A stretch of 64,000 nucleotides of DNA, taken from NCBI GenBank assembly GCA_016932415.1, contig JAFGCX010000020.1, forward strand, positions 124,001-188,000, written 5' to 3'. The notes under the pieces were generated by a model. That model ran no database searches. It had not been told where the DNA came from and was given only the letters and a program-made list of their open reading frames with translations. A program made the translations under genes and the position numbers. Positions 1 to 64,000 of the stretch are shown piece after piece (positions within the stretch are counted from its first letter, which is position 1; every line of letters begins with the position of its first letter). The stretch is from Candidatus Krumholzibacteriota bacterium (GTDB lineage Bacteria; Krumholzibacteriota; Krumholzibacteriia; Krumholzibacteriales; Krumholzibacteriaceae).

Positions 1-979
1 TTCCGACGACCCTCTTCTTGTCCTCAAGCTCAAGTATCCTGTCAATCAGGAGGAAGGGGTACCGGTGGGGCATGATATCCATTATCCTGTTTATATCCCA
101 GTGGTTGCCAGACTTGACGATTGTCCTTTCAGCCTGATCGCGTTTGTCGCTCAGTAAACGGGCGAATTCCAGGTTGTAATTGTGCCCCGATCTTATGGCT
201 ATTATATGACCTTCGACAGGGGCTCCGGCAAAAGTAAGATCACCTATGATATCGAGTATCTTGTGCCTTACGAACTCATCCTTGAACCGCAATGGCTCCT
301 TGTTCATAATCCCGTTTTCATCGACAACAACAGCGTTTGCAAGACTTCCGCCCTTAATCAGTCCTTCCGCCTTCAGCATATCGACATCTGACATAAGCGC
401 GAAGGTGCGGGCGGGAGCTATCTCCTTTGCGAATATCTCCGGATTGATATCTATCGAGAGGAACTGCGTCCCTATGTGGACATTATCATACTCGATCGTA
501 AAACTGATCCTCAGCCCATCGTATGGCAGAGCTATCAGTTCGGCATCATCCCTCTGGTAGGCGACCGGGGTATCTATCTTGAAATACCTTACCGCTTCTT
601 CCTGTTCTTCTATTCCGGTGGCAAGGAACTTCTCCACCAGTGACGCGACACTTCCGTCCTTCGGTTCAGGGGGCTCCTCGGCATCGATCTCGACCACGAG
701 GTTGTCTATCTGCAGTCCCGCGACTGCCGCCAGGAAATGCTCGACTGTATGGATCACCGCGTCGCCGTTGACTATGGTAGTGTTCCGTTTGACTTCCCTG
801 AGATCTATATATTCAGCCGTTGCCGGGATCTCGACTACGGGATCAAGATCGACTCTTCTAAAGACGATACCTGATCCGGGAGGCGATGGGAGAAATCTTG
901 TTTTGACGCTTTTCCCTGTATGAAGTCCTGTCCCGATATATTCGAATGCTTTTTTAATCGTCTTTTGATTGCGGATCAA
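1..979 (-). CDS. lpxC/fabZ: LpxC-FabZ bifunctional protein (partial, C-terminus off window)
   Basis: The N-terminal ~280 residues are UDP-3-O-acyl-N-acetylglucosamine deacetylase, the zinc enzyme that commits to lipid A synthesis. Visible motifs are [41 protein letters not shown] and SGHNYN. Without any stop the frame then runs into [17 protein letters not shown], the start of a FabZ 3-hydroxyacyl-ACP dehydratase, so this is the fused form known from Bacteroidetes, Chlorobi and some other diderms. The gene leaves the window at base 1 inside FabZ. No ATG fits; the start chosen is TTG at 979 ([16 protein letters not shown]), with AAAGGA about 8 bases upstream. It overlaps the lpxD stop by 26 bases, indicating translational coupling. 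Confidence 0.93.
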
Positions 980-2012
980 TATCCGATCCTTTCTCAAGAG
1001 CTTCTACTCTTTTCTGAAGATCCCTGAAATTTTTCAGAAGATCGGGAAGCCTTGTACTCGCCGCGTATATTTTTCTGGCGAAAGAATGCTCCCTCGCCGG
1101 ATAACCTGAAACAGTCGTGCCGGGTGGAATCGATTTGGTCACTCCCCCCTGAGCGCCGACCATTGCTCCTTCACCTATTTTTATATGCCCCACCAGGCCG
1201 GCCTGGCCCGCCAGCACGACATTCTTTTCCAGTTCCGTACTCCCTGAAACTCCCACCTGGGCGGCAAGAACAGAATTATTTCCAATAACGACGTTATGCG
1301 CTATCTGGACTAGATTGTCGATCTTCGAGCCGCTCTGTATAAGGGTCACTCCTGTCGTCGCCCTGTCCACAGTCGTATTGGCCCCTATCTCGACATCATC
1401 CTCGATCCTTACAATACCTATTTGCGGGATCTTGTGGTGCTCGCAACCCTGCTTCGCGTAACCAAAACCATCGCTTCCTATCACAGTCCCGGAATGAATG
1501 ATCACCCTGTCGCCGATCTCGCAGTTCTCCCTGATGATCACATGAGCGTAAAGAAGGCAATCTTCTCCGATCCTCACATCGCCGGAAACAACGGTCAGAG
1601 GAAGAATTGTGCTTCTGTCCCCGATTACCGCATTATCGCCGATTACAACATATGCACCTATCGAGACATCCGACCCGATAGAAGCGCTCCCGGAGATCAC
1701 CGCGGTCCCGTGAATTCCCCTCGGGTACCTTTCCATAGGGCTTTGGGAAAAAAGAGTCACGACCTTCAGAAAAGCAAGATACGGATTATCGACCGTGATC
1801 ACAGGACCCTTGAAATTGCCGTTGCCTGCCGCTATAAGCGCCGAAGCCTTAGTCGAAGCAAGATACGATTCATATTTCGAATTGGCCAGAAAGGTTATCT
1901 GCCCTTTTCCCGCTTCCTTTATACCGGCCACGCCGGTTATCCTGACTGTAGGATCACCTTCTACTTCACCGCCGACGACCCGGGCAAGTTCTTCAAGAAT
2001 GTATTCAGCCAT
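954..2012 (-). CDS. lpxD: UDP-3-O-acylglucosamine N-acyltransferase LpxD
   Basis: Adds the N-linked 3-hydroxyacyl chain from acyl-ACP to UDP-3-O-acyl-glucosamine in lipid A synthesis (cytoplasm). The 352 residues are the usual length. An N-terminal uridine-binding domain (about residues 1-100, with [10 protein letters not shown]) is followed by left-handed beta-helix hexapeptide repeats (about 105-290; [20 protein letters not shown] type). The repeats include the [13 protein letters not shown] segment and [10 protein letters not shown], which carries the catalytic histidine in this family. A short coiled C-terminus ([18 protein letters not shown]) follows. The start ATG has AGGTGA upstream. 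It lies between ompH and lpxC, the common bamA-ompH-lpxD order. Confidence 0.96.
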
Positions 2013-2128
2013 AGGTTCACCTGGATATTACTGCTCCTGGATAACGATCCCCATGGAAAGGATTCTAACCCGATGGGGAGATAAAGGCAATTGATTATCC
2101 GGCCCTTTATATTTAATAACAAGCTATC

Positions 2129-2674
2129 TTATTGTGCTGTTTCCAGTTGCGCTTCCAATTCGGCTATCACGGTATCTGTAAGATCTATCGATTTATCGGC
2201 ATAAATGATATTTCCCTGTGCCGCGTCGAAGACCATCGTAAAACCCTGTTCCTCGGCGATCTTCGAGATCACCGCGTTGATCTTCTCGACTATCGGATCT
2301 GTCAATTCCTTGTTCCGCCTGGCAGCTTCACCGTTCTCGCCAAAGATATCATTCATGTACTTTCTGTATTCATTCGCCGCCTGATCGAATTCCATCTTCT
2401 TTTCCTGGAGCTTTTCCTCGCTCAGCATCAGGGTCTGGCTCTGGATAGTCTCGCGCATCTGGGCCAGTTCGGTTTCCATCTCTTCAGCTTTCTTCTTCCA
2501 GGATTCTACTTCTTTTTTGTATATCTCCTCGGCCTCTACTGTCTCCTTGAAATTAGCGAAGATCTTGACTGTGTCTATATACCCGATCTTTACCTCTTCA
2601 GCTCTCAATGAAGCGGCAGGCAGCATGCTTACCACGTAAACCAGCAGCAGTATCGCAGAGATTCTCTTTTTCAT
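2129..2674 (-). CDS. ompH: OmpH/Skp family periplasmic chaperone
   Basis: Skp-type chaperone that holds unfolded outer-membrane proteins between the Sec translocon and BAM. From the chosen start, MKKRISAILLLVYVVSMLPA is a clear signal peptide cleaved near SLRA-EEV. The mature part begins KIGYIDTVKIF (typical OmpH strand), followed by a long charged coiled coil (about residues 50-110) and a C-terminal return to beta (GFTMVFDAAQGNIIYAD). The start at 2674 is preferred over an upstream GTG because AAAGGAGGAGAAGG sits directly before ATG. The 181-residue length fits the family. Immediately downstream of bamA, consistent with joint function. Confidence 0.92.
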   Translation of the reverse strand: MKKRISAILLLVYVVSMLPAASLRAEEVKIGYIDTVKIFANFKETVEAEEIYKKEVESWKKKAEEMETELAQMRETIQSQTLMLSEEKLQEKKMEFDQAANEYRKYMNDIFGENGEAARRNKELTDPIVEKINAVISKIAEEQGFTMVFDAAQGNIIYADKSIDLTDTVIAELEAQLETAQ

Positions 2675-2741
2675 CCTTCTCCTCCTTTTAATCTGACAAC
2701 TCACAAAATATATTACTTTTCATCCGAAACGAAACTGTTTT

Positions 2742-4988
2742 TTAAAAGAAAGTGCCGAATGTGAAGTGGGGTTCCCAGGCAGCCCCGCCTTCCTTGTCGT
2801 ATCCGTAACCGTAATCAAACCCGAGATTTCCCATTCCGGGCATCTCAAGCCTGATGCCAAGGCCCAACCCTCTCTTCATGCTGAAGAGATTCGCGTCCCG
2901 GAACGAGTTCCACGTGTTTCCCGCGTCGAAGAAGACAAGGCCGTATACCGCCTGAGAAAACGGAAAGACGATCTCCTGAGTGAACTTTGTCATGAACCGG
3001 CCGCCGATATAGCGATCGTTCCCTTCGGGAACGACTTCATAAAAATCATACCCCCTGAGCGGATATCTTCTGTTTCCGCCGAGCCGGAATTTTTCATAAT
3101 CCTCTACTTCCGAACCTCCGTAACTGTCTATCAGACCGGCATTCATCTCGAGATGGAAGGTGAATTTCCAGAAAAGGTTCCTGAACCAGGACATCTCGCC
3201 GTTATACCGGATGAATTTGACATTACCTCCGAACGGCCCCCCGGCCAGTTCCACGCTGAGGCTCGACTGTGAGCCAGTCGTAGGGTGAAAGGGGCTGTCT
3301 GTCGAATTCCTCGACAGGCTCAGCATCACAGTGCTTTTATTAAGAGGCCAGTCCACTTTCCTGAGGCTTCCGAATTCTGGATATGAGGGGTCGAAATTGT
3401 TGAGTTCTACCGTCTCGAAACGGTACTGGAGATACGCCCTGGTGTAGTCGAGGTAGGGGAACGGATGTCCAGCCTGGACCGAGAATCCCTTTCGGCGGTC
3501 GGTATAGTACTGCTGGCTTACCCTGTCCTGTATCCAGTTGAAGACCGTCACTGTCATCGCCCATTCAGAATCAAAGAGGTGCGGTTCAGAGTATCTCAGA
3601 TTCATATTCTTTCTATAGCGTCCGAATTCCCAATCGAGGGCTATCGTCTTGCCACGGCCCAGGAAATTATTCTCCTGTACGCCGAGGAACCCGCTCAGTT
3701 TGTTGAGTTGTGAAAAACCGAACCCGCCCTTGAAGTTGCCTGTCTGTTTCTCCTGGACATCGATCAGCAGGTTGATATCCCCTTCATCGTTCACCGGTTC
3801 GGTATCGATCTTGGGAGGTCCCTCGAAATACCCCATCTGGAAGATCTCTCGTACCGAGCGCTGCACTTCACCCAGTATGAACCTGTCTCCGGGATATACA
3901 TCGAGCTCCCGCCTGATTACAGTCTCAAAGGTCTTCGTATTTCCACCTATCTTTATCTCTTTAATGGACGCGGGATTGTTCTCTATGATATCAAGGTCCA
4001 GATCTACCCTGTTCTTCCTTACATTCTGCCTCGGTATCACCCTGCTCCAGATATAACCCTTTTCCCAGTAAAGGCTGTTTATCGACATCTGGACGAATTC
4101 GACTTCCTCGAGGGAGAAGGGATCGCCTTTATCAAGGATAACCAGGTCGCTTATTTCCTCGTCTGTGACGATCTCGTTCCCGCTCCACCCGATATCACCG
4201 GTGATATATTCTCTTCCTTCATCTATCGCGATATATACGTCTACATGCTCCCCCTCATTGATCTCGTCAAGCCTGTACAAGGATGCTCTCGCGTCCAGAT
4301 ACCCCTTGTTACGGTAGAGGGTCTCTATTTTCTTGAGATCCTCCTCGAGTACGGCGCTTTTGTACTCCCCGCCCTTCCACCAGTGATCGACGCGGCTTTC
4401 GATCGCTTTCCTGAATTCTTTCGACTCAATGGCGCCATTACCGATAAAATCGATATTCCTGATCTTGACCTTATGCCCTTCTTCTATCACATAAGTAATG
4501 TAGACCCTGTGGTCCTCTGTCTTGTCGCTTATCCTCGAAGTTATCTTCGCCCTGTTGTAACCCTTTTCGGCAAGCAATTCCCTGATCGCCGCGATATCGT
4601 CGGCTATTACCGCCGGGCGGGCGAAAAAACCCTCTCTGAGCATTATCTTCTCGGTTATATCCTTATCCTTGATATTATCATTTCCCTCGAAAAGTATCGC
4701 TTTGACCCTGGGATATTCCTCGACACTGACAGTGATCACCGCCAGAGAGTTCTCTTCGCTGTAATATGCCGTTACATTGGCGAAATCCTTCGTGCTTACA
4801 AGTCTTTTTATCCCTTCAGAGATCCTTTCGACCCTGAACTCCTCTCCGGTGAGGAGACCGAAAACCGAGACGATCTTCTTTTCAGATACGAATACATTCC
4901 CCTCTACGTCGACCCTTCCTATGTTTATCGCGGCCGCTCCCGTACTGATGACGCAAAGGATGACCACAGACAGTACCAAGATCCTCAT
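2742..4988 (-). CDS. bamA: Outer membrane protein assembly factor BamA
   Basis: Central Omp85 insertase of the BAM complex. An N-terminal signal (MRILVLSVVILCVISTGAAA) leads into five POTRA-like repeats spanning roughly residues 22-420. A 16-strand-type barrel follows from about residue 430, with Omp85 signatures such as FGFSQLNKLSGFLGVQENNFLG and, near the end, FRLGGNRRYPLRGYD (the conserved substrate-loop RGY/F). The chain ends in TFGTFF; a terminal aromatic is typical of barrel substrates. The 748 residues fit the family. The partner gene bamD is elsewhere in this window (17944-18729). Confidence 0.97.
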   Translation of the reverse strand: MRILVLSVVILCVISTGAAAINIGRVDVEGNVFVSEKKIVSVFGLLTGEEFRVERISEGIKRLVSTKDFANVTAYYSEENSLAVITVSVEEYPRVKAILFEGNDNIKDKDITEKIMLREGFFARPAVIADDIAAIRELLAEKGYNRAKITSRISDKTEDHRVYITYVIEEGHKVKIRNIDFIGNGAIESKEFRKAIESRVDHWWKGGEYKSAVLEEDLKKIETLYRNKGYLDARASLYRLDEINEGEHVDVYIAIDEGREYITGDIGWSGNEIVTDEEISDLVILDKGDPFSLEEVEFVQMSINSLYWEKGYIWSRVIPRQNVRKNRVDLDLDIIENNPASIKEIKIGGNTKTFETVIRRELDVYPGDRFILGEVQRSVREIFQMGYFEGPPKIDTEPVNDEGDINLLIDVQEKQTGNFKGGFGFSQLNKLSGFLGVQENNFLGRGKTIALDWEFGRYRKNMNLRYSEPHLFDSEWAMTVTVFNWIQDRVSQQYYTDRRKGFSVQAGHPFPYLDYTRAYLQYRFETVELNNFDPSYPEFGSLRKVDWPLNKSTVMLSLSRNSTDSPFHPTTGSQSSLSVELAGGPFGGNVKFIRYNGEMSWFRNLFWKFTFHLEMNAGLIDSYGGSEVEDYEKFRLGGNRRYPLRGYDFYEVVPEGNDRYIGGRFMTKFTQEIVFPFSQAVYGLVFFDAGNTWNSFRDANLFSMKRGLGLGIRLEMPGMGNLGFDYGYGYDKEGGAAWEPHFTFGTFF

Positions 4989-5029
4989 CTATTCACTTCC
5001 TCGTTAAATCCACCCTCAAAATCCGGAGA

Positions 5030-5059
5030 ATGCTAGCATAGCCCCTGAACTCTTGCCAA
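5030..5059 (-). promoter_or_regulatory. Candidate sigma-70 promoter for bamA-ompH-lpxD-lpxC
   Basis: On the minus strand TTGGCA (5059-5054) and TAGCAT (5035-5030) are separated by 18 bases, and TG lies just before the -10 (TGCTAGCAT, extended -10). It would give a leader of about 35 bases before the bamA ATG. Only moderate consensus match; inferred, not proven. Confidence 0.4.
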
Positions 5060-5170
5060 GATAAAAGGACAGCCGGAAATTATTAAAATACCGCGTCCTC
5101 GACATGAAGATATCTCTTTCATACCTTATAGTCCAGGGCGGCAGAGGGAATAGACCCTTTTCCGGCTTAC

Positions 5171-5196
5171 GCGGCCCAGGGGTGGCCCTGGACCGC
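5171..5196. other. GC-rich hairpin between clpC and bamA
   Basis: GCGGcCCAGGG, loop GTGG, CCCTGGaCCGC: an 11-bp stem with one mismatch and a 4-base loop, 35 bases downstream of the clpC stop (clpC reads on the minus strand). There is no T-run after it on the minus strand, so it is not a textbook intrinsic terminator. It may be a 3' stabilising or Rho-assisted structure. The rest of 4989-5230 holds only the candidate bamA promoter. Confidence 0.5.
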
Positions 5197-5230
5197 TATA
5201 TTGTACATTTGGGGAATATAAAGGTTCCGG

Positions 5231-7699
5231 CTATTCAGACCTGGCCGTCTTGACCTTCCTCTCCGTCTCGAAAAGAAGCATCTTTCCGGATGGATCAGCG
5301 GTGATACTGAGCTTATCGTGCCGGCTGATATCTCCCGACAGCATCTTCTCGCTGAGTGGGTCTTCGAGAAGTTTCTGAATAGCTCTCTTCAGGGGCCGCG
5401 CTCCCAGAGTGGGATCGAACCCCTTTTCTATGATAAGTTCCTTCGCCTCAACTGTTATCTCGAACTCGAGCTTCATCGAATCGAGTCTCGTGTAGAGGTC
5501 CTTGAGAAGAATATCGATTATGTTCATAAGATCGTCGCGGTCAAGCTGCCTGAATACGATAAGTTCATCGATCCTGTTTATGAACTCGGGATTGAATATC
5601 TGTTTGGCGGCTTCCATGATCTTGTTCTTCATATGCTCATAACCGGTATCGACTTCCTTTTCATCAGACGAGACGAAGCCGAACCCTTTTTTACTCCTGA
5701 CATCTTTAGCGCCGGCATTCGAAGTCATTATCAGCACGGTGTTCTTGAAATCGATCTTCCGCCCGAACGAATCGGTGATATTCCCTTCTTCGAGGATCTG
5801 CAGCAGAAGGTTGAATACATCCGGATGTGCTTTCTCTATCTCATCGAGAAGAACGACCGAGTACGGTCTTCTTCTGACCTTTTCCGTCAGCTGTCCTCCT
5901 TCTTCGTATCCGACATATCCCGGAGGAGCTCCTATCAGTCTGGAGATAGCGAATTTTTCCATGTATTCAGACATATCTATCTGTATGAGCGCGTTTTCAC
6001 TCTCGAAAAGAGTAGCCGAAAGCGTCCTTGCAAGCTCTGTCTTCCCGACTCCCGTCGGGCCGAGAAATACGAACGAGCCGATAGGCCTTTTTGGGTCTCT
6101 CAGACCGGCACGGTTTCTTCTCACCGCTTTCGCAATGGCAAGAAGAGCCGGCTCCTGGCCGATCACTCTTTTCCTCAGTTCTTCCTCAAGATTGAGAAGC
6201 TTGACAGTCTCTTCCTCCTCGACATCGGAGACGGGGATACCTGTCATATCAGAAATCACGTTGGCGATGTCCTTTCCCGTGACGATCGACTCGGTCTCCT
6301 GCCTGTGCTCGGTCCACTCCTTGTACCTTTCCTTCAGTTCCTCGCGCAATCCCTTCTCCTGGTCACGGAACGAAGCGGCTTTTTCGAACTCCTGGGACTG
6401 GATCGCCGATTCCTTTTCCTTCGACATCTCTTCTATGCGCTTTTCCATCTCGCGGAGTTCATCGGGAGTAGTCGTGACAGAAAGCCTCGCCCTCGCTCCC
6501 GCTTCGTCTATGACATCGATTGCCTTGTCGGGAAGGAACCTGCCCTGTATATACCTCTGCGAGAGATATACAGCCTGTTCAAGGGAATCCTGATCGAACT
6601 TGGTCCTGTGATGAGCTTCGTATTTATCTCTAAGCCCCTCGAGGATAAGGACCGATTCGTTCTCGGTAGGAGGACTGATTATAATCGATTGAAAACGCCT
6701 TTCAAGGGCTCCGTCCTTCTCGATATGCTTCCTGTACTCGTCGAGTGTCGTCGCCCCGATACACTGGATCTCACCCCTTGCCAGAGCTGGTTTGAGCATA
6801 TTGGAAGCGTCGATCGCGCCTTCCGCTCCACCTGCACCGACGATCGTATGGATCTCGTCGATAAAGATGATGACCTGGTCGTTATCGCGTATCTCGGCTA
6901 TGATATTCTTAAGACGCTCCTCGAACTGTCCTCTGTATTTTGTTCCAGCTACTACAGATGCTAGATCGAGCGTAGTTATTCGTTTATCCTTGAGCAGTTC
7001 AGGGACCTTGTTGTTCACGATCGCCTGAGCGAGGCCTTCGATTATCGCCGATTTCCCCACACCCGGTTCACCGATCAGGACGGGATTGTTCTTCTTGCGG
7101 CGGCAGAGGATCTGTATGATCCTGTTCATCTCTCTTTCACGCCCGATGATCGGATCAAGCTTATTCTCCCTTGCCAGCTGGGTCAGGTCTCTTCCGAACT
7201 GATCGAGTGTAGGAGACTCGCTTTTCGATTTTGATGATTTCCCAGCTCCGATATTTCCTCCACCCTGATGAAGTATCTTCATGATCTCTTCACGGACCCT
7301 CTTTCGATCGACGCCGAGTTCAAGCAGTACCCTGGCTGCCACTCCCTCACCCTCCCGTATCAATCCAAGAAGGAGGTGCTCTGTGCCTACATAGTTATGC
7401 CCCAGAAGCCTTGCTTCCTCGACCGAAAGCTCCAGGACCCGTTTCGCCCTCGGAGTAAGTGGAATCTCACCGAGGGTTAGCGTTCCGCCGGTAGGTTTTA
7501 CGAGGTTCTCGATCGCCTGCTGAATCTGTTCGAGATCAAGATCGAGTTTCTGAAGGACCCTTGCGGCAATCCCTTCACCCTCGCGTACTATCCCGAGAAG
7601 CAGATGCTCTGTTCCTATATAATCGTGCTGCAGCCTGTTAGCCTCGTCTCTCGCGAGGTATATGACTTTTCTTACTCGTTCTGTGAACTTGTCGTTCAT
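5231..7699 (-). CDS. clpC: ATP-dependent Clp protease ATPase subunit ClpC
   Basis: Hsp100 AAA+ unfoldase that feeds ClpP. Two N-terminal Clp-N repeats (about residues 3-145, each with [17 protein letters not shown]-like sequence) carry the pockets that bind phospho-arginine in ClpC. AAA-1 has Walker A GEPGVGKS and Walker [11 protein letters not shown] middle coiled coil with a UVR-like segment ([16 protein letters not shown]) follows. AAA-2 has GPTGVGKTE and [11 protein letters not shown]. The 822 residues match ClpC rather than ClpA/B. AAAGGA precedes the ATG. Directly downstream of mcsA-mcsB, the arginine kinase system that marks its substrates. Confidence 0.97.
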
Positions 7700-7730
7700 G
7701 ACATCCTTTCGAAAAACCGCAATGGCCTCT

Positions 7731-8786
7731 CTAATCTTTCTTTAATCTCGATCGTATGTGGTCGGCGCGAATCCTGTCCCTTTCCTCAGGTCCCAGCGCC
7801 TTGCCATAGAGCCTCTGCAGATGCATCGGCTGGATAATAATCAGAATTTCGTTCAAATCTGCCAGTTTTATATCGGTAATGATCCCCAAACCGATACCAA
7901 GCCTGATAGCTGAAATCAAACTCATTGTCTCTTTTGAAGTTACAAGCCTGGCACTTTTCAGGATACCATAAGACCTCCAAATCTTGTCTTCCAGCAAAGT
8001 CCGTGCCTCCCTCAGAAGGCTCGTGCGCGCTTTTTTCTCGAACTCAATGACCTTCCTGATATGCGAATCAATATTCGTCACCGTATCAGCTTCTGAAAGC
8101 CCCAGGGTTATACTGTTCGATATCTGGAAAAAGTTCCCGACTACCTCGCTTCCCTCACCATAGCTGCCACGGACAGTCAACCTTACATGCCTCAGGCCGT
8201 CAATTACGCCTCTTATATCGTTATTATGGACCAGTCCGGGCAGATGCACCATCGCTGATACCCTGAGTCCAGTCCCCACATTCGTCGTACAGGCGGTCAG
8301 ATAACCGAGCCGCTTGGAAAAGGCGAAATCAAGCCGTTCATCCAGTTCATCGTCAAGATCACCTATCCTCTTGAACGCTTTTCTTACTGAAAGACCCGAT
8401 TCGAAAGACTGTATTCTGAGGTGATCCTCCTCGTTGATCATGATACTGAGTTTTTCGCCTTCTTTTACGGCCAGGCTTCTATTGGAGTAATTCCTGACCA
8501 TCTCTTCGGAAATAAGACGCCTTTCAGCGAGGATCATCCTCTCGCCTTCCGATATATCGTCCATATCCACTATCGTCGCCTTGCCGAGCATATCGGTTCT
8601 CAGAACCGCTTCCTTTACCTCACGGGACATCTCAGCGAGGAGCTCCGGCTCGGCAACATGCGAAAAGGGTCTGTTTTCAAGGTTTCTGGCGAGCCTGACC
8701 CTGGAAGAAAGGACAATCTCACTCTCATCGCCATCGCTTGAAAGCCATTCAGCCGGTTTCTTCAGCAGTTCCGAGATATCAGCCAT
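7731..8786 (-). CDS. mcsB: Protein arginine kinase McsB
   Basis: Phosphorylates arginine side chains in damaged proteins, a degradation mark read by ClpC. The phosphagen-kinase fold is evident from IVLSSRVRLARN near the N-terminus, the catalytic-loop cysteine in LTACTTNVGTGLRVSAMVHLPG and the RGSYGEGS nucleotide loop. The C-terminal RDRIRADHIRSRL resembles the RDxxRA motif of the McsB phospho-arginine allosteric pocket, which creatine/arginine kinases lack. 351 residues is the usual size. Its start overlaps the mcsA stop by 8 bases, so the two are translationally coupled, as expected for activator and kinase. Confidence 0.94.
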   Translation of the reverse strand: MADISELLKKPAEWLSSDGDESEIVLSSRVRLARNLENRPFSHVAEPELLAEMSREVKEAVLRTDMLGKATIVDMDDISEGERMILAERRLISEEMVRNYSNRSLAVKEGEKLSIMINEEDHLRIQSFESGLSVRKAFKRIGDLDDELDERLDFAFSKRLGYLTACTTNVGTGLRVSAMVHLPGLVHNNDIRGVIDGLRHVRLTVRGSYGEGSEVVGNFFQISNSITLGLSEADTVTNIDSHIRKVIEFEKKARTSLLREARTLLEDKIWRSYGILKSARLVTSKETMSLISAIRLGIGLGIITDIKLADLNEILIIIQPMHLQRLYGKALGPEERDRIRADHIRSRLKKD

Positions 8787-9300
8787 CGAGCCTTCCCTCC
8801 GATTCGTCCTTTTCTTTCAGAATCTTTATCTCATCCCTGATTACCGCTGCCTGCTCGTATTGCTCAAGTTCAATCACTCTGCCGAGCTCGTACTGGAGTT
8901 CTTCTATCCTTCTCGAAAGATCGACGCTTTTTCCGTATCTTACCGGGACCTTACCCTTATGAGTGGTATCTCCGTGTATGCTGCTCAGAACCTGGTCCAG
9001 CCTCACTCTGAATATATCATAACACTGAGCGCAACCGAGTTTTCCCGATTTTTTGAAGGCAGCGTACGTTCTGCCACACCCGGGGCAGCGTTTAGTCGCC
9101 GATGTCCCCTTGCTCGTCTCCGCCGCGAGATTCATCAGTCCGGCGAGAAGGTCTACCTTCTCGAAATTGCTCTTCTTGAGGTAATCGAATCCTTTTTCCT
9201 CGGCGCAGACCGTGCAGATATGTATTTTCTCGACATTTTTACCTATCACGTTGGTAAAATGAATCGTGGCTTCTCTTTCCTTGCAGAATTGACAGAGCAT
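8779..9300 (-). CDS. mcsA: McsA, zinc-finger activator of McsB
   Basis: Zinc-binding adaptor needed for McsB kinase activity. It shows CxxC pairs at MLCQFCKER, ICTVCAEE, RCPGCGRTY and LGCAQCYDIF, then a C-terminal UVR domain (about residues 135-168; YELGRVIELEQYEQAAVIRDEI). The start at 9300 is chosen because AAAGGGATGAT precedes the ATG and MLCQFCKEREATIHFT is the usual N-terminus. The upstream frame would run into lolD, whose stop is one base away. Length 173 residues, normal for McsA. No ctsR is adjacent. Confidence 0.93.
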   Translation of the reverse strand: MLCQFCKEREATIHFTNVIGKNVEKIHICTVCAEEKGFDYLKKSNFEKVDLLAGLMNLAAETSKGTSATKRCPGCGRTYAAFKKSGKLGCAQCYDIFRVRLDQVLSSIHGDTTHKGKVPVRYGKSVDLSRRIEELQYELGRVIELEQYEQAAVIRDEIKILKEKDESEGRLDG

Positions 9301-9301
9301 A

Positions 9302-9985
9302 TCATCCCTTTTCTGCCTCGAAGAGCTTTCCGTCTCTGAGAAGGAATCCCTTGTCAGCACTGTTAAGGATCTCTTTTTTGTGTGTCACTATAACGAAAGT
9401 CTGATTCCTCGATCTGCTCAGTTTTGTTATCAGAGTATGTAATACCATGCTGTTCCTGTCATCGAGATTACCTGAAGGCTCATCGGCAAGTATTATCGCC
9501 GGTTCGTTCATCAGAGCCCTTGCCACGGCGACTCTCTGCTGCTCCCCTCCCGAGAGTTCGGCAGGTTTATGCGAAGTCCTCTCCTGCAGCCCGACATCCT
9601 CAAGAAGTCTCCTGGCCCTTGCCTCAATCTGCCCGTCAGGGCTACCACGAAGAACCGCGGGCATCATTACATTCTCGAGGGCATTGAATTCCGGGAGAAG
9701 ATAGTGGAATTGAAATACGAAACCGATATCCCGGTTTCTGATCATGTTCAGTTCTCTCGCGCCGCACTCGACCGGATCCTTTCCCTTTATCAGGACCCTG
9801 CCGCCATCGGGGGTGTCAAGTGTGCCAAGCAGATGCAGCAGTGTCGATTTTCCGGCACCGGATTCACCGAGGATCGCTATCACCTCGCCCTCGCCAGCTT
9901 CGAAATCGAGTCCCTTCAAAACCTCGATCTTTCCCATTTCCACGTCGAATACCTTGGACAGATCTTCAGCTTTCAGAACATTCAT
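9302..9985 (-). CDS. lolD: LolD-type lipoprotein-releasing ABC ATPase
   Basis: Cytoplasmic ATPase of the MacB/LolCDE family, which extracts outer-membrane lipoproteins from the inner membrane. Walker A GESGAGKST (about residue 41), Q-loop FVFQFHYLLPEF, signature LSGGEQQRVAVARAL and Walker B IILADEPSGNLD are intact. AGAGGT lies 5 bases before the ATG. The gene follows the permease 10067-11323 with an 81-base gap. Assignment to Lol rather than another MacB-type exporter rests on this pairing and on the many lipoproteins nearby. Confidence 0.9.
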   Translation of the reverse strand: MNVLKAEDLSKVFDVEMGKIEVLKGLDFEAGEGEVIAILGESGAGKSTLLHLLGTLDTPDGGRVLIKGKDPVECGARELNMIRNRDIGFVFQFHYLLPEFNALENVMMPAVLRGSPDGQIEARARRLLEDVGLQERTSHKPAELSGGEQQRVAVARALMNEPAIILADEPSGNLDDRNSMVLHTLITKLSRSRNQTFVIVTHKKEILNSADKGFLLRDGKLFEAEKG

Positions 9986-10066
9986 ATGCTACCTCTGTTA
10001 AAATATACTTTTTCTTTCTCTTCCTGGCAAGCTGTCCTGTTCCTTTCGCCGCCTCGGACACCTCAC

Positions 10067-11323
10067 CTAATCGAACCTGATCGCGTCCAGAGGAGGCATT
10101 TTGCAGGCCTCCCAGCTTGGATATATCGTGGCGGCGAAACAGATGACCAGTGACGCCGCGCTGACCATAAGGATATCAGCAAGTTTGACGACTACGGGCA
10201 GCGTGTTAATAAAATATATGTCTGCCGGCAGATCGAGATGCACGGCTGAGAGGATCATGCATATACCATAGCCGAGTAATACTCCGAGTACAGTCCCGGC
10301 AAGCCCGATGATCGTCCCCTCCACCATAAAGATCGACATGATACCCCTCGACGACGCCCCCATCGACCTCAGTATCCCGATCTCGCTTCGTTTTTCCATT
10401 ATCACCATAGTAAGCATTCCCACGAGATTGAATGCCGCTATAAGGATTATAAGGGCGAGAAGAAGGAACATCAGTATCTTCTCGACCTTTATGTAGCTGA
10501 AAAGACTACTGTTCATATCTATCCAGTTATTCGTGCCATATTCATAGCTCTGAAGCCTCTCCTGTATGGCGTCATCTATATCTTTCGCCCTGTATATATC
10601 GTCGACCTTGATTCCGAGCCCCCTTATCGAAGATTCGAAATCGTACAATTTTGAAGCGTCCCTGATATCGATATAACAGAACCTCGAATCGAATTCGAAG
10701 ACTCCCGTCTTGAAGAACCCTATGACCCTGAAATCCATCAGCCGTGGCACGATCTCTCCCGCCTTCAGATCGGCGGGAGCGCTGACAAGCGTCAGTTCCT
10801 CAGCCAGCGATATCCTCAGATCATCCGCCAGCTCCTGCCCGAGGACGATCCCTGGCAATTCCTCGCCTTCATAGAACCCACCCGTCTCGAAAGTCGTAAC
10901 GGGTGGATAGAAGGAATCTATTACAGTTGAGACGTTTCTTTCCCTCTCGATCTCGATACCCTTTATTATCACACCCTTTGTCTTCACGCGAATGCCTGGG
11001 ATCAGCTCGTAATTCAGTATCGACTCACCGCGTACGAACGGGGATGAAGAGATGACGCCTGGCACATTTCCTATCTCCGCCGAGATCGAGTCGATATCGG
11101 CCCACGCCTTCGGGGACCTGGCGAAAAGGAGTACATGCGTGTTGAATTCGATTATCCTGCTTCTCAGTTCGCTCTCGAACCCGTTCATCAGTGACAGGAC
11201 GATCACCAGAGTCGTCACGCCTACGAGGGTGCCACCGACCGCGATTAGAGTCACTCTCGAAACGAATCCGCTTCTGTGCCGCGCCTTGAGGTACCTCAGA
11301 GCGATCGAAAAGGAATAGTGCAT
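10067..11323 (-). CDS. lolC: LolC/LolE-type lipoprotein-releasing permease
   Basis: Inner-membrane subunit partnering LolD. The N-terminal YSFSIALRYLKARHRSGFVS is the family signature (LolC/E start with ALRYLRARR-like sequence), followed by TM1 (about 23-48). A large periplasmic domain (about 50-270) and an FtsX-type block of three TMs (about 275-400) follow, ending MPPLDAIRFD (typical PxxALR-like ending). 418 residues. Only one permease gene is present at this locus, so it may work as a homodimer (LolF-like); that is inference. GGAAGGT precedes the ATG. Confidence 0.9.
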   Translation of the reverse strand: MHYSFSIALRYLKARHRSGFVSRVTLIAVGGTLVGVTTLVIVLSLMNGFESELRSRIIEFNTHVLLFARSPKAWADIDSISAEIGNVPGVISSSPFVRGESILNYELIPGIRVKTKGVIIKGIEIERERNVSTVIDSFYPPVTTFETGGFYEGEELPGIVLGQELADDLRISLAEELTLVSAPADLKAGEIVPRLMDFRVIGFFKTGVFEFDSRFCYIDIRDASKLYDFESSIRGLGIKVDDIYRAKDIDDAIQERLQSYEYGTNNWIDMNSSLFSYIKVEKILMFLLLALIILIAAFNLVGMLTMVIMEKRSEIGILRSMGASSRGIMSIFMVEGTIIGLAGTVLGVLLGYGICMILSAVHLDLPADIYFINTLPVVVKLADILMVSAASLVICFAATIYPSWEACKMPPLDAIRFD

Positions 11324-11328
11324 CTGTG

Positions 11329-12825
11329 CTACCTTCCCTCTCTGCCGGTCTCTGGCCGCATCTGGGGAAACAGGATGACATCCCTTATCGATGATGAATT
11401 CGTCAGAAGCATCACCAGGCGGTCGATCCCCACGCCAAGTCCGCCAGTAGGAGGCATTCCGTATTCAAGAGCCCTGATGTAATCATCATCGACCGGGTGC
11501 ATCTCATCGGCGCCCTCTTCTCGCGTCCTTACCTGTTCTTCAAACCTCGCCCGCTGGTCTATCGGGTCGTTCAATTCGCTGAAAGCGTTAGCCACTTCGA
11601 ATCCCGCTATATACGGTTCGAACCTCTCGACAAGCCCTTCTTCCTCCCTGTGCATCTTTGCCAGGGGGGAAAGCTCGACCGGATAGTCGATGATAAAGGT
11701 GGGCTGGATCAGGTGGGGTTCCACCAGCTCCGAAAACAGTTGATCGAGAAGCGCGGCCTTGCCCGACACACCATCGAGACCGATCTCCTTTTCCCTCGCG
11801 ACTTTTTCCAGATCCTTTACTGTCGCTCCGCGCAGATCGAGACCTGTCCTCTCCTCGAGCGAACCGAAGAATGTCAACCTTTTCCATGGAGGAGTCAGAT
11901 CGAGTTGATGTTCGCCGAAGACTATCCGGGATGAACCGACGACCTCTTCGCAGAGCCTCTGGTACATCTCCTCAAGAAAACCCATCATGTCGTTATAATC
12001 CCAGTACGCAGCGTAGCATTCAAGCATGGTGAATTCCGGATTATGCGATTTGTCCATCCCCTCGTTCCTGAAATCTTTCGCGAATTCAAAGACTCTCTCC
12101 ATTCCTCCCACGATCAGCCTCTTGAGGTAGAGCTCGTCAGCGATCCTCAGGTAGAGCTTCATGTCGAGAGAGTTGTGATGCGTCACGAAAGGCCTCGCCG
12201 AAGCCCCTCCGTAAAGCGGTTGAAGCACCGGTGTCTCGACCTCGAGAAAATTATGCTCTTTGAGATAGTTCCTGATCGTATCTATGATCATCGTCCTTTT
12301 CTGAAATACTTTCATCACATCATCGTTCACGATAAGGTCTACGTAGCGTCTCCGGTATCTCAATTCCTTGTCCTGCAACCCATGGTATTTTTCCGGAAGG
12401 GGTAGAAGTGATTTGCTCAGAAGTTCAAGACGGCTCACCTTTATGGTCAGCTCTCCGGTCCTTGTCTTGAACATGACTCCCCAGATCCCTATGATATCGC
12501 CGATGTCGAGCAGCCTGAAGACCTTCCAGTCAGTCGCGCTGACTTCAGCATCCTTGATGTAAAACTGTATCTCTCCCGTATCGTCCTTGATATTTCCGAA
12601 AGAAGTATGCCCATGTCCCCTCAGAGACATTATCCTTCCCGCCACGGCTATATCTCCGCCGCTTTCCAGAAGCGTCTCTTCACCCGAATGAAGTCCGCTT
12701 ATACGGTGCGTTCTCTGAAACCTGTACGGATAAGGGTTTATTCCGGTTTCGCGAAGCCTGTCAAGTTTCTCAAGCCTGTTCTCTCTTTCACGCCCACCTT
12801 CGTGGACAATCTCATTCTCTTTCAC
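11329..12825 (-). CDS. lysS: Lysyl-tRNA synthetase, class II
   Basis: Charges tRNA-Lys. An N-terminal OB-fold anticodon-binding domain (about 55-160) precedes the class II core: motif 1 around TIRNYLKEHNFLEVETPVLQ, motif 2 around FEFAKDFRNEGMDKSHNPEFTMLE and motif 3 GGLGVGIDRLVML. 498 residues, standard. The start is GTG at 12825, two bases after the prfB stop, with AAAGGA upstream. Likely co-transcribed with prfB, the same neighbour pair as in E. coli (prfB-lysS). Confidence 0.97.
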   Translation of the reverse strand: MKENEIVHEGGRERENRLEKLDRLRETGINPYPYRFQRTHRISGLHSGEETLLESGGDIAVAGRIMSLRGHGHTSFGNIKDDTGEIQFYIKDAEVSATDWKVFRLLDIGDIIGIWGVMFKTRTGELTIKVSRLELLSKSLLPLPEKYHGLQDKELRYRRRYVDLIVNDDVMKVFQKRTMIIDTIRNYLKEHNFLEVETPVLQPLYGGASARPFVTHHNSLDMKLYLRIADELYLKRLIVGGMERVFEFAKDFRNEGMDKSHNPEFTMLECYAAYWDYNDMMGFLEEMYQRLCEEVVGSSRIVFGEHQLDLTPPWKRLTFFGSLEERTGLDLRGATVKDLEKVAREKEIGLDGVSGKAALLDQLFSELVEPHLIQPTFIIDYPVELSPLAKMHREEEGLVERFEPYIAGFEVANAFSELNDPIDQRARFEEQVRTREEGADEMHPVDDDYIRALEYGMPPTGGLGVGIDRLVMLLTNSSSIRDVILFPQMRPETGREGR

Positions 12826-12827
12826 CT

Positions 12828-13944
12828 TCAGTCAGTCCTTTCTTTCATTCTCAGGAACGCTTCTATGAAATCATCTATTTCTCCATCCATGACGGCAGTA
12901 ATATTTCCAGTCTGAACATTGGTCCTGTGATCCTTGACCATTGTGTATGGATGAAACACATAGCTTCTGATCTGGTTTCCCCAGGAAATGGCCTTTTTTT
13001 CCCCAGTGATCTTCGATTTCTTCTCTTCTTCCTCCTCGAGGAGTTTTACGTATATCCTCGATCGCAGCACTTTCATCGCCATTTCCCTGTTGCGGTGCTG
13101 TGACCGCTCGTTCTGGCACTGGACGACGATCCCGGTCGGATAGTGCGTTATCCTTATCGCCGAATCAGTCTTGTTCACATGCTGTCCGCCCGCCCCGCTC
13201 GCCCTGTACGTATCGATCCTGATATCCTCAGGATCGATCTCAACATCGATATTATCGTCCACCTCCGGATAGACGAATACCGAAGCGAAGGAAGTGTGCC
13301 TCCTATGATTGGCGTCGAAAGGCGATAACCTTACAAGCCTGTGGATCCCCGCCTCAGCCTTCAGTCTTCCATAGGCGAGTTCACCTTTCACCTCGATAGT
13401 CGCGTTCTTGATCCCAGCCTCGTCTCCCGGCTGAAGATCGAGAAGTTTGAATTTATACCCTTTTTTATCCAGGTACCGCGTGTACAGCCTCAACAGCATC
13501 TCGGCCCAGTCCTGAGATTCCGTGCCACCGGCGCCGGGATGAATGTTCATCAGCGCGTTGCTTCTGTCGTGTTCTCCGGAAAGGAGGATCTCCAGTTCGA
13601 AACTGTTCATCCTCTTTTCAACAGCCTTCATCTCCGACTCTATCTCGCCCAGGATGCTATTGTCCCCATCTTCGCTGAGAAGCACCAATTCTCTCAGCGA
13701 GCGGATCTCATCGTTCAGCGACGAAAACGGTTCAGTTTTGCTTTTAAGAGATTTCAGCCTGGTTATAAGTTCTTCCGCTGTCTCACGGTCGTCCCAGAAA
13801 CCTGGCGATGACATCTTTTCCTCGATCTCAATGGTCTGTGCGGACATTGTTTCAAGGTCAAAGATACTCCTTGAGGCTGGAGAGTCTTTCTTCCATATCG
13901 CTTACATATTCTTCGATCTCTCTTATCGGTAGATTTTCGGTCAT
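12828..13944 (-). CDS. prfB: Peptide chain release factor RF2, with programmed +1 frameshift
   Basis: Terminates translation at UGA and UAA. The main frame (13847-12828) has the SPF codon-recognition tripeptide (RLSPFDANHRRH) and GGQ (SGAGGQHVNKT). The true N-terminus is in the other frame. ATG at 13944 (preceded by GGGAGA) encodes MTENLPIREIEEYVSDMEER..., reaching KEYL then an in-frame TGA at 13860-13858. A +1 slip at CTT-TGA-C continues as L-D-L-E-T-M-S-A-Q into the main frame. This is the classic autoregulatory arrangement: low RF2 lets the ribosome shift and make more RF2. It is not a pseudogene. Assembled product is about 371 residues. Confidence 0.95.
13857..13872 (-). promoter_or_regulatory. 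prfB programmed frameshift site
   Basis: The minus-strand sequence AAGGAGTATCTTTGAC contains an internal Shine-Dalgarno-like AGGAG, a 3-base spacer TAT, the slippery codon CTT, the in-frame stop TGA and the +4 C. Spacing and the CTTTGAC heptamer are the same as in the E. coli prfB site (AGGGGGTATCTTTGAC). Confidence 0.95.
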
Positions 13945-14025
13945 CGGTCTTCTCCCGTCCGGGCAAACGTTTTCCCGCTGTAAATACTGTCAATAATTCC
14001 TTCTTCTTTAAATATAGCGCCCCGC

Positions 14026-14634
14026 TCACGAAAGGGCTAAAGCGCTGATGAATTTTTCGCGTATATCAACGGTTTTCCTCAGCAGGGCTTTACGCGAACA
14101 ATCGGTATCTATCGTGACGCCTGCCCTGTTCCATTCATCCTCCATACCCTTCTGCGTCTCTATCCTCCTGCGCGCCTCGCTGGCGTCGCACTTGTCTCTT
14201 TCGACAATTCGTTTTACTCGGGTCCGTTCGGATGCCCTGGTCGTCACGACCAGATCGGCCCTGAACCTGAATTTATACTGAAAATACAGTACAGCATCAA
14301 GAACAATGTATTTATTCCGGCTCCTGCTTTCCCTGACTGTCTTTGATACAAGTTCCTTCACAAAGGGACGCACCGTCCGGTCGAGAAGCGCCATCATACG
14401 CAGGTCCGAAAAGACAATACGTCCAAGTTTCGCCCGCGATACCGTTCCGGAACGGGTAAACACTCCCGGACCGAACCTTTCCATCAATTTCTCTTTAAGC
14501 GCGGGGTCATCGTAAACCCCGTGTGCCAGAGCGTCCGCGTCGATTATTTTCCCGTCCTTTCCGGCAAGTATCGCCGCGACTGTCGATTTTCCCGAACCGA
14601 TCCCTCCCGTAACAACGATCAAGGGAGCTCTCAT
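14026..14634 (-). CDS. coaE: Dephospho-CoA kinase
   Basis: Last step of coenzyme A synthesis: phosphorylates the 3'-OH of dephospho-CoA. A P-loop GGIGSGKST lies at the N-terminus, followed by IIDADALAH (the CoaE DAD motif) and a lid region rich in arginine (RASERTRVKRIVERD). About 202 residues. The start taken is ATG at 14634, inside the polA stop (TGATG overlap), rather than TTG three bases upstream. Confidence 0.94.
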   Translation of the reverse strand: MRAPLIVVTGGIGSGKSTVAAILAGKDGKIIDADALAHGVYDDPALKEKLMERFGPGVFTRSGTVSRAKLGRIVFSDLRMMALLDRTVRPFVKELVSKTVRESRSRNKYIVLDAVLYFQYKFRFRADLVVTTRASERTRVKRIVERDKCDASEARRRIETQKGMEDEWNRAGVTIDTDCSRKALLRKTVDIREKFISALALS

Positions 14635-17345
14635 CAATGGGCCTCCAGCCAGTTTCTACCACTTCCGATCTCCACTTTCAGCGGAACTCTGAGTTCAATT
14701 GCTGATTCCATCAACCTGACGACGAGTTCTTCCATATCGCCGAGTTCCCCTGGAATAACGTCAAATACAAGTTCGTCATGCACCTGAAGTATCATCCTGG
14801 ACTTCATTCCTCTCCTTGATATCTCCCTGTCGATCTCGATCATGGCGATCTTGATAAGGTCCGCGGCTGTACCCTGGATCGGCATATTTACCGCGATCCT
14901 CTCCGAGAACGACCTGAATCTTCCGTTGCTGCTGTTGATATCGGGAAGCGGCCGCCTCCTTCCAAGAAGAGTCTCCGCGTATCCCTTTTTCCTCGCCGAT
15001 TCGACAGACGAATCGATAAACTCCCTTATCCCTGGATATTTTTCGAAATATTCATCTATGAATTTTTTCGCTTCCTCGAAAGGTATCCTCAACTGCCTTG
15101 ATAAAGCACGGGCTCCCTGTCCGTAAAGGACGCCGAAATTGATCGTCTTGGCCGAGACCCGCATCTCCCTGGTGACCTGTTCCTCATCCACGCCGTAGAT
15201 CCTCGCCGCCGTTCTCGAATGTATATCACTGCCGTCTATGAAGGCAGAGACCAGCTGGGGATCTCCGGAGAGATGGGCCATTAGCCGCAGTTCGATCTGC
15301 GAATAATCGGCGTCGAGAAGCATATTGCCTTTCTCCGGTATAAAAGCGCTTCTTATCTTCCTGCCCAGCTCAGTTCTGATCGGTATGTTCTGAAGGTTCG
15401 GATCGCTTGAAGACAGCCTTCCGGTCGCCGCCACAGTCTGATTGAAAGAAGTATGGATCTTGCCTGTCACCGGATTTACGAGACCGGGAAGGGTGTCGAC
15501 ATAAGTGCTGAGCAGTTTTGACATCTGCCGGTATTCGAGTATCAACCCGGCGACCGGATGATCGATCGCGAGATCCGTCAGTACGTTGACATCGGTCGAA
15601 TATCCGGTTTTCGTCTTTCTCGCCGCGGTCAATCCCATTTTCTCAAAAAGGATCCTCTGCATCTGCTTGTTGGAATTGATATTGAATTCCTCTCCCGTCA
15701 TCTCATGGATCTTCGACGTAAGGATGTCGATCTCCGACTTTATCTCTCTTGAAAGTTCGCTGAGCCTGGAAGTATCAAGCGTCATTCCGCTGTCTTCCAT
15801 TCTTTTAAGAACGAAGCTGAGCGGCATCTCGATCTTCCCGAACAACTCCCCGAGAGGGTTGTCTTCGAGTGGACCGGTGAAATATTCTTTCAATCTGAAG
15901 GTGTAATCCGAATCTTCGCAGGCATACGCGGCAAGTCTTTCAAGAGGGACTTTTCTTATATCTTTTTCCCTGTCGCCCTTCTCGAAAAGTCCGCTGTACG
16001 GGATCATCCTGTGCCGAAAGATATCGAGAGCCAGATTGTCAAGCGAATGCGATCTTCTCGAAGGATCTATACAATACGACGCGATCATCGTGTCCCACGT
16101 CACGTTGGCGACTTCGAACCCGTGCGCCTCGAGTACCTTCAGGTCGTACTTAATATTATGCCCGGCCTTAGTCGTCTTTTCACTCGCCAGGACCGGGCCG
16201 AGGATATCCCTTACCCGTTCAAGCGGGATCAGCGAGCTCTCTTCGTCTACTTCTTCGTCAAAGAGGCCCGTTCCCCCGACGGCCTTTCCCGCTACCGGGA
16301 CATACCAAGCCTTTCCTTCCGAAAAGCAGAAGGAGATACCTACAAGTTCCGCCCGGTAGGCGTCCAGCGACGTTGTTTCCACGTCAAGCACGAATCCTCC
16401 CGAGTCTTCCAGCATCCCGGCGAGCTTTCCGAGATCTTCCTCCCTGACGATCGTGTAATCATCTTCCGATCGTTCCTTATCGCCTCCAAGGGAAAGCTCC
16501 TCGATCATCTGGTTGAACTCAAGGCTGATGAACAGGTCTGTCAGCCTCTCATCGTCCCTCTTACGACGTTTCAACTGGTCGAATCTGATACCGACGGGAA
16601 CATCTATCAGTCTGACCAGTTCCCTCGAGAAAAGACCTTCATCCTTCCCCTCCGATATCTTTTTTCCTATGTGGGCAGGTTTGATCGACCCTGCGTTTGC
16701 AAAGATGTTTTCGAGATTATCGTACTCGTGAAGAAGCTTAAGCGCCGTCTTTTCGCCGATACCGCGTATCCCCGGTATGTTATCGACGCTGTCGCCCATC
16801 ATCGCCAGGAAATCAGTGATCTGTTGCGGTCTCAATCCATACTTCTCGTTGAGCCATTCCGGACCGATAGTATCAGAAAGATTGTTGCCTTTACCCGGTC
16901 TTATCATCCTGATCCTGTCGCTTAAAAGTTGAAAGAGGTCCTTGTCACTGGATACTATCCTGACATCATGGCCGTTTCCCGCGGCATCGAGGGCAATGGT
17001 GGCTATTATATCGTCTGCTTCGTATCCAGGACTGGCTATGACCGGGATCCCCAGCGATTCGATGATATCGACGATCACCGGCAACTGTGACTGGATATCT
17101 TCCGGCATAGGTTCACGCTGAGCTTTGTATTCTGCGTATTTCTCATGCCTGAGCGTCTCTCCCTCTGAGTCAAAGACGATGGCGATCATCTGGGGATCGT
17201 AACTGTCGAGCAGCCTCAGGACAAGCCGCGTAAATCCGAACGAGGTGCTGGTATTCTCACCCCGGGAATTTGTAAGAGGATTGCGTATAAAGGCGTAGTA
17301 TGACCTGTAGGCTATGGCGTGACCATCAATCAGGAACAGGGCCAT
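14634..17345 (-). CDS. polA: DNA polymerase I
   Basis: Repair and Okazaki-fragment polymerase. Three domains are present in order. The 5'-3' flap exonuclease (about 1-290) has DGHAIAYRSYYAF, GYEADDIIATIA and SVDNIPGIRGIGEKTA. The 3'-5' exonuclease (about 310-490) keeps its acidic residues (VLDVETTS, HNIKYDLKV, CEDSDYTFRL), so proofreading looks intact. The A-family polymerase (about 520-903) has DADYSQIELRLMAHLSGD, KTINFGVLYGQGA and ILQVHDELVFDV. 903 residues, full length. Confidence 0.98.
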   Translation of the reverse strand: MALFLIDGHAIAYRSYYAFIRNPLTNSRGENTSTSFGFTRLVLRLLDSYDPQMIAIVFDSEGETLRHEKYAEYKAQREPMPEDIQSQLPVIVDIIESLGIPVIASPGYEADDIIATIALDAAGNGHDVRIVSSDKDLFQLLSDRIRMIRPGKGNNLSDTIGPEWLNEKYGLRPQQITDFLAMMGDSVDNIPGIRGIGEKTALKLLHEYDNLENIFANAGSIKPAHIGKKISEGKDEGLFSRELVRLIDVPVGIRFDQLKRRKRDDERLTDLFISLEFNQMIEELSLGGDKERSEDDYTIVREEDLGKLAGMLEDSGGFVLDVETTSLDAYRAELVGISFCFSEGKAWYVPVAGKAVGGTGLFDEEVDEESSLIPLERVRDILGPVLASEKTTKAGHNIKYDLKVLEAHGFEVANVTWDTMIASYCIDPSRRSHSLDNLALDIFRHRMIPYSGLFEKGDREKDIRKVPLERLAAYACEDSDYTFRLKEYFTGPLEDNPLGELFGKIEMPLSFVLKRMEDSGMTLDTSRLSELSREIKSEIDILTSKIHEMTGEEFNINSNKQMQRILFEKMGLTAARKTKTGYSTDVNVLTDLAIDHPVAGLILEYRQMSKLLSTYVDTLPGLVNPVTGKIHTSFNQTVAATGRLSSSDPNLQNIPIRTELGRKIRSAFIPEKGNMLLDADYSQIELRLMAHLSGDPQLVSAFIDGSDIHSRTAARIYGVDEEQVTREMRVSAKTINFGVLYGQGARALSRQLRIPFEEAKKFIDEYFEKYPGIREFIDSSVESARKKGYAETLLGRRRPLPDINSSNGRFRSFSERIAVNMPIQGTAADLIKIAMIEIDREISRRGMKSRMILQVHDELVFDVIPGELGDMEELVVRLMESAIELRVPLKVEIGSGRNWLEAH

Positions 17346-17363
17346 TTTGACTCCCGGTTTCTT

Positions 17364-17954
17364 CTATCCGATGTAAAGCGATCTCTCTTCAATATACCTG
17401 GCAACGCTTTCCGGGACAAGATAGCGTATCGACTTGCGCTCGGCGACACGCTTCCTTATACCGCTCGAGGATATCGAATTCGACGCGCCTGTCAGAAAGA
17501 TGATCGCAGCTTCCGAGGGCAGAGGGGAATTCACGGTATGTCCCGGCCTCTGCATCGCGATGATAGTCGCGTTTGAGAGTATTTCTTCCGGATTCCTCCA
17601 GCGCGTTATATCATTGAGCGAATCGGCTCCGATAATAAGATGTATCTGATCCCTGCCGAACCCTTTCTCCCTGAAATGCAATATCGATTCGAAGGTGTAT
17701 GAGATATCTCCTCTATCTTCCAGGTCTGAGATGAAGAACCTCTCGTTTCCGGCGATCGCCAGTTCCACCATGATTTTTCTGTCACTGAAGGAACTCATCC
17801 TCCCTGCGCTTTTGTGCGGAGGATTCGAGGTGGGAATAAACAGCACCCTGTCGAGCGATGCCGCTTCCGCGGCCATCTCGGCGAGAATCAGGTGCCCGGT
17901 ATGAACGGGATCGAAGGACCCTCCAAAGAGCCCTATTCTCTCCCTACTCTTCAC
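17364..17954 (-). CDS. nadD: Nicotinate-nucleotide adenylyltransferase
   Basis: Makes deamido-NAD from nicotinate mononucleotide and ATP. The nucleotidyltransferase motif GGSFDPVHTGHL is at the N-terminus, HLIIGADSLNDITRW is in the middle and ISSSGIRKRVAERKSIRYLVP holds the C-terminal ISSxxIR motif. 196 residues. Start is GTG at 17954, with AAAGGATA directly before it; the first 11 bases overlap the end of bamD. Confidence 0.94.
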   Translation of the reverse strand: MKSRERIGLFGGSFDPVHTGHLILAEMAAEAASLDRVLFIPTSNPPHKSAGRMSSFSDRKIMVELAIAGNERFFISDLEDRGDISYTFESILHFREKGFGRDQIHLIIGADSLNDITRWRNPEEILSNATIIAMQRPGHTVNSPLPSEAAIIFLTGASNSISSSGIRKRVAERKSIRYLVPESVARYIEERSLYIG

Positions 17955-18729
17955 TATCCTTTTCTCCCTTTAATGAAAGGATCCTTTCGCGTGCTTTCTC
18001 TTTCCCGGAAAACTGGAATTCCGAGGAAATGCTTTTTCCGTATTCTGCTATGGCGTTTTCAATTTCACCGCGTTCCTCGGCTATCACACCCTTGTGGTAA
18101 TGCGAAAGATCTTCCCAGACCGTCCCCGGATATTGCTCGATCACTTTATCCAGGTAGACCAGAGCGGCGTTGTAATGCTTGCGCGACAAATAACTCCTGG
18201 CATTCATGAATTCTTTTTCGCCGAGCAGTTCGAATATCTCTTTCCTTGTCTTCTCGGCTTCGGCTCTCCTCGGACTGTCGGGAAAGAGTTTGAGAAACCG
18301 GTTGATCCGGCTCAGAGCCTCGTAAGTCTTCGCCTGGTCTCTTTCAGGCCGCTGCCTCTGCATGAACGCGCATAGTCCTTCGAGGTAGAAAGCGTCATCA
18401 ATATATTCACTGTAGCCGTAATCATTGATGAGTATCCTGTACTCTATGGCGGCAATCGGATAATCCTCGTCGAGCCTCAGGCATTCCGCCAGCCGGAACT
18501 GGGCGTAATCGGCCCGTTCATCACCGGCGAAGACAGCGAGAAAATCCTTGTACTCGAGAGAGGCATCTGCATATTTCTCTTTCTGGAAAAGCGATTCGGC
18601 CAGAGCAAGTTTCGCGTCCGGCTGATTTATCCTTTTAGCGGTGTATGGACCACCGCAGGACGTTATCAATAATGCTGCCGAAATGATGATCCTGGCGGAT
18701 CCCGATATATATCTACCTTGCCTTTTCAA
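17944..18729 (-). CDS. bamD: BamD-type outer membrane assembly lipoprotein
   Basis: Essential lipoprotein partner of BamA. A signal with lipobox LITSC (Cys25) is followed by five TPR-like helical repeats (about 40-250), beginning AESLFQKEKYADASLEYKDF and containing the YPIAAIEYRILINDYG type of repeat seen in BamD. 261 residues. The start is TTG at 18729 (AAAGGA upstream), overlapping the preceding gene by 17 bases. Other periplasmic TPR lipoproteins look similar, but size, lipobox and repeat pattern fit BamD best. Confidence 0.82.
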   Translation of the reverse strand: MKRQGRYISGSARIIISAALLITSCGGPYTAKRINQPDAKLALAESLFQKEKYADASLEYKDFLAVFAGDERADYAQFRLAECLRLDEDYPIAAIEYRILINDYGYSEYIDDAFYLEGLCAFMQRQRPERDQAKTYEALSRINRFLKLFPDSPRRAEAEKTRKEIFELLGEKEFMNARSYLSRKHYNAALVYLDKVIEQYPGTVWEDLSHYHKGVIAEERGEIENAIAEYGKSISSEFQFSGKEKARERILSLKGEKDSEE

Positions 18730-19663
18730 GCTCCACTATCCTTTCTTTCGCTTTCTCGGCCAGTCTTCCGCTTGACCCGAGATTTATATATATGACTCTT
18801 TTATAATATTCGATAGCCGTATTTATCTCGTGATTCGATTCGAATATCTGAGCGAGCATAAAATTCGCTTTTTCCCTTACGAGAGGATTATCAGCCGAAC
18901 CTGCAAGATCGCGAAGCAGTGACTCCGATTCGTCTGTCTCGCCACCGATAAAAAGTTCCTCGCCCGCGTTTAGGAGAAGATTCTCCAGTTTCCATTTAGC
19001 CGTCGAAACCATCCGGCTTTTTGGATATCGTTCCTGGAAAAGCCTGTACAGATCTATGGCCTTGATCGTCTCCCCCAGACCCTCGTAGGTGGCTCCGAGG
19101 TCGATCATCACTTTCGCGGCCCCCATTGAATCGGGATATTGCGCGAGATATCTCGTAAAATAGAATTTCGCTCCTTCGTAATCCTTTCTTTCAAGGAGAA
19201 GCTCTCCCGCCAGAGAGTTATACTCCCTGAAATCGATGTTGTTCCTGTAATTCACCGCTCTGAGGATAAACCTTTTACCACGTGAATCCTGTCCTTTTTC
19301 AAGACTCTCTATCGCTTCGACCTGAAGGACCTCGGCAAGCTTCGGGGCCCAGAGACTGTCGATGCTGTAGATCTCGGCGAAAGAATCATCCGCATCCGAT
19401 TCTCTTCCGAGTTTTAGAAGGGCTTTACCCGAAATGAAGAGCAATTCGGGACTCCTGTCTCCTCCGCGCCTGAAATGATGTTTAACCAGAAAGACCGCCT
19501 CGCGGAAATTGTCCTTCTTGTACTCCTCTTCCGCCTGTTGAAGCAGCGTCTTCTTCTCGCATGAGAGTGCTGATGAGACTATCAGCCCCGCCAGCGCCAG
19601 CGATATATATCTCTTGTTGAGAAAGGAAATGACAGATCGACCCCCCCTCATACCGGTTATCAT
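18713..19663 (-). CDS. TPR-repeat lipoprotein, function unknown
   Basis: 316 residues with an N-terminal signal and a lipobox ending at Cys35 (SSALSC), so probably membrane-anchored in the periplasm. The rest is tetratricopeptide repeats, e.g. AEEEYKKDNFREAVFLVKHH, AKFYFTRYLAQYPDSMGAAK and EYYKRVIYINLGSSGRLAEKA. The start overlaps the upstream stop (ATGA). It sits directly upstream of bamD, and its repeats (YFTRYLAQYPDS) are of the same type, so a role in envelope assembly or a YfgC/YbgF-like adaptor role is possible but not shown. Confidence 0.8.
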   Translation of the reverse strand: MITGMRGGRSVISFLNKRYISLALAGLIVSSALSCEKKTLLQQAEEEYKKDNFREAVFLVKHHFRRGGDRSPELLFISGKALLKLGRESDADDSFAEIYSIDSLWAPKLAEVLQVEAIESLEKGQDSRGKRFILRAVNYRNNIDFREYNSLAGELLLERKDYEGAKFYFTRYLAQYPDSMGAAKVMIDLGATYEGLGETIKAIDLYRLFQERYPKSRMVSTAKWKLENLLLNAGEELFIGGETDESESLLRDLAGSADNPLVREKANFMLAQIFESNHEINTAIEYYKRVIYINLGSSGRLAEKAKERIVELEKAR

Positions 19664-20349
19664 TCCGTACTGGTCTGATTTGAAAAGAACAGATAGACAA
19701 GTCCTGTCACGATCCCTGTCACGACGACCGGTTCAACGAGCTTGCTCCAGCGAAGTTCTTTTCTGGGCGGTCTGGTAAAATCGTATTGCGGATCCTCTAC
19801 GCGCTCAAGGAGTGAATATGAGATCACATCCTCATATTTTTTCTGTGTCTCGCCGACCCAGATGATATCTCCGGTCGACAGGTCTGTCAACTGGGTGAAG
19901 ACGCCTATCTCGGCAAGCCTGTCGACCTGCTTGGATCCGACCCAGTAACTGCGGTGAATGTCCGGGTATTTGAAATCCAGCCTTATCAACTGATAACTTA
20001 ACCTGTAATCAGCGGTCTTCTCCCCCTCTTTCGTCGTTACAAGATCTTCAGCCACTCTCATTCCAGCATTCGTCATCGTCTTGATCATGGCGTTCTTGAA
20101 AATGATGTCGATACTGCCGGCGCCCTTCTCTTTTGACAGGAAGATCAGTTTCTCTCCCGCGAGACCGGGCATGTTGGCTCTGAGTTCCGCTATAGCCTCG
20201 AGAGAGATCTTTTCTATGATCTCGTAATTAGTCGGTATTTTTTCACCCGCACCAGGCGAACCCGACACGGGAAAGGTGTTAAAGACCAGCACAAGACAGA
20301 TTATCGCCGGAATTCTCGACATAGCACCATTCTCTCTGAAAGAACTCAA
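19660..20349 (-). CDS. Secreted protein of unknown function (CsgG/LpoB-like features)
   Basis: 229 residues. The start is TTG at 20349 because GGAGG lies 7 bases upstream; it gives a signal peptide (IPAIICLVLVFNTFPVSGSP). No lipobox is evident. The middle (FKNAMIKTMTNAGMRV, DYRLSYQLIRLDF, VFTQLTDLSTGDIIWVGETQKKYED) resembles the alpha/beta domain found in CsgG, LpoB and similar periplasmic proteins, where the phrase D-x-x-TGxxIW is common. One TM lies near the C-terminus (VEPVVVTGIVTGLVYLFF, about 203-221), unusual for that group. First gene of the TPR-bamD-nadD-polA run and preceded by a good promoter. Confidence 0.75.
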   Translation of the reverse strand: MSSFRENGAMSRIPAIICLVLVFNTFPVSGSPGAGEKIPTNYEIIEKISLEAIAELRANMPGLAGEKLIFLSKEKGAGSIDIIFKNAMIKTMTNAGMRVAEDLVTTKEGEKTADYRLSYQLIRLDFKYPDIHRSYWVGSKQVDRLAEIGVFTQLTDLSTGDIIWVGETQKKYEDVISYSLLERVEDPQYDFTRPPRKELRWSKLVEPVVVTGIVTGLVYLFFSNQTSTE

Positions 20350-20428
20350 TCAACGACCTCCATGGGGGTAGATCAGCTATTATTACTTAATAACCGGCCG
20401 GCAGTCATTAACTCCCACCTTAACGTGA

Positions 20429-20459
20429 ATTATATTCAGTATTTGCAGACAAATGTCAA
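20429..20459 (-). promoter_or_regulatory. Probable sigma-70 promoter upstream of the 20349 gene
   Basis: Minus strand: a perfect TTGACA (20459-20454) and a perfect TATAAT (20434-20429) with a 19-base spacer, which is long but tolerated. The -35 overlaps the rimO stop codon. The leader to the TTG start is about 75 bases and contains the palindrome CCGGCCGG. Confidence 0.6.
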
Positions 20460-21835
20460 TCTAAATCTTCCCTGACCGTGGCGAAAAGATCGTATGCTTC
20501 TACTTCGGTTACATCGGCCAGAGAAAAACTGCCAGGTTCTGTCTTTCTGCCGGAGAGGTATATCACTCCATCGATCTCGTATGACTGGCCGTAGAAACGG
20601 CCTGTCCCCCACACTCCGGAAACGGGAGCATGGTCCGGCGCAACGAGATCATCGACAAGCACCTTCAACCTCTTACCATCCCTTTCCGCCAGCCTCTCGT
20701 AAGATATATCCATCTGAATGGAGATTACCTCATCGGCTCTCGACCTGGCTGTATCTTCAGAAATAGTCGATCCTAGACTCGCCGCGGGAGTGCCATTTTC
20801 AGCTGAATATGAAAAAACACCTACATGATCGAACCTGTATTTTTCAAGAAAATCGGTCAATTCCTGAAAATCCTCATCCGTTTCCCCGGGAAACCCCGTC
20901 ATGACTGTCGTCCTCAGTACCATCCCGGGGTCGATCGATCTGAGGGTCCCGATGATATCCTCAAGCTCCCTTCGCCCGTACCCGCGCTTCATCCTCCTGA
21001 GCACTCCGTCAGAGACATGCTGGATCGGGATATCGAGGTAGGGTATTATGATACCTGATTCCGAAAGACGGCATATCTCCTTCGCGTCGGTATGCGCCGG
21101 ATGCATATACATCAACCTTATCCAATCGAATGAACCTCGATCTGCTATATCTTCGAGAAGGTGGTACAGCGACTGCTTTTCTCCGGTCTCATGACCGTAA
21201 GCAGTCGTATCCTGCGCGATTATTACAAGTTCCTTGATTCCTGCCGCCGACAGGGCCTCGATCTCGAAAAGAATATCGCCTCGGCTCCTGCTTTCGAGTT
21301 CTCCCCTTATCGAAGGTATCTTGCAGTAGGCGCAGTGATTTGAACACCCTTCCGATATCTTGAGATATGCGATGTGAGAAGGAGTGAAGAGCCTCCTTCC
21401 CGCCTTCCCGATCAGTAGACGGTCCGGAGGAGATATCGACGGTATGACAGGGCAGCTGCGATCTGTCACGATATCGGCGAGGGATTCCATCTCTTTTACC
21501 GGCAGGAAGATATCGACTTCCGGTATAAGTCCGACGAGTTTTTCCCCTTCCCGGGTTACGAGACATCCGAGTACGGCCAGGATCTGGTCTTCCCTTCTGC
21601 CTGAAGAGACCCTGAGGATCTCGTTTACCGATTCTTCCTCCGCTATGGAAATGAAAGCGCAAGTCGTGATGACAAGAAGATCGGCCGACGCCGGATCGCC
21701 AGTTTCGCGCCAGCCTTTCTCTTCAAGCCTGGCCGCTGTCCGTTCAGCGTCGACAAGATTTTTTGGACACCCCAGATTGAAAAAATGATAGGTTCCGGGA
21801 GTGATCGAAAAGTCAGATTCCTTCATACTCTTCAC
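20456..21835 (-). CDS. rimO: Ribosomal protein S12 methylthiotransferase RimO
   Basis: Radical-SAM enzyme that adds a methylthio group to an aspartate of ribosomal protein S12. The UPF0004 domain at the N-terminus (HFFNLGCPKNLVDAERT) carries the three Cys of the auxiliary cluster (NLGC, ITTC, LGC). The radical SAM CxxxCxxC is CSNHCAYC (about residue 156). A C-terminal TRAM domain (about 385-455) follows. CPKN-x-VD near the start separates RimO from MiaB. Start is GTG 21835 or ATG 21826; either overlaps the ftsK stop. Confidence 0.93.
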   Translation of the reverse strand: MKSMKESDFSITPGTYHFFNLGCPKNLVDAERTAARLEEKGWRETGDPASADLLVITTCAFISIAEEESVNEILRVSSGRREDQILAVLGCLVTREGEKLVGLIPEVDIFLPVKEMESLADIVTDRSCPVIPSISPPDRLLIGKAGRRLFTPSHIAYLKISEGCSNHCAYCKIPSIRGELESRSRGDILFEIEALSAAGIKELVIIAQDTTAYGHETGEKQSLYHLLEDIADRGSFDWIRLMYMHPAHTDAKEICRLSESGIIIPYLDIPIQHVSDGVLRRMKRGYGRRELEDIIGTLRSIDPGMVLRTTVMTGFPGETDEDFQELTDFLEKYRFDHVGVFSYSAENGTPAASLGSTISEDTARSRADEVISIQMDISYERLAERDGKRLKVLVDDLVAPDHAPVSGVWGTGRFYGQSYEIDGVIYLSGRKTEPGSFSLADVTEVEAYDLFATVREDLD

Positions 21836-23990
21836 GGCTGATCAACACTTCCCTTGCCTTGCTTCCTTCGAACGGACCGACTACTCCCGATTGCTCGAGC
21901 ATATCGATCAACCTCGCCGCTCTCGCGTACCCGACCCGGAGCCGCCTCTGAACGAGAGAGATCGATCCCTGCTGGTGCATTATGACAAGTTCCCGCGCTT
22001 TTTCATAAAGATCGTCGTCGATATCGGCATCGGCGTCAGGTTCTGGCCCGGTCTCGGCTGAAAGGTCTATCTCTCCTCCCCCCTGGAACGACCTCCAGTA
22101 ATCGGCAACGTTCTCAGCCTCTTTCTCCGAGATGTAGGCGCCCTGGATCCTTACCGGGGCCGGGAGATTCTTGGGAAGATAAAGCATATCGCCGTTACCG
22201 AGAAGAGTCTCCGCTCCATTGACATCGAGGATCGTCCTGGAATCAGTCTTCGAGGTCACCTGGAAAGCGATCCTCGATGGAAAATTGGCCTTGATAAGAC
22301 CGGTTATCACATCTACCGATGGCCTCTGAGTGGCGAAGACGAGATGTATCCCGACGGCCCTCGCCATCTGGGCAAGCCTGGTGATCGGAGGATATATCTC
22401 GTTGCCGAGCGTGACCATGATATCGGCCAGTTCATCTATTATGCACACATAGTAAGGCAGCGTGGAAAGAGCCTCACCAGTCTCACTTTCGACCAGCTTT
22501 TCAGAAGTGACCTTCTGGTTGAATCCCTTGATATTCTTCACTCCGAACCTGGCCAGCAGCTTATAACGCCTGTCCATCTCTATTGTCAGGTAGTTCAGGA
22601 CCTTCAGGGATTGCTTCGCCTCGGTGATCACCGGATGAAGAAGATGGGGAATATCGTTGTAGGTGATCAGTTCAAGACGTTTTGGATCGATAAGTACGAA
22701 TCTGCATGTCGCCGGGGTATGGTTGAAGAGCAGGGAACAGATAATGGTATTTATACAGACGCTTTTCCCGCTCCCCGTAGCTCCGGCTATAAGAAGATGC
22801 GGCATATCCGATATATCGACGAAAACCGGTTCACCGGTGACGCTCTTACCGAGCGAGACCATCAGTCCATCCTCCGCGGGCGGAAAATGCTCCAGCAGTT
22901 CTTTCAGAACGACCATCTTGGGTTCGGGATTCGGCACTTCTATCCCTACCGCTCCCCTTCCGGGGATCGGAGCCTGGATCCTCAGCGCCCTGGCCGCCAG
23001 GGCGAGAGAGATATCATCGGCGCGGTTGGCAATCTGACTGACCTTCACTCCCGGCGCCGGCACGAATTCGAAGGTCGTCACGACCGGTCCGGGCAGGACC
23101 TTCTGTACCTTACCCTTCAGCCCGTAATCCTCGAGTTTCGCCTCGATCACCTCAGACCTCGCGATCAGATCCTCCTTGCTGTAGGTAATCGTCGATTCAT
23201 CATAGTCATCCAGGATCGACAGGTCGGGTAACGGCGCGTTATCTGCCGGCGTAGCGTCTGCTCCGGCGACGACAGGAGGTTTTTGCGCCGTATTGGGCCT
23301 CGGCAGAGGTCTTCTTTTTCTGGGAGCCGGAATATCGATCTCTACAGGCTCCTCATCGAGTTCATCATCGGAAGGCTCCGGTTTTTTCTTTTTCTCCCCC
23401 TTTGCCCGGATCGAACGTTTTTTTCCTGCCTGGGTCTTCCGTTCCCCGCGCGGTTGTTTTTTATTTTCCCTGCTGACTGAACGTGTAAGCGCGCCGAAAA
23501 TATCAAGCTCGACGATCCGCTCGATCATTCCATGGATTGAACCGAAAAGCAGCACGAGAAGAGTCAGCATAGTCGCTGAAACAAGGATTATCAGGGATCC
23601 TATCCTGCCGGAGATAAGCCGCAGGAAAGCATCGACTCTCTCCCCGGCAAACCCGCCACTGTCACTATCGCTGAAGGCGGAAAAAAGAGCGGCGACAAGA
23701 ACGGCAAGTATCCCGACACAGACGAGATGCTTCGCGTGTGCCGATATTTTTCTTCCCGACAGGAGGATCCATCCCCAGTAGAGAAAGAAAAGCGGCACGA
23801 TCCACGAGACGACAGGCCCGACCGCTATTCTGAGAAACCCCGCGATAAAAGCTCCAAATGGTCCACAGAGATTTCTCGCGCCGAGGAACGATCCCCAGTC
23901 GCGAAAATCGTACGAATAGAGCGCCACGCCGATAAACACCGAAGCACTCACCAGCAGAAGTCCTGTCGCTATCTTCTTTTTCACCGCCAT
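21813..23990 (-). CDS. ftsK: FtsK/SpoIIIE DNA translocase
   Basis: Membrane-anchored motor that pumps chromosome DNA through the closing septum. About four TM segments lie within residues 8-150. A charged K/R/P-rich linker (about 170-245) precedes the alpha-beta motor with LLIAGATGSGKSVCINT (Walker A), RFVLIDPKRLEL and YVCIIDELADIMVT (Walker B). The C-terminal gamma winged helix (about 655-720; SISLVQRRLRVGYARAARLIDMLEQSG) reads KOPS sequences. 725 residues with a short linker, nearer SpoIIIE than E. coli FtsK. Confidence 0.96.
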   Translation of the reverse strand: MAVKKKIATGLLLVSASVFIGVALYSYDFRDWGSFLGARNLCGPFGAFIAGFLRIAVGPVVSWIVPLFFLYWGWILLSGRKISAHAKHLVCVGILAVLVAALFSAFSDSDSGGFAGERVDAFLRLISGRIGSLIILVSATMLTLLVLLFGSIHGMIERIVELDIFGALTRSVSRENKKQPRGERKTQAGKKRSIRAKGEKKKKPEPSDDELDEEPVEIDIPAPRKRRPLPRPNTAQKPPVVAGADATPADNAPLPDLSILDDYDESTITYSKEDLIARSEVIEAKLEDYGLKGKVQKVLPGPVVTTFEFVPAPGVKVSQIANRADDISLALAARALRIQAPIPGRGAVGIEVPNPEPKMVVLKELLEHFPPAEDGLMVSLGKSVTGEPVFVDISDMPHLLIAGATGSGKSVCINTIICSLLFNHTPATCRFVLIDPKRLELITYNDIPHLLHPVITEAKQSLKVLNYLTIEMDRRYKLLARFGVKNIKGFNQKVTSEKLVESETGEALSTLPYYVCIIDELADIMVTLGNEIYPPITRLAQMARAVGIHLVFATQRPSVDVITGLIKANFPSRIAFQVTSKTDSRTILDVNGAETLLGNGDMLYLPKNLPAPVRIQGAYISEKEAENVADYWRSFQGGGEIDLSAETGPEPDADADIDDDLYEKARELVIMHQQGSISLVQRRLRVGYARAARLIDMLEQSGVVGPFEGSKAREVLISREEYEGI

Positions 23991-24116
23991 GCTTCAATCC
24001 TGTCAGTATTCACCTGGCGACCGATCATCGCCTTCATGCGGAACAACAGCCCAGCCTCGGAAATCAGGCCTCCCTTTTAGAGGAGCGGAAGACCCGTCTT
24101 CACGGTGAAACTTCCA

Positions 24117-25169
24117 TTACCTATTTCTTTTATCAATGATCTGCGAGAAGGTAAAGGAGTTTTTCCTGGCATCACCGTTTAATATGGCTGATATCACGGC
24201 AATTCCATCAGCCCCTGTTTCAAGGACCGAGCCCGCGTTTTCCGTTGTGATCCCCCCGATGGCTACGACCGGGATAGCGCTTTTTTCGCAGACTCGCGCG
24301 AGAAACCCAAGACCCAGCGGTTTGACGCCTTTCTTGGTACCGGTGGGGAAGACACCGCTGACCGCCACATAATCAAGGATCTCCCCGGGGGCGTGGCGAA
24401 GTTCTTTCATGGTGCGGATGCTAAGCCCCACTATGCTTCGCGGACCGAGCACTTCCCTCGCTTCTGCGGGACCCGCGTCATCCTGCCCGAGATGTACGCC
24501 GGCCGCGCCGGTCTCGGCGGCAAGATCGATCTCATCGTTGATAATGACCGGAATCTTCTTTCTCGAAGCGGCGGAAATTATTCTGATAATATCTATCCGC
24601 ATTTCGTCGCGCGAGATACCCTTCGCTCTGTACTGGATCATTCCGGCGCCTCCGGCGACCAGGTCATCAGCTGTCTTTTCCACTTCTGGCGCGCCGATTA
24701 CGGCCCTGTCGATAAAAGCGTACAAAAAAGGAGATGAAGGCATGACCGGCAACTCAATTTCACTGCCGAAAAAAGTCCTTTCTGCTGAATAGACCCTGAA
24801 TCGCAGATCCTTTACCTGTTGTGATATCTCCGGGGCGACAAGTTTTCCGAATTCCTCGATCACCCGCAGCCCCTCCTCAACCCTGAGAAAATTGGCGCGA
24901 GCGACTGAGGAAAAAGACCCTCTTGATTTTTCTGACACAGTCGAAAAAAGAGCGCCGACATCATCATCGCTTTTTCTAAAATCAACAAGCCTGTTTGAAA
25001 TAGATTCGGCAAGCCTTCTTATTGAATGCCGGAGTTCTTTTATCCCGGCCATGAAAGAGATATCTTCATCATCGAAACGCACTATCTCCTCGATGACCCT
25101 CAATCCCTCGCAGCATCTGTTTGCATTGGCGTCGATTATTCTGAATATCGTCTTTTTCCTGTTATCCAT
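24117..25169 (-). CDS. thiE: ThiD2-ThiE fusion: thiamine-phosphate synthase
   Basis: The C-terminal half (about 155-345) is ThiE, which joins HMP-pyrophosphate and thiazole phosphate: MIQYRAKGISR, GVHLGQDDAGPAEAR, VSGVFPTGTKKG and IPVVAIGGITTENA are the family motifs. The N-terminal ~135 residues (IIDANANRCCEGLRVIEEIVRF, repeated in part as NFLRVEEGLRVIEEFGKL) match the ThiD2 domain, proposed as an alternative HMP-P kinase and fused to ThiE in cyanobacteria and others. ATG at 25169 is chosen; an in-frame TTG at 25229 would overlap comB by 46 bases. The Shine-Dalgarno for the ATG is weak. Confidence 0.88.
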   Translation of the reverse strand: MDNRKKTIFRIIDANANRCCEGLRVIEEIVRFDDEDISFMAGIKELRHSIRRLAESISNRLVDFRKSDDDVGALFSTVSEKSRGSFSSVARANFLRVEEGLRVIEEFGKLVAPEISQQVKDLRFRVYSAERTFFGSEIELPVMPSSPFLYAFIDRAVIGAPEVEKTADDLVAGGAGMIQYRAKGISRDEMRIDIIRIISAASRKKIPVIINDEIDLAAETGAAGVHLGQDDAGPAEAREVLGPRSIVGLSIRTMKELRHAPGEILDYVAVSGVFPTGTKKGVKPLGLGFLARVCEKSAIPVVAIGGITTENAGSVLETGADGIAVISAILNGDARKNSFTFSQIIDKRNR

Positions 25170-25183
25170 CGACTGAGGCAGGA

Positions 25184-25897
25184 TTAAAGTACGATCTGTC
25201 CCTGTCTGAATTCCGGGACGATCCGACAACTGTCAAGCGTTGAACAATGTACAACATCCGATTCATATCCGAGATCGACAAGCTGCCTTCCCCTGTCAGT
25301 CCCGCGTATAAATTCCTCGGCATTTTCAGCATATTTTTCCGCGAGGAAAAGCGCGATCCTCGATGTGTCGCAGAGCCGGGCTCCCCGTTCCATGGCTCCG
25401 ATATTTTTCAGAAGTATTCCGGCGCAAAGGAGATCTTCGGCCGAAAGCCTTCCCGAATTACCAGCGCATATTATATTCAGTTCATCTTCGGGAGAGACAG
25501 TCCTGCTGACCGCGCCGATATTGTTCATCGAACATATTATGACACGCTCCGCTTTCGAGGCGGCTACGATCGCTCTTGTGCCGTTAGTCGTGGAAAGAAT
25601 GACAGTCTTACCTTCGATCTTCTCTGGAGTGAATTCGCCGGGAGAGTTAAAAAGATCAAAACCGTCGATGGGAAGGCCTTTCCATTCACCGGCAAGAAGC
25701 TTGGCACCCCTGTCCGCATGGCCGACAAGCCTCGATGCCGTCTCAATGCTCTCGACGGGTATGATCGTACCTGCTCTGTTCACCATCCCGGCGATGATCG
25801 TCGATGTCGCCCTCAGGACATCTATAACGACGGCTGTTGATCCATGTATCTTGTCATTATCTACGAGCATCCAGTATGGAAAGAGATTTATCTTCAT
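25184..25897 (-). CDS. comB: ComB-like 2-phosphosulfolactate phosphatase
   Basis: Family of Mg-dependent phosphatases that release sulfolactate from 2-phosphosulfolactate in methanogen coenzyme M synthesis. Motifs: STAVVIDVLRATSTII near the N-terminus, LLAGEWKGLPIDGFDLFNSP, VILSTTNGTRAI and ICAGNSGRLSAEDLLCAG. 237 residues from ATG at 25897; an upstream TTG is in frame but overlaps accC. ComA and ComC are not seen here, so the bacterial substrate is open. It is 14 bases upstream of thiE. Confidence 0.85.
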   Translation of the reverse strand: MKINLFPYWMLVDNDKIHGSTAVVIDVLRATSTIIAGMVNRAGTIIPVESIETASRLVGHADRGAKLLAGEWKGLPIDGFDLFNSPGEFTPEKIEGKTVILSTTNGTRAIVAASKAERVIICSMNNIGAVSRTVSPEDELNIICAGNSGRLSAEDLLCAGILLKNIGAMERGARLCDTSRIALFLAEKYAENAEEFIRGTDRGRQLVDLGYESDVVHCSTLDSCRIVPEFRQGQIVL

Positions 25898-25922
25898 TCG
25901 CGCGGTTTTCCGCCTTCCTCGT

Positions 25923-27263
25923 CTATTTGCCAATCCTGTCTATAAAAGATGTATCAAAATCACCATTTATAAAATCCCTGTTCCGCAGGATCCATAGATG
26001 AAACGGTATAGTCGTCGGTACACCTTCAATGACCAGTTCCTCAAGCGAACGGATCATCCTGTACCGTGCTTCCTTTCTGGTACGGCCCCAGGTTATCACC
26101 TTGGCGAGAAGGGAATCGTAGTATGGCGGCACTACATAACCGTCGAAAAGATGCGTGTCGACCCTCACTCCCGGACCGCCCGGAGGATGATAGAAAGTGA
26201 TCCTGCCGGGAACAGGCTTGAAATTATTGTCGGGATCCTCCGCGTTTATCCTGCATTCCATCGAGTGCCCTTTAAGTTCAACGGGATTGTCCATTATCTC
26301 GCTCGAACCAGTAGCCGCGAGGATTATCTGTTCCTTGATAAGATCGTAACTGCTGACCATCTCCGTGACGGGATGTTCTACCTGTACCCTCGTATTCATC
26401 TCGAGGAAATATATCTTCTTATCCGCTGTCACGAGGAATTCGATGGTACCGAGCGACCCGTACTTGATGTACCGCGCTCCCTTGACCGCGTATTTCCTTA
26501 TTTTCATCCTCATCTCGTCGTCGATCCCGGGAGACGGGGATTCCTCGATAAGTTTCTGGTGACGGCGCTGAATACTGCACTCACGTTCGCCAAGATCGAC
26601 AGCTTTTCCCTTTCCGTCACCAAAAATCTGGACTTCTATATGCCTGGGGTTCTCGAGGAATTTTTCTATATACAGTCCGCCGTCTCCAAAGGCTGCTTCC
26701 GCTTCCTTTCCGGCTGAATGGAAAAGTTCGACCAGCTCGCCGCGGTCCCTGGCTATGCGGATACCTCTTCCTCCACCACCAGCCACCGCCTTGATCATTA
26801 CCGGAAACCCTATTTTCTCAGCGATAGATATCGCCGCATCTTCATTTTCGACGATTCCATCGCTTCCCTCGATCACGGGAAGCCCCGCTTCGGCCATCAA
26901 TTTTCTCGCTGTGGCCTTGTCTCCCATCTCCTGCATTATCTCGGGAGAGGGACCTATCCAATCTATATTGCACGACATGCAGACTTCGGCAAAATGAGGG
27001 TTCTCCGACAGAAAACCGTACGCTGGATGGATTGCGTCGGCATGAGTGATCTCGGCCGCGGCGATTATCCTTGGGATATTGAGATAGCTGTCGACAGGTT
27101 TCGGCCCGCCGATACAGACATCTTCATCGGCGAGTTTTACGTGGAGAGAATCCGCATCAGCTTCTGAATGGACTGCTACAGCTCTTACGCCGAGTTCTCT
27201 GCAGGCGCGTATCACCCGCATCGCAATCTCGCCGCGTGCCGCGATAAGAATCTTTTTATACAT
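25923..27263 (-). CDS. accC: Biotin carboxylase subunit of acetyl-CoA carboxylase
   Basis: ATP-dependent carboxylation of biotin on AccB, the first step to malonyl-CoA. ATP-grasp protein of 446 residues: N-terminal [21 protein letters not shown], glycine loop [11 protein letters not shown], catalytic [14 protein letters not shown] and C-terminal [13 protein letters not shown](T)WG. Usual length. Separated from accB by the pilT-like gene, an uncommon arrangement. Confidence 0.97.
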
Positions 27264-27269
27264 AGACTT

Positions 27270-28409
27270 CTAGAAGTCGCCGCCAGTAGCTTTGCCTCCT
27301 GCTTCGGCTCCTTCGAAGCCGTCCCAGGATGTGTCACTGCTGGCCTGTATGCCCTTCAGACGCAGGCTGAACTCATGCGGATTGGTGCTGTTCTTCATCG
27401 CTTCTTCCATGCTGATATATCCTCCGGTAAGAAGCCTCATCAGCGACTGGTCGAAACTCTGCATCCCGTGGGAGGAGACCCCTTCCCGAATAGCCTGCTG
27501 TATCAGGGACGCCTTGTCAGGGTCAATAATATACTCCCTTATAGCGGAAGTTACAACCATTACTTCCACAGCCGGAGCACGTCCCGGACCGTCTTTCAAC
27601 GGGACAAGCCTCTGGGCTATTACAGCCTGAAGGGTCGAGGAAAGCATATATCTGATCTCCTGGTGCTGGTGAGGAGGGAAAAAGGAGATCACCCTGTTGA
27701 TAGTCTGCGTGGCGTCAATCGTATGAAGGGTGGAAAACACAAGATGGCCTGTATCGGCTGCCATCAGGGCGATTTCCATCGTCAGGGCATCCCTTATCTC
27801 GCCGACGAGGATCACGTCCGGATCCTGGCGGAGGATATGCCTGAGCGCTTCATGAAAAGATGTTGTGTCCGTGCCGATCTCACGCTGATTAATGATACTC
27901 TTGATATCATGGTGAAGAAACTCGATCGGGTCCTCGATCGTTATGACATTTTTATTGGTATTCTCGTTTATTTCCCGGATCATCGCTGCGAGCGTCGTCG
28001 ATTTACCGCTTCCGACCGTGCCGGTCACAAATATCAGCCCTCTCTGTTTCAAAGCCAGTTCCTTGAGGATCAGAGGGAGCTTGAGATCATCGAGAGACTT
28101 GATCTCGACAGGGACATGCCTGAAGACCATCGCGATCGAACCTCTCTGAACGTAGAAATTCGCTCTGAACCTCGCCAGCCCGGCTACTCCGAAAGCAAAA
28201 TCGACCTCTCTGGTTTTTTTAAACTTGTCTCTCTGCGCGGGGGTTAGTATCTGCTCGGCAATAGCTTCCATATCTTTTGGTCCCGGCCGGTCGAAATCCA
28301 GGTGGGTAAGCTTCCCGTCGATCCTTACGACAGGAGGCAATCCAGCCTTAATATGCAGATCGGAACCGTTTTTTGCGATCATCGCTTCAAGGATATTCTT
28401 AATTTTCAT
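27270..28409 (-). CDS. pilT: PilT-type twitching motility ATPase
   Basis: Hexameric ATPase of the type IV pilus retraction family. N-terminal PAS-like domain (KNGSDLHIKAGLPPVVRIDGKL), Walker A VTGTVGSGKSTTL, Asp box ITIEDPIEFLH, Walker B DPDVILVGEIRDALTMEIAL and His box TGHLVFSTLHT are all intact, so it should be active. The ATG at 28409 has GAGGGG 9 bases upstream, so the in-frame TTG at 28445 is not used. About 379 residues with a poorly conserved C-terminus ending in GFEGAEAGGKATGGDF. No pilus structural genes are in the window. Confidence 0.93.
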   Translation of the reverse strand: MKIKNILEAMIAKNGSDLHIKAGLPPVVRIDGKLTHLDFDRPGPKDMEAIAEQILTPAQRDKFKKTREVDFAFGVAGLARFRANFYVQRGSIAMVFRHVPVEIKSLDDLKLPLILKELALKQRGLIFVTGTVGSGKSTTLAAMIREINENTNKNVITIEDPIEFLHHDIKSIINQREIGTDTTSFHEALRHILRQDPDVILVGEIRDALTMEIALMAADTGHLVFSTLHTIDATQTINRVISFFPPHQHQEIRYMLSSTLQAVIAQRLVPLKDGPGRAPAVEVMVVTSAIREYIIDPDKASLIQQAIREGVSSHGMQSFDQSLMRLLTGGYISMEEAMKNSTNPHEFSLRLKGIQASSDTSWDGFEGAEAGGKATGGDF

Positions 28410-28539
28410 CAGTCGGTGCCCCTCGCGTAAATTGTTATCCTGCAACAGACAAATCGATACAATACAGGATTATTCGACAGAAGCCGGATATCTGCCCTTG
28501 TGCCGGATCAAATACTGTAATGAAGATCAATTGCAAGGA

Positions 28540-29073
28540 TCACGCCGGTTCGATAAGAAAAAGAGGTTGCCCGAACTCGACGGGCTGGGAATCCTTCACG
28601 AGGATCTTGCGGACAATCCCGTTCCTGTCCGATTCGATCTCATTCATCAGTTTCATGGCTTCGATTATACAGACGACCTGCCCAGCCTCAACGACCGAAC
28701 CGATCTCCACGAATGGCTCTTTCTCCGGTCCGGATGCCTGGTAAAAGGTGCCTACCATCGGTGATACGATCTGTTCGAAGCCATCACCCTTCTCATCGGA
28801 GGGTCCTGACGGAATATCAATATTTTCAGCAGCTTTTTCCACTTGAGGTTCAGCGGGAAGATCCTCTGTTCTGTTCTCCCCCGCTTCATCGGGGATTGGT
28901 TGCGGCTTGAATTCGATCCTCGCCGGCTCGATGATGCCCTCTTCCTCACCGCCGGTCAGGGAGGCGCGGTTCTTCACCAGTCTGATCGAAGTGAAGAACT
29001 TCCTGACCTCGATCTCGTCGAGACCCTCCGAGTTCATGATATCTATAAGTTTTGATATCCTGTCGAATATCAT
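28540..29073 (-). CDS. accB: Biotin carboxyl carrier protein of acetyl-CoA carboxylase
   Basis: Carries the biotin that AccC carboxylates. N-terminal helix region (IFDRISKLIDIMNSEGLDEIEV), an acidic flexible linker (about 40-100) and a C-terminal biotinyl domain with EAMKLMNEI; Lys141 is the biotin site. 177 residues. The ATG is one base after the efp stop (TAGAATG), implying coupling. The 130 bases from here to the pilT start hold no clear signal. Confidence 0.96.
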   Translation of the reverse strand: MIFDRISKLIDIMNSEGLDEIEVRKFFTSIRLVKNRASLTGGEEEGIIEPARIEFKPQPIPDEAGENRTEDLPAEPQVEKAAENIDIPSGPSDEKGDGFEQIVSPMVGTFYQASGPEKEPFVEIGSVVEAGQVVCIIEAMKLMNEIESDRNGIVRKILVKDSQPVEFGQPLFLIEPA

Positions 29074-29074
29074 T

Positions 29075-29632
29075 CTATACCCGCTCGATATAACGACCAG
29101 TCCTGGTATCGATTTTCAATATATCACCGATCTCGATGAATAACGGAACACTTACCGTGGCTCCCGTCTCCAGCCTGGCAGGTTTCGATCCTCCCTGGGC
29201 TGTATCCCCCCTGAGCCCCGGTTCAGTCTCCGCGACGGCAAGTTCGACGAATGTTGGCAATTCGACCGACAATGGTATCGTTCCGTCCATAAGGACAGAT
29301 ACTTCCATATTCTCTTTAAGGTATGGAGTTATATCTTTGACAAGTTCGGCGGCAAGGGGAATCTGTTCGTAAGTTTCCGTATCCATCATGTAATAAAGCT
29401 CATCGGAGTTGTAAAGGAACTGATAAGTGTTCCTGTCCACCCTTACTTCCTCGATCTTTTCCCCCGCCCTGAAGGTCTTGTCGACGACCGCTCCTTCAGG
29501 TATCTTTTTCAGTTTGGTCCTTACAAAGGCTCCGCCTTTTCCCGGTTTTACGTGTTGAAATTCGACAATCGCGTACAGCTGGTTGTCAATCCTCATTATA
29601 AGGCCGTTCCTGAAGTTACTGGTATCAGCCAA
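29075..29632 (-). CDS. efp: Elongation factor P
   Basis: Relieves ribosome stalling at polyproline. Three OB/KOW-like beta domains over 185 residues. The tip loop that enters the peptidyl-transferase centre is [10 protein letters not shown], with Lys32 at the modified position; this is the lysine rather than arginine form, and no epmA/epmB gene is seen nearby. The C-terminal [21 protein letters not shown] is typical. Confidence 0.95.
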
Positions 29633-29657
29633 ATCGATTTCCTTTCAGATCCCAGGG

Positions 29658-30662
29658 CTAGTCATTCTTTCCGTGTTTTTCCTGCATCTTTTTTATCCAG
29701 TCGTGAAAATGATCCTTTCCTTCACCCGGTCCCTGGTCATCGAGATCTTTTTCATCACTTTCACGTTCTAAAGCCACGTCATCCGAGTCTTCTTCCTGAT
29801 CGTGGGAAGCACCTTCGCCACCTTCAAGCTGAGCCGCTATCTCCTCCAGCCCGGAATCGTCACCTTCTTCATTTTCATCTTCTCTATCGGCCGCATCGCC
29901 GGTCCCGGGCTGATCATCCTCTTCGCCGGTCCCAGAATATCCGCCATGCCCCGCGGTGTTTTCCACCAGCTCTCTGCTTACGTCATCGATCGATATCGTC
30001 AGGACCTCTTCGCCGAACGCCTCGGACCGTTCTTCTTCCGAATGGTCTATCATTGCTTTCAGTCTTTCCACCATCGACGCGGCTTCCCTGTTGCTGTCGT
30101 CTCTCGAACAGATATCTTCGTACATGCTAAGCGCCTTGGCATAGTATCCCTGTGACGCGTATATCCCCGCGAGTGTCATAGTCGCGAGTTCCCGAGGCTG
30201 TTCGGTCTTTTTGACCCTGCTTTCATCTTCAAGGTCTATCTCTTTCGCTTCGAAATCCTTCTCGATATCTTTCAGGCTCTTCAGGATCTCCTCATTTGTC
30301 GGATCGATAGCTAGCAGCGTCCTGTAATATCCCGCTGCTTCCACCTTCTTATCCTCGCCGAGAAGAATGTCGCCAAGGAATTTCAGGGCAACCATGTTCT
30401 CAGAGTCGATCTCGAGGACTCTCTTGAACTCTCCCCGTGAACGTTCCGTGGCTCCCTTGTCATAGAAACACTTACCCAGTATCACATGAGCGCTTGCGTA
30501 ATCGGGAAACCTCTTTAGTCCGTCCTCGCATATCTCTATCGATTTGTCAATGAGTCCGCTTTTGCGGTAAGCGTCGGCAAGGGGAGCGAATATCCTCGAT
30601 TCAGGAGCGTTCCTGTACCGCTCGGCCAGCTGTTTGATTTCATCGCTTAGATTATCAGACAT
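29658..30662 (-). CDS. Cytoplasmic TPR protein with acidic C-terminal tail
   Basis: 334 residues without a signal peptide. Residues ~1-210 form tetratricopeptide repeats (ESRIFAPLADAYRKSGLIDK, FPDYASAHVILGKCFYDKGA, MVALKFLGDILLGEDKKVEA, MTLAGIYASQGYYAKALSMY). Residues ~235-315 are a low-complexity Glu/Asp/Gly tail, then a short basic end (HFHDWIKKMQEKHGKND). Such tails usually mediate flexible binding; no function is recognised. GGAAGG precedes the ATG by 5 bases. Confidence 0.82.
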   Translation of the reverse strand: MSDNLSDEIKQLAERYRNAPESRIFAPLADAYRKSGLIDKSIEICEDGLKRFPDYASAHVILGKCFYDKGATERSRGEFKRVLEIDSENMVALKFLGDILLGEDKKVEAAGYYRTLLAIDPTNEEILKSLKDIEKDFEAKEIDLEDESRVKKTEQPRELATMTLAGIYASQGYYAKALSMYEDICSRDDSNREAASMVERLKAMIDHSEEERSEAFGEEVLTISIDDVSRELVENTAGHGGYSGTGEEDDQPGTGDAADREDENEEGDDSGLEEIAAQLEGGEGASHDQEEDSDDVALERESDEKDLDDQGPGEGKDHFHDWIKKMQEKHGKND

Positions 30663-30697
30663 TGAGACCTTCCTTACCCGTTATTTCCATAGATGTC

Positions 30698-30727
30698 AAG
30701 CTACCAAAGCCAGATACACCATGTCAA
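30698..30727 (-). promoter_or_regulatory. Candidate promoter for the TPR-efp-accB run
   Basis: Minus strand: perfect -35 TTGACA (30727-30722), 18-base spacer and a weak -10 TAGCTT (30703-30698), about 36 bases before the ATG at 30662. A second TTGACA lies 26 bases downstream without a matching -10. Confidence 0.4.
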
Positions 30728-30763
30728 GTTGTTTGGCTATACTTTCATTCTGAGTCGTCGATC

Positions 30764-31774
30764 TCAATTTATCCTGAATGTCTCCGCGACCGCTCTCAAT
30801 TCCCTCAGAAGAATATGCTTGCTGAATCCGGGAGCGTATACGAGGCAATCTATCATCCACACCCTTGATCTGCCCCGGTCATGTATGAAGTACGCGGTGA
30901 ACGGGCCACCGAAGAGGTCTTTGCTGTTCTCCCAGTATCCGTCCATACGGATCACGTCGTATTGACCAAGCTTGTCTGTTCTGTAAAATACCAGGTCTTT
31001 CCTCATAATATCCTGGTCGTACATCTTCCACGCTATGTTGGCACGTATATCGAACAGCGCCGTCGAATCGGCAACTGAAAGGGTCGCCTTGTTCCATGAA
31101 AGCCAGGATATTGTCAATCCACGGTGCGGTTGGGTCCTTATTATCTCTATTCCAGGTATATCCCCGCGGTCCTGGTTTATCTCATATATATACGGAATAT
31201 CTATGTGAAAACCGTACTCTGCTCTCAGCCTGGCCATTCCTTCGGTATCTTCTTTCCTTAGGAGATACTCCCTTAACCTCTCCCTGTTGGCTTCTTCTAT
31301 TATGTCGCGGATCGTCGATCCGTTCTCCGTGACGACCTTCTTAAGCATTTCAGGGGAAGAAGCTGTCACAATCACCGTAAGCTGGCCGGTGACGGGATAA
31401 TCCATCTTCTTGAAAATATGATGTTTGCCCTCCACCACTTTTCTTATCGCGTTTGTCCCGATAAAACTCTCAAGCACGGTACCAATCATCCCCTGCCTGG
31501 CGACGCCGAATATCACCATATTCTTTGTCGGAGGTTCCTTGGTCACTTCCGCGGCCGCGATCATCCTCAGTTTGAACTGTATCTCTGTCTTGGTATAGTA
31601 ATCTACGGGATGCTGGAGTTCCCTGATCATGTAATCGTTTATCCCTCCCGGTTTACCAGTCTCAGTGACAAGCACGACATCACTGTACGATCCGGCAGGC
31701 GGGAAATTCGATTTTCCCGTGCATGAAACGAGAATCAAAGTGGCGAGAGCCAGAAATCTGACAGATTGTTTCAT
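30764..31774 (-). CDS. DUF4837-family lipoprotein
   Basis: 336 residues with a signal and lipobox LILVSC (Cys18). The body matches what is known of DUF4837 lipoproteins of Bacteroidetes-like bacteria: EIQFKLRMIAAAEVTK, MIGTVLESF, IPYIYEINQDRGDI, GLTISWLSW and DVIRMDGYWENSKDLFGGPFTAYFIHD. The family has no established function. Strong AGGAGG is 5 bases before the ATG. It lies between the sigma-operon terminator and the TPR-efp-accB promoter, apparently as its own unit. Confidence 0.8.
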   Translation of the reverse strand: MKQSVRFLALATLILVSCTGKSNFPPAGSYSDVVLVTETGKPGGINDYMIRELQHPVDYYTKTEIQFKLRMIAAAEVTKEPPTKNMVIFGVARQGMIGTVLESFIGTNAIRKVVEGKHHIFKKMDYPVTGQLTVIVTASSPEMLKKVVTENGSTIRDIIEEANRERLREYLLRKEDTEGMARLRAEYGFHIDIPYIYEINQDRGDIPGIEIIRTQPHRGLTISWLSWNKATLSVADSTALFDIRANIAWKMYDQDIMRKDLVFYRTDKLGQYDVIRMDGYWENSKDLFGGPFTAYFIHDRGRSRVWMIDCLVYAPGFSKHILLRELRAVAETFRIN

Positions 31775-31822
31775 AGAGACCTCCTGATTGAAAAATAGAT
31801 ATTATGACCGCTTCTTTCAAGG

Positions 31823-31855
31823 AAAAAGGATGGCCAACTGAATGGCCATCCTTTT
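31823..31855 (-). terminator. Intrinsic terminator after the ECF sigma / anti-sigma operon
   Basis: On the minus strand a perfect 13-bp stem AAAAGGATGGCCA / TGGCCATCCTTTT with a 6-base loop TTCAGT runs into TTTTT. It starts 45 bases after the stop of the anti-sigma gene. Confidence 0.85.
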
Positions 31856-31899
31856 CGTCTGTTCCACGGGTCCAGGTTATGATCTCTTTTATTACCGGC

Positions 31900-32562
31900 T
31901 CATCGATCGTTATTCTGCTCCACGATGATCCTTTTAAGCTTTATGTTCTCTGTCTTGTAATATTCGATATATTCTCTCAGCATCTTGTTCTCCTTCGCGA
32001 GATATTCGATCCGTCTTTCCGATTCCATGCTGAACGGCTGCTGTTTCCTGTAGGAATCTCCGCCGGAGTTTCCGTAGAAATCATCTGATACCATCCTTAT
32101 ACCGGCCGGATAACCTGTCGAAGTATAATTGATATTCCTTCCGCCGCGAGCGGGAGAAACAGTCTTCTCGTTGATCCTGGCGGCCTGATCAGTCCCGGAT
32201 GAATCTGATGATCCGTCGCCGATAACCAGCCATGCCCCCGCGAGCACGATTAGCAGGACGGCTGCGGCGCTTGTCACAAACTTCCGGCCCCAGGCCGGGT
32301 TGGTGAAGACCGATCCGGCTCTTTCTCTCATTACACGGGATTTTTCCAGTGCAATCATACGTTTTACGTTCCAATCGAAACTCTCCGGCAGTTCCATCTC
32401 AGGAACTGAATCGAGAATCGACAGGCAATCGTCCATTTCCCTGCAATATTGAGCGCATTCCGGGCATTCCTCGATATGATGCTGTAACTTGATCTTTTCC
32501 ATTTCGTCCAGCATATTGTCCCGGCTCGCGAGGTAATACTCCTGTGCTGTCCTGCATCGCAT
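31900..32562 (-). CDS. Zinc-finger (ZAS) anti-sigma factor with periplasmic coiled coil
   Basis: Membrane anti-sigma factor for the ECF sigma just upstream. The ZAS motif H29-x3-C33-x2-C36 (HIEECPEC) is in the cytoplasmic N-terminus. One TM (about 95-114, FVTSAAAVLLIVLAGAWLVI) leads to a periplasmic part with a Gly/Ser/Tyr-rich linker and a C-terminal coiled coil (RRIEYLAKENKMLREYIEYY). 220 residues. Its ATG overlaps or abuts the sigma stop at 32562, so the two are coupled. Confidence 0.88.
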   Translation of the reverse strand: MRCRTAQEYYLASRDNMLDEMEKIKLQHHIEECPECAQYCREMDDCLSILDSVPEMELPESFDWNVKRMIALEKSRVMRERAGSVFTNPAWGRKFVTSAAAVLLIVLAGAWLVIGDGSSDSSGTDQAARINEKTVSPARGGRNINYTSTGYPAGIRMVSDDFYGNSGGDSYRKQQPFSMESERRIEYLAKENKMLREYIEYYKTENIKLKRIIVEQNNDR

Positions 32563-33236
32563 CAGTCAATCTCCTTGAACCTGTTGTCATCACCGAGAAG
32601 GGGTGTCACTGCTTTCTTGAAATGCATCCTTCCCCGGTTGATCCTCGAGCGTACCGTTCCGAGTTTCAAACCGGTAGAGGCCGCTATCTCTTCATAACTC
32701 AGACCATTGATCTCCCTGAGAACAAACGAGGGCCTGTATTTCGCTGGAATCTTATCTATCGCTATCTGTATCAATTCGTTCAATCTCTTTCTGTCCATCG
32801 TCTCTTCGGGATCGGGACTCTCATCTCTTATCTCAAGCCAGCGCCCATCATCGCTGCTTCTTTCGTCTGACCACATACTGATCGTCTTTGGACGTCTTTT
32901 TATATTCCTTATCCTGTTTCGTACCAGATTTGTCGCAATCGTATAGAGCCATGTCGAGAATTTGGCGATCGTCTTGTATTTATCCGCGTGCATGTACGCC
33001 CTTACAAAAGCTTCCTGGGCATACTCCTCCGCTTCGCTTTCATTACCGAGTAGCCGGAAGAGATATGCGTAAAGCCTGTTTTTGTACCTTCCGACCAGGA
33101 TATCGAAAGCCTGGTTATTACCCTGCTGAACAAGAAGTATCAGTTCCTCGTCACTCAGGGTGGCGCTGGCGGCGCGCGCGCCGTGATATTGCTGCTGCAG
33201 ATTCAAACTTTCATCTCCGGTCTCATCATCTTTCAT
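32562..33236 (-). CDS. ECF (RpoE-like) RNA polymerase sigma factor
   Basis: Region 2: LVGRYKNRLYAYLFRLLGNESEAEEYAQEAFVRAYMHADKYK, with FSTWLYTIATNLVRNRIR. Region 4: DKIPAKYRPSFVLREINGLSYEEIAASTGLKLGTVRSRINRGR. ATG at 33236 is chosen (AAGGGG about 10 bases upstream) over an in-frame GTG at 33254; the N-terminal ~25 residues before the first sigma helix are extra. About 224 residues. The cognate anti-sigma follows directly. Upstream are a LolB-like lipoprotein and a TPR protein, so an envelope-stress role is likely. Confidence 0.92.
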   Translation of the reverse strand: MKDDETGDESLNLQQQYHGARAASATLSDEELILLVQQGNNQAFDILVGRYKNRLYAYLFRLLGNESEAEEYAQEAFVRAYMHADKYKTIAKFSTWLYTIATNLVRNRIRNIKRRPKTISMWSDERSSDDGRWLEIRDESPDPEETMDRKRLNELIQIAIDKIPAKYRPSFVLREINGLSYEEIAASTGLKLGTVRSRINRGRMHFKKAVTPLLGDDNRFKEID

Positions 33237-33298
33237 TGTCTGATACCCCTTCACAGACGAATTGTTCCAGATTTAATCGATCCCCCGCAAGTTTTTTA

Positions 33299-34021
33299 TC
33301 AATTCCCTTTTACCGGCTGTGACTCGATCTCGACGCTGTTGATCGTCAAAGAGAATCTTTCCGATCCGTATTTTCTCTCAAATACTATTTTGTCTGGATA
33401 CCAGCCGACGCCGGGCCATTCCCTGTATCTGTATCTTGCTATGTAACAAGGAGTCCCGCCATTTCCGCAGAGGACGGTCTCGACGGGTCCCTTTCCACTT
33501 TCGATCCTGACTGCCGATTCCCTGCCAAGCCATTTCCCTTTGATCGTTCTTCCCCATTCCTCGATGATAACCTTCCGTTCAACGATATCGGGTTCCTCAA
33601 AAAGAAGAAGCGCGATTATATCTGCCGGATAGATATCGAGGCCAAAATGCTTCTGAAGCGATCTCATCGTCTCCTGGCTTTGCCAGATCACATCTCTTTC
33701 CCGATCGTCGATCGTGATCTGATCGCGATCGATATACAGCGTCGCATCTTCCCTGTAGGAACCAAACAGGCTTGAATGCAGAAAATCGACCTGCAGATCA
33801 CCATTTCCTCCATGGAAGATCATGCAACTTCCCTTCACTCTGTATTCAGGAAGTTCGAATCTGACCTTTCCCGTAATGACAAGATCTTTTCCGGTCGCCG
33901 CGGAGGAGATGATGCCGGAAGATCCGACAGAGGGATCGACCGGGATACCCGCGGGAGGCACAGACGCGCATGATCCAAAAAACAGGAGACAAGCGAAAAT
34001 ATTAGTTATCCGCCTGAACAA
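33299..34021 (-). CDS. Lipoprotein, LolB/DUF4292-like (tentative)
   Basis: 240 residues with lipobox FFGSC (Cys18). The mature part is rich in beta strands: DLVITGKVRFELPEYRVKGSCMIFHG, GDLQVDFLHSSLFGS and RFSLTINSVEIESQP. This pattern is like the half-barrel fold of LolB and DUF4292 lipoproteins. The start is TTG immediately after the upstream stop, with GGAG 7 bases before it. In many Proteobacteria a TPR gene precedes lolB, the same order as here. The Lol assignment is inference. Confidence 0.6.
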   Translation of the reverse strand: MFRRITNIFACLLFFGSCASVPPAGIPVDPSVGSSGIISSAATGKDLVITGKVRFELPEYRVKGSCMIFHGGNGDLQVDFLHSSLFGSYREDATLYIDRDQITIDDRERDVIWQSQETMRSLQKHFGLDIYPADIIALLLFEEPDIVERKVIIEEWGRTIKGKWLGRESAVRIESGKGPVETVLCGNGGTPCYIARYRYREWPGVGWYPDKIVFERKYGSERFSLTINSVEIESQPVKGN

Positions 34022-35737
34022 TTATTTCTCCACGCGCAGAAGCGTTTCGTTGATCTCAGTGAGTTTCTGGAGGACTTCTTCTTTCTCTGAATCTATATCT
34101 ATTGATCTTGTATAGGCATCCCTGGCCCTGTCGAACATCTCAAGCTTCGAGTAAATATCGCCAAGATGCTCCCAGATGACAGGGTCATCACCTACTATCT
34201 CGATCGCTTCCATCAAAATCTTCAGCGCGTTCTGATAATCACCCTGCCTGTATTTGATCCATCCCATGCTGTCGAGAAAATATCCGTTTCGCGGTTCCGA
34301 ATTCAGGGCCTGAGAGAGAAGTTCTTCAGCGAAATCGAGCCGGTCTCCCTTTTCCGCGAGAAGATACCCGTAAAAATTCAGAATGGAAGGATCACCGGGG
34401 CTTATCTCGTGAAGGTGACTGATCCTCTTTATCGCTTCGTCATATTTTTTATACTGTTGAAAAAGAACGGCCAGTTCCATCAACGTCCTGTGATCATCAG
34501 GCCTGATCTGTTCCGACCTGAGAAGATATCCGCCGGCCCTGTCGTAATCCTCAAGTTTCCTGTATATCGTACCTAAGAGATAGTTATCCCCCGCGGAATC
34601 CGCGTCATGAAGCCTTTCAGCCTCTACGAGATATCTTTTTCCGTCTTCCAGTGAAAGATCGGATGCTTCGTCAGGGCTCGAAGGTTCTCCGGCAAAATCG
34701 AACGCTACGAGAAGCAGACCGATATAATTCGTGAAGTTTTCCGGTTCGAGCCTGATCAGCCTTTTTATGTACGAGCAACCTGATCTGAAATTTCCTTTTT
34801 CAAGCTCTATCTCTGATATGATCCTCAGGATCGAAGGATTCTCTCCCGATGATTCGAGTATATTCGTAAATATGGCAAGTGCCATGTCGTATTTTTCGCT
34901 CCGGTAATAGAACCTCCCCAGACTGATCTTGCCTGCCTGGTCGAGATCCTTTTCGAGATAAAGCGGTTCGAGAAGAGATATGCCTTCCTCGATCTGGTCA
35001 TCCTCGTAGTAAAGATCGGCGAGGTCCCTGATCGCGTTCCTGTTGCCCGGTTCAAGTTCGATCGCTCTATTGAAAGATCTTTTCGCCTCTTCCCTTTCTC
35101 CCTTGTGAAGAAGCATCGAACCGAGAGCGAGATGAGCGCTGGCCAGTCCCGGATTCGATCCGATCGCTCCGCGGAAGGCTTCGATCGCCTTGTCGATCTC
35201 GTTCTCCTCGGCATATATAAATCCCAGCCTGTAATTTGTGAATAGATCCGACGGGTCGATCGCGCGGGCCTCCTCGAGGACCTGTCTTGCTTTCTCTTCG
35301 TCTTTCATCTCAATATAGACCCTTGCGAGAAATTTCCTTACTTCCAGTTGAGGGACTCCGGGAGAATCCTTTATCTCTTCAAAGATGGTGACCGCCTTTT
35401 CCCGGTTCCCCTCCCTGAATTCGACTTCAGCGAGTATCAGTTTCGCTTCACCATCCTTCTTTCCAAGTTCTATCATCCGCTGGGCGTACCTGCGCGTCTC
35501 GTCGTATTTTTCCATATCGAATGTCACCCTGGCCAGGGCGAAAAGTATGACCTCGTTGTCTTTCTGGTACCTGTCCGCGTAGATGTAGTAAGTATAGGCG
35601 TGCATAAGATCGTTTCGAGCTTCAAAAAACGACCCCTTCATATAATAAAGCATTCCCTGGCCGTCTATCTCTCCGCCTGACAACGGCGCCTGCTGAAGCA
35701 ATGCGAATGTCAAAATAATAAAAAACAGCTTTTTCAT
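34022..35737 (-). CDS. Secreted TPR-repeat protein
   Basis: 571 residues: signal peptide (MKKLFFIILTFALLQQAPLSGG) then about 14 consecutive tetratricopeptide repeats over nearly the whole length, e.g. LFTNYRLGFIYAEENEIDKA, ASAHLALGSMLLHKGEREEA, SILNFYGYLLAEKGDRLDFAEE and VIWEHLGDIYSKLEMFDRARD. The SMGWIKYRQGDYQNALK repeat is typical of TPR proteins encoded next to lolB. Likely a periplasmic scaffold; partner unknown. Heads the operon ending at the terminator 31823-31855. Confidence 0.85.
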   Translation of the reverse strand: MKKLFFIILTFALLQQAPLSGGEIDGQGMLYYMKGSFFEARNDLMHAYTYYIYADRYQKDNEVILFALARVTFDMEKYDETRRYAQRMIELGKKDGEAKLILAEVEFREGNREKAVTIFEEIKDSPGVPQLEVRKFLARVYIEMKDEEKARQVLEEARAIDPSDLFTNYRLGFIYAEENEIDKAIEAFRGAIGSNPGLASAHLALGSMLLHKGEREEAKRSFNRAIELEPGNRNAIRDLADLYYEDDQIEEGISLLEPLYLEKDLDQAGKISLGRFYYRSEKYDMALAIFTNILESSGENPSILRIISEIELEKGNFRSGCSYIKRLIRLEPENFTNYIGLLLVAFDFAGEPSSPDEASDLSLEDGKRYLVEAERLHDADSAGDNYLLGTIYRKLEDYDRAGGYLLRSEQIRPDDHRTLMELAVLFQQYKKYDEAIKRISHLHEISPGDPSILNFYGYLLAEKGDRLDFAEELLSQALNSEPRNGYFLDSMGWIKYRQGDYQNALKILMEAIEIVGDDPVIWEHLGDIYSKLEMFDRARDAYTRSIDIDSEKEEVLQKLTEINETLLRVEK

Positions 35738-35766
35738 TTCCAGTTTCCTTCCCGGCTTCCTCTTCT

Positions 35767-35795
35767 ATTATACGTTAACATCGATTCGCAGGCAA
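35767..35795 (-). promoter_or_regulatory. Sigma-70 promoter for the TPR / LolB-like / ECF sigma operon
   Basis: Minus strand: TTGCCT (35795-35790), 17-base spacer, perfect TATAAT (35772-35767), 30 bases before the ATG at 35737. It is divergent from the promoter at 35895-35923. Confidence 0.65.
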
Positions 35796-35894
35796 ATGCT
35801 CCTGTCGACGTCATTGAATTTTTATCGTCACGGCGCCACATCCATCTTTAGCCTTTAATGGCAATGGAGTGGCGCAACGGCCGGCATAGTTAGA

Positions 35895-35923
35895 TTGACT
35901 TTGCATCAGCCGTGCCATATAAT
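35895..35923 (+). promoter_or_regulatory. Sigma-70 promoter for the FadL/PorV-like barrel gene
   Basis: TTGACT (35895-35900), exactly 17 bases, TATAAT (35918-35923): near-perfect consensus. The ATG follows at 35959 with AAAGGGG in the leader. This is the best promoter seen in the window and suggests strong constitutive expression. Confidence 0.85.
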
Positions 35924-35958
35924 CCACTTGGCGTTTCTCAACAGGAAAGGGGCGGATC

Positions 35959-37296
35959 ATGAATAATAAATATTTCAAAGATCGTATTTTCGGGGTGATC
36001 CTTCTGATATCAGTGATAATACCAGCCGCCGCGCACTCACAGGTCATAGGACTGCTTACACTTGAAAGACTTTCCCTGCTGGATACTTACAGGACTGGAG
36101 CAAGACCGATGGCTCTCGGGACCGCTTACACCGCGGTAAGCGATGACGCATTCGCGCTTCTGTATAATCCCGCCGGGCTTACGCAGATAGAAAAGAATGA
36201 GATCATCTTCGGAGTACAGCATTTCAACCTCGATATCGACAACGAATACGAAACGTGGAATACGGCGACGTCGAATTCCTACACGTCGTTCGGACATATA
36301 GCGATGGCTACGCCTGTCGGTTCGTATGGAAATAATATCGTCCTCGGTTTCGGAATATTCAGGGTCGGTAATTCCGACGCGGAATATATCAGGAAGGGGC
36401 TCAGGCCCGATCTCGATGGGATGCTTGAGAATGTTTTCCTCCAGTCAGGTTCGATATTCCAGTACAGATTCGGAATAGGTATTGAATTGATGGAGAATAT
36501 CTCGGCCGGAGCTACCCTTGTCCTCTGGGATGAATCCGTAACGTATACCGAGACGATCAGGTTCAACCAGAGCGGAAGCGACTCGAGTTATAACTATATA
36601 AACGACTCCGGTTCCGAACTGGACGGTATCAGCGTCGATTTTGGACTGATGATGTGGCTTAACCAGTATATGCGCGCCGGCGTAACCTTCTCCTCTCCCG
36701 TCGCCCTCAGCTATGTCGGCAACGGGACCGACTATTACGACGGCACGAATCCTGACGGCTCGACATGGGAGACCGATTCGGAATCTCTGTACAGTGAAGA
36801 TGATCTGACCCTTCCGATGAGATTCGCTGGAGGCGTCTCGTTCCTCTCGGGCCCGCTCCTGCTCGCTGCCGATCTGTCATACTGCGATTATTCACAGACG
36901 AAATACAACGGGTTAAGGCTTACAGGCGATGAAGGACCAGGCAGGCAGCTCCTCGGTGAAGCCCTTGATTTCAGTATCGGCGGAGAGTTTGTTTTCCCGT
37001 CGATGCCCCTGACTGTCAGGGCGGGGTATTCTTATATGCCTCTTAAGCTGAAGGCGATGGATGAATTGACCTATGTCACCGATACGGTAGATGAATGGGG
37101 ACTCGTCACAGAGTACGATTTTATTGATGTGAACGTACAGAGGCGGTTTTTCACTTTCGGCATCGGTGGTATCATCGAGGATATGCTGGCGATCGACTTC
37201 GCTCTCGCGATCGGAAGCTTTGAGAGAGAGACAAGATACTTGAAAGAAAACCGCGACATCTTGGAACTGGTCGTCACGGCGGGGTATTCTTTCTGA
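35959..37296 (+). CDS. FadL/PorV-like outer-membrane beta-barrel protein
   Basis: 445 residues. Signal peptide (FGVILLISVIIPAAAHS) then the family opening ARPMALGTAYTAVSDDAFALLYNPAGL, typical of the FadL/OmpP1-PorV-UPF0164 group (DAxALxxNPAG). The remainder is alternating beta strands, ending ELVVTAGYSF with the terminal aromatic needed for BAM insertion. FadL proteins import hydrophobic molecules; PorV shuttles type IX secretion cargo. Which applies is not decidable from sequence, and no type IX gene is in the window. The only + strand gene in the first 52 kb, with its own strong promoter. Confidence 0.85.
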   Translation: MNNKYFKDRIFGVILLISVIIPAAAHSQVIGLLTLERLSLLDTYRTGARPMALGTAYTAVSDDAFALLYNPAGLTQIEKNEIIFGVQHFNLDIDNEYETWNTATSNSYTSFGHIAMATPVGSYGNNIVLGFGIFRVGNSDAEYIRKGLRPDLDGMLENVFLQSGSIFQYRFGIGIELMENISAGATLVLWDESVTYTETIRFNQSGSDSSYNYINDSGSELDGISVDFGLMMWLNQYMRAGVTFSSPVALSYVGNGTDYYDGTNPDGSTWETDSESLYSEDDLTLPMRFAGGVSFLSGPLLLAADLSYCDYSQTKYNGLRLTGDEGPGRQLLGEALDFSIGGEFVFPSMPLTVRAGYSYMPLKLKAMDELTYVTDTVDEWGLVTEYDFIDVNVQRRFFTFGIGGIIEDMLAIDFALAIGSFERETRYLKENRDILELVVTAGYSF

Positions 37297-37785
37297 TCAG
37301 TCGGTTTTTCTGCTGATCCCCCTGAGAAGCGACAGATAGGCATCGTCAAGTCTTGACAGCATCTCTTCTGAGAGTCCGCCCCCGCTTTCCAGGATCTGGG
37401 TGTAATACTGTTCAATGTAGCGGCAAAGGTAGACTCCCTGCCTGTCTATCTCATTTTGTATCAAATCGAACACATCCTTGCGATTCTTGAGGAAAGCCTC
37501 GTCTTCTTCTTTTCCGTCCCTGTTGTGAAAATAATCATTCAGAAGATTTAACCAGTACGCGTCGTGTTTCCCTCCGTTATCAAACACGCATCCCGGCACG
37601 TCGACGAGAAAACAGTATCCGTAGACGAAATAACTGCAGTTAAGCAACCCTAAAAGAAAATGCCGCCTGTGACAGTCGACCGGCATTTCGTCGAGATTGC
37701 AGGGAAGCTGGCATTCCTCACATATCACCTCCGGATCGCATCCGAAGGTGAAGGGAAATCTCTTTGCTTTGCCGGGATCGCCCAT
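37297..37785 (-). CDS. Small cysteine-rich protein of unknown function
   Basis: 162 residues, no signal or TM evident. Eight Cys lie in the first 66 residues (16, 22, 25, 29, 38, 50, 58, 66), including CEECQLPC, which suggests a metal or Fe-S site. The C-terminal half is helical and charged (DVFDLIQNEIDRQGVYLCRYIEQYYTQIL). Its stop abuts the stop of the convergent barrel gene with no base between. It ends 8 bases upstream of rnc and probably leads or joins that operon by read-through in the fab block. No family recognised. Confidence 0.72.
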   Translation of the reverse strand: MGDPGKAKRFPFTFGCDPEVICEECQLPCNLDEMPVDCHRRHFLLGLLNCSYFVYGYCFLVDVPGCVFDNGGKHDAYWLNLLNDYFHNRDGKEEDEAFLKNRKDVFDLIQNEIDRQGVYLCRYIEQYYTQILESGGGLSEEMLSRLDDAYLSLLRGISRKTD

Positions 37786-37793
37786 TATTCACC

Positions 37794-38549
37794 TCAATGG
37801 ATCTTTCTCAACTTGTTAAGGGCTTCCTTGGCAGCCATCTGCTCGGCGTCTTTCTTGCTTTTGCCTCGTCCGCGGCCTGTTATTCCTTCAGCCGCTTTGA
37901 CTTCGATCAGAAACAACTTGTCGTGTTCCGGACCGGTAGTCGATTTGATCCTGTACTTTGGATAACCCTTGAATTTTTTCTGGGTCCATTCCTGGAGATG
38001 GCTCTTGTAGTTTATATGATCGGTATGTTCAATTATCTCGTCAATATCGTCGAGCACGAGATTTTCGACTATTTTTCTCGAAGGTTCCAGTCCGCCATCC
38101 ATATAGACGGCACCAATGACCGCTTCGAAAACGGCAGTCTGTATCGAATCCTGGCCATGAACGCCTCCCCTGAAAGCATTGTCGCTTAGAATAACGTGAT
38201 CTTTCAATCCTATCAGATCTGCCTTTTTGGAGAGTACATTCTTGCTTACCAGCAGGGATTTCTTCTGTGTCAGCTGTCCTTCATTCTCGTCGGGGAAATT
38301 CCTCATCAGGAATTCGGTAGTTATAAGGGCAAGGACCGAGTCCCCCAGAAACTCGAGTCTTTCGTATGTAATCCCTTCCTCGCCTGGCTTTAATTCTCCA
38401 AGTGTCGAACGGTGAGTGAGAGCTTCTATAAGAAATTCCCTTTTTTCGAACCTGTAATCTATCTTTTCTTCCAGCGACGAAAGATTTACAGGCACTTCCA
38501 CCGGATCGGGGCTGAAGAGCCTCCTGATCCAACCGAACAACCTTTGCAT
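37794..38549 (-). CDS. rnc: Ribonuclease III
   Basis: Double-strand RNA endonuclease for rRNA and mRNA processing. Signature ERLEFLGDSVLALITTEFL (about 63-81) and the second acidic site FEAVIGAVYMDGG are intact. A C-terminal dsRNA-binding domain (about 178-250; YKSHLQEWTQKKFKGYPKY ... GKSKKDAEQMAAKEALNKL) follows. A ~30-residue N-terminal extension precedes the core. Following fabF is the usual acpP-fabF-rnc order. Confidence 0.96.
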   Translation of the reverse strand: MQRLFGWIRRLFSPDPVEVPVNLSSLEEKIDYRFEKREFLIEALTHRSTLGELKPGEEGITYERLEFLGDSVLALITTEFLMRNFPDENEGQLTQKKSLLVSKNVLSKKADLIGLKDHVILSDNAFRGGVHGQDSIQTAVFEAVIGAVYMDGGLEPSRKIVENLVLDDIDEIIEHTDHINYKSHLQEWTQKKFKGYPKYRIKSTTGPEHDKLFLIEVKAAEGITGRGRGKSKKDAEQMAAKEALNKLRKIH

Positions 38550-38566
38550 AGACAGATCGTTCCCCT

Positions 38567-39808
38567 CTAGCCTTCGAATTTTGAAAGCAGAAGACTTACG
38601 TTATGTCCTCCAAATCCGAACGAATTGCTGATGACGTATTTCAATTCTTTTTCCACAGCATTTCGCGGGACATGATTAAGCGGACATTCCGGATCTATAT
38701 TGTCGAGATTCGCCGTCGGAGGAATCGTCTGTTCCAACAGAGCTTTGACGCTGACAATGAATTCAATCCCCGCGGCGGCACCAAGCAGATGCCCTGTAGA
38801 GGATTTTGTCGAACTCACGCGCAGGGAATCCCTGGTTCCGAAAAGACCTGTTATAGCTTCTGATTCAGCTCTGTCATTATACAAAGTGGAAGTACCGTGA
38901 GCGTTTATATAATCGATATCGTCCGGTTCAAGCCCCGCGTCCAGCAGGGCCATCTTCATGGCCTTGACCGCCCCCGCTCCTCCCGGGACGGGGGATGTCA
39001 TATGATAAGCGTCGCCAGACATCCCCACTCCTGATAATTCCGCCAGGATCTCCGCTCCCCTTGCTCTCGCGTGAGAGAGTTCCTCAAGAAGAACCAGGCC
39101 AGCCCCCTCTGACATGACAAAACCGTCCCTGTCGACGTCGAAGGGTCTGCTGGCTGCGGATGGGTCATCGTTGCGCGTCGAGAGGGCTTTCATTGAACAG
39201 AATCCTCCCAGAGCCATCGGAGAGATCGTCCCTTCAGCACCGCCTGTGAGAGCAGCTTCCGAATAACCCTGCTTGATAAGCATAAATGCCGTCGCTATAG
39301 CGTTACCGCCTGATGCGCATGCCGATACGGTGCAGTAATTCGGTCCTTTCAATCCATACCTGATCGAGACAAGGCCTGAAGCCATGTCGGAGATCATCAT
39401 CGGGATATAAAAGGGACTTATCTTCCCGGGGCCTTTTTCGATAAGATTATGATGCTGAGTCTCGAACGTGATTATGCCCCCGATACCTGAACCGATTATC
39501 GTCGCGATATTCTCCCCGTCAATATCGCAGCCTTCGAAACTGCGCATAGCTTCAACCGAAGCGGCCATCGCGAGATGAACGAAACGATCCATCCTCCTAG
39601 CGTCTTTTTTGTCGATATAATCGAGTGGATCGAAGTTCCTGACCTCTCCGCCGATCCTGCTGGAATATCCGGTCGTATCAAAAGCCTGTATCAGGCCTAT
39701 GCCTGAATTCCCCGCCTTGATGTTCAACCAGCTTTCATCGACAGTATTCCCGCATGGAGTCACCGCTCCCAGTCCAGTGACCACGACTCTTCTGCCATTA
39801 TCGAACAC
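38567..39808 (-). CDS. fabF: 3-oxoacyl-ACP synthase II
   Basis: Elongating condensing enzyme of type II fatty acid synthesis. Catalytic triad is visible: Cys in TVSACASGGNAIA, His in INAHGTSTLYND and His in SSTKSSTGHLLGAAAG. The C-terminal glycine-rich NSFGFGGHNVSLLL is conserved. 413 residues, full length. Confidence 0.97.
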   Translation of the reverse strand: MFDNGRRVVVTGLGAVTPCGNTVDESWLNIKAGNSGIGLIQAFDTTGYSSRIGGEVRNFDPLDYIDKKDARRMDRFVHLAMAASVEAMRSFEGCDIDGENIATIIGSGIGGIITFETQHHNLIEKGPGKISPFYIPMMISDMASGLVSIRYGLKGPNYCTVSACASGGNAIATAFMLIKQGYSEAALTGGAEGTISPMALGGFCSMKALSTRNDDPSAASRPFDVDRDGFVMSEGAGLVLLEELSHARARGAEILAELSGVGMSGDAYHMTSPVPGGAGAVKAMKMALLDAGLEPDDIDYINAHGTSTLYNDRAESEAITGLFGTRDSLRVSSTKSSTGHLLGAAAGIEFIVSVKALLEQTIPPTANLDNIDPECPLNHVPRNAVEKELKYVISNSFGFGGHNVSLLLSKFEG

Positions 39809-39862
39809 GTTTTCCCCCTCGCAGGTCCGTTTTCGTTAAAATGCGCGCATCAGTTAAGGGAG

Positions 39863-40102
39863 TTATTCTGTTATATGCGCCTTGATATACTCGATAGCGG
39901 CTCCGACCTTCGTGATCTTTTCCGCTTCATCGTCAGGGATCTCGACGCCGAATTCTTCCTCGAGAGCCATGACCAGTTCAACCGTGTCGAGCGAATCCGC
40001 TCCAAGGTCATCGATAAAAGATGCCTCGGGAATGATCTGGTCCTGGTTAACTGAAAGCTGATCTTCTACTACTTTCTTGACTCTTTCTTCTACTGATGCC
40101 AT
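39863..40102 (-). CDS. acpP: Acyl carrier protein
   Basis: 79 residues, acidic, with the phosphopantetheine site Ser37 in [20 protein letters not shown]. Carries growing acyl chains for FabD/F/G/H, LpxD and PlsX encoded around it. Placed between fabG and fabF, as in most bacteria. Confidence 0.98.
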
Positions 40103-40137
40103 CGTTCTTCGACCTCCTGTAAGCTCTGTCTTTTATT

Positions 40138-40884
40138 TTAAGACATTATCATCCCACCGTCACAGTTTATCACCTGTCCCGTGACGTAACTTCCCAGCTC
40201 AGAAACCAGGAAGAGAACGATGCTTGCGACATCATCCCCTGTCCCGAATTTTCCGAGAGGGATCATGCGGCGCATTCCTTCCTTTACTTCCTTGGGAAGC
40301 ACGGAAGTCATCGCCGTCTCGATGAAACCGGGAGCGATCGCGTTTACCGTCACGTTCCTTGGCGCAAACTCTCTCGCGACCGATTTCGAGAACCCGATTA
40401 TACCTGCCTTGCTGGCCGCGTAATTGCTCTGGCCGGCGTTACCCATCTGCCCGATCACCGATGCTATGCTGACTATTCGACCGAAGCGCTTTTTGAACAT
40501 ATGCTTCGATACGACCTTCGTCATGTTGAATGTCCCGGTGAGATTTACGTCGATGACGCTTTTCCACTCATCCTCACTCATCCTCAGAAGCAGGTTATCT
40601 CTCGTTATACCGGCATTGTTGATCAGGAAATGTATCTGGTCCCTCCACGCGAGGGTTTCCTTCACGCATTCCTGGACTCCGGCGTAGTCGGCGACATTGC
40701 ACTTCAGGGCCATGCCTCTGCCACCTGCTTCTTCAAGCAGGTCGACAGTCTCCCTGGCAGTATCGATATTCATGTCGATGACCGCCACGTCTGCCCCGTT
40801 TCTCCCCAGTGCAAGAGCGATGTCGCGCCCTATACCCTGTCCGGCGCCGGTGACTAAAGCTGTCTTTTCTTTCAGGTCAATCAT
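40138..40884 (-). CDS. fabG: 3-oxoacyl-ACP reductase
   Basis: NADPH-dependent short-chain dehydrogenase. Cofactor loop TGAGQGIGRDIA, NNAGITRDNLLLRM (FabG-specific), catalytic Ser in VSIASVIGQMGN and Tyr/Lys in SNYAASKAG. 248 residues. Ends GQVINCDGGMIMS, close to the family consensus. Confidence 0.97.
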   Translation of the reverse strand: MIDLKEKTALVTGAGQGIGRDIALALGRNGADVAVIDMNIDTARETVDLLEEAGGRGMALKCNVADYAGVQECVKETLAWRDQIHFLINNAGITRDNLLLRMSEDEWKSVIDVNLTGTFNMTKVVSKHMFKKRFGRIVSIASVIGQMGNAGQSNYAASKAGIIGFSKSVAREFAPRNVTVNAIAPGFIETAMTSVLPKEVKEGMRRMIPLGKFGTGDDVASIVLFLVSELGSYVTGQVINCDGGMIMS

Positions 40885-40940
40885 AACGCAGTCCTGTATA
40901 TCAAAAACTCTCTTTCACGTAAAGCAGAACTTTATTTAAA

Positions 40941-41879
40941 TTACACTTCTCTTTCAAGAAACTTCTGCAGATCTTCGACCGAGCCTGCCGGTTCGACCTG
41001 CCTGCTCCTGTCTATTCTCTTCATCAACCCGGCCAGGACCTTTCCCGGACCGGCTTCAATGACCGGGCCGTCCCATTCGCCAAGCAGCAACCTCATAGAT
41101 TCAGCCCATAGAACCGGGCTTGTAAGCTGCCTTGAAAGGGCGTCGATTATTTCTTCCCTTGATCTTATCAGCCTCGCGTCGGCGTTGCATATTACTCCCG
41201 TATCAGCGTCTTCGATCGTGAAACTCTTTATATATGCCACCAGGTCATCCTGGGCCGGCGCCACCAGGGGGGAATGAAACGCTCCACTGACGTTAAGCCT
41301 TACTACTTTTTTTGCTCCCGAGGCGTCAGCGATCTTCATCGCTGTTTCCACCGCTTCGATATTTCCAGAGATTACGATCTGACCGGGGGAATTGATATTC
41401 GCTATGACGACGGTCTGGCCCCCGGTCGAAGCTTCCCTGCAGGCGGCGGCCACTTCTTCCTCTTCCAGTCCGATGACGGCAGCCATCGTTCCCGGACGTT
41501 CGAGGCCAGCATTGAACATAAGTTCGCCTCTCCTGCGCACGATCCTCAGTGCGTCCATTCCGTCGAGCACCCCTGAAGCGACGAGCGCGGAATATTCTCC
41601 AAGACTGTGGCCAGCCGTCATCGCCGGTTCGACCCCGGCTTCCTCCCGCAGGATCCTCAGCGCGATTATACTGTGAAGGAGGATCGCCGGCTGCGCGTTC
41701 CTCGTTTCGGTAAGTTCATCCGGATCTCCATCGAAACAGAGTCTCGAAAGGGAAAAGCCGAGGACATCGTCCGCTTCACTGAACATCTCCCGGGCGACGG
41801 GAAATGTTTCTGCCAGATCCTTCCCCATACCCACGTACTGCGATCCCTGTCCTGGAAAAAGCATTGCGGCTTTCATCAA
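40941..41879 (-). CDS. fabD: Malonyl-CoA:ACP transacylase
   Basis: Loads malonyl groups onto ACP. LFPGQGSQYVGMGKDL at the N-terminus; nucleophile Ser92 in AGHSLGEYSAL; catalytic His in NVSGAFHSPLVAPA. 312 residues. Confidence 0.97.
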   Translation of the reverse strand: MMKAAMLFPGQGSQYVGMGKDLAETFPVAREMFSEADDVLGFSLSRLCFDGDPDELTETRNAQPAILLHSIIALRILREEAGVEPAMTAGHSLGEYSALVASGVLDGMDALRIVRRRGELMFNAGLERPGTMAAVIGLEEEEVAAACREASTGGQTVVIANINSPGQIVISGNIEAVETAMKIADASGAKKVVRLNVSGAFHSPLVAPAQDDLVAYIKSFTIEDADTGVICNADARLIRSREEIIDALSRQLTSPVLWAESMRLLLGEWDGPVIEAGPGKVLAGLMKRIDRSRQVEPAGSVEDLQKFLEREV

Positions 41880-41939
41880 TTGATCTCCTTGTCATCAGAC
41901 CCGGCACCGGCCCCTGAACAGAAGAAGCCTATATGATCC

Positions 41940-42938
41940 CTATCTCTTGAAAAGGACCGCACCCCATGTCAGTCCTCCGCCGAAAGCTACCATTATTACC
42001 AGATCATCTTTTTTAAGGACTCCGCTTTCATTTATCTCGCCAAGCGCGATCGGAATGCTTGCCGACGAGGTGTTCCCGATCCTGTCAATATTTACTACGA
42101 CCTGTTCCCTGTCGAGTTTGAGTCTTTTTCTGACACCTTCGATTATCCTGATATTGGCCTGGTGCGGAATGAGAAACGACACATCGTCAGTCGTCAGGCC
42201 TGCTTCCACAAGAGTCCTTTGTGCCGCGTCAACCATGGATCTGACTGCGTATTTAAAGAGCCCGTCCCCTTTCATCTTCACGTACTGCAGGCGCTCATCG
42301 AGATTTTCGGCCGTGATCGGATTCCTTGACCCTCCTCCGGGGAGAAAGAGCAGTTCTCCGAGTGATCCGTCACTCTGCATGAATGTACCGAGTATCCCCT
42401 CTCCCTGCGGACAGCTCTCAAGTACCACTGCTCCCGCTCCATCGCCGAACAGGACGCAAGTCTTTCGGTCTTCCCAGTCTATTATCTTTGACAGCACCTC
42501 TACGCCGACGACAAGGGCTTTCTTCACGTGTCCCATGCCGATCATAGACTGGGCGACTGTTACTGCGTAGATAAAGCCTGAACATGCCGCGCTGATGTCG
42601 AACGCGGCTGCTCGCTTTGCTCCAAGCTTGTCCTGGATGATGCATCCCGTCGCGGGAAGGGCCATATCGGCAGTCACTGTAGCTACGATGATCAGATCGA
42701 GGTCTTCAGCATCTACACCGGCGTCTTTCAGGGCAGCCTTCGCCGCCTCGAGCGAAAGATCGCTCGCCGCCTGCTCGGGAGTAGCTATCCTTCTTTCCCT
42801 TATGCCGCTTCGAGTGACGATCCACTCATCCGTCGTATCGACCATCGTTTCAAGCTCGGCGTTCGTCAGGATTCGATCAGGTATGTAATATCCTATACCT
42901 GTGATCTTCGCGCTCATTTTTTCGCTTGTGGAAATCAC
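41940..42938 (-). CDS. fabH: 3-oxoacyl-ACP synthase III
   Basis: Initiates fatty acid synthesis by condensing acyl-CoA with malonyl-ACP. Catalytic Cys in DISAACSGFIYA, His in FLIPHQANIRI and Asn in RIGNTSSASIP. 332 residues. The GTG at 42938 overlaps the plsX stop (GTGA) with GGAGG 10 bases upstream; an internal ATG at 42917 would start at the conserved SAKITGIGYYIP. Confidence 0.97.
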   Translation of the reverse strand: MISTSEKMSAKITGIGYYIPDRILTNAELETMVDTTDEWIVTRSGIRERRIATPEQAASDLSLEAAKAALKDAGVDAEDLDLIIVATVTADMALPATGCIIQDKLGAKRAAAFDISAACSGFIYAVTVAQSMIGMGHVKKALVVGVEVLSKIIDWEDRKTCVLFGDGAGAVVLESCPQGEGILGTFMQSDGSLGELLFLPGGGSRNPITAENLDERLQYVKMKGDGLFKYAVRSMVDAAQRTLVEAGLTTDDVSFLIPHQANIRIIEGVRKRLKLDREQVVVNIDRIGNTSSASIPIALGEINESGVLKKDDLVIMVAFGGGLTWGAVLFKR

Positions 42939-43936
42939 TGACCGTCTGCCTCCATTCTGTCCCTGAGCTTCTTGTTCATACCGCTTACGTAGAAAGCCTC
43001 TGCCGCGAAAAGAGCGTTTTTGACAGCCTTGGCGTTGGAGCCTCCATGACCGATAAGCGTGATCCCTTCGACTCCGAGGAGCGGCATCCCTCCATATTCT
43101 GAATAATCCAGGGTCCTCTTTACCCTGGCAAAAGCGGGCTTCATGAGAAAAGCCCCGAGTTTGGCGATCCTGTGCTCGGCGACCCCTTCCTTGATCAGGC
43201 TGTTCATGTAGTCTATTATAGATTCGGTGAACTTCAGAACGACATTCCCCGTAAATCCATCGGTGACGACGACGTCGACAGTATCGAGAAAAATATCATG
43301 ACCCTCGACATTTCCGACAAAATTTACGCTGCTTTTTTCGAGAAGCTTGTGCGTCTCCCGGGCAAGTTCGTTACCTTTTGAGGATTCCTCCCCGATACTG
43401 AGAAGCCCTACCCTGGGATTATTCCTTTTCAGTACTATTTCAGCGTAGATCGATCCCATCAGGGCGAACTGCTCCAGATGTTTCGGGATGCAGTCGGAAT
43501 TGGCTCCTCCGTCGAGAAATATCGTTCCGCCTGTCTTGGTGGGAAAGTGTATGGCGATCGCCGGTCTTGAGACCCCGGGAATCCTGCCGTACGAAAAAAG
43601 AGAGGATGCCACCGCGGCACCTGTATTTCCAGCGCTCAGAACCGCTTCGGCGAGACCGTCACGGACCAGGCCGGTAGCGACGGCGATCGAGGAACTCCTC
43701 TTCCTCCTCAGCGCCGTAGCGGGGGATTCCGACATCCCTATAACTTCGGGGGCGTGGACTATCTCAACATGATCGACCAGCCCTCCCTGTTCGGCAAAGA
43801 ATTCTTCTATCAGAGACTGGTCACCGACCAGGATGACATCAAATCTGCCTGAAGCCTCTTTGACGGCTTCGATTGCTCCCTTGATGATTTCCTCCGGCGC
43901 GTTGTCGCCGCCCATTGCATCCAAAGCTATTTTCAT
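42935..43936 (-). CDS. plsX: Phosphate acyltransferase PlsX
   Basis: Converts acyl-ACP to acyl-phosphate for phospholipid synthesis. MKIALDAMGGDNAP at the N-terminus is diagnostic; FLDGGANSDC, VGLLSIGEESSKGN and VVTDGFTGNVVLK follow. About 333 residues. The third of three tandem start codons (ATG 43936) is chosen because GGAG lies at the right distance. Typical rpmF-plsX-fabH order. Confidence 0.96.
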   Translation of the reverse strand: MKIALDAMGGDNAPEEIIKGAIEAVKEASGRFDVILVGDQSLIEEFFAEQGGLVDHVEIVHAPEVIGMSESPATALRRKRSSSIAVATGLVRDGLAEAVLSAGNTGAAVASSLFSYGRIPGVSRPAIAIHFPTKTGGTIFLDGGANSDCIPKHLEQFALMGSIYAEIVLKRNNPRVGLLSIGEESSKGNELARETHKLLEKSSVNFVGNVEGHDIFLDTVDVVVTDGFTGNVVLKFTESIIDYMNSLIKEGVAEHRIAKLGAFLMKPAFARVKRTLDYSEYGGMPLLGVEGITLIGHGGSNAKAVKNALFAAEAFYVSGMNKKLRDRMEADGQ

Positions 43937-44024
43937 CATCACTCCGGAATAAATGCCGGCAACAGGCGTGGCACAGCCGCTGTCGACAGGGAATCCAGGT
44001 CGTTAAAGAAAAAGTCCGGGAGGA

Positions 44025-44216
44025 TCAACTCTCGTCTTTTTCAGAGGGCTTGATAACTTCGCGTCCGCCATAATACCCGCAATTCGGACAGACTACATGG
44101 GGTTGCTTCGGCTGATGACAATGCGAACATGTCGCCAGGGCAGGAGATTCTGCCTTCCAGTGAGTCCTGCGGCTGTGCTTTTTCGCTTTCGAAGTCCTTC
44201 TTTTTGGTACTGCCAT
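44025..44216 (-). CDS. rpmF: 50S ribosomal protein L32 (zinc-binding form)
   Basis: 63 residues: MAVPKRRTSKAKKHSRRTHW is the canonical start, followed by a four-cysteine zinc ribbon C30-SH-C33 ... C43-PN-C46. ATG at 44216 has GGAGGAG upstream, supplied by the end of the yceD gene. An in-frame GTG two codons earlier is less likely. Confidence 0.97.
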   Translation of the reverse strand: MAVPKRRTSKAKKHSRRTHWKAESPALATCSHCHQPKQPHVVCPNCGYYGGREVIKPSEKDES

Positions 44217-44218
44217 TA

Positions 44219-44782
44219 TCACTCCTCCCGCTTCAGGGGATCTTGATTATCGTCAATTTCTACCTTGATCCGATCAAGTGCGGCCCATCTGGGGTCGACT
44301 TCTTCCTTACTGCATTCGCATCTTCCAGTATTAAGATCGGTTCCGCAGGAGGCGCATATCCCGGCGCACTCTTCCCTGCAGAGATATTTAATAGGAAGCT
44401 CCAGCAGGATCGCTTCCCTTACCCGCGGAAAGATATCATAGGAGAAGGTATCGCCCAGTGAAAGAAAAACAAAATCATCTTCATCCTCTATCCCGGGCAG
44501 TACTGATCTCTCTCCGCGTTGAAAGACTATCTCGAATTCAGTACTCACAAAGTGATCGAAGGGTATCCCGCAGCGGCTGCATTCTGTCGATAAAACGCAA
44601 TCGACCTTCGCTTCGAGCAGGTAACGAATGCCTGTCTTCGTAACCCTCGCTTCGACAACCGCCCTGCAGTCATTCTCACCGCCGTCGAAAGAGGGCAGTT
44701 CGAACCCTTCGCTGAAGGAAAAGGACTCCCGGTCCTCAACATGACCCAGGTCCAGTTCCATTTTATGAAAATCCTTCTCCAT
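44219..44782 (-). CDS. yceD: DUF177 / YceD family protein
   Basis: 187 residues. DUF177 proteins are encoded next to rpmF in most bacteria and plants and are linked to 23S rRNA accumulation. Cysteine motifs CVLSTECSRCG and CREECAGICASCGTDLNTGRC (the LC-x-EDC-x-GLC-like end of the family) are present and probably bind metal. Two bases separate it from rpmF. Confidence 0.92.
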   Translation of the reverse strand: MEKDFHKMELDLGHVEDRESFSFSEGFELPSFDGGENDCRAVVEARVTKTGIRYLLEAKVDCVLSTECSRCGIPFDHFVSTEFEIVFQRGERSVLPGIEDEDDFVFLSLGDTFSYDIFPRVREAILLELPIKYLCREECAGICASCGTDLNTGRCECSKEEVDPRWAALDRIKVEIDDNQDPLKREE

Positions 44783-44794
44783 AAAGCGTTTATA

Positions 44795-45199
44795 TTAATC
44801 TTCAGAAAACACGATAGCAAGCTCTTTTTCTGCTGATTCCGGTGAATCTGAAGCATGTACGGCATTTGTCTGGAGACTCGCGCCATATATATATCGGATC
44901 GTACCTGGCCGCGCGTCGGCAGGATCGGTCGCGCCGACAAGCTCGCGAACCATCTTGACGGCATTTTCCTTTTCCAGTTCGAGTCCGATAACGTCACCAG
45001 ATGTAATATATTCTATCAGATCCTTAAAGAAAGGTTTTTCGGCATGGATCCCGTAAAAATCCTCAGCCCTGTCGACTTCGAAGCTGAATTGCTTCATCCG
45101 CAGTATATTGAGACCGTTCTTTAGAATAAAATCGATAATCTCTCCCTGTTTTCTGGCCTTTACCATCTCCGGTTTGATCATCAGGTAAGTCTTTTCCAC
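44795..45199 (-). CDS. ndk: Nucleoside diphosphate kinase
   Basis: Balances NTP pools through a phospho-histidine. N-terminus EKTYLMIKPEMVK, active His115 in QTNAVHASDSPESAEKE and the RPGTIR nucleotide loop. The start is GTG at 45199: GGAGG is 5 bases upstream and the protein then begins exactly where the family does (134 residues). The two upstream ATGs would add five unneeded residues and have no Shine-Dalgarno. Confidence 0.95.
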   Translation of the reverse strand: MEKTYLMIKPEMVKARKQGEIIDFILKNGLNILRMKQFSFEVDRAEDFYGIHAEKPFFKDLIEYITSGDVIGLELEKENAVKMVRELVGATDPADARPGTIRYIYGASLQTNAVHASDSPESAEKELAIVFSED

Positions 45200-45285
45200 G
45201 AATGCCTCCATCATTGAAAAACCCTGACAGGCAGATCGACAGTATTACCTGCCCCATTGGAAATATCCACCCGCTTTCGCCAGTT

Positions 45286-46164
45286 TCAGTTCTGCCCGAT
45301 CAATCCCGCTACGATACCGGCTATCATCGCAGGAGTCTCCGCCACATCAACGCCGGCCTCAGCGAAAGCCGCCACCTTTTCCGCTGCTGTCCCAGTCCCG
45401 CCTGTCACTATAGCTCCGGCGTGTCCCATCCGTTTTCCGGGGGGCGCGGTCCTTCCGGCAATGAACGCGGCAACCTTTTTCGGATATCCGTCCTTGATCA
45501 TCATTGCGGCTTTTTCCTCGTCATTTCCGCCGATCTCGCCTATGAGCACGACCACTTCGGTCTCGTCATCTTCAGCAAAAAGATCCATCGCGTCGAGCAG
45601 GTTGGTACCGATTACAGGATCTCCTCCGATACCGAGACATGTCGACTGGCCAAAACCGTTTTTTGAAAGATGATATACGATCTCATAAGTCAAGGTACCA
45701 CTTCGTGATACAACCCCCACATTACCTTCTTTGTGAATATTGCCCGGCATGATCCCGACCTTGGACTTCCCCGGCGATATCACACCCGGACTGTTGGGGC
45801 CGATCACCCTCGTACCTCTTTCGCGCGTATATGGAAGGACTTTCAGCATATCCCTTACCGGCAGACCTTCGGATATACAGACGACCAGCGATATTCCGGC
45901 ATCCGACGCCTCAAATATCGCATCGGCGGCAAACGGGGCCGGTACGTAGATCACGCTTGTGTTCGCCCCGGTCTCTCTGACTGCTTCTTCCATACTGTTG
46001 AAGACCGGGACTCCATCCTCTGTCTTCATTCCGCCCTTGCCAGGCGTGACTCCTCCAACGACATTCGTCCCGTAAGCCACCATCTGGCTGGCATGGAACC
46101 CGCCATCTCGTCCAGTGATCCCCTGGACAATCAACCTGGTATTTTTATCGATAAGAATACTCAA
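45286..46164 (-). CDS. sucD: Succinyl-CoA synthetase alpha subunit
   Basis: TCA-cycle enzyme subunit; binds CoA and carries the phospho-histidine. [20 protein letters not shown] and [10 protein letters not shown] at the N-terminus, [25 protein letters not shown] and the active His in [15 protein letters not shown]. 292 residues. Follows sucC by 21 bases. Confidence 0.97.
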
Positions 46165-46185
46165 GACCAGCTCCCTTTCCAGTGA

Positions 46186-47319
46186 TCACGAACCCGCGAT
46201 CTCGATTGCTTTCTTAACTCCCTCATCCATCGTGGCGGCGCTTTCCAGTTCGGTATCTTCAAGAAGCTCTCTCGCTTCCTTCTCGTTCGTGCCGGTCAGC
46301 CTGACTACCAGCGGTACATCGATTCCGAGTTTCTCCCTGGCTTCAAGAAGCCCTCTCGCCACATCGTCGCACCTCGTTATTCCGCCGAAAATATTTATAA
46401 GGATAGCTTTTACCTTTTCGTCCCGGAGAATGATCTTCATCGCGGAAAGCACCTTTTCCGGGTTTGAAGAACCTCCTATATCGAGAAAATTCGCCGGTTC
46501 AGCCCCGTAGTACTTGATCATGTCCATAGTCGCCATCGCGAGACCCGCACCGTTGACTATGCACCCGATATTTCCATCCAGCTTGACGAATGAAAGATCA
46601 GCCTCTCTCGCCTCGACCTCTCCGGCATCCTCAGCCGAATCATCCCTGAGCGCCTCGATCTCCTTGTGCCTGTAAAGGCTGTTGTCATCGATATTGATCT
46701 TCGCGTCGATCGCCCAGACCTTTCCATCGGGACTTACGACAAGCGGGTTGATCTCTGCAAGTGACGAATCGATCTCCATGAACGCTTCGTAGAGCGACCT
46801 GAAGACAGGAGAGAGCTGTTTAGCCACATCCTTGTCGCTGGTCAGGAAAGAGGCCATCTTTCTTGTCTGGAATGGAAGAAGCCCCGTCACCGGGTCTATG
46901 ACTACCTTGAGTATCTTCTCCGGAGTCGACCTCGCTACTTCCTCGATGTCAATCCCGCCGGCAGGCGATATCATCATAAGAGGTTTCCGCGTCACGCGAT
47001 CGACGACCATTCCGACATAGAATTCCTCCGAAATATCGACCGCTTTCGCGATGAGGATCTTTTCAACTTTCAAGCCCTTGATATCCATCCCCAGGATCGC
47101 TTTGGCTTTCTCGACTGCTTCAGCGGGACTTGAAGCGAGTTTGACTCCTCCAGCTTTCCCCCTGCCACCGACGAGGACCTGGGCCTTTACGACGACCGGG
47201 CAACCGAGATCCTCAGCCGCAGGGCCTGCGTCTTCAGCTTCTGTTACAAAACAGCTTGGTGGTACGGGAAGACCGAACCTGGTAAATATCCCCCTCGCGT
47301 CACCTTCATGGATCTTCAA
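46186..47319 (-). CDS. sucC: Succinyl-CoA synthetase beta subunit
   Basis: ATP-grasp subunit that binds the nucleotide. KIHEGDARGIFTRFGLPVPP matches the family N-terminus; VVKAQVLVGGRGKAGGVKLA, LAEINPLVVSPDG and NIFGGITRCDDVA follow. Start is TTG at 47319 with GGAGG 7 bases upstream, giving 377 residues; a longer upstream frame would add 11 non-homologous residues. Confidence 0.96.
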   Translation of the reverse strand: MKIHEGDARGIFTRFGLPVPPSCFVTEAEDAGPAAEDLGCPVVVKAQVLVGGRGKAGGVKLASSPAEAVEKAKAILGMDIKGLKVEKILIAKAVDISEEFYVGMVVDRVTRKPLMMISPAGGIDIEEVARSTPEKILKVVIDPVTGLLPFQTRKMASFLTSDKDVAKQLSPVFRSLYEAFMEIDSSLAEINPLVVSPDGKVWAIDAKINIDDNSLYRHKEIEALRDDSAEDAGEVEAREADLSFVKLDGNIGCIVNGAGLAMATMDMIKYYGAEPANFLDIGGSSNPEKVLSAMKIILRDEKVKAILINIFGGITRCDDVARGLLEAREKLGIDVPLVVRLTGTNEKEARELLEDTELESAATMDEGVKKAIEIAGS

Positions 47320-47357
47320 TTCTGACCTCCACTCCTGAATTATATATGTCAAACTCC

Positions 47358-48674
47358 CTACTTCAGGTAATCTTTCAGGACATCCCTTAGGTTCGGATGG
47401 CCGATCTCGCAGAGATCATACTTCACCCGGGCGCATGGCTGGGAGATCTTGACTACCCTGCTGAGATCGATCGGTGTCCCGATGATGACCGTGTCACATT
47501 CGACTTTGGCTATCGTCGCCTCCAGGTCCCTGATCTGCTCATCTCCATATCCCATCGCCGGCAGAAGTGTGCCGACATCGGGATATCTCGAGAATGTCCT
47601 GGCGATCTTGCCGGTCGCCCAGGGTCTTGGATCGACGAGTTCGCTGGCACCGAACTTCAGGGCGGCCATTATGCCGGCTCCGTACTTCATGCCGCCGTGC
47701 GTGAGAGTCGGCCCGTCCTCGACGCAAAGGACTTTCTTGCCCCTGATAAGTTCAGGCTTGTCAACGCTTAAAGGTGAAGCGGCATCGACGACGATCGCGC
47801 CTGGATTAAACTGGTCGATATTTTCCCTGACCTCCTCTATCCCCTCTAGATCGGCCGTATCGATCTTATTGATCACTATGACATCAGCCATGAGAAGATT
47901 GGCAAAACCTGGATAGTAGTCGAGTTCATGCGAAGGCCTGTGGGGATCGACTACCACGATGCTCAGGTCCGGTCTGTAGAAAGGCATATCATTGTTTCCG
48001 CCGTCCCAGAGGATCACATCGGCTTCCTTCTCCGCTTCCCTGAGGATAGCTTCATAGTCGACGCCGGCGTATATGATGATGCCATTGACGATATGAGGTT
48101 CGTATTCTTCCATCTCCTCGATTGTGCACTTGTGTTTTTTAAGGTCATCCAGACTTGCGAATCTCTGCACCTTCTGTTCTACAAGATTCCCGTAAGGCAT
48201 CGGGTGCCTGATCGCCGCGACCTTTTTGCCCGCTTCGAGAAGAAGTTTCGCCACTGTCCTGGTCGTCTGGCTCTTTCCGCATCCGGTACGGGTCGCGCAG
48301 ACCGAGATAAGAGGCTTTGTGCTTTTTATCATCGTGGGATCAGCGCCGGCAATCGTGAAATGAGCTCCGAGGGCATTGACAAGCTGTCCTTTCTGCATCA
48401 CATACTGGCTCGTGACGTCACTGTAAGCGAATAAGACCTCTTCTATCTTTTCGTTTTCTATCAGTTCCACGAGTTTTTCTTCAGGATAGATAGGTATCCC
48501 ATCTGGATAAAGGCTTCCGGCCAGTTCGGCGGGATATTTACGGTCATCGATATCGGGGATCTGCGTCGCGGTAAAGGCGACTACCTCGACCGTTTCATCA
48601 TCCCGGTAAAGGGTGTTAAAGTTGTGAAAATCCCTTCCTGCCGCGCCCATGATAAGCATTCTTCTTCTACTCAT
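47358..48674 (-). CDS. Cyclic 2,3-diphosphoglycerate synthetase-like GTPase
   Basis: About 438 residues. N-terminal Rossmann-like part (RRMLIMGAAGRDFHNFNTLY, VVAFTATQIPDIDDRKYP), then a P-loop segment ISVCATRTGCGKSQTTRTVA, VILWDGGNNDMPFYRPDL, LMADVIVINKIDTAD (NKxD guanine motif) and CVEDGPTLTHGGMKYGAGI. This matches proteins annotated as cyclic 2,3-diphosphoglycerate synthetase, but most bacterial members are untested. ATG at 48674 has GGAGGT about 10 bases upstream. Between rfaE2 and sucC, with no metabolic link obvious. Confidence 0.82.
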   Translation of the reverse strand: MSRRRMLIMGAAGRDFHNFNTLYRDDETVEVVAFTATQIPDIDDRKYPAELAGSLYPDGIPIYPEEKLVELIENEKIEEVLFAYSDVTSQYVMQKGQLVNALGAHFTIAGADPTMIKSTKPLISVCATRTGCGKSQTTRTVAKLLLEAGKKVAAIRHPMPYGNLVEQKVQRFASLDDLKKHKCTIEEMEEYEPHIVNGIIIYAGVDYEAILREAEKEADVILWDGGNNDMPFYRPDLSIVVVDPHRPSHELDYYPGFANLLMADVIVINKIDTADLEGIEEVRENIDQFNPGAIVVDAASPLSVDKPELIRGKKVLCVEDGPTLTHGGMKYGAGIMAALKFGASELVDPRPWATGKIARTFSRYPDVGTLLPAMGYGDEQIRDLEATIAKVECDTVIIGTPIDLSRVVKISQPCARVKYDLCEIGHPNLRDVLKDYLK

Positions 48675-48754
48675 ATCTGTCTCTACCTCCATCGATCGTC
48701 ATTGACAAATAAAAAACATCAAACCGGCATAAAACAGAATCTTTCCAGTGTCGT

Positions 48755-49237
48755 CTAAGAACCCTCCCTCATTTTATCTATCAGTCTGCTGGTCGAAAGA
48801 CCTTCCACCATTTTTATCCTTTCAACTTTCCCGCCTCTCTTCTCCATGAAATCGGCTCCCACAATATCCCCGATCGGATATTCATCACCCTTGACCAGGA
48901 TATCGGGACTTAGAGCCTCTATAGTCTCGAGAGGCGTATCTTCATCGAATATTGTGACATAATCGACGGCGCGAAGGCTGAGAAGCATGAAGACCCTGTC
49001 TTTTTCCTCAACGACTGGCCGGTCCTTTCCTTTGCCGAGACGCCTGATCGACCTGTCGCTGTTCACGCCGACTACAAGGATGTCACCCATCTCCCGGGCT
49101 TTTTCGAGCAAGGTCACGTGCCCCCGGTGGAGAATATCAAAACAGCCATTGGTAAAGACTATCCGGCGCGCCGAGTTTTCTTTTCTGAACCGCGCGAGCC
49201 TGCCGCGTACGATGACTCTCTCCTGTTCACTGATCAT
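48755..49237 (-). CDS. rfaE2: D-glycero-beta-D-manno-heptose 1-phosphate adenylyltransferase (RfaE2)
   Basis: Makes ADP-heptose for LPS inner core. VFTNGCFDILHRGHVTLLEKA holds the HxGH nucleotidyltransferase motif; VGVNSDRSIRRLGKGKDRPV and the C-terminal VEGLSTSRLIDKM (S/T-x-x-I motif) follow. 160 residues. In E. coli this is the C-terminal half of HldE; here it is a separate gene four bases after rfaE1. Confidence 0.94.
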   Translation of the reverse strand: MISEQERVIVRGRLARFRKENSARRIVFTNGCFDILHRGHVTLLEKAREMGDILVVGVNSDRSIRRLGKGKDRPVVEEKDRVFMLLSLRAVDYVTIFDEDTPLETIEALSPDILVKGDEYPIGDIVGADFMEKRGGKVERIKMVEGLSTSRLIDKMREGS

Positions 49238-49241
49238 ACCG

Positions 49242-50219
49242 TTATACGGGAAAGGATCCCGCCAGTTCCTTTCTGCTGACTGTCGCCGTACCCAGCTCTC
49301 TTACAACGATACCGGCGGCGGCGTTTGCCATTTCAATCGCGTCATATACGTGCGCCTTCGCCGCTAGCCCTGCAGCGAGTACGCTGATCACCGTATCACC
49401 GGCTCCCGTGACATCATATACCTCACTCGCCATCGTCGGGAAATGTCTCGGATCCTTCCCTCTTTCGTAAAGGGTCATCCCCTGCTCTCCCCTTGTAATC
49501 AGAACGACCGTCGCTCCAAGGTCCTCGAGGAGTGATCTTCCCACCATATCGAGTTCTTCATCAGTCTGGATCCTTATATTGTAAAAACCTCCGGCTTCCA
49601 TCAGGTTCGGTGTAAGCCCCCAGGCTTTCCTGTAAAGTTCAAAATGCCCTTCCTTCGGATCGATAAGAAGAGGTATATCCTCTTCTTCACATATCCCCCT
49701 GACAGTATCCATCACATCCATCGATACCACGCCTTTTCCGTAGTCCGATACGATCACCGCTCCCGATGAGCTTACCGCCTTTCGCACCGCGGAACGTATC
49801 TTCCCGACGACCCTCGCCGACAGCGGCTCGCCTGATTCGAAATCGGCCCTGACGACCTGCTGATGATGAGCTACTATCCTGATTTTTTCGGTAGTGACTC
49901 TTCCGGGATCGGAGACTACAAATTCTGTCGATATTCCCTGCGTGGCGAGAAGCCTTCTGATCTCGCCGGCCTGGGGATCCCTTCCCAGGATGGCGACGAG
50001 CCTCGGAGTGCATCCCAGAGAAACAAGGTTCCACGCCACGTTTGCCGCTCCTCCCGGGCGTACGTCGGTCTTTTCGACGTTTACCACGGGTACTGGTGCT
50101 TCCGGACTAATCCGGTCGACCATCCCCCAGAAATATCTGTCGAGCATTATATCGCCGATCACAGCTACCGAGGATTTTTCAATTGAGGAACAGATCTGAT
50201 TGACTCTTCGACGATTCAT
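49242..50219 (-). CDS. rfaE1: Heptose 7-phosphate kinase (RfaE1)
   Basis: PfkB-family sugar kinase of LPS heptose synthesis. SSVAVIGDIMLDRYFWGMVDRISPEAPVPVVNV and RPGGAANVAWNLVSLG near the N-terminus match HldE-N; the catalytic PfkB signature DVTGAGDTVISVLAAGLA is near the C-terminus. The start is set at ATG 50219 (325 residues), since the upstream 42 in-frame residues have no counterpart in the family. Confidence 0.94.
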   Translation of the reverse strand: MNRRRVNQICSSIEKSSVAVIGDIMLDRYFWGMVDRISPEAPVPVVNVEKTDVRPGGAANVAWNLVSLGCTPRLVAILGRDPQAGEIRRLLATQGISTEFVVSDPGRVTTEKIRIVAHHQQVVRADFESGEPLSARVVGKIRSAVRKAVSSSGAVIVSDYGKGVVSMDVMDTVRGICEEEDIPLLIDPKEGHFELYRKAWGLTPNLMEAGGFYNIRIQTDEELDMVGRSLLEDLGATVVLITRGEQGMTLYERGKDPRHFPTMASEVYDVTGAGDTVISVLAAGLAAKAHVYDAIEMANAAAGIVVRELGTATVSRKELAGSFPV

Positions 50220-50357
50220 TTGAATTACCGCCAACTGATCCCGGATATCCGGGTGGATGACCGACACCTCTACAACTTCAACGGGATAGACCCGGATTTT
50301 TTTCATCGCGTGTGAATTGATTACAGCCTGACAATGACTATACAACGCACTTTCGGG

Positions 50358-50386
50358 AATATACCCCGAAGATTTCTATTATTCAA
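50358..50386 (-). promoter_or_regulatory. Candidate promoter for rfaE1-rfaE2 and downstream genes
   Basis: Minus strand: TTGAAT (50386-50381), 17-base spacer, TATATT (50363-50358). The leader to the rfaE1 ATG is about 130 bases and includes the 14-base perfect palindrome CCCGGATATCCGGG. Spacing is ideal; matches are 4/6 and 5/6. Confidence 0.5.
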
Positions 50387-50415
50387 GAAGATATATCTGA
50401 ATTCCCCCCGTATCT

Positions 50416-51078
50416 TTAATCATCACCGCATTGAAATGTATTCGTCATCTTCCAGGGGAGGGGATCCCACTCTCCTGAACCTGACCGTATCACAGAATTG
50501 ATTATATAGTAATATTTTCCGCATTCGAACCCGATGGCGCGAAAAGGCGGACTTTCTCCGCCAGGCGAGGCCCAGGTCCCGTCGACGACGATCGCCTGCC
50601 GGCCTTTGAAGACGATTTTCTTATAACTTTCGATCTCTGTCTCTATCCCGAACGCCCCGGCGGAGGTCTCCCCGACAAGAACCACGAACTCCCGCACTGC
50701 GACCTTGCCACCGGTCGACATCCTGTAGAGAAGGACTGAACTCGTCTCCTTTCCCTTGATTTCCAGGGCAAGGTCATCCCTCTCCCGGGTAAACTCCTTT
50801 CCCCTGTGCAGCACGTCGAATCCGCGCGGGGTCCTGATAGAAAAACCGTCGAAGATCACCTTTTCCGGAAGAAGCTCAAGGGTCACCGAATCTATCAGTC
50901 CGCTCCTTAGATCCTCGATATTCATCGTTTCTTTGCTCTTTTCGCATCCTGGCGCGAAGATAGCGGACGAAAGAATGATAGAGAAGGCGAGAAGGACGAG
51001 CCTGGCATCCTGAGTTCTTAAGGCTTTCCCACCATCAGTATTCGTTATATCGGATAATCGTTGAAAGAAGGATTTCAC
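50416..51078 (-). CDS. Putative lipoprotein, unknown function
   Basis: About 220 residues from GTG 51078, which overlaps the symporter stop (GTGA) with GGGAG upstream. After a long N-region comes a hydrophobic segment and lipobox FAPGC (Cys45). The mature part looks beta-rich: DSVTLELLPEKVIFDGFSI, VAVREFVVLVGETSAGAFGI, QAIVVDGTWASPGGE and ECGKYYYIINSVIRSGSGEW. No family identified with certainty. Coupling to the symporter suggests a related envelope role. Confidence 0.65.
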   Translation of the reverse strand: MKSFFQRLSDITNTDGGKALRTQDARLVLLAFSIILSSAIFAPGCEKSKETMNIEDLRSGLIDSVTLELLPEKVIFDGFSIRTPRGFDVLHRGKEFTRERDDLALEIKGKETSSVLLYRMSTGGKVAVREFVVLVGETSAGAFGIETEIESYKKIVFKGRQAIVVDGTWASPGGESPPFRAIGFECGKYYYIINSVIRSGSGEWDPLPWKMTNTFQCGDD

Positions 51079-52571
51079 TGCGTCTTCTCCCTCGCGGCGC
51101 CGGCGCCCGCGTTCTGCTGCTTTCCCGCGGGTAAGGAAAGGGTAGTAACTACCGCCGTAAGACTGGCGACGGCAAAGGTCATCACGCGGGCGGTAATGAC
51201 CTTGTCCATTCCCGAAGCGATCCATATGATCGTAAATACCATACCTGTCACGATCGTCACGAGAGCCGCCCTGCCGTGGAACCTTTTCCAGAAAAGAGAG
51301 AGGAGTATCACGACCGAAAAATTACTCCCTATCCCCGCCCAGACATATCCTACCAGCCTGTGTATCAGCGCGCGTGGAAACGACCATGCCACACCGAGGG
51401 CTACCACAGCGATCATCGCGGTCACGAATCTCGAGACTAAAAGATCGTTTCTTTTTGCCTTTTCGGCTTTTCTCCGGTTGAGCGGTTTTATGATATTCTC
51501 ATGCAACTCCGTCGCCGAAAGGATCAACAGGGAATCAGCGGTCGAAATCATCGCCGCTATCGCTCCGGTGATCAGTACTGCGGCGATCGCCGGATGGAAT
51601 ATCCTGAGCATCACCGCCGGCATGACATATTCCGGATCATCGAGTCCGCCCGGCCCGAAAAGTGCCAGTCCTATCCAGCCGATAGAGAGAGCTCCCATGT
51701 ACGCGAGGATCGTCCAGGCGATCCCGATGTTTCTTGCCATCTTCCCATTTTTGGCGTCCCTGATCGCCATAAACCGCATCGAGAGTTGGGGCTGGCCGCC
51801 GAGATAACCGAAAAACCATGAAAAGCCGCCGGTAATGATGACTCCCGCGGCGAAACCACCTGTAGCCCCGGTGAACGAACTGTACGAATCTCCAGCCTTC
51901 GATAGTGCCTGCGGTATCGTTGAAGCGAAGATCCCGGGAGCGTTTGCTATCGTGATGATCCCGACGACAGGACCTGCGATAAGAGCGGTTATCATCACGA
52001 TCGCCTGCACGGCGTCCGTGTAGACGACGCTCCTGAACCCTCCATATACCGTGTAGGGAATGATTATCAGGGCTGTAAGGATCATCCCTGATCGCGGATC
52101 GATCCCGAACATCGCGTGGAGAGTCTTTCCTCCTCCAAGAAATTGCGCGCCGATATAAAAGAAAAAGAAGAATACGATAGTCAGGCTCCCGACAGTCCGG
52201 ATAGACTTTCCAAAATCGTTGTGCTTAAGGGAGATGTACTCTATGAATGAATTGACCCTGTATTTCTCGGCCTCGCTCCTCAGGCGCCACGCGATAGCGA
52301 CCCAGGCTGTGAGTATTCCCGCTACGCATCCTATGGCTGTCCAGACCTCCATCAATCCGGTCGCGTATGCCGCTCCGGGAAGTCCTAGAAGAGCCCAGGA
52401 CGATTCACCCGTCGCCCTTTCGGAAAGAGCCGCTATCCAGCCTGGAAGATCACGTCCGGCAATCATGAAATCTGAATCTGATTTTACCTTACGGCCTTGA
52501 TAAATACCCCATGCCACAAGGAAGAAAAGATACCCTGCCATCACCGCGAGTATCTGGGAATTCTCTCTCAA
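51075..52571 (-). CDS. Sodium:solute symporter (SSS/PutP family)
   Basis: 498 residues with about 13 TM helices. WGIYQGRKVKSDSDFMIAGRDLPGW is the usual SSS start (unwound TM1 follows with SERATGESSWALLGLPGAAY, as in PutP). GGFRSVVYTDAVQAIVM and AAMISTADSLLILSATELHENI are conserved SSS segments that include Na-site residues. Closest in feel to proline symporters; the substrate is not certain. The start is TTG with AAGGAG 6-7 bases upstream. Confidence 0.9.
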   Translation of the reverse strand: MRENSQILAVMAGYLFFLVAWGIYQGRKVKSDSDFMIAGRDLPGWIAALSERATGESSWALLGLPGAAYATGLMEVWTAIGCVAGILTAWVAIAWRLRSEAEKYRVNSFIEYISLKHNDFGKSIRTVGSLTIVFFFFFYIGAQFLGGGKTLHAMFGIDPRSGMILTALIIIPYTVYGGFRSVVYTDAVQAIVMITALIAGPVVGIITIANAPGIFASTIPQALSKAGDSYSSFTGATGGFAAGVIITGGFSWFFGYLGGQPQLSMRFMAIRDAKNGKMARNIGIAWTILAYMGALSIGWIGLALFGPGGLDDPEYVMPAVMLRIFHPAIAAVLITGAIAAMISTADSLLILSATELHENIIKPLNRRKAEKAKRNDLLVSRFVTAMIAVVALGVAWSFPRALIHRLVGYVWAGIGSNFSVVILLSLFWKRFHGRAALVTIVTGMVFTIIWIASGMDKVITARVMTFAVASLTAVVTTLSLPAGKQQNAGAGAAREKTQ

Positions 52572-52593
52572 GTATGACTCCTTCCGACAATAT

Positions 52594-52628
52594 CGCGATC
52601 CCCAACGGTCAGACCGTCCCCGATCGCG
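52594..52628 (-). other. Hairpin in the leader of the SSS symporter gene
   Basis: CGCGATC-N4-ACGGT-CTG-ACCGT-N4-GATCGCG (minus-strand sense): two nested perfect stems (7 and 5 bp), about 23 bases upstream of the TTG start. It lies between the candidate promoter and the Shine-Dalgarno. Could affect translation or mRNA stability; no known riboswitch recognised. Confidence 0.5.
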
Positions 52629-52660
52629 GACGCGGCCTCACGGCGGACCGGAGGTATGAC

Positions 52661-52688
52661 TTTATGCCAGACTGGCGTCGACCGGCAA
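52661..52688 (-). promoter_or_regulatory. Candidate promoter for the SSS symporter
   Basis: Minus strand TTGCCG (52688-52683), 16-base spacer, CATAAA (52666-52661); each matches 4/6. Places the 52594-52628 hairpin in the mRNA leader. Weak on its own. Confidence 0.3.
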
Positions 52689-52744
52689 GTAATAAAAAGT
52701 TATCAGGAACAACTTGCCTGCCACCGCCTCTTGATCGAGCGTTG

Positions 52745-52773
52745 TTGACTGATGGTCGATTATCTGTTAATCA
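52745..52773 (+). promoter_or_regulatory. Candidate promoter for the DUF3467 gene
   Basis: TTGACT (52745-52750), 17 bases, TAATCA (52768-52773), with TG two bases before the -10 (extended -10). The ATG follows at 52815 with AAAGGAAA upstream. Confidence 0.4.
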
Positions 52774-52814
52774 TATCATTGACAGTTACCACAGTTACGG
52801 CGAAAGGAAATACA

Positions 52815-53144
52815 ATGGAAAAAAAACCGCAGCAGCAACAGATCCAGCTTGAACTCGATCCGAAAACAGCTGAAGGGATCTATTCGAACTTTGTCCTTAC
52901 CGGATCGACCCCATCCGAATTCATCCTTGATTTCGCAAGGATGCTTCCAGGCCTCCAGAAAGCCAAGGTCCTTTCAAGGATCATAATGACGCCTCAATCA
53001 GCCAAATCCCTTCTTTCGGTGCTGACAAGGACGGTTGAGCAGTACGAGAAGAATTTCGGCGAGATCAAGATGAAGGGAATAAAGGGAGCCCCGACGATAG
53101 GTTTTCAGTCAACGGTCATAGACGAAACGGACAAAAAAAACTGA
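52815..53144 (+). CDS. DUF3467 family protein
   Basis: 109 residues, no signal or TM. LELDPKTAEGIYSNFVLTGSTPSEF and ILDFARMLPG, then AKVLSRIIMTPQSAKSLLSVL, match the conserved DUF3467 pattern found in many bacterial phyla; function unknown. ATG at 52815 (Shine-Dalgarno GAAAGGAAA) is preferred over an upstream in-frame start at 52752. Convergent with lpxL, with three bases between stops. Confidence 0.85.
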   Translation: MEKKPQQQQIQLELDPKTAEGIYSNFVLTGSTPSEFILDFARMLPGLQKAKVLSRIIMTPQSAKSLLSVLTRTVEQYEKNFGEIKMKGIKGAPTIGFQSTVIDETDKKN

Positions 53145-53147
53145 ATC

Positions 53148-54095
53148 TCAGGACGGATCTTTCCCTGGATCGGGACTGGTCTTCCATCTTTTATGAGCCC
53201 AGAAATAGTGGTCGGGATATTTTCTTACGCAATCCTCAAGCGCTTTGACGTGCGCCGCGGTCAGCCTCAGGATCTCTTTATCGACCGGGGCGCTTCTGTC
53301 TACTTCGATCGGCGGCATAAAGACAGTCTCGTGGGTCTCATCAGCCTTTCTTACTATATAACAGAATATGATCGGGCAACCTGTCCTGCAGGCAAACTGG
53401 GCAGCGCCGGGATATGTCGAAGCGGGAATACCGAAAAAATCGACGAATATGCCATGTTTCCTGGCATCCTGGTCGGAAAGGAGGGCGACAAGCCTCTTCT
53501 TTTTCAGAGACCTGAATATGCCGCGTGCCGCGACGCCCCTGGAGATAATACCTATTCCCGCACCGCGTCGAAGATCGTTCATAAGGGCGTCGACCATCCT
53601 GTTCCCCTGCCGTCCGACGAGAAAATCGACTTCGAATCCATGCGCGACAGCGGCAGCTCCAAGAAATTCCCACGAGCCGAAATGACCGGTTACGACGACG
53701 ACACCCGCTCCTTTGTCCAGCGCGTCATCGACATATTGGCGTCCGGTCAACCTGACCAGTTCTATCAGCCTCTTTTTTCGCTGCTTCTTCAGAGACGCGA
53801 ACTCTATCATCGATTTCGCGAAATTGATATATGACCGTCTCGCTATCTTTCTTCGTTCTTTCGGCGTATATCGATCTCCGAAAGCTCTGCGAAGATTCTC
53901 GATACTCACATCCCTTCTTATTCTTACTATATCAAATGCTATTATGCCCAGAATCGAGGCAAGCCTGACTGAAAGCCGCAGGGGAAGCAGCGAAGGAAGC
54001 CAGACCATGATCCTTACTCCGATGAGTTCCAGTCTATGCCTTATTCTTTTGATCCGGTCGATCTTGCCCTCCTCCACTTCAATGGACCATGCCAC
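53148..54095 (-). CDS. lpxL: Lipid A biosynthesis lauroyl/myristoyl acyltransferase (LpxL/HtrB family)
   Basis: Adds a secondary acyl chain to lipid A at the inner membrane. The catalytic HX4E is GHFGSWE (about residue 138), followed by the family's VALLSDQDARKHGIFVDFFG and YFWAHKRWKT near the end. One N-terminal TM-like segment (about 28-58). 315 residues. The start is uncertain: the GTG at 54095 has only a weak Shine-Dalgarno. Confidence 0.9.
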   Translation of the reverse strand: MAWSIEVEEGKIDRIKRIRHRLELIGVRIMVWLPSLLPLRLSVRLASILGIIAFDIVRIRRDVSIENLRRAFGDRYTPKERRKIARRSYINFAKSMIEFASLKKQRKKRLIELVRLTGRQYVDDALDKGAGVVVVTGHFGSWEFLGAAAVAHGFEVDFLVGRQGNRMVDALMNDLRRGAGIGIISRGVAARGIFRSLKKKRLVALLSDQDARKHGIFVDFFGIPASTYPGAAQFACRTGCPIIFCYIVRKADETHETVFMPPIEVDRSAPVDKEILRLTAAHVKALEDCVRKYPDHYFWAHKRWKTSPDPGKDPS

Positions 54096-54123
54096 TCATC
54101 CGGTGACCACGTCCCGTGTGAGC

Positions 54124-55257
54124 TTATAAAAACAATCGCGCGAGAAGAGAGAACCTGATATCTATAGCGTCCTCCGGACAGAGTTCGTGGCAGCACATGC
54201 ACTGTATGCATCCCTTCTGATCAATAACGAAACTCTCTCTCTCTTTTCTTATCGTCTGGACGGGACAACTTTTCGCGCATTGCCCGCATAGGATGCATCT
54301 TCCGGTCGCTATCTCGAGCTTGAGCCACACGAGCGGAGCGACCATTCTCGCCAGAGGCCGTGGTATCATCCTCAGTTTTCTGTTTGAGGGAAGGATGAAA
54401 TTGTCAGGCCTGGTGACCTCCCTGGCTCCTATCACGCCGATATTCTCAAAACGGCCGTTCCCCACTCCTCTCTCATCAGCTATCCTCGTGGTATCGATCT
54501 GTCCTTCCCTGAAACCGACAATGTCGGCTATCACCGCGTCAACGGCTACGGCATCGCCCCCCGCCGCGAGGAGATCGAGTTTTTTCGCTCTCCCCGAACT
54601 GGGCCCGTTCCCTTCCATCGACAGTATTCCATCTATTATAGTAAGTGAGGGAGAAATCAGCCTGTACAACTCAACGAGCATTTCGGCAAATTCTCCAGGC
54701 TTCGGAAAAAGCTTGTGCAGTTCAGATTTTCTGAAACCCGGTATCACGCCGAAGAGGTTCTTTACGCCTCCCGTCAGCAGCGTAAGGGTATGTGTCTTCA
54801 ATTTCGCGATGTTTATTACAAGGTCGGCCTCCAGGACGGCTTTCGAGATATAGAACCTGTAGTTCCCTCTGACGATCTCCTCCAGTCCCGAAGTCTCGAA
54901 ATTGACCAGGTCGATACCTGATTCCAGAGCCATATTTGTCATCCCGGTATTGTCCCAGACTCTCTTTACGCCTCTGATCGCCCCTCCTGGACTGTCCCCG
55001 ATAAAGACTTCTCCCCCTGCTTCCCTTACCATTGCCGTGACGACCCGGACAACGTCCGGATGAGTAGTGATAGCCCTTTCAGGAGATTTTGCCGAAAGCA
55101 GGTTAGGTTTGACAAGAACCCTCTGGCCCGGCTGGACAAAAGAAGCGATACCTCCGAGCGGTTCGAGAAGCTTCTCCATAGCGGACCTCAACTTCTCCGG
55201 TTCATAGGAACCGCATCTGACCAGGGATACTATGCTCTTTTCAGTTTTTCGATCCAT
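54124..55257 (-). CDS. DUF362 domain protein with two 4Fe-4S ferredoxin motifs
   Basis: 377 residues. The DUF362 domain (about 25-290) contains RVLVKPNLLSAKSPERAITTHP, IGDSPGGAIRGVKRVWDNTGM and INIAKLKTHTLTLLTGGVKNLFG, all conserved. A bacterial-type 2[4Fe-4S] ferredoxin domain at the C-terminus has CILCGQCAKSCP and CIQCMCCHELCP. The family is often annotated as an iron-sulfur protein of unknown reaction. Located between dprA and lpxL. Confidence 0.88.
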   Translation of the reverse strand: MDRKTEKSIVSLVRCGSYEPEKLRSAMEKLLEPLGGIASFVQPGQRVLVKPNLLSAKSPERAITTHPDVVRVVTAMVREAGGEVFIGDSPGGAIRGVKRVWDNTGMTNMALESGIDLVNFETSGLEEIVRGNYRFYISKAVLEADLVINIAKLKTHTLTLLTGGVKNLFGVIPGFRKSELHKLFPKPGEFAEMLVELYRLISPSLTIIDGILSMEGNGPSSGRAKKLDLLAAGGDAVAVDAVIADIVGFREGQIDTTRIADERGVGNGRFENIGVIGAREVTRPDNFILPSNRKLRMIPRPLARMVAPLVWLKLEIATGRCILCGQCAKSCPVQTIRKERESFVIDQKGCIQCMCCHELCPEDAIDIRFSLLARLFL

Positions 55258-55284
55258 AGCGGTTTTTTCAGATATTTCTAATCA

Positions 55285-56472
55285 TCATTGATCGATACCG
55301 GGGCTGCGTGGATCCAGAGCTTCGTTTCCGGCCCTGGATGACAGTCTTTTCGACGCCGCAGCGAATCTTCCACCTCCGCAGGCTTCCACGAGACCCTTCA
55401 TCTCGAGGTTGAGAAGGATCGGCAGGATGGAATTCGCTGAAATATGACAGATTCGTATGAGTTCATCAACATGTTTCGGGTCGACTCCGATGAAGGAAAG
55501 GACAGTCTTTTCATCACCCGTCAGGGAAGGCATTACTTCGCACAGGCATTCTCCGGTATTGTTCGATCGATCCACCGAACGATCGAAAGGCAGTATTGCA
55601 TTGCGTGGAATCGCGGCGAGTATATCATCTATCGATTCGACAAGGCACGCGCCATCCCTTATCAGTCTGTGCGGACCTTCGCTACCATCTTCGCCCGCCG
55701 GACCTGGAACGGCGAAGACTTCCCTGCCCTGACCCGCCGCCCAGCGGGCCGTGTTCATCGCGCCGCTTCTGATCCTGCCTTCAACTACGAGTATCCCGAC
55801 AGAGATCCCGCTCATGATCCTGTTTCGCCTGGGAAAATTAAATTTCAGAGGAGGAGTGCCGGGAAGAAATTCGGAAATAATGATCCCGTTCGAGATGATC
55901 TCGATCGAAAGAGAGAGGTTTTCCGGCGGGTAAGGAACATCGATTCCGCATCCGATAACACCGCATGTCTTTCCCCCGCTTTCGAGCGCTCCCGAATGAA
56001 CCATACTGTCGATCCCCCTTGCCATTCCGGAGACGACGGTAAAACCTCTTCTTCCGAGTTCAAAAGCGATATTCTCTGCAAAAAGAAGTCCCCTTCTCGA
56101 AGCATTTCTCGAACCGACAACGCAGAACGCGGGAATATCAAGAGATCCCGGATCTCCCGCGTAAAACAGCACGGGAGGAGGATCCGCTATCTCCCTGAGA
56201 AGGGAAGGGTATCTTCTGTCCGAGACCGTGATGATCCCGCAGTTGTCCTTTCGCGCGAAACGGAGCTGACGCTCGGCCAAGCTTCGATCTGGGGGAGTCA
56301 CTTTTCTGCCGAGAAGACGGGATAGCTCTTTGCGGCCCGGCGTACTTCTCAGCATCGATACGATTCGCCTGGCCGGCAATGACCTGTTGAGCCTGGACCA
56401 TTTAAGGCTGCTGATACCTTTTACGGATAATATCTCGACCCAGGAGAGAAGGTCGTCGGAACCTGTTATCAT
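55285..56472 (-). CDS. dprA: DNA-processing protein DprA
   Basis: Loads RecA on incoming single-stranded DNA in transformation. N-terminal SAM-like region, then the Rossmann-like core: YPSLLREIADPPPVLFYAGD, FCVVGSRNASRRG, VVSGMARGIDSMVHSGAL, GVIGCGIDVPYPPEN and FPRRNRIMSGIS. A C-terminal winged helix (about 325-380; VDELIRICHISANSILPILLNLEMKGLVE) follows. ATG at 56472 has GGAGGTGACT before it; the longer upstream frame is rejected. About 395 residues. Confidence 0.95.
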   Translation of the reverse strand: MITGSDDLLSWVEILSVKGISSLKWSRLNRSLPARRIVSMLRSTPGRKELSRLLGRKVTPPDRSLAERQLRFARKDNCGIITVSDRRYPSLLREIADPPPVLFYAGDPGSLDIPAFCVVGSRNASRRGLLFAENIAFELGRRGFTVVSGMARGIDSMVHSGALESGGKTCGVIGCGIDVPYPPENLSLSIEIISNGIIISEFLPGTPPLKFNFPRRNRIMSGISVGILVVEGRIRSGAMNTARWAAGQGREVFAVPGPAGEDGSEGPHRLIRDGACLVESIDDILAAIPRNAILPFDRSVDRSNNTGECLCEVMPSLTGDEKTVLSFIGVDPKHVDELIRICHISANSILPILLNLEMKGLVEACGGGRFAAASKRLSSRAGNEALDPRSPGIDQ

Positions 56473-56650
56473 AGTCACCTCCACATCATCATCACAACCC
56501 CGGGATCCGGCCGGAAAGGAACCGTGCGGCGCATTCCAGCCGTCGACCACAACAGATTATTACCATTTTCAGCGGGAAAATACCATCTGAATCTTGCGCT
56601 GGATATTTATAAGTGAGTCGATCTCAATGATCAGACAGGCCCGATGGACG

Positions 56651-56695
56651 ACCGGCCCGAATCGATCGGGTGCAGGCCGATCGTGCCGGGCCGGT
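56651..56695. repeat. Nested inverted repeat (two stems)
   Basis: Outer stem ACCGGCCC (56651-56658) with GGGCCGGT (56688-56695); inner stem CGATCGG (56663-56669) with CCGATCG (56677-56683) around a 7-base loop. Both stems are perfect, 15 bp in all. No T-run on either side, so not a standard intrinsic terminator. Confidence 0.7.
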
Positions 56696-56709
56696 TTCAT
56701 ATGAGGCCA

Positions 56710-56771
56710 TGACCGGCTTTATTCGATTGAAAATCCCAAATCCCATCCGGGAACGCCCCGATAGCCGGTCA
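56710..56771. repeat. Inverted repeat TGACCGGCT / AGCCGGTCA
   Basis: Perfect 9-bp arms at 56710-56718 and 56763-56771 with 44 bases between. It shares the ACCGG core with the adjacent hairpin, as if the region were one structured element. Confidence 0.6.
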
Positions 56772-56792
56772 CGGTCTCTTAAGAGCCTCCTG

Positions 56793-58466
56793 TCAGATCT
56801 TCTCTTTCTTCATCTCCATCTTCTTCTGGATCTTCTGGAGTACCATCTGTCCGTTCTTGTTCTCGGGATTGATCTGAAGTGATTTCTGGTAATATTTCTT
56901 CGCCTTTTCAATATTTCCGGAAGCAAGATACGCTTCTCCGAGAGAATCATAAGTATTCCAGGAATCAGGATATTCTTCCACATTCAGCTTGAATACCCCT
57001 ATCGCTTCGTCCGGTTTCTCGTGATAGAGGAAGACATAGCCGAGAGTATTGAACTCGCCTTCCTTGAAATAGATGTTTTCCTGCCCATCGGACTTGAGTT
57101 TCTGGAAGACCTTTATCCCGTTTTCGAGGCCTTTTTTCTTGATAGCCTTGCCTACGATGGCGGCGGCGGAGTTTTCATCGGCGGATATCTTCTCCCAGGT
57201 GCCCATGATCTTTTCCCTCTGGGCCTGCTTTTTCTGCTCCGCGTAGGCTTTTTTCTCTTCCTCGGTCATATTCTTCATCTTCTCCGCTTCGAGCATCTTT
57301 TTTTTCTTTTCGATCTCCAGTTTCTTTTCCTTCTCCATCTGTTCGGTCTTTTCTTTTTTCTCTTTTTCAGTCTGCGCGACCGCCTGAGAATTCCACAGGC
57401 CCGATGTCGAAAGGGGAACCGTTATCATCAGGACCAGGATAGCGGTGACCACAGCGACTCTGCGGCTACCTCTTTTCCTGTCGATCCTGGTATTGAGGAT
57501 ATTCATCAGCCTCTCCTTAAGGTTTGAGCTCTGGGATATAGTTGACAACTGCCACACCGGCCTTGCCTGGCCACTCAGATCGGAAGCTATTTCCATTAGA
57601 AGCTCGGCATAATCTGATGGTTTCGCGCCTGCGCAGAGGACAGCATCATCACAATCCCGTTCACGTTCTATCCTGAGCTGCCTTACCGCGAACAGGATGA
57701 CCGGATTGAACCAGTAGATCACAGTCACTATCAGCGTAAAGATCTCGATCAGGGCATCCCATCGTTTCACATGGACAAGTTCATGGGAAAGGACAAGCCT
57801 GCGATGCGTTTCCGGCCAGTCCCCGGAATCGGCCGGCACTATCACTACGGGATTGAATATACCCGTTGTCATGGCGGCCTTTATCCTTTTTGACTCCAGC
57901 AGGCGTACGGTCCGGTTCAGGCCGATTCCTCCGGCGACATCACCGAGGATATCTTTCCAGCCATGGGAGGCTTCAGCGCAATTGAGGACAAAACGGCGCA
58001 TCGCGACCCATGATACCAGGCACCAGCAGATGTGAATCACCACACCGGCCATCCATACGGCGAAAACCCAGATATACCAGGGAGTACCGGCAAAGATATT
58101 TTTCCCCGTGATGCTCTTCTCCGCTGTACCGGCTCCTGGTGTCACGACGGGAGGGCCGGCTGAAGCAGGACCTTCACGGTATTCAAAATCACCGAGGACC
58201 CGCGCTGAATTCCAACTGCCCGGTTCAGGCAGTAACGGGAGGTTCCAGACCGGTGTTATAAGTGAAAGAACCGGTAAAAGAACCAGTCCCAGCAGGACCG
58301 AGACCCATATCGCGTTTCTCACGAAAGCCGACGAACGACTCAGAACGAGCGTTGCTATCGCGGCTCCGGCACAGATGACCGTCCCCTTGAGCGTAACGTC
58401 GATAAACAGCCTCAGCACCTCAGCCCACTGAACCTGTCCCAGCTGGCCCATAATGGTATCGATCAT
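56793..58466 (-). CDS. BlaR1/MecR1-type M56 membrane metallopeptidase with C-terminal coiled coil and TPRs
   Basis: 557 residues. About three TMs lie within 25-150. The gluzincin domain has HELVH (228-232) and the third ligand region ERERDCDDAVL (267-277), so the protease should be active. TM at about 349-368. BlaR1 and MecR1 carry a penicillin-binding sensor after this point; here residues ~375-430 are a Lys/Glu-rich coiled coil and ~440-550 are TPRs (NTLGYVFLYHEKPDEAIGVF, NTYDSLGEAYLASGNIEKAK). It presumably cleaves the adjacent BlaI-type repressor on an unknown cue. Two bases after the blaI stop. Confidence 0.88.
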   Translation of the reverse strand: MIDTIMGQLGQVQWAEVLRLFIDVTLKGTVICAGAAIATLVLSRSSAFVRNAIWVSVLLGLVLLPVLSLITPVWNLPLLPEPGSWNSARVLGDFEYREGPASAGPPVVTPGAGTAEKSITGKNIFAGTPWYIWVFAVWMAGVVIHICWCLVSWVAMRRFVLNCAEASHGWKDILGDVAGGIGLNRTVRLLESKRIKAAMTTGIFNPVVIVPADSGDWPETHRRLVLSHELVHVKRWDALIEIFTLIVTVIYWFNPVILFAVRQLRIERERDCDDAVLCAGAKPSDYAELLMEIASDLSGQARPVWQLSTISQSSNLKERLMNILNTRIDRKRGSRRVAVVTAILVLMITVPLSTSGLWNSQAVAQTEKEKKEKTEQMEKEKKLEIEKKKKMLEAEKMKNMTEEEKKAYAEQKKQAQREKIMGTWEKISADENSAAAIVGKAIKKKGLENGIKVFQKLKSDGQENIYFKEGEFNTLGYVFLYHEKPDEAIGVFKLNVEEYPDSWNTYDSLGEAYLASGNIEKAKKYYQKSLQINPENKNGQMVLQKIQKKMEMKKEKI

Positions 58467-58468
58467 CT

Positions 58469-58861
58469 TTACCTTCCCTCCTTTCTCGTATTCTTTATCA
58501 ACTCCAGTATCATTTCTTTATCCGCATCAGTCAGCCTGGCATCAGACCTCTTCAATATCGAGATGACGGCGCTCGCTTCAGAACCTTCAAAAAACGAGTC
58601 CATAAGATGATCGAGTGCGTTTTTTCTCGCCTGGCCAAGGGGGATCGTCGGTTTGTAAATGAATTTTCCCTTTACCGTTTCGTGAAAGAGGTAGCCCTTT
58701 TCCTCAAGTACTCCGAGCATCGTCCTCACGGTCGCGTTGACGGCATTGCCCGGGAGAATGTCGACGATCTCGGAGGCGCTGGAACTTCCCAGTTTGTAGA
58801 TGATTTCCATTATCTGTCTTTCTCTCTTAGTCAGCTCACTTATCTTCGGTCCATTCTTCAT
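58469..58861 (-). CDS. BlaI/MecI/CopY-family transcriptional repressor
   Basis: 130 residues. Winged helix: ISELTKRERQIMEIIYKLGSSSASEIVDIL, NATVRTMLGVLEEKGYLFHE. C-terminal dimerisation region (FEGSEASAVISILKRSDARLTDADKEMILELI). ATG at 58861 has GGGAGGGCAGG before it; the upstream in-frame extension is not used. Family members repress their own operon until cleaved by the partner M56 protease (BlaI) or released by metal (CopY). Confidence 0.92.
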   Translation of the reverse strand: MKNGPKISELTKRERQIMEIIYKLGSSSASEIVDILPGNAVNATVRTMLGVLEEKGYLFHETVKGKFIYKPTIPLGQARKNALDHLMDSFFEGSEASAVISILKRSDARLTDADKEMILELIKNTRKEGR

Positions 58862-58879
58862 CCTGCCCTCCCTTTGTAT

Positions 58880-58915
58880 TGTTAATACTCTAACATGTGT
58901 ATAATTTAACATTAT
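58880..58915. promoter_or_regulatory. Candidate BlaI-type operator
   Basis: Two perfect small inverted repeats lie between the candidate -35 and the Shine-Dalgarno: TGTTA-N6-TAACA (58880-58895) and ATAAT-N5-ATTAT (58901-58915). TAACAT also occurs twice. A/T-rich dyads with TACA/TGTA-like arms overlapping the promoter are usual for BlaI/MecI operators. Which dyad is bound is not known. Confidence 0.45.
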
Positions 58916-58931
58916 GTCAGGGATGTGTCAA
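58903..58931 (-). promoter_or_regulatory. Candidate sigma-70 promoter for blaI-blaR1
   Basis: Minus strand: perfect TTGACA (58931-58926), 17-base spacer, TAAATT (58908-58903; 4/6). The -10 lies inside the dyad ATAAT-N5-ATTAT, as expected for repressor control. Confidence 0.5.
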
Positions 58932-58940
58932 TATTTTTTT

Positions 58941-58967
58941 TGTAACTTCCTTCTTCCCCGCTTCGAC
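58941..58967 (+). promoter_or_regulatory. Candidate ECF-type promoter for the LTxxQ / sigma / efflux cluster
   Basis: TGTAAC (58941-58946), 17 bases, CGAC (58964-58967). AAC in the -35 and a CG-containing -10 at this spacing are the general ECF pattern (for example B. subtilis SigX: TGTAAC-N17-CGAC). No sigma-70 promoter is apparent before the gene at 59024, and an ECF sigma is encoded downstream at 60541. The promoter use is inference. Confidence 0.35.
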
Positions 58968-59023
58968 GTTAATGGCAGAGACGAGTTCTTCTTTACAGCG
59001 AATAGTCATAAGGGAGGTTTCAT

Positions 59024-59749
59024 ATGAGGTTTATGTCGATTTTATCGGCGTTTTTAATACTGTTCACGTCGACTTTCGTCCTTGCCTCCGGTCAGGACGC
59101 GAGCAGACGGGCGATCGAGAGCGATTATTCAAAATTACTTGTCAGGGTAAAAAGTACCATAACCCTTACTCCCGATCAGGACGCGAATATAAGCGCTCTT
59201 TACAGAGAGTATAACAGTTCGAGAAAATCGATCATTGAAAAATACCCGGAGGAAAACGACAACGACAGATTATCCAGACAGATCGAGATCAGAAGACTGA
59301 ACAGGGATATCGAAACCAGGTTGATCGAGATCCTTGATCCGGAGCAGCTTGAGACCTTCAACGGAATCCGGGAAGAGCATATCGGATCGGCGCGAAGGGA
59401 ACACCGCGAAAAAATGCGTACCGATGAGATCGATCTGATCATCGAGCGTCTTGAATTGACTGGTGACCAGGAGGAAAAAGTCATCGAGATCCTTGAAAAA
59501 CGATCGGAGAAGATAAACGCCCTGATGGAGGGAAGAAAGGACAGAGGCCGCGGTGGTTTCGCCGATATGCGAAAGAGGATGGAAATGATCGATTCCGAGA
59601 TCGAAGAGAGCCTTCGCGCAATACTGAACGACGATCAGATGATCGAATACACTAAGATCCACGAGGAAAGACGGGAAAAAATGCGTTCGACGCGTCCCGG
59701 CCCCGGTGGATCAGGAGAGATGAATAAAGACGATGAAAGGAGATTCTGA
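59024..59749 (+). CDS. Periplasmic protein with two tandem LTxxQ (Spy/CpxP-like) units
   Basis: 241 residues. Signal peptide (MRFMSILSAFLILFTSTFVLA), then two helical units. The first runs from ITLTPDQDANI to ILDPEQLETFNGI, the second from LELTGDQEEKVIEIL to ILNDDQMIEYTKI. Paired LTxxQ motifs define Spy, CpxP, ZraP and CnrX relatives, which act as periplasmic chaperones or metal sensors. The C-terminus is Gly/Pro-rich (RPGPGGSG). AAGGGAGG lies 8 bases before the ATG. First gene of the + strand cluster, divergent from blaI. Confidence 0.8.
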   Translation: MRFMSILSAFLILFTSTFVLASGQDASRRAIESDYSKLLVRVKSTITLTPDQDANISALYREYNSSRKSIIEKYPEENDNDRLSRQIEIRRLNRDIETRLIEILDPEQLETFNGIREEHIGSARREHREKMRTDEIDLIIERLELTGDQEEKVIEILEKRSEKINALMEGRKDRGRGGFADMRKRMEMIDSEIEESLRAILNDDQMIEYTKIHEERREKMRSTRPGPGGSGEMNKDDERRF

Positions 59750-59832
59750 AAGAAAGATCTGTCGTGAGCTTTAAAGCTTGTACGGCACACTGATATCTGG
59801 CATTAATTCAAACAAGAAAGAGGTAAGATAAA

Positions 59833-60498
59833 ATGAATACCGACAACAGCATGAAAAGGAACCCGAAAAGATCCTCCCGCCTGGCCGGAAAGGTCTCCAT
59901 CACCTTTCTGATCTCGCTTATCATCGCCGGCCTTGCCGGAAACCTGTACGCATCCAGGAGTGGCCGGCAAAGGCACACGATGGAAGAAAGGGAAACGATC
60001 CACAGTGAGCACGTCGCCCGTATAATAGAGAGACTCGATTTGACTGAGGATCAGAAAACAAGGATACTTCCTCTTCTTGAAGAAGGCATGGGAATGAGGA
60101 TGGGAGAACGGTTCGAGCGCAGAGACGGATATCGCCTCTCTGGCAGGTCAGCCCATCGGAAGGTTCGGATGGACTTTCACCGGCACGAAGCTCGCCGGCA
60201 TGAACTCATGGCGCTTCGTCATCATCGCCAGATGAGCGACCGATGCTGCCAGGACCACTCCATTGACCGTAATCGCGGGGCCGCGCGCAGACCTGATCGT
60301 TCTTATCATAACGGCAAAGTATGCGATTCCGGAAAAAACCTCCGTTTCAGGGATGATCGTGGCGTTCGCGGCGGCAATCATGGCCATATCGCCCGGATCG
60401 AGGAGATCCTGACCAAAGAGCAGATCGAAAGATTCCACGAGATCCGTATGGAACTTAGAAAAGAATTATTCGATAATGAAGAAAGTGAAGACAGATAG
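59833..60498 (+). CDS. Secreted LTxxQ (Spy/ZraP-like) protein with a His/Arg/Cys-rich insert
   Basis: 221 residues. N-terminal signal or anchor (VSITFLISLIIAGLAGNLYA) and two LTxxQ motifs: LDLTEDQKTRILPLLEEG and EILTKEQIERFHEIRMEL. They are about 120 residues apart, roughly twice the spacing in Spy. The stretch between (about 100-185) is full of His and Arg (DFHRHEARRHELMALRHHRQ) and has Cys-Cys, unlike its neighbours. It may be a metal-binding insertion or non-native DNA. AGAGGT precedes the ATG by 8 bases. Confidence 0.7.
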   Translation: MNTDNSMKRNPKRSSRLAGKVSITFLISLIIAGLAGNLYASRSGRQRHTMEERETIHSEHVARIIERLDLTEDQKTRILPLLEEGMGMRMGERFERRDGYRLSGRSAHRKVRMDFHRHEARRHELMALRHHRQMSDRCCQDHSIDRNRGAARRPDRSYHNGKVCDSGKNLRFRDDRGVRGGNHGHIARIEEILTKEQIERFHEIRMELRKELFDNEESEDR

Positions 60499-60540
60499 TA
60501 TCCTGTAACGTGGACTCATTCAGCGCCTGGTGCTATACAG

Positions 60541-61128
60541 ATGACCGACGAACAGTTAAAAGCCGCCGACGGGGATATCATCAGCCAGGTGCTGGGTGGG
60601 GACCATGACGCTTTCGGGAGATTGATAGACAGGTACAGTGAAGAGATCCTCAGGATCGTATCAAGAAGAATACCGGCGGAAGACGCCGGAGAGGTAGCTC
60701 ATGAAGTTTTTATCAGGGCGTTCAGATCGCTTGCCGGATTCAGGGGAGAAAGCCCATTTGGCAACTGGCTCGCCAGGATCGCCGTCCGGAGTTGTCACGA
60801 TTACTGGCGCGAAAGATACAGATCGAAAGAATCGCCGATGAATACTCTTGAAACCGAACAGAAGGAATGGCTTGACCGTTTCACTTCGGAAACCGCGAAA
60901 GATTCTTTCGACAGGGAAGAATCGAAGAAGACAGCCAGAGAGATCCTGATGTGGGCACTTGAAAAGATCGACCCGGACGACAGAGCTGTCCTCGAACTGG
61001 TTCATCTTGACGGTTTTTCCGTCAGTGAAGCAGCACTCACGCTTGGCTGGAGCAAAGGCAAAGTGAAGATACGAGCATTCAGATCGAGAAACAGATTAAG
61101 GAAATTGCTGGAGAAGGTCATCGATTGA
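60541..61128 (+). CDS. ECF-family RNA polymerase sigma factor
   Basis: 195 residues. Region 2: FGRLIDRYSEEILRIVSRRI, DAGEVAHEVFIRAFRSLAGF, SPFGNWLARIAVRSCHDYWRER. Region 4: LELVHLDGFSVSEAALTLGWSKGKVKIRAFRSRNRL. No good Shine-Dalgarno before the ATG at 60541, so translation may be low. TGTAAC also occurs 30 bases upstream. It is followed with slight overlap by a small TM protein that may be its anti-sigma factor. Confidence 0.9.
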   Translation: MTDEQLKAADGDIISQVLGGDHDAFGRLIDRYSEEILRIVSRRIPAEDAGEVAHEVFIRAFRSLAGFRGESPFGNWLARIAVRSCHDYWRERYRSKESPMNTLETEQKEWLDRFTSETAKDSFDREESKKTAREILMWALEKIDPDDRAVLELVHLDGFSVSEAALTLGWSKGKVKIRAFRSRNRLRKLLEKVID

Positions 61129-61151
61129 CAGGATTTGCAAGGAAGTATCCG

Positions 61152-61472
61152 ATGAGATCCCGAAAAGAAATAATAGACGGAATAGAAAAAGAACTGGCTT
61201 CTTCCTGGAAGAGTGGAAAGACGGTCTCTGTCGATCCTCAGTGGAAAAACCGCATAATGAGAGAGATTAGGATATCCGCGGACGAGGCTGGACAGAGATC
61301 ATTGTTTGAAACCCATGGAAGGTTGATCTGGCGTTTCTCCATGATCGCCACGGGATTGACCCTGTTTTTCCTGATATATGTTTTGTCGAGCGATGTTATG
61401 CCGTACAGGGATCTTGCCCTTCTTTTCCTGGAAGACCCCGCAGGTTTTATACTTTCTCCCCCGTTTGTATAG
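61152..61472 (+). CDS. Small single-TM protein, putative anti-sigma factor
   Basis: 106 residues from ATG 61152 (AAGGAAG upstream; an in-frame TTG at 61125 overlaps the sigma stop). A charged cytoplasmic N-terminus (~58 residues) is followed by one TM (about 60-80, WRFSMIATGLTLFFLIYVL) and a short outside tail. No zinc finger. Size, topology and place directly after the ECF sigma resemble CnrY-type anti-sigma factors; no sequence similarity is claimed. Confidence 0.65.
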   Translation: MRSRKEIIDGIEKELASSWKSGKTVSVDPQWKNRIMREIRISADEAGQRSLFETHGRLIWRFSMIATGLTLFFLIYVLSSDVMPYRDLALLFLEDPAGFILSPPFV

Positions 61473-61486
61473 GCCGGAAAGGAAAG

Positions 61487-61957
61487 ATGAGGAATATGAA
61501 AAATCTCAAGGTATGGTCGGCGATGGCGCTTATTTTCTTTTCAGGAGCTGTCATAGGGGTGGCTGTTTCCACGTTCGTCATAAAAAAACATGTCATGGGA
61601 TTCATGGAAGGAGGGCCTCCGAGAGCAAACCGAAGGATCGTAATGGAAGTCACGAGGGACATAGACCTCTCCGACCTTCAGCGAGCGCGGATAGATTCGA
61701 TCATGAACGATAACAATTCAAGGATCGAAACGATCGCCGGAGAGTTCCGCGAGACAATGGACCAGTTCTTCGAATCGCAGACTTCGCAGATCATGGCTCT
61801 TCTAACCGAGGAGCAGCAGAGGGAATTCGACAGAAGATATTCGGAAATCAGGAAGACTATTGAAAAAAGGATCCATCGGCATTCTCCAGCTCACAGGCCA
61901 GGAGACAGAAAGATACGCAAGCGGCATCATCCGCGGCAGCCGTCAGACAGCATCTGA
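61487..61957 (+). CDS. Membrane-anchored LTxxQ protein with His-rich tail (CnrX-like sensor)
   Basis: 156 residues. N-terminal anchor (WSAMALIFFSGAVIGVAVSTF), periplasmic helical domain with IDLSDLQRARIDSIM and ALLTEEQQREFDRRYSEI, and a basic tail with clustered His (IHRHSPAHRPG, KRHHPRQP). A one-TM anchored protein of this fold next to an ECF sigma and a small TM protein is the pattern of CnrX/NccX metal sensors. The His cluster at the C-terminus could bind metal; the ligand set of CnrX itself is not conserved in an obvious way. Start 61487 or 61496. Confidence 0.72.
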   Translation: MRNMKNLKVWSAMALIFFSGAVIGVAVSTFVIKKHVMGFMEGGPPRANRRIVMEVTRDIDLSDLQRARIDSIMNDNNSRIETIAGEFRETMDQFFESQTSQIMALLTEEQQREFDRRYSEIRKTIEKRIHRHSPAHRPGDRKIRKRHHPRQPSDSI

Positions 61958-61960
61958 CGG
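61940..61960. other. Hairpin overlapping the stop of the LTxxQ anchor gene
   Basis: CCGTCAGA-CAGCA-TCTGACGG: perfect 8-bp stem with a 5-base loop; the TGA stop lies in the 3' arm. A second inverted repeat, CGGAATA / TATTCCG (61961-61967 and 61984-61990), follows at once. No T-run, so termination before the efflux genes is possible but unproven. Confidence 0.5.
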
Positions 61961-62011
61961 CGGAATATGATCATCGACCAGTGTATTCCGGTGTCTATTG
62001 AAAAAACTCCA

Positions 62012-62040
62012 TTTCAATTTCCCGCCGGCTTGATTATAAT
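62012..62040 (+). promoter_or_regulatory. Candidate promoter for the efflux genes
   Basis: A perfect TATAAT at 62035-62040, 27 bases before the ATG at 62067. The best -35 at 17 bases is poor (TTTCAA, 62012-62017), so it may need an activator, or be only A/T-rich chance. Confidence 0.4.
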
Positions 62041-62066
62041 CTTTTATTGAATGAATCATCGGCATA

Positions 62067-63518
62067 ATGAAAGGATCCGGTAAGTTCAAATTGACTGTGA
62101 AACTGATAATATATCTTCTTTTCATACTCATTACGGTCTCCTCGTGCGGAACCGGGCTTTTAAAACCTGGTATCGATAGCCATGCTTCCCGCCTCGTCGA
62201 GATCCCTTCAACCTATGAAGGATCATTGGCAGACAGTTCATCCCCGGCAGATTTTGACAAATGGTGGACCGTTTTTCAGGATCCGGATATCGATACTCTC
62301 GTAGAAGACCTGATCGAAAGAAACCTCGATATTCAGGTCGCCAGCGCGGTTATAAAGGAAATGCAGGCGAGATCGTCACAGACCCGCTCGGCGAGATTGC
62401 CTTCGGTCTCACTGAACGGAAGTTACCAGCGCCAGTTGACGCCGGAAATATCGACTCCGATGGGGATCTCGGGGGGAGAAGAAACTGACTCGTATAATCT
62501 ATCCGCCGCGGCTTCGTTCGAACTCGATCTCTGGGGAAAATTATCGATGGCCGATGAAGCCGCCCGCTTCGACCTTCTTTCCTCGATCGAAAACAGAAAT
62601 ATTATTGTGCAGGGGATAATCTCCGAAGCGATATCGATCTATCTCCAGATCGAGGCTCTTGAAAGACGGATCGCCATATCAGAGGAGACTATCTCCAGAT
62701 ATAAGAATAACGTCGAAATAATGACCTATCGTTACAACAAGGGACTGGTATCGACTCTTGAACTTCAGCAGTCGAAGCGCAATCTCGCGAGTGCTGAATC
62801 GAACCTGCCACTTCTCAGGCAGGAACTCGGGATCAATCAGCAACGTCTCCGCATCATCACGGGAAAATATCCCGCGACCAGTCCACCGAAGAAACAACCT
62901 GAGGATTACTTCAGAACCCTCTCCCCCGTTCCCGAAGGCCTTCCCTCAGACCTTCTTGAGAACAGGCCCGACATCAGAAGCGCAGCGGCGAGGCTTGGAG
63001 CGGCTGCCGCCAGAGTAGGCGTCGCCAGGAGCAACCTTCTGCCCAGGATCACCTTCACCGGAAATTACGGTTACGCCAGCGACCAGCTCACAGACCTGAC
63101 CGGGCCGGGGAACCTCCTCTGGAACATAATCGCTGGTATAACCCAGCCTGTCTTCAGTTCAGGAAGGCTTACCGCTGAAAAAAATGCCGCGTGGGCGAAA
63201 TATCAGCAGGAATACGTCAGTTACGCTAAAGTGATCCTTAACGCTTTCTCGGAAGTGGAAGCCGCCCTTCTCACTCGGGAGCAGCAGATCAGGAGAAGGG
63301 AAAAGGTCATTGTCTTCCTGCGCCAGGCAAGAAGCACTCAGGAAATAGCCGAAAAAAGATATCAGAGAGGGCTCATAAGCTATCTGACCGTACTCGACGC
63401 GATGCAGGCAAGGTTCATCGCCGAACAGAGTCTTGTCCTTACCGACCTTGCGATAATGACCAACAGGGTCGCCCTGCATCGAGCACTCGGCGGCAGCTGG
63501 CTGGAAGAAAAGGAATGA
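62067..63518 (+). CDS. NodT/TolC-type outer membrane efflux lipoprotein
   Basis: 483 residues with lipobox ITVSSC (Cys27). DFDKWWTVFQDPDIDTLVEDLIERNLDIQVA is the standard NodT-family opening (W-W-x-x-F-x-D-P-x-L). Two repeats of the outer-membrane-efflux domain follow, with internal duplication: FELDLWGKLS and later ITQPVFSSGRL. The LLENRPDIRSAAARLGAAAARVGVARSNLLPRI helix is also typical. Outer-membrane duct of a tripartite RND pump; the adaptor gene follows directly. Confidence 0.93.
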   Translation: MKGSGKFKLTVKLIIYLLFILITVSSCGTGLLKPGIDSHASRLVEIPSTYEGSLADSSSPADFDKWWTVFQDPDIDTLVEDLIERNLDIQVASAVIKEMQARSSQTRSARLPSVSLNGSYQRQLTPEISTPMGISGGEETDSYNLSAAASFELDLWGKLSMADEAARFDLLSSIENRNIIVQGIISEAISIYLQIEALERRIAISEETISRYKNNVEIMTYRYNKGLVSTLELQQSKRNLASAESNLPLLRQELGINQQRLRIITGKYPATSPPKKQPEDYFRTLSPVPEGLPSDLLENRPDIRSAAARLGAAAARVGVARSNLLPRITFTGNYGYASDQLTDLTGPGNLLWNIIAGITQPVFSSGRLTAEKNAAWAKYQQEYVSYAKVILNAFSEVEAALLTREQQIRRREKVIVFLRQARSTQEIAEKRYQRGLISYLTVLDAMQARFIAEQSLVLTDLAIMTNRVALHRALGGSWLEEKE

Positions 63519-64000
63519 TGATAATGGGTGTTACGAAGAGACTCGGGGACCTCAGGAGATCAAGACCCCGGTTGTTTCAATTTCTCATCTCGATCGTGAT
63601 CATCGCCGTGGGAGCTTTCATCGTCGTTGTCTTGATGGCCACAAAGACAGAGGTGATAAAACGTAAGTCCAGCATTCCTGTGCCTGTCGTGAACACACTC
63701 AGGATCGAACCGGCCGCCAGGAGGATAGTTCTTACGGGAGAAGGGACTGTAAGGCCCCTGAGAATCATAAACCTTGTGCCCCAGGTCAGCGGAAAGATAG
63801 TCTCGCTCGATGACAGGTTCGCCGATGGAGGAGAATTTGCCCGGGGAGAACAACTCCTTAAGATCGAGGACACCGATTACAGGCTTGCCGTCAAATCGGC
63901 CGAATCAAAGGTCATGGACCTTGAAAGCAGACTCCAGATGGCGATCGAGGAAGCGGCGGCGGCCAGGGAAGAATGGGCGATGAGTAATAATGGAGAGGAA
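63518..64000 (+). CDS. RND efflux periplasmic adaptor (membrane fusion protein), partial
   Basis: The first ~161 residues are in the window and the frame is open at base 64000. A single TM anchor (LFQFLISIVIIAVGAFIVVVLMA) is followed by VRPLRIINLVPQVSGKIVSLDDRFADGGEFARGEQLLKIEDTDYRLAVKSAE, the biotinyl-lipoyl-like barrel start of HlyD/AcrA adaptors, then the beginning of the helical hairpin. The ATG overlaps the stop of the NodT gene; two further in-frame ATGs lie at 63515 and 63524. An inner-membrane RND pump gene is expected just outside the window. Confidence 0.88.
   Translation, partial: MIMGVTKRLGDLRRSRPRLFQFLISIVIIAVGAFIVVVLMATKTEVIKRKSSIPVPVVNTLRIEPAARRIVLTGEGTVRPLRIINLVPQVSGKIVSLDDRFADGGEFARGEQLLKIEDTDYRLAVKSAESKVMDLESRLQMAIEEAAAAREEWAMSNNGEE

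Follow-up and report, generated by a model that had tools for sequence, protein, structure and literature searches.

The right end of the window (the whole 64,000-nucleotide stretch of DNA that was analyzed, from a Krumholzibacteriota MAG) probably encodes an autoregulated envelope-stress module, in which an ECF sigma factor drives Spy-like proteins, an HAE-type RND pump and tonB-exbB. Periplasmic chaperones, a pump of the multidrug type and a system that energizes the outer membrane appear to be activated by this switch. The core of the module consists of one or more secreted LTxxQ proteins, the ECF sigma factor, a putative one-TM anti-sigma factor and a membrane-anchored LTxxQ protein.

Gene content and the conserved trio

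All the genes named in the first-pass annotation of this DNA were found (Table 1), and the RND pump for which it had suggested a search to the right of 64000 is completed there by a permease gene. For the BlaI/CopY-like repressor, the start at 58861 suits better than that at 58912, because relatives begin at the equivalent Met. The second secreted LTxxQ-like protein is considered real despite its weak Pfam match, because an orthologue in G001 has the same layout (phmmer E 1e-31). A frameshift within this gene was also considered and was rejected on the identical layout of that orthologue. The nearest solved structures to the ECF sigma factor were RpoE (86 bits) and CnrH (51 bits).

Table 1. 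Features of the locus, in window coordinates.
Feature	Position	Strand	Details
M56 peptidase	56793..58466	-	HELVH; C-terminal TPR; Peptidase_M56 E 2.4e-34, TPR E 2.7e-9
BlaI/CopY-like repressor	58469..58861 (listed ORF to 58912)	-	Penicillinase_R E 1e-21
Conserved BlaI-type operator TAACATGTGTATAATTTAACA	58891..58911	.	covers -10 of promoter-like site of blaI (58931-58903, minus strand)
ECF-type promoter TGTAAC-N17-CGAC	58941..58967	+	-35 58941-58946, -10 58964-58967
Secreted LTxxQ (Spy-like) protein	59024..59749	+	two LTxxQ repeat pairs; PF07813 E 1.3e-6; orthologues in relatives
Second secreted LTxxQ-like protein	59833..60498	+	His-rich, Cys-Cys insert; PF07813 E 0.23
ECF sigma factor	60541..61128	+	sigma70-ECF 88 bits, cut-off 42.9
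Putative one-TM anti-sigma factor, new family	61152..61472	+	106 aa; always directly 3' of sigma gene
Membrane-anchored LTxxQ protein, putative sensor partner	61487..61957	+	PF07813 E 1.7e-4, 22.7 bits, cut-off 24.3; His-rich tail
NodT-type outer-membrane duct of tripartite efflux pump	62067..63518	+	TIGR01845 297 bits, cut-off 210
RND periplasmic adaptor	63515..64726 (window ends 64000)	+	TIGR01730 157 bits, cut-off 95
HAE-type RND permease, outside window	window-equivalent 64723-67860 (L002:8724-11861)		1045 aa; ACR_tran E 1.5e-170

We compared 34 related loci, comprising 16 from Krumholzibacteriota, 17 from Nitrospirota and one from a 'Deltaproteobacteria' contig. The sigma, anti-sigma and anchored LTxxQ genes were adjacent and in this order in all of them (34/34), and this constant order exceeds what chance grouping would give. 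The block had been viewed as a single system; this holds for the trio, which proved inseparable, and fails for the efflux genes and the BlaI/M56 pair, which do separate in relatives. The sigma and anti-sigma genes of one locus (L020) lie in one shared frame.

No Pfam family was matched by any of 20 members of the putative anti-sigma family, and neither an RseA domain nor a zinc anti-sigma motif (HxxxCxxC) was found in it (20 members by Pfam; alignment A2). Among 19 anchored proteins, LTXXQ was matched in 17 and Metal_resist in 8, the match to the Spy profile had E 3.5e-6, and the only residues common to all were F17, G20, G24 and Q110. AlphaFold2 models were made for the anchored protein at full length (pTM 0.45) and for its soluble part (pTM 0.50). 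Foldseek found no PDB match to them at E <= 0.001, and the best E-values were 2.1 and 3.6. Because no informative fold match was obtained, the comparison with CnrX was made by sequence profiles. Single-sequence comparisons with CnrX and CnrY were uninformative, and the likeness came from family profiles: the anti-sigma N-terminus matched the CnrY family (E 6.8e-5, 63%) and the anchored protein matched the CnrX family (E 4.6e-7, probability 92.6%), with E-values of 0.24 and 0.0019 in cross-controls. As judged by these profiles, the two proteins are remotely related to CnrY and CnrX. The resemblance to CnrH-CnrY-CnrX, in another gene order and upstream of an RND pump, was thus correctly noticed in the first-pass annotation.

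Promoter, targets and the adjoining pump

The sequence TGTAAC-N17-CGAC was found upstream of the operon in exact form at 27 of the 34 loci and in near-exact form at 5, and the contig ends too early at the other 2. The reversed pattern, used as a control, gave 0 matches at those loci, and a spacer scan showed a sharp optimum at 17. Within the window, the promoter in Table 1 is the sole exact match. Because this conserved sequence precedes the sigma operon, the operon is very probably autoregulated from its own promoter.

A second promoter-bearing target is tonB. The same sequence lies 77-94 nt upstream of this gene (tonB-exbB operon) in 8 of the 12 relatives having tonB. G006 and G007 are without both the module and the tonB promoter, the module is present and the tonB promoter absent in G010, and in G017 (genome 81% complete) the tonB promoter is present and no module was found. 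The genome-wide count of exact promoters in G000 was not above the reversed control, and a large regulon is therefore not claimed.

The permease scored 463 bits against RND_permease_2 and 295 bits against CusA/CzcA, and its TM4 motif is GIVVDDAIVIGEN, whereas CnrA has DFGLIIDGAVIIVEN. From its sequence it is assigned to the HAE (multidrug) type, not to heavy-metal (HME) RND, and the substrates of the pump would presumably be of that multidrug kind. The place downstream of the trio is taken in relatives by OMP-MFP-RND, MdtABC-like or MacAB-like genes or is pump-free, and the downstream genes are exchangeable.

The pump could be a mere neighbour, in which case the module would govern the periplasmic proteins and tonB, and the duct, adaptor and permease genes would have their own promoter. 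It would agree with this explanation that a gap of 109 nt precedes the duct gene, that the module has no adjoining pump in many relatives and that TPR-CHAT genes come next in two genomes. However, this position is filled by differing tripartite pumps in several genera, which belong to two phyla, the pump genes are on the same strand as the module, and no plus-strand terminator was found when the gap was searched. We consider a mere neighbourhood unlikely, and the pump would be co-transcribed here with the sigma operon.

The BlaI/M56 pair and the cnr/ncc reading

The BlaI/M56 pair had been proposed as a second layer on the sigma operon. In such a two-layer switch, the sigma operon and blaI-M56 would both be repressed by BlaI until M56 proteolysis relieved the repression. 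The pair is indeed divergent, and the intergenic region holds the conserved operator and the sigma promoter in G000, G001, G009 and G015. However, the operator covers the -10 of blaI and lies upstream of the -35 of the sigma promoter. In G010, mnmA stands between blaI and the module and the operator remains with blaI, and in G008 an operator-like site lies by dprA/mnmA, ~21 kb from the module. Three genomes also have the operator upstream of Ank-MBL proteins, M56 is present in genomes that lack the module, and blaI does not adjoin most module loci. Because the operator is on blaI's own promoter, accompanies blaI when the two loci are separated and is found again elsewhere, BlaI/M56 is a separate circuit with other targets, sharing the intergenic region with the divergent sigma module. 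The two-layer switch is accordingly quite improbable.

The pair is similar to BlaI-BlaR1 in that a BlaI-type repressor stands beside an M56 peptidase with HEXXH (here HELVH) and has an operator at its own promoter. However, a C-terminal TPR is found where BlaR1 has a penicillin-binding sensor domain, and the second candidate targets are MBL-fold/ankyrin proteins. The M56 protein scored 113 bits against blaR1_generic (cut-off 400). We found no literature joining BlaI, M56, RND and a sigma factor.

The first-pass annotation also suggested Ni/Co sensing and a metal pump, as in cnr/ncc. In such a divergent response, the anchored protein would bind a transition metal, the sigma factor would be released and the pump would export the metal. 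The remote homology of the trio to CnrH-CnrY-CnrX, the Metal_resist matches, the His-rich tail of the anchored protein in the source genome and the His-rich second LTxxQ protein with its Cys-Cys could be explained in this way. However, the CnrX ligands H42, H46, E63, H119 and M123, invariant across nine CnrX-family proteins, have no conserved counterpart among the 19 anchored proteins, the permease is of the HAE type by score and TM4 motif, MdtABC-like or MacAB-like pumps occupy the slot in relatives, and TGTAAC-N17-CGAC is absent from cnr-type loci. The His-rich tail is absent from the three Nitrospirota sequences among these anchored proteins. Because the ligands are absent, the pump is of the HAE type and the gene order is different, we do not regard the locus as a Ni/Co cnr/ncc system, and this reading is very improbable.

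Known systems and proposed mechanism

CnrYXH-CBA and NccYXH of Cupriavidus and the Cop-linked YXH loci of sphingomonads likewise have an ECF sigma factor, a CnrY-like anti-sigma factor and an anchored CnrX-superfamily protein, often with an adjoining export system. However, the order is Y-X-H in nine cnr-type loci and H-Y-X in the 34 loci here, and the cnr-type and Cop-linked loci also differ in their promoter, in the conservation of the metal ligands and in carrying copper or heavy-metal RND genes.

SigAb-AabA-AabB of Acinetobacter baumannii, in which AabA and AabB have been shown to inhibit SigAb, has the same order of sigma factor, one-TM anti-sigma factor (~107 aa) and periplasmic partner, the partners being matched by description (PMC12153292). 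Its anti-sigma factor has predicted CnrY-like binding, and the system is autoregulated with a 17-bp promoter spacer and a very small direct regulon, features that the module here shares as far as its sequence indicates (PMC12153292). However, the SigAb promoter is GTCAAC/CGTT, the SigAb system is copper-linked, and secreted LTxxQ genes or a pump are undescribed in its operon (PMC12153292). The SigX promoters of Bacillus subtilis, cited in PMC12153292, have essentially the same -35 TGTAAC and -10 CGWC, but the host is Gram-positive and its target genes are not shared with the module. Literature joining LTXXQ, ECF sigma and anti-sigma consisted of expression studies only.

The Bae regulon includes spy, mdtA and acrD (PMC3160322). 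The output of BaeSR/Cpx in enterobacteria is a Spy-type periplasmic protein together with the HAE RND pumps MdtABC and AcrD, although these are two-component systems, in place of the ECF sigma factor here, and no regulator is shared (PMC3160322). A Bae-like output of Spy-type proteins and RND efflux is the best reading of the module.

We propose that, at rest, the one-TM anti-sigma factor would keep the sigma factor at the inner membrane through its N-terminal helices, and that its short conserved periplasmic tail would be read by the anchored LTxxQ protein of the Spy/CpxP/CnrX superfamily. The anchored protein would be engaged not by Ni/Co but by envelope damage, for instance from a toxic amphiphile or from misfolding of periplasmic protein. 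The anti-sigma factor would then release the sigma factor, and transcription would start from TGTAAC-N17-CGAC promoters. One target would be the module's own operon, with the secreted Spy-like proteins, the sigma factor, the anti-sigma factor, the anchored protein and here also the HAE-type RND pump; the other would be the separate tonB-exbB operon.

We give roughly even chances to a broader proposal, that this is a distinct and deeply conserved ECF envelope-stress response. In it, a tethered Spy-like protein would gate a CnrY-like anti-sigma factor, TGTAAC-N17-CGAC would be kept across Krumholzibacteriota and Nitrospirota, the pump would be exchanged (RND, MdtABC-like, MacAB-like), and TonB-ExbB would join the regulon. 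If it is true, the CnrX/Spy/CpxP fold would serve ECF sigma factors more generally as a partner for envelope damage, CnrX metal sensing would be a specialised instance of this role, and a single conserved switch would have efflux pumps as its interchangeable outputs. The promoter code, regulon and sensor candidate given here can be tested directly, and they concern an envelope-stress response in two phyla in which hardly any genetics has been done, one of them being Nitrospirota, with the magnetotactic Magnetobacterium.

The sigma operon and its promoter

All genes named in the first-pass annotation were found at the locus (listed in the table below). The window is C20:124001-188000 of G000, a Krumholzibacteriota MAG. 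We examined the sequence to 12 kb beyond its right end, where the RND pump proved to be complete, its permease gene being followed by a gene for a 4Fe-4S membrane protein. Co-transcription of the pump with the sigma operon is likely. The second secreted LTxxQ protein had a weak family match, but a same-layout orthologue exists in the sister genome G001. Its Cys-Cys and His-rich insert is retained there and is a possible metal or redox site.

Positions of the sigma operon, its neighbours and the tonB-exbB operon (window positions unless a contig is named)
Feature	Position	Remark
M56 gene	56793-58466 (-)	divergent
blaI	58469-58912 (-)	divergent
Secreted LTxxQ protein	59024-59749	
Second secreted LTxxQ protein	59833-60498	
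ECF sigma factor	60541-61128	trio
Putative one-TM anti-sigma factor	61152-61472	trio
Anchored LTxxQ protein	61487-61957	trio
NodT-type duct	62067-63518	pump component
RND adaptor	63515-64726	pump component
RND permease, 1045 aa	window-equivalent 64723-67860	pump component
tonB-exbB operon with sigma-type promoter	G000:C26:48780-49777 (L071, L140)	source genome, far from window; orthologues L072-L082

The putative anti-sigma factor was present in 16 of 58 related genomes, every one of the same family or order, and a profile search across 80 genomes of the phylum yielded just one additional, marginal match (E 1.7e-4). In a sigma-factor scan the trio also turned up in three genomes of Nitrospirota, Candidatus Magnetobacterium casense among them, and on one 'Deltaproteobacteria' contig; searching 198 Nitrospirota genomes with a profile gave 15 matches, 14 of them new. 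The trio kept the order sigma, anti-sigma, anchored LTxxQ protein in 34/34 loci compared, a figure conditional on these loci having been picked up through the anti-sigma or sigma gene. A gene for a secreted LTxxQ protein lies upstream in many loci, and the sigma gene comes first in genus g2 and some Nitrospirota loci. Many anti-sigma factors of both phyla share a conserved PPFV-type C-terminus, as if a PDZ domain or the anchored protein recognised it.

The upstream regions of the trio loci have TGTAAC-N17-CGAC in common. We scanned 34 windows (68 kb) with different spacers and two reversed-pattern controls. Spacer 17 gave one match each in 27 loci, spacer 16 one locus, and spacer 20 three loci, which were taken to be CGACGAC overlaps; spacers 12-15, 18, 19, 21 and 22 gave none, and both controls gave zero matches in the same windows. 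Two further loci have the variant TGAAAC-N17-CGAC, two (L033 and L158) match at 9/10 positions, and contig ends truncate the upstream regions of another two, L038 and L165. On the opposite strand there are five more matches, all in genus g2, in which loci L024, L026, L027, L028 and L030 have two back-to-back copies, the second preceding a divergent gene that encodes a putative secreted protein of about 300 aa. Related loci are not independent, but about ten genera of Krumholzibacteriota share the promoter with Nitrospirota, the spacer sequences being unrelated. Its elements match those of the Bacillus subtilis SigX promoter (TGTAAC, CGWC; as cited in PMC12153292). Because of this conserved promoter, the strongest evidence available, the operon is very probably transcribed by its own sigma factor.

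Relation to the cnr and ncc metal systems

The locus had been annotated as a possible cnr/ncc-like sensing and efflux module. We aligned the X and Y proteins of cnrYXH-CBA of pMOL28 and eight related loci and compared profiles. The anchored protein matched the CnrX family (probability 92.6%, E 4.6e-7) and the anti-sigma factor matched the CnrY family across the N-terminal helices (63%, E 6.8e-5), whereas the cross comparisons used as controls gave E of 0.24 and 0.0019. Thus, the anchored protein is probably a remote relative of CnrX and the anti-sigma factor one of CnrY, and this part of the annotation, together with the RND pump, is supported.

The metal function was not supported. The five CnrX metal ligands are invariant in 9/9 CnrX-family rows but have no conserved counterpart in the 19 anchored proteins aligned; the only invariant residues there are F17, G20, G24 and Q110, and the His-rich tail is a local feature. 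A PDB profile search with the anchored protein gave Spy (E 3.5e-6) and, weakly, CpxP, with CnrX not among the 60 best. The sigma factor is closer to RpoE (86 bits) and SigH (73 bits) than to CnrH (51 bits), the permease is of the HAE type, and TGTAAC-N17-CGAC was not found in the nine cnr-type loci. We judge that the module falls outside the cnr/ncc metal systems; at the signalling level it would work like CnrYXH.

Efflux output, further targets and the BlaI/M56 pair

An OMP-MFP-RND set follows the trio in five genomes (G000, G001, G009, G015 and G008). An adaptor with two RND permeases, the MdtABC layout, comes after the trio in four genomes of Nitrospirota (G223, G259, G237, G271). G013 has an OMP-adaptor-ABC ATPase-MacB-like set there (MacB recognised by sequence), and G002 and G019 have a gene for a TPR-CHAT protein downstream; other relatives have no pump adjoining the trio. 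Efflux genes are a common but exchangeable output. Of the whole block, the trio stays together in all loci compared; the efflux genes vary and blaI is separated in G010.

In G000 and G001, an orthologous exact promoter match immediately precedes a gene for a TonB-C protein, after which come an ExbB gene and an ExbD-like frame recognised by sequence. It occurs at -77 to -94 of tonB in 8/12 genomes with a full-length orthologue (G000, G001, G009, G015, G011, G008, G014 and G017). G006 and G007, in which no anti-sigma factor was found, lack the site, as does G010, although G010 has the anti-sigma factor; G012 matches at 9/10 positions with spacer 16. In G017 the site is present and the module was not found (the genome is 81% complete; sister genomes carry the module). 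We take the tonB-exbB operon as a second, predicted regulon member. Exact matches across the source genome were not above control (4+0 vs 4+1); the core regulon is therefore likely to be small.

Genus g8 has another conserved sigma-type promoter (G008:C10:61902-61928, L109, L142; G014:C294:33-59, L120), behind which G008 encodes a 103-aa protein of no clear family. An exact match that precedes an LptF/LptG-like permease gene by 51 nt (L117, G008:C26:108501-108527), seen in one genome only, is possibly due to chance.

The divergent BlaI/M56 pair had been proposed as a second regulatory layer. A 21-bp element, TAACATGTGTAWAATTTAACA, adjoins blaI in G000, G001, G009 and G015, its first base being C in the latter two. 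A promoter-like site for blaI is present in the window on the minus strand (58931-58903); the window copy of the element overlaps its -10 and, with respect to the sigma promoter, is situated upstream of the -35 at 58941. The following observations speak against the proposal. In G010, mnmA lies between blaI and the sigma operon, and the element (one mismatch) remains beside blaI. Further sites occur at other genes: second 21-bp sites precede ankyrin-repeat protein genes in G000, G001 and G015 (a metallo-beta-lactamase-fold domain was confirmed in the G000 protein), and a 3-mismatch copy in G008 is located near mnmA and dprA, at a distance of about 21 kb from the sigma operon. M56 genes also occur in genomes where the anti-sigma factor was not found. 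The most plausible reading is that the pair forms a neighbouring circuit with putative targets of its own; some cross-talk with the sigma operon may take place in the shared intergenic region.

This 21-bp BlaI-type operator recurs at loci L069, L070, L068 and L067. In G010, a copy lies upstream of an MBL-like-looking protein with TPR resembling that of the M56 protein.

A putative envelope-stress module

Operon content, trio conservation, the promoter, the second target, the lack of conserved metal ligands and the HAE pump are all read directly from sequence. Its position, topology and CnrY-like N-terminus suggest that the 61152-61472 protein acts as an anti-sigma factor, and there is a precedent in AabA, which inhibits SigAb experimentally (PMC12153292). 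The anchored LTxxQ protein would sense through the conserved anti-sigma tail, in which Pro96 is invariant and a C-terminal PPFV is frequent. The inducing signal may be misfolded protein or an amphiphile, because the anchored protein belongs to the Spy/CpxP superfamily and the output parallels that of the Bae regulon (spy, mdtA, acrD; PMC3160322).

The first-pass observation was thus confirmed, and its interpretation only partly supported. We consider it reasonably likely that the locus is an envelope-stress module built around an ECF sigma factor, with a tethered partner of the Spy/CnrX superfamily. As judged from the genomes compared, this module is conserved across two phyla, with its promoter fixed and its efflux output exchangeable.
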